28,816 nucleotides of DNA from a virus. Where the stretch lies: the IMG/VR virus record IMGVR_UViG_3300017964_000054, positions 1 to 28,816 of that record. One strand, written 5' to 3'. A program made the position numbers and the translations under genes. Below, one piece after another: positions 1-28,816 of the stretch; position 1 is the first letter of the stretch, and each line of letters starts with the position of its first letter. The notes below the pieces were generated by a model. It searched no databases, was not told the DNA's origin, and saw nothing but the letters and a program-made list of their open reading frames with translations.

Positions 1-89
1 CCTGCAGTCTGCAGCTCAGGAATGGTCGGTGAGTCGCTGGTACCGATTGGAAAGCTAGCCGGGTGCTGTACTGCGAAACGAACAGATAG
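1..89. other. GC-rich unexplained segment at window edge
   Basis: By direct count 68 of the first 120 bases are G or C, far richer than the AT-rich remainder. On the plus strand one frame stays open from base 2 to a TAG at 56-58 and another from base 1 to a TAG at 103-105, so this may be the 3' end of a plus-strand gene converging on the tape-measure gene. CTGCAG occurs twice, at 2-7 and 9-14. I see no tRNA T-arm or other recognisable RNA motif. It could also be a small RNA, a horizontally acquired scrap or an assembly junction. Confidence 0.3.
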
Positions 90-120
90 AAAGGGCGTCA
101 CCTAGGAAGGGCGCCCTTTT
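90..120 (+). terminator. hairpin terminator between convergent genes
   Basis: AAAGGGCG (90-97) pairs with CGCCCTTT (112-119), leaving a 14-nt loop and followed by TTTTG then an AT-rich stretch on the plus strand. A nested 12-nt perfect palindrome lies at 107-118 (AAGGGC/GCCCTT). The U-tract is better on the plus strand, so it best terminates a plus-strand transcript entering from the left. On the minus strand it sits just past the tape-measure stop, so it may work both ways. Confidence 0.6.
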
Positions 121-123
121 GAT

Positions 124-1947
124 TTAATTATTAACTGTAAGATCGTTTGTTACGGTCGTAACGTTTTGAGGTGGAAGTGGGGGTATATCACTGCCTCCAC
201 CTGATGCAGAACCATTTACAGTATTGGTATCTCCACCATTAAAGATATAGGTATCACCGGATTGAGTAATTGTTCCACCTTCTATGAGTCTTGAAACAAT
301 ATCATTTACGGCTCCGCGTTCTGCATAGGCTTGAGTACCTATTCTGGTTTTTCCACTACCACTACCTCTAAAGAATCTACTGCGAATACCGAAGAGGCCG
401 CGGCCTGCCATTTTTTCTAGTCTTCTGGCACTTAGATTTTCAATAGGTAAGAATCCATCATTTGGATCTTCATTTGCCACAACATTATAATCCATTATTT
501 GTTTATAGCTATCCCATGTAGTATAATCATCAGGATCAAATCCAGGAGCCTTTTCTGGGAATCTAAAGAAATGTTTTTCTTGAGCCCATGTCTTTAATTC
601 TTCTGTGGACATTTTCATTAGTAATTCACAATAGACACCCCATTCGCCTTGAGGCATACCTTGGCCACCAGTGGTTTTTATCCAATCCTTCATACCTTTT
701 TGAATTGCTAATAATACTGCTATAGCACCTTTACCTCTATCAGCAGCAACTTTTTCCATATCAAAAGCAGCTTGAATCATAGGTGCATCAATAGAACCAT
801 CAGCTAAAGAGCTTGGAGCTATCATCATTTGTAGTGCGGCACCAGGCACTGACCCTGCAATTTTAAATGCAGCTGATATTGTCTTGCCAGGTATTGATAC
901 CCCACTCACAAGAGTTCTACCAATCATATTGTTGAGAGGGTTGTATTTTCCCTTTGTGATCGTTTGGGCTTTAGCTAATACATTTGCGGCTGTTTCTGCT
1001 GCAGCTTCAACTGGATTAAGAGCAGCCACAAAAGCTGTTGCCCCTACTCTGTTCCTTATCATCATACCATAATTTTTATATCTATTTCCTCTACCTCTTT
1101 CATCATTCATAGCGGTGAATCTACGGTTTGGATCAATAGACTTGGTAGGATCTGCTACTAGTGGCTTAGCGGTAGTTGTATCTATTTTAACCGCGGATTT
1201 AGATGTGTCGGGAGAGGCTAACGCCTGTGCTTCTTTTCTAACAACCATTGCATCGGCACCACCTGTAAGTCTAGTAACTTTACCATTCTTTACACTGTAA
1301 TTTTTTCCAGTAGCATCCCTAAAGGTATTTGTACCAACATTTTTTTGGAGATCTAATTTTTTCCCCTGATAATCAACTGTTACTTTTGGAATTGGTTTTG
1401 GTAAAGTTGGTGTTACTTTTGTAACCGGCGATGGTGGTTTAAGTGTAGGTGTGACCTTTGATACCTTAGGTGTTGTGTAAGGAACCTTGGTATTTTTTTT
1501 AATCTCTGAATTCTGAGATTGAATATCATTTAATCTTTGATTAATTTTGGCAATACTTAAGGTAATATTTTGATCTAATGGATTCAATACAGTTTCTACA
1601 GCTTCTTTGACCTCTGTCTTTTGTCTTGAATCCAATTTATCTACAAAAGCTTTTATTGCTGCAGCACCTGCTGCTAGGCCCAAAGCACCTTGAGCCAAAG
1701 CACCCATTGAGGGTCTGCTGGTTTCACCCGAAGATTTGTCTACTCTAGAACTTGCCTTCTGCGCCTGAAGTTTTTTATTCTGAGCCTCTAGTTGATCAAA
1801 CTTATTTCTGTCTTGACTTTTTAAAAAGGCCGTAAAGTTTTTATTGAGTCCCTCAACACCATCACCGACACGATTAATGCCCTCAAGAGTATCGGCATTA
1901 AGTTTCTTTTGCTCTTCGAGCTTCTGGGCTAGGTTTGTTAAACTCAT
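124..1947 (-). CDS. probable tail length tape measure protein (gp29-like)
   Basis: This 607-residue protein is close in length to T4 gp29 (about 590). It is the last gene of the minus-strand operon, directly after gp26 and gp51, which is where a tape measure is expected. Residues 1-65 and 105-152 look alpha-helical and coiled-coil-like. Residues 81-104 form a hydrophobic Gly/Ala-rich stretch resembling a membrane segment. Residues 154-192 are a Pro/Thr/Lys linker in which KVTPTL occurs twice. The C-terminal 200 residues are mixed (QGEWGVY, HFFRFPEK, a Gly/Ser-rich end). A tape measure would set tail-tube length and be ejected with the DNA. I recognise the type from architecture and position, not from a diagnostic motif; another internal virion protein is possible. 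It starts with ATG immediately after the gp51 stop. Confidence 0.55.
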   Translation of the reverse strand: MSLTNLAQKLEEQKKLNADTLEGINRVGDGVEGLNKNFTAFLKSQDRNKFDQLEAQNKKLQAQKASSRVDKSSGETSRPSMGALAQGALGLAAGAAAIKAFVDKLDSRQKTEVKEAVETVLNPLDQNITLSIAKINQRLNDIQSQNSEIKKNTKVPYTTPKVSKVTPTLKPPSPVTKVTPTLPKPIPKVTVDYQGKKLDLQKNVGTNTFRDATGKNYSVKNGKVTRLTGGADAMVVRKEAQALASPDTSKSAVKIDTTTAKPLVADPTKSIDPNRRFTAMNDERGRGNRYKNYGMMIRNRVGATAFVAALNPVEAAAETAANVLAKAQTITKGKYNPLNNMIGRTLVSGVSIPGKTISAAFKIAGSVPGAALQMMIAPSSLADGSIDAPMIQAAFDMEKVAADRGKGAIAVLLAIQKGMKDWIKTTGGQGMPQGEWGVYCELLMKMSTEELKTWAQEKHFFRFPEKAPGFDPDDYTTWDSYKQIMDYNVVANEDPNDGFLPIENLSARRLEKMAGRGLFGIRSRFFRGSGSGKTRIGTQAYAERGAVNDIVSRLIEGGTITQSGDTYIFNGGDTNTVNGSASGGGSDIPPLPPQNVTTVTNDLTVNN

Positions 1948-2142
1948 TTAAATACCCTGCGCAACCTTTCTTTCTTCGGCTATTCTTTTCATTTGCTCGA
2001 TCAATAGATTTACATAAATTTCTCTCTCCCATGGCATCATCGATTCTATGTCGCTGAGTGAATAGTTATGGTTCTCCATTAATTGAAAATTCACTTGATA
2101 AAAATTCACTAGTGTGTCATGTGAGAGAGCTATTAAAAAAAA
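1948..2142 (-). CDS. 51: gp51-like baseplate hub assembly catalyst, read by -1 frameshift from gp26
   Basis: The frame encodes a short helical protein with FYQVNFQLMENHNYSLSD and MPWEREIYVNLLIEQMKRI, which I recognise as the marine T4-like gp51 pattern. In T4, gp51 is an assembly factor for the central baseplate hub and is not part of the virion. The TAA at 1948-1950 abuts the ATG of the next gene. No ATG precedes the conserved part: the only in-frame ATG (2077-2079) would cut off the FYQ-NFQL segment, and a GTG at 2107-2109 lacks a clear ribosome site. The frame is open upstream into the gp26 3' end and lies -1 to gp26 across a run of eight T at 2135-2142. I give the coordinates of the frameshift product's 64-codon extension. 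Translation from GTG 2109 alone is the main alternative. Confidence 0.75.
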   Translation of the reverse strand, partial: FFLIALSHDTLVNFYQVNFQLMENHNYSLSDIESMMPWEREIYVNLLIEQMKRIAEERKVAQGI

Positions 2143-2156
2143 TCCTGTAATCCCTG
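2131..2156 (-). promoter_or_regulatory. putative -1 ribosomal frameshift site joining gp26 to gp51
   Basis: Read on the minus strand, gp26 ends GAT TTT TTT TAA. The heptamer T TTT TTT (2142-2136) fits X XXY YYZ, both codons re-pair perfectly after a one-base slip back, and the gp26 stop follows immediately. An AGGG sits at 2155-2152, nine bases upstream of the T run, where an internal Shine-Dalgarno element could stimulate slippage. Downstream pairing is weak (TCAC with GTGA). Transcriptional slippage on the T8 run would give the same fusion. This is inferred from sequence alone. Confidence 0.55.
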
Positions 2157-2843
2157 TAATGTATATTTATTCTCTTTTTTACATTTTTCACAAGTAAATT
2201 CTGCATCATGTTTCAATGATGGTAGATTGTTTACATATTCCAAAATCTTTTGATAGTGATCAGTAGAAAGACTATCCATAAATTGTTTAATTTCTTCTTC
2301 CGGTTCATCTTTAAATAAGAATGTATCATCTTCTGTATGAAGTGTTTGTAGGCACATCAAAGATAAGTTATAAAGAATCTCAGTATAGCTTTCACCTTCT
2401 AGGATCTTTTCTTTTTGAATTGCATCCTTATATTTTGGAAATCCCATTACCAATTCAATATCATCATTTAATTTGATTTTTGGATTTGGAAATTCTTTTG
2501 ATTCAATCTTAATAGTAGATACATCAATATCAACTGAGTTGGGATGCTCACATTCACATCTCAGCAAGATAGTACTTGTCTCACCAACTGACTTTGATCT
2601 AATCTGTAAGAACATATATTCAACGTCAAATGTCGATAGATTATTAATGTCTATATCTTCTTCGATACATTGTTTTACTATATCAAGAATAGCCTGAGCT
2701 GCCATTAGACTATCATCAGATTCAAATGCCATAAGCAATACTTTTTCTTCACCTACATTGTAGGGTCTAAAATGAATCTTTTGTTGGAGAGAAGGTAATA
2801 CTGTATTAAATTTAGGATAATTGTTTAGTTTGGGTAGAGCCAT
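2133..2843 (-). CDS. 26: baseplate hub assembly protein gp26
   Basis: This 236-residue protein (T4 gp26 is 208) belongs to the T4 baseplate gp26 family. Recognisable parts are the N-terminal LPKLNNYPKFNTVLPS, then FRPYNVGEEKVLLMA (typical of the family), a Cys-containing beta region (LRCECEH), and a C-terminal CEKC before the ending LQDFF. In T4, gp26 takes part in central hub assembly. The two cysteine pairs could bind metal, which is inference. The ATG has GAGG seven bases upstream (2850-2853). It lies downstream of the tail-tube-like gene in the same operon. Its last two codons are the TTT TTT of the putative slippery site, so a 236-residue protein and a gp26-gp51 fusion of about 298 residues could both be made. 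Confidence 0.9.
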   Translation of the reverse strand: MALPKLNNYPKFNTVLPSLQQKIHFRPYNVGEEKVLLMAFESDDSLMAAQAILDIVKQCIEEDIDINNLSTFDVEYMFLQIRSKSVGETSTILLRCECEHPNSVDIDVSTIKIESKEFPNPKIKLNDDIELVMGFPKYKDAIQKEKILEGESYTEILYNLSLMCLQTLHTEDDTFLFKDEPEEEIKQFMDSLSTDHYQKILEYVNNLPSLKHDAEFTCEKCKKENKYTLQGLQDFF

Positions 2844-2859
2844 TTCAAAGCCTCATTAA

Positions 2860-3570
2860 TTAAAAAATATTATTTACAAACCCTATAATGTTAGATCTAA
2901 TTGTACTAGTCAAAGCATCTTTAAGATTTGATGGAGATACGATAAATGGAGCTTTCCAGTCAGTAAAACTTAATTGAATATTTAATTCAACTATACCATC
3001 CATCTCATTGTTTAATTGTATTGCATTCATAGTTGTTGGGAATGCATCAATAAGTTTACATTTATAGATCACAAGATCGTTTAGTTGATCATTAAGACCC
3101 AAAATAGTTTCGCCAAGTTCAAAGTCAGAAATTTTAGGAAGAACATTTCCTATACCACTTGAGAATTCCTGTCTATATCTTTGAGGTAGGCTCTTGACTT
3201 TTTTAAACTGTTCTATTTCAACATCTCTAGAATAGTCTTTTTTGTAACCTACTTCATATGTATTTGTGTTTGTTGCAAGGTTTTGCCATGTTTCAAAATA
3301 TTCCCTTACACCATAATCATTAAGAACATGGAATGTCATAGACACATCTTGAATTAAAAATCCATTGGCAATACGCTCTTGTATTAAACCATAATTAAAA
3401 GTATTGGTAGTAATCTGCCTACCAGGTAATTGAACATCCCTACAAAGTATATTCATTTCCTCAGATCTAGCCCCAGGAAGGCTTGGAAGCTTTACGCGCC
3501 ATAGGTTATTACGGGCAAGGCCACCTTTAGCACTTACTAAACTTTTAAACTGATCAACTGTACCAGCCAT
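2860..3570 (-). CDS. tail-tube-fold protein, probable baseplate tail tube initiator (gp54-like)
   Basis: The 236 residues show the tail-tube family pattern: NLWRVKLPSLPG near the N-terminus, CRDVQLPGRQI, then the alternating strands of DVSMTFHVLNDYGVREYFETW, VYKCKLIDAFPTTM, and a closing ELNIQLSFTDWKAPF. T4 gp19 (163 aa) and gp54 (320 aa) share this fold. gp54 sits on the baseplate beside gp48 and starts polymerisation of the tail tube. The length falls between the two, and the neighbours (hub assembly genes on this strand, gp48 just across the divergent promoter) favour gp54 over the major tube protein. The ATG overlaps the preceding stop by one base (TAATG), indicating translational coupling. 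I am confident of the fold and less so of the exact identity. Confidence 0.65.
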   Translation of the reverse strand: MAGTVDQFKSLVSAKGGLARNNLWRVKLPSLPGARSEEMNILCRDVQLPGRQITTNTFNYGLIQERIANGFLIQDVSMTFHVLNDYGVREYFETWQNLATNTNTYEVGYKKDYSRDVEIEQFKKVKSLPQRYRQEFSSGIGNVLPKISDFELGETILGLNDQLNDLVIYKCKLIDAFPTTMNAIQLNNEMDGIVELNIQLSFTDWKAPFIVSPSNLKDALTSTIRSNIIGFVNNIF

Positions 3571-4154
3571 TAGATTTTCCTTCTTGAATCAGAATATACT
3601 TTGTTCTTACCAGCCTTTTGGAAATCAGCGGTAGGAAGAAATGTAGCAATCTCCCACTCAGGAGCTTCTACTCTGGCAAATCTACTTCTGACATGTTCAT
3701 TTAAATAATGCTTTACACATGGTTTAAAGTGTTTATATTTACCGGCTCTCTTTAGTAGATTATATGAAACATTAAATTTAGTTGTCTCATCATATCTTTT
3801 GTTATTCGTAATATCTAACAGACTATCCAAGAACTTGGCTCTTAGTATTGGTGGTAGATAATGAAGATTGAGACCCAAGAATCCCTTTTCTGCGGGACCA
3901 ATAACAATCACTAAAGGAAAGCTATCATAGTAGGGCAGAGTTGATTTTAATTTTGGGTCATAGAAAAACATATACATTGAACCAACGATTTGTCTATTCG
4001 ACAATTGTATTGGTTCTTCTTTCATAAGAGCGTTTCTATTTACACTTCTCATAGCCGAAGCCTTACGACGAAACCATTCACGAGACTCCTGAGTTCGTGG
4101 TGTAATCCCGTTGCGGAAAGCTTCCATTTCTAATTTGTAAAATAAATTTGACAT
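3570..4154 (-). CDS. conserved T4-like phage protein next to gp4 (possible DNA end protector, gp2-like)
   Basis: This 194-residue basic protein begins with a helical segment (FYKLEMEAFRNGITPRTQES, then EWFRRKA) and has a central FPLVIVIGPAEKGFLGLNLH followed by YLPPILRAKFLDSLLD. I recognise this pattern as conserved in marine T4-like phages but cannot name it surely. In T4, gene 2 (DNA end protector, head completion) lies next to gene 4, so position makes a gp2-like role the best guess. The C-terminus is rich in Lys and Arg, compatible with DNA contact. It starts with ATG eight bases after the gp4 stop and overlaps the downstream gene by one base. Another head or tail completion role is equally allowed by the sequence. 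Confidence 0.45.
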   Translation of the reverse strand: MSNLFYKLEMEAFRNGITPRTQESREWFRRKASAMRSVNRNALMKEEPIQLSNRQIVGSMYMFFYDPKLKSTLPYYDSFPLVIVIGPAEKGFLGLNLHYLPPILRAKFLDSLLDITNNKRYDETTKFNVSYNLLKRAGKYKHFKPCVKHYLNEHVRSRFARVEAPEWEIATFLPTADFQKAGKNKVYSDSRRKI

Positions 4155-4162
4155 ACCATTAT

Positions 4163-4654
4163 TTATCTACGTTTTTTCACTTTTAGGGGTTTTAAAGGTT
4201 TAAGAGTTCTTTTTGGTTTGGGCAGAATACCCATTGAAGATAATTCTTTCTCTGTCCAAACCTGAAATCCCCAACCTCTATCAGCTGCATAGTTTTGAGC
4301 TGCAGCCCATTTATTCATATTCTTTATGTATGTCATTCCTTCAGAGATATACTTTTTTGTCTTGCGACCCTTGAACTCTGGTGGGGATGTTTCTTTCTCT
4401 GGTTTGATCTCAACTAAAAAAGTCTTGCCATCACTGTAGGTAATTTTGAGATCCATGAAGTAACGATGATACTTTTTGTCGACTTCATAGAAGTAGGGTA
4501 TAACAACCTCTTCTGATGACCAAGAACGTATTGACGAATTTTCATCACACCACTTAAAAGCATTTCTCTCCCATAAAGATCTAAATATTACATTATCTGG
4601 ATCACCTTTATACTTGGTTCTGTTCTTTACCTTATATCTTCCAGAATATGCCAT
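4163..4654 (-). CDS. 4: head completion protein gp4
   Basis: This 163-residue protein (T4 gp4 about 150) matches the T4 gp4 family: MAYSGRYKVKN, then YKGDPDNVIFRSLWERNAFK, WSSEEVVIPY, HRYFMDLKITYSDG and FLVEIKPEKE. The pattern R-S-L-W-E-R, then R-Y-F-M-D, then E-I-K-P resembles a PD-(D/E)XK nuclease core with Asp and Glu-x-Lys, as noted for this family. In T4, gp4 is needed to complete the filled head before tail joining. The C-terminus is Lys/Arg/Pro-rich. It is the first gene of the minus-strand operon; the ATG has AAGG at 4660-4663, five bases upstream, and the divergent late promoter lies just beyond. Confidence 0.92.
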   Translation of the reverse strand: MAYSGRYKVKNRTKYKGDPDNVIFRSLWERNAFKWCDENSSIRSWSSEEVVIPYFYEVDKKYHRYFMDLKITYSDGKTFLVEIKPEKETSPPEFKGRKTKKYISEGMTYIKNMNKWAAAQNYAADRGWGFQVWTEKELSSMGILPKPKRTLKPLKPLKVKKRR

Positions 4655-4662
4655 AATTACCT

Positions 4663-4670
4663 TATAAATA
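4663..4670 (+). promoter_or_regulatory. T4-type late promoter for the plus-strand baseplate operon
   Basis: A perfect TATAAATA lies 37 bases before the gp48 TTG start, in the only intergenic gap between divergent operons. T4 late promoters use this octamer, recognised by the gp55 sigma-like factor with gp33 and the sliding clamp. Confidence 0.7.
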
Positions 4671-4686
4671 CTTTAAAGTTTTTTAA

Positions 4687-4694
4687 TATTTATT
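4687..4694 (-). promoter_or_regulatory. probable late promoter for the minus-strand operon
   Basis: On the minus strand this reads AATAAATA, one mismatch from the TATAAATA late consensus, 32 bases before the gp4 ATG. With the element at 4663 it makes a divergent late promoter pair inside 53 bp. No better candidate exists for the minus-strand operon. Confidence 0.45.
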
Positions 4695-4707
4695 AGGATA
4701 AAAACCG

Positions 4708-5793
4708 TTGCGTATCAAAATCACAGAAGGCAATTTGTCATATAACTTTCCAATAGAAAATAATAGTGACTATAAGGCCAAAGTTCAGTTTAGAGCTACT
4801 CAAGAAAGCTATGCAGGATTGTGGGATGCTGGTGTTTCAGTATTTGGCAGCCAGGTGCAAGCGAATATTCCAAATGAAAGCTTTATCCCAAATAAAGATC
4901 TAGCTAAGAAAGCACAACAATCTATTGATGTGCAAAAACATAAAGGTATAAGTTACTCCCAAAAGTTAAGAAACAACAAAACAATTAAAGGCTCCGTTGA
5001 ATTATTTTTACCACAATCTATACAAATTGCAGATAAAATTGATTATACTCAGCCTGAATTAGGTATGCTTGGTGGAGCAGCCTTTATGGGAGCCAGAGCA
5101 GCTGCTATGGGTGCTTACGTTGGTGTAGGCACTATGATGGATGCCGGGTCTAAAATGGTTGGGCAGACACTTGGAGCTTTGTTTAATGGCAATCTTGGTA
5201 ATACAGCCACTTCACTTGCTGTACAAAGAGCAGCCCAAAAAGCTAGTATGCCAGAGGTTTCAGGTGCGGTTGCATCAGCAACAGGCATTGCCGTAAATCC
5301 AAATAAAAGAAATATTTTAAATGGCATTGCTCTAAGATCATTTAGATTTACATTTAAGTTGATACCCCGCACCGCTGAAGAGTCTCAAAGGATAAAGGAC
5401 ATAATTTATTTCTTTCGAAAAAATATGTATCCATCTCTAACTGATGATTCTAAAATATTTGATGGTGAAGATGAAGGCATTGGTGCTACATCAGCTGGAA
5501 ATGAAATTTTAAACTTTGAGGGTATGTCTGCTGGTTTAGAATACCCATGCAAGTGGGAAATTGAAATGTATTATCTTGGTGAAGATGTATATGGAGAAAC
5601 CTGGACTAAGATAGGAACAGAAATTCTGCCATGTTTCTTAGAATCATTTGAAGCTGTTTATAACCCAAACACTATGGCATTTCATACAGATGGATCTCCT
5701 CAGGAAGTAGATATCTCTTTAACCTTTGTTGAAGAACGTGCCATGAATGCTACTGATATTAAAAAGCCCGCTCCATTAGAATCTACCTTTTAG
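4708..5793 (+). CDS. 48: baseplate tail tube cap gp48
   Basis: At 361 residues it nearly equals T4 gp48 (364) and shares its layout. A variable N-terminal part is followed by strand pairs such as GSVELFLPQSI, then a central Gly/Ala/Met-rich segment (about 118-165), then the tube-like core with RSFRFTFKLIPRTAEESQRI, CKWEIEMYYLGE and a late EVDISLTFVEER, closing in ESTF (T4 gp48 ends in a similar TGTF). gp48 caps the hub and, with gp54, starts the tube. The start is TTG at 4708: a TAA lies in frame at 4699-4701, AGGA sits at 4695-4698 with nine-base spacing, and no ATG occurs in frame until about residue 119. It is the first gene of the plus-strand operon, 37 bases after the late promoter. Confidence 0.87.
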   Translation: MRIKITEGNLSYNFPIENNSDYKAKVQFRATQESYAGLWDAGVSVFGSQVQANIPNESFIPNKDLAKKAQQSIDVQKHKGISYSQKLRNNKTIKGSVELFLPQSIQIADKIDYTQPELGMLGGAAFMGARAAAMGAYVGVGTMMDAGSKMVGQTLGALFNGNLGNTATSLAVQRAAQKASMPEVSGAVASATGIAVNPNKRNILNGIALRSFRFTFKLIPRTAEESQRIKDIIYFFRKNMYPSLTDDSKIFDGEDEGIGATSAGNEILNFEGMSAGLEYPCKWEIEMYYLGEDVYGETWTKIGTEILPCFLESFEAVYNPNTMAFHTDGSPQEVDISLTFVEERAMNATDIKKPAPLESTF

Positions 5794-5806
5794 AAAGTTT
5801 TAAACT

Positions 5807-6850
5807 ATGCCAATGTTTGCTAATTTTCCAATTACAACCTATAATTTTGGTGAAGAGACATCAAATGTTTTATTTGATAATATCACCACCTATATAGATC
5901 TTGTTGATGAATTTAAAGATGATTTAAGTTATTACTCAGAATACTTTATTCAGGACGGCGAAAGACCAGACATACTTTCTTACAAACTTTATGGCACAAC
6001 TGAATATTATTATCTATTTTATCTTTTAAATGATAAGTTAAGAGTAAGTGGCTGGCCGCTAGATGAATCTGAATTGATTGAAAAGGCAAACGAATTCTAC
6101 CCACACAAAGCAATTCAGACTGATAACAACATAGCAGTAGGAATGTATAAAGGTGATTGGGTTGCATCTAGTGATTACAACACCGTAGAATATCCAAGCT
6201 TTAAAGGTAAGATCATAGAGAAAAATCTCATGCTTGGACAATTAATTGTAGAGCCAGCAACTGAGATCAGAGACATTAATATTACTAATCCAGGTTCTGG
6301 ATATACATCCCCTCCCACAGTAACCATAACAGGTGGTAATGGTGAAGGCGCAACAGCAATCGCAACAATTGCCAATGGATCAGTAACAGCTGTTACCATT
6401 ACTAACAGAGGCACTGATTATACATCTATACCTACAATTACTTTATCATCTCCTCAGGTTGGTGCTAATACAGCAACTGCTGATGCTCTTATTTCATCTA
6501 CTACAATTAACGCAGGTGACAGATTATATTCAGATCCAGGTGAAGACAATATTGACAATTGGAACCAGGTACCAAGTTCTATTCCCAACTTTAGAGTTGT
6601 AGGAGTAAAGGATCAAACTCTTGGTATTCATCATTATGAAAATGCAGATGGGGAATGGATTGATCTGGATGTACTAAATACTGGTGGAGTTAATATATCC
6701 CAATTTGTTGGAGATACAACAGGTGCTGGTGGAGTAACATACCGCCAACAACTACGTAAAGAAAATGATGAATTAAGACAAATAAATGTTTTTCTTCCAC
6801 GAATTGCACGACAGCTGCATTTACAATTTAATAAACTTTTAAGGGTTTAA
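5807..6850 (+). CDS. 53: baseplate wedge gp53 with an inserted beta-repeat module
   Basis: The N-terminal 145 residues follow the gp53 pattern: FPITTYNF, SYYSEYFIQDGERPDILSYK, YGTTEYYYLFYLLND (T4 gp53 has the like segment RPEELANAIYG then YWVLLMCND), then YKGDWVA and VEYPSFKG. The C-terminus has the family ending ENDELRQINVFLPRIARQL. T4 gp53 is 196 residues; this one is 347. The excess is mainly residues 155-230, two copies of a glycine-rich beta unit (NPGSGYTSPPTVTITGG, then NRGTDYTSIPTITLSSP). gp53 clamps the wedge onto the hub in T4. The first ATG (5807) has no strong ribosome site, and a second ATG two codons later (5813) is an alternative start. Confidence 0.9.
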   Translation: MPMFANFPITTYNFGEETSNVLFDNITTYIDLVDEFKDDLSYYSEYFIQDGERPDILSYKLYGTTEYYYLFYLLNDKLRVSGWPLDESELIEKANEFYPHKAIQTDNNIAVGMYKGDWVASSDYNTVEYPSFKGKIIEKNLMLGQLIVEPATEIRDINITNPGSGYTSPPTVTITGGNGEGATAIATIANGSVTAVTITNRGTDYTSIPTITLSSPQVGANTATADALISSTTINAGDRLYSDPGEDNIDNWNQVPSSIPNFRVVGVKDQTLGIHHYENADGEWIDLDVLNTGGVNISQFVGDTTGAGGVTYRQQLRKENDELRQINVFLPRIARQLHLQFNKLLRV

Positions 6851-6851
6851 C

Positions 6852-8306
6852 ATGGCCTATTTGACGCCAGAATCTTTTGATTTAGGTTCAGTATACTTTT
6901 ATACAAATCGCATGTCGGTTGATAATCCTAATGTTGATAATAAAATTGACATTAAAGAGGGTATAAGTGAATTTAGTATATATGAACATCTAGGTAAGGC
7001 ATATCTTACGGCTGAGATGATATATGTGGACGATCTTAATCTTTTTGAAATGCCTGGCATCATTGGCACTGAAAGAATTCAATTTAATATTTCTACACCT
7101 CTTACTGAATCCGAATCAAATGTGTTTACGACTACCAAAAACTTTGTCATTAATGGAATAAACAAATTTAATAAACACAATGAAGGTACATCCGTATATC
7201 ATATTTCTCTTATAGAAGACCATGGATATTTTAATTATGTTCAGAAGATCAGTAAATCTTATTTTGGTAGTGGCGAGGATATTATACAAACTATATTAAA
7301 AGACAATCTTAAAAAAGAAATTGATTTTGAATTTAATGACGGTAATCCATTTAGAAAGTCAGTACAGGGTGATATGAGGTATAATGTACCATTCCTTAAA
7401 CCTCTTGATGCAGTAAAGGCTATTCTTGGTAAAATTACAACTCCTCATGGAATGCCATATCTACTCTATTCAAGTATACACAGTGATAAACTTATTTTTA
7501 CCGATCTAGAAACACTACTTGAAAAGGAACCATTTAATAAAGATAGAGCAGCTACGTTTAATCCGACCATGTCCTATACTTCTGGTAACTTTATAGAGCA
7601 GATGTATAATATAAGTAAATATTCAATAACATACTCTACAGCAGAAGATACACTTAAACTTGCTCAAAATGGCGGTCTAGGGTTTAGATATGAAAACGTT
7701 GATACTAATGATGGTACGTATTATAATCAAAGTATGAATCTTAGAAATTTTATTGTGCCTTGGTTGGAAAATATATTTGATAAAAATGCATTGGGCTTTT
7801 TGGTAGATGATGATGTATTTGATCCTGATCCTTCAAACCAGAATGAAACAAATGTATCAGCACCGACTTTAGGTGATTATAATTCTCAGGTGTATACTAC
7901 TCTCAAGTCAAGTAACTTTGCGCCTAATAAAGAAAAAGGTATAAATGAGTCTCGTTCATTTCTTAATGATGTAGTAAGAGATGCTACTATGCATTATCTC
8001 ACAAAAAATGTTTATGATATTGAAATGGCTGGTATGATATGGCTGGCCACTGATACGTCAAGAAGTGTAGGCGGCCAAGTTAACATTGCTGTAAATCAAG
8101 ATACTGGTTTAAGTACTAATCAACATAATTATTCTTTAACAGATGATAAAAGATCTGGACCTCATTTAATAATTACTAAAAGACATCTATTCACACCCCA
8201 TAATAAAAAAACAAGAGTAAGTGTTCAGGTATCAAGACTAGCCAACAGAGTATCTAAAGTAGGTGTTCGTGTAGTTGAGAATCAATCTTTGGTCGGGAGA
8301 GTATAA
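6852..8306 (+). CDS. baseplate hub protein, gp27-like
   Basis: This 484-residue protein shows the hub pattern of gp27 and related gpD/VgrG proteins: an early beta domain (DIKEGISEFSIYEHLGKAYL, GTERIQFNIST), a middle segment typical of hub proteins (SGEDIIQTILKDNL, RYNVPFLKPLDAVKAILGKI, then TPHGMPYLLYSS), and a late beta domain with SVQVSRLANRV. T4 gp27 (391 aa) forms the trimer joining gp48/gp54 to the gp5 spike. The gene directly precedes a gp5-type OB protein, the expected order. Residues around 310-345 (DPDPSNQNET) look like a loop insertion. The ATG has AAGGG six bases upstream, inside the end of gp53, and the stop overlaps the next ATG by one base. Confidence 0.75.
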   Translation: MAYLTPESFDLGSVYFYTNRMSVDNPNVDNKIDIKEGISEFSIYEHLGKAYLTAEMIYVDDLNLFEMPGIIGTERIQFNISTPLTESESNVFTTTKNFVINGINKFNKHNEGTSVYHISLIEDHGYFNYVQKISKSYFGSGEDIIQTILKDNLKKEIDFEFNDGNPFRKSVQGDMRYNVPFLKPLDAVKAILGKITTPHGMPYLLYSSIHSDKLIFTDLETLLEKEPFNKDRAATFNPTMSYTSGNFIEQMYNISKYSITYSTAEDTLKLAQNGGLGFRYENVDTNDGTYYNQSMNLRNFIVPWLENIFDKNALGFLVDDDVFDPDPSNQNETNVSAPTLGDYNSQVYTTLKSSNFAPNKEKGINESRSFLNDVVRDATMHYLTKNVYDIEMAGMIWLATDTSRSVGGQVNIAVNQDTGLSTNQHNYSLTDDKRSGPHLIITKRHLFTPHNKKTRVSVQVSRLANRVSKVGVRVVENQSLVGRV

Positions 8307-9277
8307 TGTATTATGGAGATAAGACCCGTTGGTTTATAGGTACCGCAATTGAAATCAATAAAGATTTTCCTGGGAAGATTAAGGTAAGAATATTTGGTAT
8401 TCATGGACCCGATATTGATAATGCCAATTTACCTTGGGCAGACATTTTAATACCCACCACAGAAGCCGGGACATCAGGTATTGGTAAAATACCTCAGATA
8501 CATCCACCGGCTAGGGTTTATGGGTTTTTCTTAGATGGTGAAAATTCACAGTCTCCTATTGTATTAGGATCAATGTTTACCACAGAAAGAGAATCAGCAA
8601 CCCAACAAAGATTGAGAACCACTGTCAATAGAGGTTCCACAAGCAGCAGTGTAGACGCAAGTAGTACTATTAAGCATGATGGGTTTATACAACCCAATAA
8701 TCTTATAAAGAATTACAATACAGTTGAAAGGGCTGCTGGTGGTTACGGTTCATCAGCCATGGTAAAAAAATCTGTAATTATTATGAGTTATCTTACCCAA
8801 AATGGATATACACCATTACAAGCTGCCGGTATAGTAGGCAACCTCACAAAAGAAAGTTTTAATGCAAAGGACAATGTGTATTTTGATCCTACTGCTTTGG
8901 GTGACAACGGTAATTCTTATGGCTTGGCACAATGGAATAATAGTGCTAATGCAGGATTTAGATGGAATAAATTAAAAAATTATGCCAACCTTAGAAATTT
9001 ACCCGAAAGTGATTTCTTTGGGCAGTTGGGTTATTTGGTTAATACTTTAAACGGTTCATTAGGTGGTAAAGATACTGATGCGTCAGAATATTCTTATGTG
9101 CATCGTAGGCTCATAAACAGTAATAGAATAAACGGTCCTAAAGGTGATAATAACGCAACGTGGGTTTTTCTTGATAGATATGAAAACCCTGCTAATAAGG
9201 ATAGTGAGTATATTACACGGTCTAAATATGCAACAGATGCCCTATCTTGGTATGAAGCATCTATTAATGGAGTATAA
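8306..9277 (+). CDS. 5: gp5-like baseplate OB domain fused to phage tail lysozyme
   Basis: Residues 1-95 form the gp5/VgrG-type OB fold (WFIGTAIEINKDFPGKIKVR, then HPPARVYGFFLDGE, SPIVLGSM). Residues 145-323 match the phage tail lysozyme family: MSYLTQNGYTPLQAAGIVGN then LTKES with the likely catalytic Glu at 183, YGLAQWNN at 205-212, a helical region FFGQLGYLVNTL, and the closing WVFLDRYENP. The protein would sit under the hub and cut peptidoglycan during tail contraction. T4 gp5 also joins an OB fold to a lysozyme, but its lysozyme is the T4 e type and it carries a C-terminal beta-helix needle; this protein stops after the lysozyme. A needle-like domain occurs two genes downstream. ATG overlaps the previous stop by one base. 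Confidence 0.87.
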   Translation: MYYGDKTRWFIGTAIEINKDFPGKIKVRIFGIHGPDIDNANLPWADILIPTTEAGTSGIGKIPQIHPPARVYGFFLDGENSQSPIVLGSMFTTERESATQQRLRTTVNRGSTSSSVDASSTIKHDGFIQPNNLIKNYNTVERAAGGYGSSAMVKKSVIIMSYLTQNGYTPLQAAGIVGNLTKESFNAKDNVYFDPTALGDNGNSYGLAQWNNSANAGFRWNKLKNYANLRNLPESDFFGQLGYLVNTLNGSLGGKDTDASEYSYVHRRLINSNRINGPKGDNNATWVFLDRYENPANKDSEYITRSKYATDALSWYEASINGV

Positions 9278-9279
9278 TT

Positions 9280-10926
9280 ATGTCACTGTCAAATGATCTT
9301 AACTTTATTGCGGCTACCGTAACATCAACTGCTAAAAAATTAGACCACTCTGTAAAAGAAAAATTAAATGATGCCCAGGCCCAACAAATACTTGAAAATA
9401 CATCTAAGGCAGGTCTTAAAGTAAATGAGGAAATAGGTGGTATAATATCTTTAAATGCCTCTAGTGATATGATTAAAAACGTAGAGGGTAGTATACCGAC
9501 TCAATCTATAGGCCAACTACCAATCACAAAGCTTACTTCAAATATGAAAGGCCTGAAGGCAACACTAGAACCTGTTGCATCTACAGTGCTTAAAGAAACA
9601 AGTAAAAATCTTACTAATGCTACCCTTGCAGTTGAAACAAATTTAAATGAAGTTATATCGTTGGGGTCAATAGAAGCAATATCATCATCGCTAAAATCTA
9701 TTGTACCTGACATTAAGGCAAATGAAATAAATTCTATTATTAAAGAAGCCGTTGTTGATGTATCAAAGCCCATTGTAGATCTAAAGGCTGCTGGTAGTAA
9801 CTTTGATGAATTTTTAGAAGACCTAGATGAGATTAATGAAATTCTTGAAAAAAACCTTAACAATGTAATTGCAACTGTCGCTGGCACTAGTGGAGTAAAA
9901 CCAGGTCTTGCCGGGCTTCTAAATAGTGTATCTAGTGATGTAATAAAATTTAAAAATGAAGCTCTATCTATTTTTAACATTGGATTTAATTCAATGGTTG
10001 AAAATGCTATTGAAAAATCCTTTGCCCCTGCCACAAATATTCTTAATGAATTTGCAACTAAGAATGGTATTCCTATAAAAATAAAAGATAAAGATAAAGC
10101 AGCAATTTTTACAAATATACAAAACGGAAATATTTTGGCAGCGGTCAATATTTTACAAAAATATAGTGATAGACCTCTAGATGATTTAGTAACAGGGGTC
10201 AGAAAAATTGATAATAGAATGTCAACATTTCAACATAAAAAATCAGAGGCTGCTGTTTCGGTAACTCCAGTATCAAGAGATCTTTCTAAAATAGAAGTTG
10301 ACTGGAGAAATGGATATCCAGTAAATAATGGATATGATTATTACTTAGACTATATAGTATCTTCAGAAGAAGAATTAATTACAGAAATATCTACTATCAA
10401 GAGAGCTTTCACTGAAGTAATAATTGATTGTACTGGTACACCATCTGATGTAGCAAATGATATGTACAGCATTCATTATCATGAAGCCCGAGACTATATT
10501 AAAAGTAATGGGTTTCCATGGCACTATTATATTTTAAAAACAGGTATAATAGAAAGAGTGAGACCCGTAAATATTGAATCTATTAATGTTGGTGGTACTA
10601 AAAATCATGACAAGAGATCTATTATTATAATGATTGATGGAGGTACTACTACGCCATATTATGAAGACTATGATTTTAATAAACATGCCGTAAGAGATAA
10701 GGGTATTAATCAAGCCCAATATGCGACTCTAGAAAAGATACTTAGAAACATTTATTATTACTATCCGGGCACACAGGTTTTTGGTTATCATGAAATAAAC
10801 AAAGAAGCATTTCCATATCTCAATGTACCTAATTACATTCAATCAAAATTTAATAAGAAAAATATTTTTAACCCATTTGAAAGAGATTCCTTGACACTTG
10901 ATGAACTAAGAAGGGGCGGTGTATAA
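9280..10926 (+). CDS. baseplate protein with coiled-coil N-terminus and degenerate amidase/T7-lysozyme-like C-terminus
   Basis: Residues 1-330 are Ala/Ser/Lys/Asn-rich and largely helical, with no Cys or Trp, like a long stalk. Residues 335-520 resemble the Amidase_2/PGRP/T7 lysozyme fold: TEVIIDCTGT (379-387) lines up with the IVHCSAT strand of T7 lysozyme, WHYYILKTG (414-422) with YHFVIKRDG, SIIIMIDGG with the SVGVCLVGG strand, then an AQYATLEKILRN helix and FGYHEINKEAFPY (501-513) in place of HHEVAPKACPS. By this by-eye alignment the zinc ligands His17, His122 and Cys130 of T7 lysozyme become Asp383, Tyr503 (with His504 adjacent) and Phe511. It may therefore bind cell wall without cutting it. 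It lies between the two gp5-like proteins, two bases after the lysozyme gene stop, with GGAG before the ATG. The fold assignment is from memory. Confidence 0.62.
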   Translation: MSLSNDLNFIAATVTSTAKKLDHSVKEKLNDAQAQQILENTSKAGLKVNEEIGGIISLNASSDMIKNVEGSIPTQSIGQLPITKLTSNMKGLKATLEPVASTVLKETSKNLTNATLAVETNLNEVISLGSIEAISSSLKSIVPDIKANEINSIIKEAVVDVSKPIVDLKAAGSNFDEFLEDLDEINEILEKNLNNVIATVAGTSGVKPGLAGLLNSVSSDVIKFKNEALSIFNIGFNSMVENAIEKSFAPATNILNEFATKNGIPIKIKDKDKAAIFTNIQNGNILAAVNILQKYSDRPLDDLVTGVRKIDNRMSTFQHKKSEAAVSVTPVSRDLSKIEVDWRNGYPVNNGYDYYLDYIVSSEEELITEISTIKRAFTEVIIDCTGTPSDVANDMYSIHYHEARDYIKSNGFPWHYYILKTGIIERVRPVNIESINVGGTKNHDKRSIIIMIDGGTTTPYYEDYDFNKHAVRDKGINQAQYATLEKILRNIYYYYPGTQVFGYHEINKEAFPYLNVPNYIQSKFNKKNIFNPFERDSLTLDELRRGGV

Positions 10927-13469
10927 TGTTAAGTAAAAGCAATCTAGCCAAAACTGCAGCGCAGAATCAAAAAAATAATCAGCATGAAGATATTACAGGT
11001 ACTTACCCCACCATTGATTATGTTGGTGCTTTTAATTATTCTAAAGAAGCCTTAGGTAATAAAAGGACAGAACTTTATTATAATGGCGCAATTGATGGAA
11101 TACCTATTGATAATACAGATTTGATTCAATCTGAATATCCCCTTAATCAAGTACAAAAAAGCTTTTCAGGCCACAGCTTTGAAATGGATGATACACCAGG
11201 TGCTGAACGTATCATTATAAAACACACTACAGGTGCAGGTGTAGAAATAGGTAAGGATGGTTCTATCTCTATTTCAACAATTAAAAATAGTATTCAAGTT
11301 ACGGGTGGTGATCAATTTATTACAATTACTGGAGACGGTACAATTAATTATGGTGGTAACCTTGAACTAAATGTAACAGGTGATTTTAACATAAATTGTA
11401 TGAATTTTAATGTAAAGACCAGAGGAAACAAAACTGAAAACATTAGTGGCTTTAGCAAATCAAAAAGTCTTGGTCAAGAGAATATTGTAAACGGCCCATC
11501 ATTTGAGGTCTATACTCAACAGGTAACAGAATTGATGTTGGCCAATCATGATCATATGGTAAAGGGTGTATCTACTCATCTTGTTGAGAATGATATGAAA
11601 ACCTTTGTAGGTGGAAATCTATACATGACAACAGAGGGCATCTTGGCTCAGTCTGCAGACGATATGAACCTATCTGCTAATAATATGACTGTGCAGGGTG
11701 GCACGGGTATTATTGGCGGTACTGCTGTTGACTTTGTCGGCAATGGAGCTGTATTTGATCAAGGAGTCAAGGCTCCAACATTTCATGGAGATCTAACAGG
11801 TAGAGCTGATGAAGCAATTTCGGCAGACACATCAGTATTTGCTGCTACAGCAGGAGCTGCACCAACTGGTCTGGCAGGAGCAGCAGAAAATTGGACAAAT
11901 ACAAATACAGCTGTGCCCGCAAACATTGAGGATGTAAATGCAGCAAACTATGCTGTACCAGATGCATCTTCGGTAGCCGAATATCTTACAAAACTTAATG
12001 GCGGTATTCGTAAGGTCAAGGTAGACAATAATAATTACATTAAAAACAAAATTGACCCTAAAGTAGATACTGGTGGCATTCTCTATAATATTGATGAGGT
12101 GACACCTGACTTAATTAGATCAAGACTTAGAAATAAAAAGAATGCTGAGAACAAAGCCTTCCTTGAATTTATTCTTAAAAATCAATTAATCAACAATAGT
12201 TATTTTGAAGAAAAAACACCAGCTGGTTATGGTAGATCAACACAAAGAGAGACATCGCCTGTTGTTGGTACTACTTCATTTGGTCCTAGTGGGCAGACTA
12301 ATACAGTATCAACATCTACAAAAATTCCTACTAAAAATATTATACCAGATCCAGAATTTAATTATTTAAATCTCGGAGATATAACGTCTCGTACCAAGTT
12401 GTCAAAAAATATTACAATGGCAACTTTCTTGGGTACCAAAGATCCAACAAACATTGATTTTATCAGAGACCAAGAAGTCAAACGACAAATTGCAAAGTAT
12501 TTAACAATACATGCAAACATACTTGAAATAGTTAATAATGAAAAAACGTTATTGAAAAATCTTATTGTAAAACCAGTTGAAAGTATTTACAGACCTGGTG
12601 AATTCGAAATATTTGATACCGGATCTGACACTGATTTAAAAATTAAGGGTCGATTGGTAATATATGATATTGTTGATAAAACCACAGGTAAATCTAATCC
12701 AACCCAAATGTATGATCTTGCTGTATTTCTTAAAGACAGAATACCATTTGATATCATTTCTCTTGAATATGATAATATTAATATTGTGGATGATGAATAT
12801 AATGCTAGAATGGCTATCTATCTACCTGAATTAAATCAGGACTATCAGGGAGATTTTAAACAAAAAATTAATACCAAATTTAATGGTGAGATAGTATCGC
12901 AAAACGAGTTTATAGAACTACAAGCAAATAAGAAAGAAATTACACCCATACCATATACTGAAGAAATAAAAAATAATAAAACATTTGATTATAAAGTATC
13001 AATAAAGAATTCAACTATTGATCGTAAATATATTAAAGACCAATGGGTATTGAGAAACCTATCTGATAATGCTGAAGAAGTATTGCTTAAAATTCTTGAA
13101 AACGAATTTAGTGATCTTATGTCTTTATGCAACTTTCAAATCTATACAACACCACAAGGTATACTTCCCAAAACTAAAGGTAGTAGAAAAAAAACCTCTC
13201 AGCATTTAAAAGGTAAAGCCTTTGATATAAGTGTTGCTGGTTGGTCTAATGATCAAAAGAAATTATTTATTAACAATGCACTTACGGTAGGTTTCCAGGG
13301 CTTTGGGTTTTATCCAGAAACTGGTGAATATAACTTTATACACATTGATATGGGCCCAGCAAGGTGGTGGAAAGCAACAGAGTCTTGGGCGGGTGAGAGT
13401 GTCGAAAATGATTGGGTACCTCACATAAATAAGAATCGCAAACGAGAAAATCCATATTTAAGCTTATAA
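10926..13469 (+). CDS. gp5-like baseplate spike with C-terminal M15 peptidase domain
   Basis: At 847 residues, it opens with a short helical stretch and an OB-linked motif typical of VgrG/gp5 needles, GHSFEMDDTPGAERIIIKHT (82-101), followed by strands with VEIGKDGSISI and ITITGDGTINYGGN that suggest a beta-helix to about residue 290. Residues 300-740 hold an Ala-rich linker and an unidentified mixed domain. The C-terminus has an intact Peptidase_M15 zinc site: SQHLKGKAFDI (758-768, ligands His760 and Asp767) and FIHIDMG (804-810, ligand His806, with Asp808). Such domains cut peptide cross-links of peptidoglycan as D,D- or L,D-peptidases. The protein would be the trimeric puncturing spike carrying a second wall hydrolase. 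ATG overlaps the preceding stop (TAATG). The last codons and stop overlap the late promoter of gp25. Confidence 0.78.
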   Translation: MLSKSNLAKTAAQNQKNNQHEDITGTYPTIDYVGAFNYSKEALGNKRTELYYNGAIDGIPIDNTDLIQSEYPLNQVQKSFSGHSFEMDDTPGAERIIIKHTTGAGVEIGKDGSISISTIKNSIQVTGGDQFITITGDGTINYGGNLELNVTGDFNINCMNFNVKTRGNKTENISGFSKSKSLGQENIVNGPSFEVYTQQVTELMLANHDHMVKGVSTHLVENDMKTFVGGNLYMTTEGILAQSADDMNLSANNMTVQGGTGIIGGTAVDFVGNGAVFDQGVKAPTFHGDLTGRADEAISADTSVFAATAGAAPTGLAGAAENWTNTNTAVPANIEDVNAANYAVPDASSVAEYLTKLNGGIRKVKVDNNNYIKNKIDPKVDTGGILYNIDEVTPDLIRSRLRNKKNAENKAFLEFILKNQLINNSYFEEKTPAGYGRSTQRETSPVVGTTSFGPSGQTNTVSTSTKIPTKNIIPDPEFNYLNLGDITSRTKLSKNITMATFLGTKDPTNIDFIRDQEVKRQIAKYLTIHANILEIVNNEKTLLKNLIVKPVESIYRPGEFEIFDTGSDTDLKIKGRLVIYDIVDKTTGKSNPTQMYDLAVFLKDRIPFDIISLEYDNINIVDDEYNARMAIYLPELNQDYQGDFKQKINTKFNGEIVSQNEFIELQANKKEITPIPYTEEIKNNKTFDYKVSIKNSTIDRKYIKDQWVLRNLSDNAEEVLLKILENEFSDLMSLCNFQIYTTPQGILPKTKGSRKKTSQHLKGKAFDISVAGWSNDQKKLFINNALTVGFQGFGFYPETGEYNFIHIDMGPARWWKATESWAGESVENDWVPHINKNRKRENPYLSL

Positions 13470-13472
13470 ATA
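13465..13472 (+). promoter_or_regulatory. T4-type late promoter before gp25
   Basis: Perfect TATAAATA spanning the stop codon of the spike gene, 17 bases before the gp25 ATG (13490). AAAGG at 13478-13482 serves as the ribosome site. It lets the gp25-gp6 part of the operon be transcribed independently. Confidence 0.6.
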
Positions 13473-13489
13473 AGACTAAAGGTTGAGAC

Positions 13490-13933
13490 ATGGTAACAAG
13501 AGTAAAATCAGCAGAAGATGGTAATTTAAATGTCGGTACAATACGGGCCGCCAGAAGTGTGCCATTTTCTGATATTGATCTTACCTTTGCCATTAAGGAT
13601 AATGGTGAACTTAGAAAGAAAAAAGAAGCGGCCGCAGTAAAGCAGGCCATTAGAAATCTTCTTCTTACTAACAAATTTGAAAAACCATTTAACCCCGACT
13701 TTGGTGGCAACCTAATAAATCTACTTTTTGAATTGGCTGGTAGTTCAACTAATATTATTTTGAAAAAAGATATCATTAAAACCATAAATGTATATGAACC
13801 ACGTGCAAATGTATTGGACGTTTCTATACAAGATGGTACTGATTATAACTCAATATATGTGACAGTTACTTTTAGAGTAATGAATAGTAGAGAAGTAATT
13901 TCAACAACAACTGCTTTATCAAGGTTGAGATAG
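13490..13933 (+). CDS. 25: baseplate wedge gp25
   Basis: This 147-residue protein (T4 gp25 132) belongs to the GPW/gp25 family: FSDIDLTFAIKDNGELRKKK, then EAAAVKQAIRNLLLTNKFEK, PFNPDFGGNLINLLFE and the late strand YVTVTFRVMNSRE. The family is universal in contractile injection systems, where gp25 binds the gp6 dimer and nucleates the tail sheath. The EPRANVLDVSI segment (about 104-114) is also typical. It has its own late promoter 17 bases upstream and is followed after one base by gp6, the usual order, implying coupled expression. Confidence 0.96.
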   Translation: MVTRVKSAEDGNLNVGTIRAARSVPFSDIDLTFAIKDNGELRKKKEAAAVKQAIRNLLLTNKFEKPFNPDFGGNLINLLFELAGSSTNIILKKDIIKTINVYEPRANVLDVSIQDGTDYNSIYVTVTFRVMNSREVISTTTALSRLR

Positions 13934-13934
13934 T

Positions 13935-15935
13935 ATGGCAACAACAATAAAATCATCATCATTAGATTTTAATTCTTTAAAGAATAATCTAAAAACCTAT
14001 TTGCAAAATAGTGAAGAGTTTGCGGACTATGATTTCGAAGCATCCGGTCTTTCAAACATTCTAGATGTGTTGGCACATAATACACATATGAATGGCCTCT
14101 TGGCAAACTTTGCTCTTAATGAATCATACTTATCAACTGCTCAATTAAGAAGTTCCGCTATCTCTTTGGCAGAAGGCATTGGTTACATACCCGACTCTGC
14201 AACAGCTTCTCAGGGCCGTGTTAGAGTATATTATACAACTTCTACTACACCACGTGAATCACCAGTAACTCTTCCGGCCTATACTCAGTTTAATGCAACA
14301 GTTGATAATGAAACATATACATTTCTTACAATTGAGCCATATGTTGCTACTGATGATGGAAATGGTTTTTATGAATTTAAGACTGATCTTGGTCTTAATG
14401 AAATTACAATTTATGAGGGCACACTTAAAACTAAAACATTTCTTGTAGGTGAATATCAGGATAATCCCGTATACGTAATTCCAGATACAGGTTTATTTGC
14501 CGATAGTGTTACCGTAAGGGTTTATCCAGATGCTACTTCAAGTGAATTTACAGACTATACAAATATTCTTAATGCAACAACTATTAACGCAAGTACCAAA
14601 GTTTACATCTTAAGAGAATCACCTAATGGTTATTTTGAATTGTCTTTTGGTGATGGTAATACGTTTGGTATTGCTCCCACATCAGGTGCTAAGATAGAAG
14701 TGATTTATCTTTCCACTTCAGGAGCTGAAGCGAATGGTGCTAATAGATTTACTGCTGCGCAACAATATACAACAGGTGGTGATAATTCAATTACAGTTGA
14801 TTTGATTACTACGACCCTTCAAAGAAGTGTTGGTGGCAAGCCAAAAGAATCTATAGAATCAATTAGAAAAAATGCTCCATTCTCATATGCATCTCAAAAC
14901 CGTATGGTGACAGCTGCTGACTATTCGTCTTTGATTCTTAAAAACTATTCCTCACTCATTAAGGATATTATTTCTTGGGGTGGTGAAGATGCAGCTCAGC
15001 CTGAATTTGGTGCCGTGTTCACTTCTATACTATTTGAGGATGGTATTTCAGATAGTACAATACAATCAGTTAAACAAGGTATAGTAAGTCTTGCCGAACA
15101 ACTTGCTGTAGCGTCATTTAATCTAAGATTTGCAGATCCTGTTACTACTTATATTGAGGTTGACACATATTTCCAATTCAACCCAACTAAAACCGATAAA
15201 ACATCTAATACTGTAAAAGATGAAGTAAACACAGTAGTCAGCAATTATTTTACTAATACTACGGGTGTTTTTAATAGTTCATTTAGAAGATCAAATATGT
15301 TATCTTTGATTGATGATGTAAACACTGCTGTGCTATCATCTCGTGCTGATATTAGAATGCAGAGAAGATTTACCCCAACTAATCCTAATCTAGTAACTGT
15401 AATTAATAATATTACTGATACTGGCAATCTTACAGGTGCCGAACTTGATTATGTTGTCAAACTAGTAAATTCAAGAAACTATAATGGCGCGGCCAATTTC
15501 CTTTTGGATTTCTCATCACAGAACTATACATCGATTCGCACTACACTGTCAACTACCGCTATATCAAATGTACAACAAATTATATATCCAGTGCCATTAT
15601 CAGAACCCGATAATGATCAATATATTATAACAAGTAATACTTTTGTTTACAATGGTATTAACTGCCAATTGAGAAATGCTCTTAATAGTAGAACAATCAA
15701 TATTATTAATGCCGGTTCAGGGCTCACCGTATTAGAGGGTGTTGGTACCTGGCAGGATAACAAAGTTACTATTGATTACTTTATTCCATCTACTATTTCA
15801 GGTACAGATACTCAAATAGCTTTGTCAGCAGTGCCTGCAAACCAAAGTGCCATTACGCCAATTAGAAACGATCTTTTGGTTTATGATCCAAATAGATCTT
15901 CGGTGAATGCTGTATTGGTAACAGCGGAGAACTAA
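13935..15935 (+). CDS. 6: baseplate wedge gp6
   Basis: At 666 residues it is almost identical in length to T4 gp6 (660). It carries the family's N-terminal pattern (LDFNSLKNNLKTYLQNSEEF, then YDFEASGLSNILDVLAHNTH, MNGLLANFALNESYLSTAQL), the GYIPDSATAS and YFELSFGDGNTFG motifs, and the baseplate J-like core with APFSYASQNRMVTAADYSSL. gp6 dimers form the continuous ring joining six wedges and also bind gp25 and gp53. One base separates it from gp25, and the next gene's ATG abuts its TAA. I see no insertion or truncation relative to the family length. Confidence 0.96.
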   Translation: MATTIKSSSLDFNSLKNNLKTYLQNSEEFADYDFEASGLSNILDVLAHNTHMNGLLANFALNESYLSTAQLRSSAISLAEGIGYIPDSATASQGRVRVYYTTSTTPRESPVTLPAYTQFNATVDNETYTFLTIEPYVATDDGNGFYEFKTDLGLNEITIYEGTLKTKTFLVGEYQDNPVYVIPDTGLFADSVTVRVYPDATSSEFTDYTNILNATTINASTKVYILRESPNGYFELSFGDGNTFGIAPTSGAKIEVIYLSTSGAEANGANRFTAAQQYTTGGDNSITVDLITTTLQRSVGGKPKESIESIRKNAPFSYASQNRMVTAADYSSLILKNYSSLIKDIISWGGEDAAQPEFGAVFTSILFEDGISDSTIQSVKQGIVSLAEQLAVASFNLRFADPVTTYIEVDTYFQFNPTKTDKTSNTVKDEVNTVVSNYFTNTTGVFNSSFRRSNMLSLIDDVNTAVLSSRADIRMQRRFTPTNPNLVTVINNITDTGNLTGAELDYVVKLVNSRNYNGAANFLLDFSSQNYTSIRTTLSTTAISNVQQIIYPVPLSEPDNDQYIITSNTFVYNGINCQLRNALNSRTINIINAGSGLTVLEGVGTWQDNKVTIDYFIPSTISGTDTQIALSAVPANQSAITPIRNDLLVYDPNRSSVNAVLVTAEN

Positions 15936-16784
15936 ATGAGTCATTCGGGCGATAAGACACTTTTAGACAATAAAAGAAATAATTTAAATCTTCACAGGTC
16001 TGAAGTAAAAAAACTTCTGCCTGCTTACTTTCAAGATGATTATCCTAAGCTAATTCGTTTATTGGAACTATACTATGAGTGGTTAGATAAGCAGGATGGC
16101 TTTGAAGATAAGATACACAGACTAAATGAAAAAAGAGATGTAACTATTGTTTCAGAATCTTTGCTTGAATTTTTAGAAGATGAATTATTATTAGGTAATG
16201 CCTACTTTGGTGGTTTCCTCAATAAAAGAGAAGCCATAAAATTTAGTAATCTTTTATATCGTTCTAAAGGTACTAAGTATTCCATTGAACAATTTTTTAG
16301 GGGATTCTTTGGTGTAGACCCGGTAATCATTTATCCTAAAGAAAGTATTTTCAAAGTTGGACCTGAAATTGATTATGAATTAAATGCCACAAATACTAAC
16401 GGCGAACAGATTAAGCAACCTGCTTCAACACTCGGACCCGAATCCTTTAAATATATTACTGATGATAAATTATATCAAGTACTTTCAATTTTGATTAGGG
16501 TTAATATTCCTATTGATCAGTGGGTAGATGTTTATAAACTCTTTGCTCATCCAGCAGGTTTTTATATTGGATCAGAGGTTCTCATTGAAGTTGTAAATGA
16601 AAACTGGGATTATGATGGTGATACCAATGTTGGCCTATTTACACCATTCTCTGAAGAAGAGGGTATAAGTTATACTATGGAATTTGGTCCAGGCGAAGAA
16701 CTTACTACATTTACAGCATCTACATCAATTGCTACTACCCAGCCTGATGCCTATGTAAGTGTAACAACAATCGAGGAAGAATAA
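15936..16784 (+). CDS. conserved baseplate protein in the gp7 position
   Basis: This 282-residue protein directly follows gp6, the place of gp7 in T4 (1032 aa). The N-terminal half is helical: VKKLLPAYFQDDYPKLIRLL, ELYYEWLDKQDGFEDKIHRL, EFLEDELLLGN, LLYRSKGTKYSIEQFFRGFF. Then come strand-rich segments with VIIYPKESIFKVG and PIDQWVDVYKLFAHPAGFYI, and an acidic Thr-rich tail. The pattern is familiar in marine T4-like phages, where it is usually left as a structural protein. It may represent a strongly reduced wedge subunit that replaces part of gp7, but I cannot demonstrate homology by eye. Its stop overlaps the next ATG, so the two are coupled. Confidence 0.5.
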   Translation: MSHSGDKTLLDNKRNNLNLHRSEVKKLLPAYFQDDYPKLIRLLELYYEWLDKQDGFEDKIHRLNEKRDVTIVSESLLEFLEDELLLGNAYFGGFLNKREAIKFSNLLYRSKGTKYSIEQFFRGFFGVDPVIIYPKESIFKVGPEIDYELNATNTNGEQIKQPASTLGPESFKYITDDKLYQVLSILIRVNIPIDQWVDVYKLFAHPAGFYIGSEVLIEVVNENWDYDGDTNVGLFTPFSEEEGISYTMEFGPGEELTTFTASTSIATTQPDAYVSVTTIEEE

Positions 16785-17359
16785 TGGGATTCCGAAGACA
16801 AGTTGTATATCAAAAAATTGATGATCTTGAAAATTATGGCTTGGAAGCTTTTGAAGGTTTTGATCTTGAAGAACTCTTTGATCCTAGTGGTGTAACCTTT
16901 GATGATAGTGATACAAATTCCGATGCGGAATTTAGTGATGCTGTGTTTATGGATGAGGATGATTATGGAAACGGTTTTTATGACAGTGTTGCAGCCCAGA
17001 TAACATCATTAGTAAATGGTGCTACATCATTGCCTGAACGCTGGACCTTTTTACAGGAATTGGTGGGTATATACCAAAAAGCTGATATTACAAATACAGC
17101 AACAGTAAGTACAAATGATGTGCAGGCTATTTTAAATTTTAAAGCTGGTAATAACTCTAATACATTTGAACAAGATAATTGGATAAGAAAACATATTTTA
17201 CCCTACAATACTTTATCACAACCAAGTGTTTTGACTTCTAGGTTTGATCAAAATAAATGGTATACAAAATATGATAGTATAAATGATTTTGATTCTATAG
17301 GTAGAGCATTAGTTGGTACAGATTCCATAGGATATCACGGAATTACTCAGTGGTGGTAG
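16784..17359 (+). CDS. unidentified acidic baseplate-cluster protein
   Basis: I do not recognise this 191-residue protein. It begins with FRRQVVYQKIDDLENYGLEA, followed by a strongly acidic stretch at about 21-65 rich in Asp, Glu and Phe (FEGFDLEELFDPSG, then DDSDTNSDAEFSD). A globular half includes PERWTFLQELVGIYQKAD and a Trp-Tyr-rich C-terminus (DQNKWYTKYDS, ending GITQWW). The terminal aromatic segment could be a contact surface. It shares a TAATG overlap with the gp7-position gene and ends where a late promoter begins, so it probably works with its upstream partner in the wedge. No catalytic motif is visible. Confidence 0.55.
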   Translation: MGFRRQVVYQKIDDLENYGLEAFEGFDLEELFDPSGVTFDDSDTNSDAEFSDAVFMDEDDYGNGFYDSVAAQITSLVNGATSLPERWTFLQELVGIYQKADITNTATVSTNDVQAILNFKAGNNSNTFEQDNWIRKHILPYNTLSQPSVLTSRFDQNKWYTKYDSINDFDSIGRALVGTDSIGYHGITQWW

Positions 17360-17367
17360 TATAAATA
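17360..17367 (+). promoter_or_regulatory. T4-type late promoter before the small fibre gene
   Basis: Perfect TATAAATA right after the TAG at 17357-17359, in a 35-bp gap, followed by AGG at 17385-17387 seven bases before the ATG at 17395. It would drive the fibre, gp8 and downstream wedge genes. Confidence 0.6.
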
Positions 17368-17394
17368 ATACAAAGAAAATTGGTAGGCAGATAA

Positions 17395-18372
17395 ATGGCT
17401 AGACAAATTATTAACACAGGTACAGTTGCTAATGATGGCACAGGTGATACATTACGTGTTGCTGGTACCAAAATAAATGAAAACTTTGCTGAGTTGTATT
17501 CGACCGTTGGTGGTGACGTTGGTGGATCAACAAGATTAACCGATAGTGGTGTTACCTTCTTGGGATTATCATACAATACAAGACTTGGTTTTGTTGAAGG
17601 CACATCACTTGTATCTATTGACCTGCCAAATACTGGTGGTACATTATTAGTTGATACGGCAACACAGACAATTACTAATAAAACCATTAGTGCGGATGAT
17701 AATGATATATCCGGTTTGCCAGCTTCTAGTTTTGTAATTACTAATGGTTCTGGAGTTGTTGATGGTGCAGCTTCTGCCAAAGCAATTCCTTCTGGTGCTG
17801 TGGTTGGTACGACCGATACACAAACCATAACCAATAAAACACTTACTAGTCCGACAATTTATAGACCCAATATTCAACAGTCTCTAAGAGATTCTGCAGG
17901 ATCTGACATTATTAGATTTGTAACAGTAGGTTCGGCTAATTCAATTCAGGTTTCTAATGCAGCAACAAGTAATAAACCAAAAATTGCTGCTGTTGGTAGT
18001 GATACTAACGTAGGCCTAGATATTAATGCTAAGGGCACTGGACAAATTAATCTTAATTCATCTTTAGTATTGGGTAATAATTCTATTGATTCTGCTGCTC
18101 CTACACTAGCGGCATATATGAAATCCCCCCTTACTATTTTTAATCACAGTGCATCAATTGCCGCAACCATGCCAAATGGTACTACAGTAGGTCAAAAGAA
18201 AACCTTTGTCAATAAAAACACAGGCACGGCAACAATTACTAAGACAGGTAGTAACTTAGGACCACATAATACATTTGCTGTAGCAAGGTATGGATCAGCT
18301 TCATTAGTGTGGGATGGAACTGAATGGATAGTTCTTAACGATCCAACATCTACATACTTAACATTTACATAA
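17395..18372 (+). CDS. small tail fibre / baseplate-attached structural protein
   Basis: This 325-residue protein starts with a motif common to marine phage structural proteins, TGTVANDGTGDTLRVAGTKI then NENFAELYS, likely a trimerising or baseplate-binding N-terminus. Two copies of a fibre-type unit follow, TQTITNKTISADD (about 91-103) and TQTITNKTLTSPTI (142-155), then repetitive beta-rich sequence (SDTNVGLDINAKGTGQINLN, typical of triple beta-helix shafts) and a C-terminal head with SLVWDGTEWIVLND. The low Cys content and the Thr/Asn/Ser/Gly richness fit a trimeric fibre. It is preceded by its own late promoter and followed by gp8. It may be a short fibre or a connector; no receptor can be inferred. 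Confidence 0.65.
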   Translation: MARQIINTGTVANDGTGDTLRVAGTKINENFAELYSTVGGDVGGSTRLTDSGVTFLGLSYNTRLGFVEGTSLVSIDLPNTGGTLLVDTATQTITNKTISADDNDISGLPASSFVITNGSGVVDGAASAKAIPSGAVVGTTDTQTITNKTLTSPTIYRPNIQQSLRDSAGSDIIRFVTVGSANSIQVSNAATSNKPKIAAVGSDTNVGLDINAKGTGQINLNSSLVLGNNSIDSAAPTLAAYMKSPLTIFNHSASIAATMPNGTTVGQKKTFVNKNTGTATITKTGSNLGPHNTFAVARYGSASLVWDGTEWIVLNDPTSTYLTFT

Positions 18373-18382
18373 GAGATAAACC

Positions 18383-19903
18383 ATGGTAGCAATTATTACT
18401 AAAAAATTAAAAAAACTTTTTATACAGGATTTGCTTGATCAATACAATGTTGAAAACATTGGTGATTCAAATAATTACTATTACATTGGTTTAAGTAAAT
18501 CTCAACCATATAATATAGAAATTGGGGGTACAAACTCAGTATATGATCCTGATCCATCTGATTGGGATGAACGTAGTTTTAGAATGTCTCTTCAATCTGT
18601 AAAATTAGCCGAAGCTGTATCATTTGTAGTACCTATTGAAACCTGGAGTACTAATACTAAGTATTTTCAATATGCTGATAATCTTCAACAGGACCCAAGA
18701 TTTTATGTACGTACAAATGATAACAATGTATATGTTTGTATTAGGCATGGTAAAAACGCGGTTGGTACACATGTTGAATCAACGGTAAAACCTGATCATA
18801 CTGATACCACATTGCCTATTGAGTCTGATGGATATGTATGGAAATATCTTTATACTATTACAACAACTGATGCTAACAACTATCTTACTGATACGTGGAT
18901 GCCCGTAAAGTATGTTGATTCTGCAGCTGCTACTGCACCTGAAGCTCCACAAAAAGCTGTACAGGATGCAGCCATTGCAGGGCAAATTATTGGGTATAGA
19001 GTCGTTGCTAATCAAGCTGGTGCTGCAGCACAATATTCACAAGCACCATCTTTGACTGTAGTTGGAAATGGTTCTGGTGCAACTGCAAGACCTATTATGT
19101 CAGCAACTTCAGGAAACGCAACTATTGTGGCGGTTGAGGTAGGAGACTCAGCTAATGCAGGAGCAACTGGTTATGGTAGTTTGTCAACCTATATGGGTAG
19201 TAATTACAAATATGCCAATGTTGAGGTAGATAATACTTACTTGGTTTCTGGTGCTGCACCTACAATTTATCCTGTATTCGCTCAAGACTCTGGTATGGGA
19301 GCCGATCCCACAGTTGATCTTAAAACTAGAGCTATTATGTTTAACGTTAAACCCACTGGCACTCAAAATAGCAAGTTCGTAATTGACCAAAATTACAAAC
19401 AAATTGGTCTTATTAAAAATCCAAGACAATATGGTTCAAATAATTTATTTACAAATGCTGAAGGCCTTGGTCTTAAAAAATTAAGAATTAGTCCAAAGCC
19501 AGCAGGAGCCGTTGGAGATCCATCTACTGGATATGCATTAACATTTAGTGATAATACACTTATTAATCAAACCACTGGCACAAATGCCGGTGCCAAAGCT
19601 TATTTAACATGGTATGATGATTCAGATACATTATGGTACCATCAAGACGAATATACAGGATTTACACCATTTGATTCTGGTGAAACTATTACTATTGATG
19701 GTAACAATGACCTAAGTACGACATCTATTTTTGGTATCTATAACACTGATACCCTACCAGCAGGTGCAGGCGCAAATGGATATACATCATTTAATCCTGA
19801 TATAGATAATTACTCTGGTGAAGTACTTTTCATTAACAACCAACCTGCAACTACACGTAACAGACTTGGTACTGAAGACATCAAACTTGTAATACAACTT
19901 TAA
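18383..19903 (+). CDS. 8: baseplate wedge gp8 with inserted beta-repeat module
   Basis: The gp8 signature is present at both ends. The N-terminal NNYYYIGLSKSQPYN (T4 IFITFGRSEPWS) is followed by VYVCIRHGKNAVGTH and the strong ESDGYVWKYLYTIT (T4 PGDGYVWEYLFEIP) at 147-160. A later IGLIKNPRQYGSNN corresponds to T4 ISIITNPLEA, and the ending NYSGEVLFINNQP at 476-488 to T4 HSGEMIYMENRP. In T4 gp8 (334 aa) bridges gp7, gp6 and gp10 in each wedge. This one is 506 residues. The additions include residues about 200-270, a glycine-rich beta module like that in gp53, and a second insertion at about 380-465 before the C-terminal motif. The ATG lies ten bases after the fibre gene stop. Confidence 0.9.
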   Translation: MVAIITKKLKKLFIQDLLDQYNVENIGDSNNYYYIGLSKSQPYNIEIGGTNSVYDPDPSDWDERSFRMSLQSVKLAEAVSFVVPIETWSTNTKYFQYADNLQQDPRFYVRTNDNNVYVCIRHGKNAVGTHVESTVKPDHTDTTLPIESDGYVWKYLYTITTTDANNYLTDTWMPVKYVDSAAATAPEAPQKAVQDAAIAGQIIGYRVVANQAGAAAQYSQAPSLTVVGNGSGATARPIMSATSGNATIVAVEVGDSANAGATGYGSLSTYMGSNYKYANVEVDNTYLVSGAAPTIYPVFAQDSGMGADPTVDLKTRAIMFNVKPTGTQNSKFVIDQNYKQIGLIKNPRQYGSNNLFTNAEGLGLKKLRISPKPAGAVGDPSTGYALTFSDNTLINQTTGTNAGAKAYLTWYDDSDTLWYHQDEYTGFTPFDSGETITIDGNNDLSTTSIFGIYNTDTLPAGAGANGYTSFNPDIDNYSGEVLFINNQPATTRNRLGTEDIKLVIQL

Positions 19904-19912
19904 AGGTATAAC

Positions 19913-22900
19913 ATGGCTACTCAATATACACAAACTACATTTTTAAGTCAGTATAATGATGACTATCGAGACAGTGATCACTTTCATCGTATATTGTTTA
20001 ATAACGGTCGTGCTTTGCAGGCTCGTGAACTTACTCAGATGCAGACCATTATTCAATCTGAGATTGCACGTATTGCAACATATCTTTTTAATGAAGGTGC
20101 AATTCTTAATACTAACGTAAGCCTTGCATCTGGTCCCAATGAAGGCGCCTTTACATTTATTAAATTAGACAACCTTTCAAACATTGCAACGCCATCAGCC
20201 TTAGTTGGTACAGAAATTACAGATGGCACATTATATGCAACTGTAAAGGCTGTTATACCATCAGAAACCGTAACTCGTAATGGTGTGGTAGTTACAGACC
20301 CTGATACACTTATTGTAAAAATGGGTAAGGGTGAACCAAACGTTGATACGTCATCTACAACTCCTGAACTTAATTCTTTAAGATTCCAAGCAGGTGCCAC
20401 TATTACAACAGATGAGGGATCGGTAACTATAAAAGTTGGTACCGATGTTGTGGGCACTTGTACTCTTATTGATACTCCTCGTTTTGAATCATTTGCTGCT
20501 GGCCATATGATTATGGTTGAAGCCCAAACTTTAGTTATTGATAAGTATTCTCCTACAGGATCAGGTATTGTTGGTTTTAGAGTAAATGAAGAAATAATTA
20601 CTTCTGGCGACAATGTAGCTCTATATGATAATTCAGGTACCACACCAAATCTCACATCACCTGGTGCCGACAGATATAAAATTACTCTTACATTAGGTCT
20701 TAAATCACAAGCACCTGCAGGTTCTACATTCTTTGAACTATATCATGTAACCAAAGGATTGTTTACTCTTGTAAAAACAAAAGACAATAATCTAAATTAT
20801 GTTGGCGATCTAATAAATCAACGCACAAAATCAATAAGTGGTAATTTTATTGAAAGAAATACAAGTGGAGAATTAAGCCTTACTGTAGAAAATGATTCTA
20901 CCGATGATAATTATTTGGTATATTCAGTTACAGGCGGTACTGCATTTATTGAAGGTCAAAAGATTACACGTAAGTTTTTTAACACACAACGTGTTGAAAA
21001 ACCAAGATCTCTTGTAAACGACATTCACACAGAAACCAATGAATTTGTTTCGGCACGCTATGGTAGTTATTTCCTTGCAGATAGTGCCTGGGGACTTCTT
21101 GGTAAAATAGATGATTATTCTGTTGTTAATTTATACACCATTGACAAGACCGGATCAAATCAATATCAACTTAGTTCTTTTGATTCAGCTGCTGGTGTAA
21201 ACATTGGTACAGCAAGAATTAGACAAATCGATGAATATAACAATCAATATAGAATTCATGTTTTTGATGTAAGAATTACCGATGCTCAAAAGGGTATTAA
21301 AGATGTAATATCATTAGGTACAGATTCTGATAACCATGCTAACCTAGTATCTGTTTTGGGATCTACTGACATCTATGACAGAGCCGATGATAATCTGTTG
21401 TTCCCTTTAACAAGGGATAGAGTACAGACTATTTCTAATCTAACTACTACTATTGGTGTAGTAAAAACCGATACTACAAGTGGTGCAGGTGTTGCAACAA
21501 ACATTAACTCTACCGGTAGTAATACTCTTACTGATGCTGAGCAATGGTTGATTACAGTAGACAGCAGTGGAGAAATTTTCTCTGAAGCGGCTATTACTAT
21601 TGCTGGAGATGGTCTATCTGCTTCTATAAGTGGGTTGCCATTTAACTCAGCTATTACAGTATTGGCATATGAAAATACAACACTAACACAAAAAGTCAAA
21701 ACAATTTCTGCCAACACAACTGAGGCTGGTCTTTCTTTAAATTCAGACAATGAATTTAAACTTAACAAGGTTGACATTTATAAATTCATTAGTATTACAG
21801 ATGATACATCTGGTGAAGATATAATGTATAAATTCCTAAAAGACAATGGTCAAAGAGACAACTTCTATTGTGCAGGTGGCGGTAAATTAAAGGCAGGAGT
21901 TTCAGCACCTGCAGGTACCATTACAGTTGTATATCAATATTTTGATCATGGTGCAGCACCTTCTGGATCTGGGTATTTTGGTGGTAAGGCTTCCTATCCA
22001 AGTCTTACATATGATAAAGTGCCTGTTTATACTACATCTACTGGCATTAAACAAAGACTTACCGATGTTATTGATATGAGACCTATTCAAGATCCAGTAT
22101 CTGGTAACTTTGATACCGGTCAAGCCAGAATTGAACGCATACCGCGCAACACAGATACATTAACTATAGGCACTGCGGAATATTGGAAACCAAGAGTTGA
22201 TATGATAACAATGGCACCTGACGGTAGGTTGCATTCTCATCAAGGCACATCAAGCTTTAGACTCTTAGAACCTAGAGATATTGATCCAACCCATATGATA
22301 TTGCATAAGGTTACATTGGCTCCATATACCATTGACCATAAAGATCTTAACACATATACTTATGACAATCGTGGCTTTAAAATGTCCGACATAAGAAGTA
22401 TGGAACGTAGACTGACTAATATTGAGGCTATATCGACCCTAAGTCAGACCGAATGGAAACTTTCTCAACTAACAGTGTATGACCCCGACAATCCAACTGA
22501 TGTCAGACAGACTGAGGGTCTATCGGGTGATGGATTTAACAACCTTGCACAGACCTCATGGGATGATGATGATAATAGATCAGCTGTTTATACTGGTTAT
22601 GGTATTTTGGCTCCTTTGCAATTTAAGAGACAAATCGGCACCACTTATGATTCAGATGCATCTTCTGATGTAATAAGAAAAGGAGATACAATCTGGCCAG
22701 TATATACAGAAACCGTTGCTGACTGGAGTATGGATTCTGCTACCAGTTATATTGCAGTAAATCAATTTGAAACTGGTAGAACAATTGGTGTTGGAGAGTT
22801 AACACCACAGGCCGATATCTGGACTGAAAGAAGGAAAGTAGATGAAAATTATATCTCCGAGCAAGAGGAATCATTTATTGATCCAGATGGAGTAACAGTA

Positions 22901-22987
22901 ACCATAAGTAACTCGGTTGGGTTTACGCAACCTTCAGGACCGCCGCCAATGTTTAACGGAGAGCAGCTACCGTCCTATCACCGGTAA
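19913..22987 (+). CDS. DUF4815-type baseplate/virion structural protein
   Basis: At 1024 residues, its N-terminus carries the DUF4815 hallmark, FHRILFNNGRALQARELTQM then QTIIQSEIARIATYLFNEGA. Next come long beta-rich regions and a characteristic segment VDMITMAPDGRLHSHQGTSS leading to ARIERIPRNTDTLTI-type strands and a helical MSDIRSMERRLTNIEAISTL. The C-terminus is Pro-rich (QPSGPPPMFNGEQLP). In marine T4-likes such proteins follow gp8 and replace the gp9-gp10 peripheral wedge and fibre-anchor genes of T4; the exact role is unknown. AAAGG sits before the ATG. It is large enough to form the baseplate periphery, and it and the next two genes probably act together. Confidence 0.8.
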   Translation: MATQYTQTTFLSQYNDDYRDSDHFHRILFNNGRALQARELTQMQTIIQSEIARIATYLFNEGAILNTNVSLASGPNEGAFTFIKLDNLSNIATPSALVGTEITDGTLYATVKAVIPSETVTRNGVVVTDPDTLIVKMGKGEPNVDTSSTTPELNSLRFQAGATITTDEGSVTIKVGTDVVGTCTLIDTPRFESFAAGHMIMVEAQTLVIDKYSPTGSGIVGFRVNEEIITSGDNVALYDNSGTTPNLTSPGADRYKITLTLGLKSQAPAGSTFFELYHVTKGLFTLVKTKDNNLNYVGDLINQRTKSISGNFIERNTSGELSLTVENDSTDDNYLVYSVTGGTAFIEGQKITRKFFNTQRVEKPRSLVNDIHTETNEFVSARYGSYFLADSAWGLLGKIDDYSVVNLYTIDKTGSNQYQLSSFDSAAGVNIGTARIRQIDEYNNQYRIHVFDVRITDAQKGIKDVISLGTDSDNHANLVSVLGSTDIYDRADDNLLFPLTRDRVQTISNLTTTIGVVKTDTTSGAGVATNINSTGSNTLTDAEQWLITVDSSGEIFSEAAITIAGDGLSASISGLPFNSAITVLAYENTTLTQKVKTISANTTEAGLSLNSDNEFKLNKVDIYKFISITDDTSGEDIMYKFLKDNGQRDNFYCAGGGKLKAGVSAPAGTITVVYQYFDHGAAPSGSGYFGGKASYPSLTYDKVPVYTTSTGIKQRLTDVIDMRPIQDPVSGNFDTGQARIERIPRNTDTLTIGTAEYWKPRVDMITMAPDGRLHSHQGTSSFRLLEPRDIDPTHMILHKVTLAPYTIDHKDLNTYTYDNRGFKMSDIRSMERRLTNIEAISTLSQTEWKLSQLTVYDPDNPTDVRQTEGLSGDGFNNLAQTSWDDDDNRSAVYTGYGILAPLQFKRQIGTTYDSDASSDVIRKGDTIWPVYTETVADWSMDSATSYIAVNQFETGRTIGVGELTPQADIWTERRKVDENYISEQEESFIDPDGVTVTISNSVGFTQPSGPPPMFNGEQLPSYHR

Positions 22988-23007
22988 CACCATTAAGGAA
23001 ATAAAAA

Positions 23008-23739
23008 ATGAGTCATGGATACTATAAAAATAAAACGGTTACTACCTATTCTGATGAAAATATAGGCTTTGATCAGATCTCAATTCAGAGACCTCAGTTT
23101 ATCTATTTTGAATTCGAGGGGCTAAGACCAAACATACCGCATTATTTTTTCTTTGGTGGTAAAAATGTTACTACTTATGTAAAGACAGGTGTTGCCAAAA
23201 CCACATTTACTAATGCAGGAAGAAATTCTAAGTTAAAGGAACCTGGTGATTCATATATTAATGATACAGCATATCCTTCTGCTCAGGGCGGTCCCACGAG
23301 CTCAAATGGTGATGGTATCAAAACCGATAATACCGGAAAAATTTACGGGTTGTTTTATTTACAATCTAATAGTACACTTAATTGGCCCACAAAATATGAT
23401 GGTACAGAATTTGTAGTAACTGATGTTGCAACAGCTGTCAAAGAAAATTCAACTTCATATGGAGTATCTAAATTTAGTGCATTTGGTCAGATACAAAATT
23501 ACTGGGTCAAGACAAATGTAACTACAACTCCTATTTGGGTGGCTTACACACATTCACCAACTCCATCAGGTAGCAATAAAGATGATAATTATACAGCGCC
23601 ATTATTGTCAGTAAGAGTTGGTAATAAATGGCATAATGCTTATACTGACACACAAGCCAAGGCATTAGAAGAAAAGCTTGTAAACGACGACAACGCTGTA
23701 CAAGTATCCAGTAATGGCAGTTATGGTTGGGGTAATTAA
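23008..23739 (+). CDS. virion structural protein, peripheral baseplate
   Basis: This 243-residue protein has near its N-terminus the motif FEFEGLRPNIPHYFFFGGKN then VTTYVK (33-58), which marine T4-like phages often carry in the C-terminal part of larger DUF4815-associated proteins. The middle has a GKIYGLFYLQSNSTLNWPT strand segment, as in domains that follow that motif. The C-terminus is polar with YGWGN at the end. Having the motif in a separate gene suggests the larger protein has been divided here, or never fused. The gene starts 20 bases after the DUF4815 gene, with AAGGA before the ATG, and its TAA abuts the next ATG. The function is probably a connector between wedge and fibre. Confidence 0.6.
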   Translation: MSHGYYKNKTVTTYSDENIGFDQISIQRPQFIYFEFEGLRPNIPHYFFFGGKNVTTYVKTGVAKTTFTNAGRNSKLKEPGDSYINDTAYPSAQGGPTSSNGDGIKTDNTGKIYGLFYLQSNSTLNWPTKYDGTEFVVTDVATAVKENSTSYGVSKFSAFGQIQNYWVKTNVTTTPIWVAYTHSPTPSGSNKDDNYTAPLLSVRVGNKWHNAYTDTQAKALEEKLVNDDNAVQVSSNGSYGWGN

Positions 23740-25419
23740 ATGACTAGTCTTTTAAATATTACAGAAAAAAGAAATCCTGCGGCTCAAGTATTTAAGGTGC
23801 CAGAACCTACAGTTATTACCAAGATTGGTATTTTCTTTGCAAAGGCACATGCATCATTACCTATTACTCTTGAACTTAGACCAGTAACAGAAGGTGGGAT
23901 TCCTTCTTCTCTTGAATTTGTTCCAGGTTCTAGAGTCACTATGCCAGCTTCTGCTTTTACTAATGCAAGTAGAACTTTTAATAAAAATACTGAAGTAGTA
24001 TTTGAATTTAATAATCCTGTTTTAATACCACAACAAATGTATATGAGTTTCTGTCTTTACACTTCAGCTCCAATCGGTGCATATGAAATGTGGATTGCAG
24101 AAGGCGGAGAGTTTATCACAGGCACTAATACTAAGAAATATATTACATCTGCTGGTGGTGGTGGCTTCTATGGATCATCAAATGATATTTCATGGGAAGC
24201 TGATAATAATAAAAACATTGCATTTAAGATATATAAAGCTCAATTTGAAACTGGTAAACAATTTAGAGCAAGAATTAATACCAATATTCCCCCAGAAAAG
24301 AAACTAACAGAACTTACAAATATTGATAATAAAGCAAGATATACATATGATCCTTTATATTTCACACAAGGTGATGCTACTCTAAAGGTAAACCATCCTG
24401 GACACGGATTTAGAGTTGGCGATAAAGTAGAATTATTTTCAGACGGTGTAAATAGTTTTGACAGTGCTGATACTATTAATGGTGTAAGTGGTGCTGCTAT
24501 CTTAGGTCCTCGAGTAATTAATGCTGTAGATCCATATGGGTATTCATTTGAAATGGATGCAGGTTCAAACCCAACTGAAACCATAAGAGCTGGTGGCACG
24601 GGTTTAAGTGCTACAGAGCAATATGAAATTGCTCAAATGTTATTTAACATACAATATACAACACCTCGAGGAACTGCACTAAACACCGAAGCAAGTTTAA
24701 CAACTACTTCCAGCTTTGCAGGTTCTGAAACTCCATATGTAAAACGTCAGGGGCTTTTGGTAGAACCTAATATTTTATCACATTTGAAAAATCCATACGT
24801 TATTGCATCTAATGCTCAGGAGCAACCAACTACAGGAGATTCCGCTGGCGGTAGAGGTTTAAATGAATCTACATTATTTGATGTCTATATGGAAACTCAA
24901 GATCCAAACGTTGCACCATACTTTAATGCAGCTACATGTACACTTGACGCCACAAGCTTCTTTGTAGATTATCAGGACTCCGCATCAACTGATGGTAGAA
25001 ATTTAATTACTACTATACCATGGACATCTGAGACAGAACCTGATGGTGGTACCACTGCTTCTAAACATATTACTATACCATATTTCTTAGAATATGCATC
25101 AGATTCATTAGTTGTATATGTTGATGCAAGCAGACCAGTAGGATCTGATTTCTCAGTTTGGTATAGAACATCTCAGGGTGGCGAAGACCATATTCATGAA
25201 AAGAATTGGGTTGAATTTAGTAAGGATGTAAAAAATGTAAAGGGTAAATCTTATTCAGAAATTTCTACCAATAGAAGTTATGATGAGTATAGTGAATATG
25301 CATTTGCATCATTTAACTTGACTTCATTTAAAGAGTATCAGATTAAAATTACTTTTAACACTAAAAACCAAGCACAACCTCCTATCTTTAGAAACCTTAG
25401 AATTGTGGCAACTTCTTAA
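23740..25419 (+). CDS. virion structural protein, baseplate-fibre adaptor
   Basis: This 559-residue protein has modules seen in marine T4-like baseplate proteins. Residues 22-123 are a beta-sandwich-like unit: TVITKIGIFFAKAHASLPIT, VFEFNNPVLIPQQMYMSFCL and YEMWIAEGGEF. Residues about 203-275 hold a VNHPGHGFRVGDKVELFSDG unit. Residues about 440-510 hold another recognised unit, KHITIPYFLEYASDSLVVYV, then SDFSVWYRTSQGG and NWVEFSKD. The end (FNLTSFKEYQIKITFNTKNQ then PPIFRNLRIVAT) is a jelly-roll-like strand set. These modules suggest carbohydrate-binding-like sandwiches used as adaptors, which is inference. TAA/ATG junctions abut on the upstream side and overlap by one base on the downstream side, so translation is coupled. 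Confidence 0.65.
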   Translation: MTSLLNITEKRNPAAQVFKVPEPTVITKIGIFFAKAHASLPITLELRPVTEGGIPSSLEFVPGSRVTMPASAFTNASRTFNKNTEVVFEFNNPVLIPQQMYMSFCLYTSAPIGAYEMWIAEGGEFITGTNTKKYITSAGGGGFYGSSNDISWEADNNKNIAFKIYKAQFETGKQFRARINTNIPPEKKLTELTNIDNKARYTYDPLYFTQGDATLKVNHPGHGFRVGDKVELFSDGVNSFDSADTINGVSGAAILGPRVINAVDPYGYSFEMDAGSNPTETIRAGGTGLSATEQYEIAQMLFNIQYTTPRGTALNTEASLTTTSSFAGSETPYVKRQGLLVEPNILSHLKNPYVIASNAQEQPTTGDSAGGRGLNESTLFDVYMETQDPNVAPYFNAATCTLDATSFFVDYQDSASTDGRNLITTIPWTSETEPDGGTTASKHITIPYFLEYASDSLVVYVDASRPVGSDFSVWYRTSQGGEDHIHEKNWVEFSKDVKNVKGKSYSEISTNRSYDEYSEYAFASFNLTSFKEYQIKITFNTKNQAQPPIFRNLRIVATS

Positions 25420-25637
25420 TGAAAAGAAATTTGATACCTATTGATAATCAACCAGATCTAGCTCGAGACGGAAAAACTGGGCTTATAGTTAATATAAATA
25501 AAGAGAAACACAATAGACGTCAGTTGATGAAACAAAAAGAAGCTGAACAGCGTGAAGAAATAGATGAAATAAAAAATGATGTTCGTGATATAAAATTGAT
25601 GTTGCAAAAACTATTAGAGAACGGTACAAATGGCTAA
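25419..25637 (+). CDS. small charged coiled-coil protein of the fibre operon
   Basis: This 72-residue protein begins MKRNLIPIDNQPDLARDGKT then GLIVNINKE, a pattern I associate with small conserved proteins just before fibre genes in marine T4-like phages. Residues 28-68 form a highly charged helix (Lys/Glu/Arg) with leucine-type spacing (EEIDEIKNDVRDIKLMLQKL), likely a coiled coil. The ATG overlaps the previous stop by one base, and its 3' end overlaps the fibre gene by eight bases, which argues that it is truly translated. It may be an assembly factor or a small virion component; nothing in the sequence decides between them. Confidence 0.75.
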   Translation: MKRNLIPIDNQPDLARDGKTGLIVNINKEKHNRRQLMKQKEAEQREEIDEIKNDVRDIKLMLQKLLENGTNG

Positions 25638-28600
25638 TAATACAAAAATACCTTTCGTGCAATTAAGTGATACAATTAATACGCACAGAAAAAGATTTAA
25701 TCAATTAGTTGATTCAGTTGGTGATATCACCTCTTTGACTACCGATGCAGTTGACGTTGTACAATCAATTAATGAACTAGACGCAAAACTTGATTCTATA
25801 CAAAACACCGGTTTGTGGACTCCGGGTGCACATTTTTCTGATAGTAATTTTGTAAGTCATTTTGATGGTCAACTTAATGTTGATACTCGGATTTGGACAT
25901 CAAATCTCGAAGCAGATTCTGCCTATGTAGGCCAATTAAATGCTTCTCAAGTTGATATAGATTCCGCCTATGTAGATGTACTAGATGTTCATTTCCTGCA
26001 CGCAGACAGCGCGTATATCGACGGAGATCTATCAGTAAAAGGCAATCTTATAGTAGATGGTGTTTCTTCTCTAAAGGCTGGTAATGCAAGCCTTGTTACA
26101 ATTGGTGATACTAATACTGATGCTGTTGTTTTTCAAGCACAAGTAGGTTCAGCAATTATTCCCAATAATAAACATGATCTGGGTGGTCAAACAGATAAAT
26201 GGGGAACTCTTTGGGTAGAAAATGCATCTATTGATTCCGCGGCTATAAATCAATTAGATGTAGATTCCGCAGACATAAGACAATTGCGTCTACGTGATGG
26301 TATTATTGATTCGGCCTATGTTACACAACTTAATGTAGCAACAATGGATGCCGATAATGTTGTATTGGATTCTGCCTATATCGGTCAACTTAATGTTTCT
26401 CAGGCTGACATTGATTCAGCATATGCTGATCAGATTAATGTAAATAAACTAGATGTTGATTCAGCGTATGTAGTACAGTTAAGCGCATCTCAAGTAAATG
26501 TTGACTCAGCTTATTTTAGTCAAATAAATGTAAGTCAAATTGCTGGTGATTCTGCGTACTTCTCACAATTAAATTTTAAAGATGTAGATGTTGATTCTGC
26601 ATTTATGCATCAACTTAATGTTCTTCAAGCGGATATAGATTCGGCTCATATTAGTCAATTGGATGTAGATTCAGCTGACATAAGACAGCTACGTCTACGT
26701 GATGGTATTATAGATTCCGCTTATGTTACACAGCTTAATGTAGCAACAATGGATGTCGATAATGCTACACTTGATTCTGCTTATATTGGTCAACTTAATT
26801 CCGCTAATGCTGATATTGACTCAGCTCATATTAGTCAATTACATGTTGATTCTGCAGACTTTGGAACTCTAAGCACCAGTGGGTTTATAGGTATTATTGA
26901 TTCTGCTGCTGCAAGCAACTTGCATGTTAATACACTTTCAGTTAATAGTCTTGTTGCAGCAACCCAAGTTGTAGAAGGTAATGTTAGAACTAGTGATGCA
27001 TATGTAGTTCTACTTTCTGAAAATACACCAGATCAGGGTCAACCTACTCAAAATGCAGGTATAGCAGTTCGCAGACGGTCCTACGATTCTGCGGTAATTG
27101 AATGGAATGAAAATGGCAACTATTGGGTTGCTAATTATGACTCATCTAATACTTCTCAAATTCTTACAGCAAGTAACATTGACGGTTCTACACTAGAATT
27201 TTCATCTGGTACAGTAAATGTTAAGGATAATGGTATTGCCCTAGGTACTAAAACTACTGGTAACTATGTACAGTCAGTTGGAGTAACTGCCTCAACTGGT
27301 ATTAGTGCATCTGGTACAGGTGAGGGGGCTACCGTAACAATTGCTGGCGTAAATGCCACAACCTCGGTTAAGGGTGTGGCCTCATTTAGTTCTGATAACT
27401 TTAGTGTAAGTAATGGTGCAGTATCTGTTAAAAATAATGGTATTACTCTAGGTACAGAGACTACCGGCAACTACATGTCTGGTATTTCTGGAACTACCAA
27501 TGAGATTACAGTATCTCATACACCAGGTGAAGGTTCATCTGCAACAATTGGTTTGCCAGATGATGTTACTATTACAGATCAATTGAGTGTAAATAGAATT
27601 GCTGTATCAAAAGGTATTACAGCAGACTCAGCTGATATCAGTCAATTTGCCGCAGACTCTGCAAATATATCTGGTAACCTATGGGTCGGTGGAAATACTA
27701 TACTAAAAGGTAATTTAACAGTATCAGGTACAACTACTACCGTCAATACAGAGACAATTAACCTTGCTGACAACATTATAGTTCTCAACAGTAATTTGGG
27801 AAGTAGTAGTGCTCCAACACAAGACGGCGGTATAGAAATTGAGCGTGGCAATCGAAATAATGCAAAGCTGGTGTGGGATGAAAGTGAAAATTACTGGGCT
27901 GTACATGATGACTCTGCAGCCACAAAAACAGATACTCTTTCAAGAATTGCTACTTCTAGTTGGTTAGATGCAACCGCCCCCATTTCATTTAATTCAACCT
28001 TTGGTTCTATTACACACGATAATGCCACTAGAACCAATACAACCTCTGAGGACACTGCATCATACTCGGGCGAACAGGAGGTTATTGACAGCATTACTAC
28101 TAATGCAACGGGCCATGTTACTGCCGTCAATACAAAAACAATTACGTGGCCAGCCGCAGTTACCCCAAACAACTCTACTATTACTATTTCAGCAAGACAT
28201 GGTTTAAAAACCGGTGGTAATTTTACATTAGACCAGTCATTTAATGAAACCATATCCATTGATATTGACTCAAGTGACCTTGAGGGTAGATATAGAATAC
28301 CACTTCTTAACAGTGATCCATCAACTGGTACTTTCTGGTATGATGGTCTAAACTCGGTAAACAACTCTTCCGGTGTTTCAAAGATGATTATCGGTAACAG
28401 TTCTTATGACTGGAATGATAATGGATCTCCAACACTAGAATTAAGACAATATGGTTATAGTTCAAGCGTTGGTGGTGGTGGCTTAACTGCTGAATTACTT
28501 GGTATGCATAAGGTTAACTTTACATATAAGCAACAAAATACTGCTAGTGGTGGTGATGATACTGCAGTTGATGTTGTAATGGCTGATATCACAACCGATA

Positions 28601-28816
28601 TTGAACATACATCAAGTAGTAAAGTACAACGTGGTGCATTGAACCTTGCGGCGTATACAACAACATCAACAAATGGTGCTACAAACGAAACTGCTAAACT
28701 AGTTCTTGGAAGTGGTGCTACTTATAATGACGCAACACTAAGTGCAGATAATAATGTTGTCCTTGACGCTGCAGGGGATATTACACTAGATGCAGATGGT
28801 AATAACATTAACTTTA
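25630..28816 (+). CDS. giant tail fibre protein with pentapeptide-like repeats, 3' end outside window
   Basis: The frame is open from ATG 25630 to the last base, giving at least 1062 residues, and is cut by the window edge. Residues 1-95 are an N-terminal attachment part (TKIPFVQLSDTINTHRKRFN). Residues 98-132 and 199-418 are made of five-residue units of the type [A/L]-[D/N/Y]-[I/V]-x-x containing DSAY and QLNV words. Between them lies GNLIVDGVSS and a LGGQTDKWGTLWVENA unit seen in marine phage fibres. After 430 come two NNGI-LGT-TTGNY units, LTVSGTTTTVNTETINLADN then IIVLNSN, and repeated WDESENYWAV-type units. The last visible residues (GDITLDADGNNINF) are also fibre-like. It probably mediates host recognition. 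The start overlaps the upstream small gene by eight bases. Confidence 0.9.
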   Translation, partial: MANNTKIPFVQLSDTINTHRKRFNQLVDSVGDITSLTTDAVDVVQSINELDAKLDSIQNTGLWTPGAHFSDSNFVSHFDGQLNVDTRIWTSNLEADSAYVGQLNASQVDIDSAYVDVLDVHFLHADSAYIDGDLSVKGNLIVDGVSSLKAGNASLVTIGDTNTDAVVFQAQVGSAIIPNNKHDLGGQTDKWGTLWVENASIDSAAINQLDVDSADIRQLRLRDGIIDSAYVTQLNVATMDADNVVLDSAYIGQLNVSQADIDSAYADQINVNKLDVDSAYVVQLSASQVNVDSAYFSQINVSQIAGDSAYFSQLNFKDVDVDSAFMHQLNVLQADIDSAHISQLDVDSADIRQLRLRDGIIDSAYVTQLNVATMDVDNATLDSAYIGQLNSANADIDSAHISQLHVDSADFGTLSTSGFIGIIDSAAASNLHVNTLSVNSLVAATQVVEGNVRTSDAYVVLLSENTPDQGQPTQNAGIAVRRRSYDSAVIEWNENGNYWVANYDSSNTSQILTASNIDGSTLEFSSGTVNVKDNGIALGTKTTGNYVQSVGVTASTGISASGTGEGATVTIAGVNATTSVKGVASFSSDNFSVSNGAVSVKNNGITLGTETTGNYMSGISGTTNEITVSHTPGEGSSATIGLPDDVTITDQLSVNRIAVSKGITADSADISQFAADSANISGNLWVGGNTILKGNLTVSGTTTTVNTETINLADNIIVLNSNLGSSSAPTQDGGIEIERGNRNNAKLVWDESENYWAVHDDSAATKTDTLSRIATSSWLDATAPISFNSTFGSITHDNATRTNTTSEDTASYSGEQEVIDSITTNATGHVTAVNTKTITWPAAVTPNNSTITISARHGLKTGGNFTLDQSFNETISIDIDSSDLEGRYRIPLLNSDPSTGTFWYDGLNSVNNSSGVSKMIIGNSSYDWNDNGSPTLELRQYGYSSSVGGGGLTAELLGMHKVNFTYKQQNTASGGDDTAVDVVMADITTDIEHTSSSKVQRGALNLAAYTTTSTNGATNETAKLVLGSGATYNDATLSADNNVVLDAAGDITLDADGNNINF
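25921..26025 (+). repeat. first block of 15-nt (five-residue) repeats in the fibre
   Basis: Seven successive five-residue units (residues 98-132) such as AYVGQ, LNASQ, VDIDS, AYVDV, LDVHF, LHADS, AYIDG. The third residue of each unit is mostly Val, Ile or Ala, as in pentapeptide-repeat coils. Confidence 0.65.
26251..26394 (+). repeat. direct repeat copy 1 (405-nt offset)
   Basis: Matches copy 2 at 26656-26799 in 126 of 144 positions by hand count. 45 of 48 encoded residues are identical; most differences are silent. Confidence 0.85.
26656..26799 (+). repeat. direct repeat copy 2 (405-nt offset)
   Basis: Second copy of the 144-nt segment at 26251, shifted by exactly 405 nt (135 residues, 27 five-residue units). 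The residue changes are one Ala to Val and a Val-Val to Ala-Thr pair. Confidence 0.85.
27220..27474 (+). repeat. two direct NNGI-LGT-TTGNY units in the fibre
   Basis: A segment starting GTTAAGGATAATGGTATT at 27220 recurs with changes at 27427, an offset of 207 nt (69 residues). It encodes VKDNGIALGTKTTGNY and VKNNGITLGTETTGNY. Confidence 0.7.

Follow-up and report, generated by a model that had tools for sequence, protein, structure and literature searches.

Tail assembly chaperones in lambda and T4-like phages

In phage lambda the tail genes V, G, T and H stand in that order. Xu, Hendrix and Duda reportedly described in 2004, for lambda gpG and gpGT, a tail frameshift that is conserved among dsDNA phages. 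The tail assembly chaperone (TAC) genes of T4-like phages are said to have been identified by Vladimirov, Gautam and Davidson in 2022 (Virology), whose abstract reportedly states that frameshifting is retained in several T4-like groups and that T4 uses genes 26 and 51. A review of 2016 treats T4 as an exception to the G-GT frameshift (PMC5009743). Two articles, both citing work of 2022, mention the coding of TACs by two genes in some T4-like phages (PMC10885494) and poly-T -1 slippery signals in the TAC-N genes of T4-like phages (PMC12846349).

The DNA analysed here, called the window, is the whole 28,816-nucleotide stretch of the IMG/VR virus record IMGVR_UViG_3300017964_000054 and comes from a marine T4-like phage. 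Judged from its sequence, a locus on the minus strand of the window is very probably a TAC gene with a -1 programmed ribosomal frameshift, which would give a short product, TAC-N, and a long one, TAC-NC.

Gene order and protein families

The four genes of the locus are all encoded on the minus strand. The tail tube protein gene (2860-3570; phrog_45, E 3.6e-32; 36% identity to the C48C1 tail tube protein) lies upstream, in the position of lambda V. Gp26 (2133-2843, 236 aa), the predicted short tail assembly chaperone TAC-N, matches PF12322 (E 3.8e-50) and phrog_150 (E 4.2e-55). The gp51 frame, the predicted TAC-C, extends over 1948-2136 as entered by the -1 shift and encodes 62 residues and a stop (LIALSHD...VAQGI). 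It matches phrog_634 (E 3.4e-24) and the C-terminal end of phrog_150 (E 7.8e-10), aligning to profile positions 231-281 of 282, the last 51 positions; phrog_150 therefore includes proteins in which both parts are joined. With these profile matches for both parts (PF12322, phrog_150 and phrog_634), the pair belongs to the T4 gp26/gp51 family.

The ATG of a 607-aa ORF (124-1947) comes directly after the gp51 stop. This ORF is the probable tape measure protein, assigned mainly by position and length, and the sequence search for its identity gave no match better than E 0.02, a weak one to the 'putative tail tape measure' of HTVC008M. Complete ORFs at this place in relatives (PHM1_019, Mosig_133) have 626-655 aa and T4 gp29 has 590 aa; in HTVC008M and RHph_I1_18 the tape measure is annotated at the same place. 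The gp26/gp51 pair sits between the tube gene and this ORF, and the order of tube, gp26, gp51 and tape measure parallels the V, G, T, H of lambda.

A small ORF of about 90-127 aa separates gp51 from the tape measure gene in a number of phages of Pelagibacter, Methylophilales and Rhizobium (L084 2686-2958, L087 2403-2735, L088 2411-2740 and L089 2875-3255). Elsewhere in the window, at 5807-6850 on the plus strand, a baseplate wedge-like N-terminus is fused to a region, at about residues 150-240, with matches to numerous unrelated structural proteins of phages; this region is probably a mobile surface domain.

An AlphaFold2 model of gp26 (pLDDT 85.6) was compared with the PDB. Only the HK97 tail assembly chaperone (2ob9) reached an appreciable probability (0.75 for one chain, 0.63 for another; TMt 0.51, E 1.1), a result that is no more than suggestive of a shared fold. 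Searching PDB sequences with profiles of gp26 and of gp51 yielded no relative, and the PDB fold search with a T4-type gp51 gave nothing usable.

The gp26-gp51 junction

On the minus strand gp26 ends with TTA CAG GGA TTA CAG GAT TTT TTT TAA, the last four codons being GAT (2144-2142), TTT (2141-2139), TTT (2138-2136) and TAA (2135-2133). These contain a run of eight T (2142-2135), within which a slippery heptamer T TTT TTT (2136-2142), read as GAT TTT TTT in the 0 frame, is followed immediately by the stop codon. An AGGG (2152-2155), which is a weak Shine-Dalgarno-like element, lies 9 nt 5' of the T-run, and the junction reads AGGG, then ATTACAGGA TTTTTTTT AATAGCTCTC.

The gp51 frame is -1 relative to gp26 and is open from 2166 to 1948, that is, across the junction. 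It has no ATG, GTG or TTG until 26 nt past the gp26 stop, and its first potential starts, GTG at +26, GTG at +41 and ATG at +56, are all within the conserved gp51 domain. If the ribosome slipped by -1 on T TTT TTT (2142-2136), base 2136 would be read twice and 236 and 62 residues would be joined into a product of 298 aa. The earlier note had described the gp26 end, the AGGG nine bases from the T-run, an open -1 frame with no ATG before the conserved part of gp51, and a fusion of about 298 residues; the sequence agrees to the base with these observations.

The DNA of the window is AT-rich, and a T8 run alone is not unusual in it (3 seen versus 7.7 expected by chance). In 9,400 codons T TTT TTN occurs in frame just 3 times, and only at gp26 does it stand at the end of a gene.

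Conservation of the probable frameshift site

The junction was compared with those of 80 IMG/VR relatives, named phages and further IMG/VR sets; after the T4-types had been removed, clustering of gp26 at 80% identity gave 52 clusters. Gp51 is in the -1 frame at 194 of the 195 loci where it was detected beside gp26. The sole +1 locus is that of S-SCSM1 (L101, about 1994-2010), in which T TTT TTC is kept and which possibly carries a one-base sequence error. Homopolymers are error-prone, and S-SCSM1 may be a case of such an error; a sequencing or assembly error in the T-run of the window would mean that gp26 and gp51 are one continuous ORF or two ordinary genes. Such an error is unlikely because the T8 junction is identical in eight IMG/VR contigs with eight metagenome ids (L001-L008), and the same frame relation is found at 194 loci, some of them without long T-runs. 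This explanation is exceedingly improbable, and the relatives already refute it for practical purposes.

An in-frame T TTT TTN is present in 48 of the 52 clusters, and in most clusters a stop codon follows the heptamer at once or after one codon. The second codon of the heptamer varies (28 TTC, 17 TTT, 2 TTA and 1 TTG). Its first Phe codon is always TTT (background 0.68; log10 P -8.0 under synonymous background usage) and the codon before this Phe, which is GAT, AGT, AAT, TCT or GCT, ends in T in every case (log10 P -8.4), both values being made too small by the shared ancestry of the clusters, which overstates their independence. The amino acids at the site vary among clusters while the slippery letters stay constant. 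In the relatives as a whole the site far exceeds what chance would give. Slippery F-F/F-L(TTR) dipeptides account for 48 of 48 at the site versus 6 of 62 elsewhere in the same genes (Fisher 6e-25). Protein constraint does not account for the codon choice at the site.

In 26 of the 52 clusters, the window included, the -1 frame has no start codon before +18, and most of these 26 keep the fused peptide FF-[LR]-x-x-L-S-H-[DE] through the join, ahead of any start. In the other 26 some potential start codon is close to the junction, and there gp51 may be translated separately. The comparison with relatives proposed by the earlier note turned out in its favour: the T-run heptamer and the -1 relation are kept in them, and the lack of a gp51 start often is as well. 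A separate small gp51, made from an internal start or by termination-reinitiation and never fused to gp26, would agree with the ATG at +2, +5 or +8 of the gp26 stop in the P-SSM5 group, PC-Liy1 and S-WAM1, and with the internal starts used in database annotations. It is nevertheless improbable: it does not account for the clusters that lack an early start or for the peptide conserved ahead of any start, it would make the fixed -1 relation and T TTT TTN needless, and in T4 gp51 the two domains are truly fused.

In the records of S-WAM1 (L082, 2501-2671), S13 (L092), ORM_20 (L095) and AsFcp_4 (L096) the gp51 region 3' of gp26 is unannotated, and the annotated gp51 of L083 and L085 begins at an internal start.

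The gp26-stop junctions of the Ackermannviridae-like loci L097, L191, L201 and L099 are without T TTT TTN (for example, GAG ATT TTC ATT TAA), and their gp51-like frame is still -1. In some of these junctions the stop overlaps an ATG (TAATG), in others an ATT stands there instead, a sequence pattern that suggests reinitiation or another recoding signal.

Candidate stimulatory signals

Pairing of the 24 nt upstream of the site to the anti-Shine-Dalgarno end of 16S rRNA was compared with a synonymous null. Over the cluster set the pairing exceeds this null (Wilcoxon 3.6e-6), the SD-like element being enriched over the relatives; in the window alone it is not significant (p 0.185).

The mean z of RNA structure at 5-65 nt 3' of the site is -1.80 over 48 clusters, 21 of which are below -2, while control offsets give about 0 from -260 to +130 and -0.59 at +190. 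Against synonymous-codon nulls the mean z is -1.84 (p 9e-9), with controls near 0. The strongest 3' hairpin is that of S-WAM1. In the P-SSM5 group the stem of the 3' hairpin is nearly invariant, and covariation hence offers no test. In the window itself no stimulatory structure is predicted 3' of the site for any offset or length tried (z -0.1, 0.18 and -0.65); the directly following stop codon may serve as the stimulator instead.

These signals also bear on slippage of RNA polymerase, which on a run of eight T, as in the window, could give a mixed mRNA population. In most relatives a C, A or G interrupts and shortens the run in the same codon phase (T TTT TTC, TTA or TTG); a fixed phase together with the RNA structure and SD-like pairing found in relatives are features of ribosomal slippage. 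Polymerase slippage is accordingly highly improbable.

Gp26 and gp51 of T4

T4 serves as a natural control for the site. In T4 genes 26 and 51 are separate and divergent, whereas the window has one gp26-gp51 locus with gp51 in the -1 frame and a slippery site. The T4-style arrangement of two genes is absent from this 28.8-kb fragment, which holds a single gp26/gp51 copy; a second copy may lie elsewhere in the genome. The gp26 of the window, which matches PF12322, is homologous to T4 gp26 and gp51. T4 gp51 spans both parts (phrog_150 positions 13-280 of 282; PF12322 on residues 1-201), and the profile-profile match of gp26 to it is strong (probability 97.3, E 2e-11). It resembles T4 gp26 and consists of a gp26-like domain followed by the gp51 tail; T4 therefore has the short and the long forms as paralogues. 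The description of T4 gp26 and gp51 in the earlier note as separate hub-assembly factors needs correction: two genes encode them, but the two proteins are not unrelated.

The slippery site is absent from all readable gp26 ends of T4-type phages (L206 is cut off before the end), and Phe-Phe, where kept, is written in the non-slippery form TTC TTT. Among the Straboviridae, S13, AsFcp_4 and PC-Liy1 retain the frameshift site. In a tree of the TAC-N domain T4 gp26 and gp51 form sister groups (91/74); the tree, with long branches and a midpoint root, is consistent with one duplication in the T4 group.

A comparison of cyanophages published in 2010 noted that their gp51 is without the first ~200 residues (PMC3037559), a shortfall that the present analysis attributes to the frameshift.

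It is possible, if somewhat doubtful, that one history covers all these arrangements. Almost all of the non-T4 gp26-type phages compared would have kept one ancestral T TTT TTN site with lineage-specific stimulators (a strong 3' hairpin, an SD-like element, or neither, as in the window); the T4 group would have replaced the site once by gene duplication; and the Ackermannviridae-like phages would, after loss of the heptamer, produce the long form or a free-standing C-terminal domain by another route, perhaps by reinitiation at TAATG/TAATT.

Proposed mechanism and comparison with known systems

The site, the frames, their conservation, the gene order and the T4 paralogy are established by the sequence; we infer from them the occurrence of slippage, its rate and the chaperone function of the products. 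For the majority of ribosomes translation would end at the TAA codon, with gp26 (TAC-N, 236 aa) as the short product. In a minority, with tRNA-Phe on TTT TTT, a slip of one base backwards on T TTT TTT would lead into the gp51 frame and yield the long form, TAC-NC, of 298 aa (...LQDFF-LIALSHD...). Lambda G/GT suggests by analogy that copies of the short form would coat the tape measure protein, whose gene comes next, and that the extra C-terminal domain on the few long copies would recruit the tail tube protein.

The proposal of the earlier note that gp26 and gp26-gp51 act like G/GT is favoured by the gene order, the short and long pair of T4 and the weak match to the HK97 TAC fold, but the link itself, published in 2022, is not new. 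The window shares with lambda G/GT the position between tube and probable tape measure, a second frame that is out of phase and start-less, and a conserved heptamer at the end of the first gene. Its heptamer is of the T TTT TTN type and its TAC-N has about 236 aa; the likeness is one of arrangement. The T4-like TACs of Vladimirov et al. are reportedly the same genes, gp26/gp51 as TAC-N and TAC-NC. In phage Adele (Vandenendeviridae/Andersonviridae) a -1 frameshift likewise occurs at a T-rich motif at the TAC-N end, with GTTTTT in place of T TTT TTN; the two are likened by motif and position (PMC12846349).

The published case that gp26/gp51 of T4, which were long regarded as factors of hub assembly, correspond to lambda G/GT is thereby extended. 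Among gp26-type marine phages the probable frameshift is the usual condition, and T4 is likely the derived exception. Many public phage records lack gp51 or annotate it wrongly. Frameshift versus gene duplication makes a clean evolutionary case on why the short-to-long ratio matters. A frameshift of this kind in T4-like phages has already been described, and the window is a well-supported further case; new here, beside the known systems, are the breadth of the set, the codon and SD statistics, the 3' structure signal and the Ackermannviridae-like exceptions.
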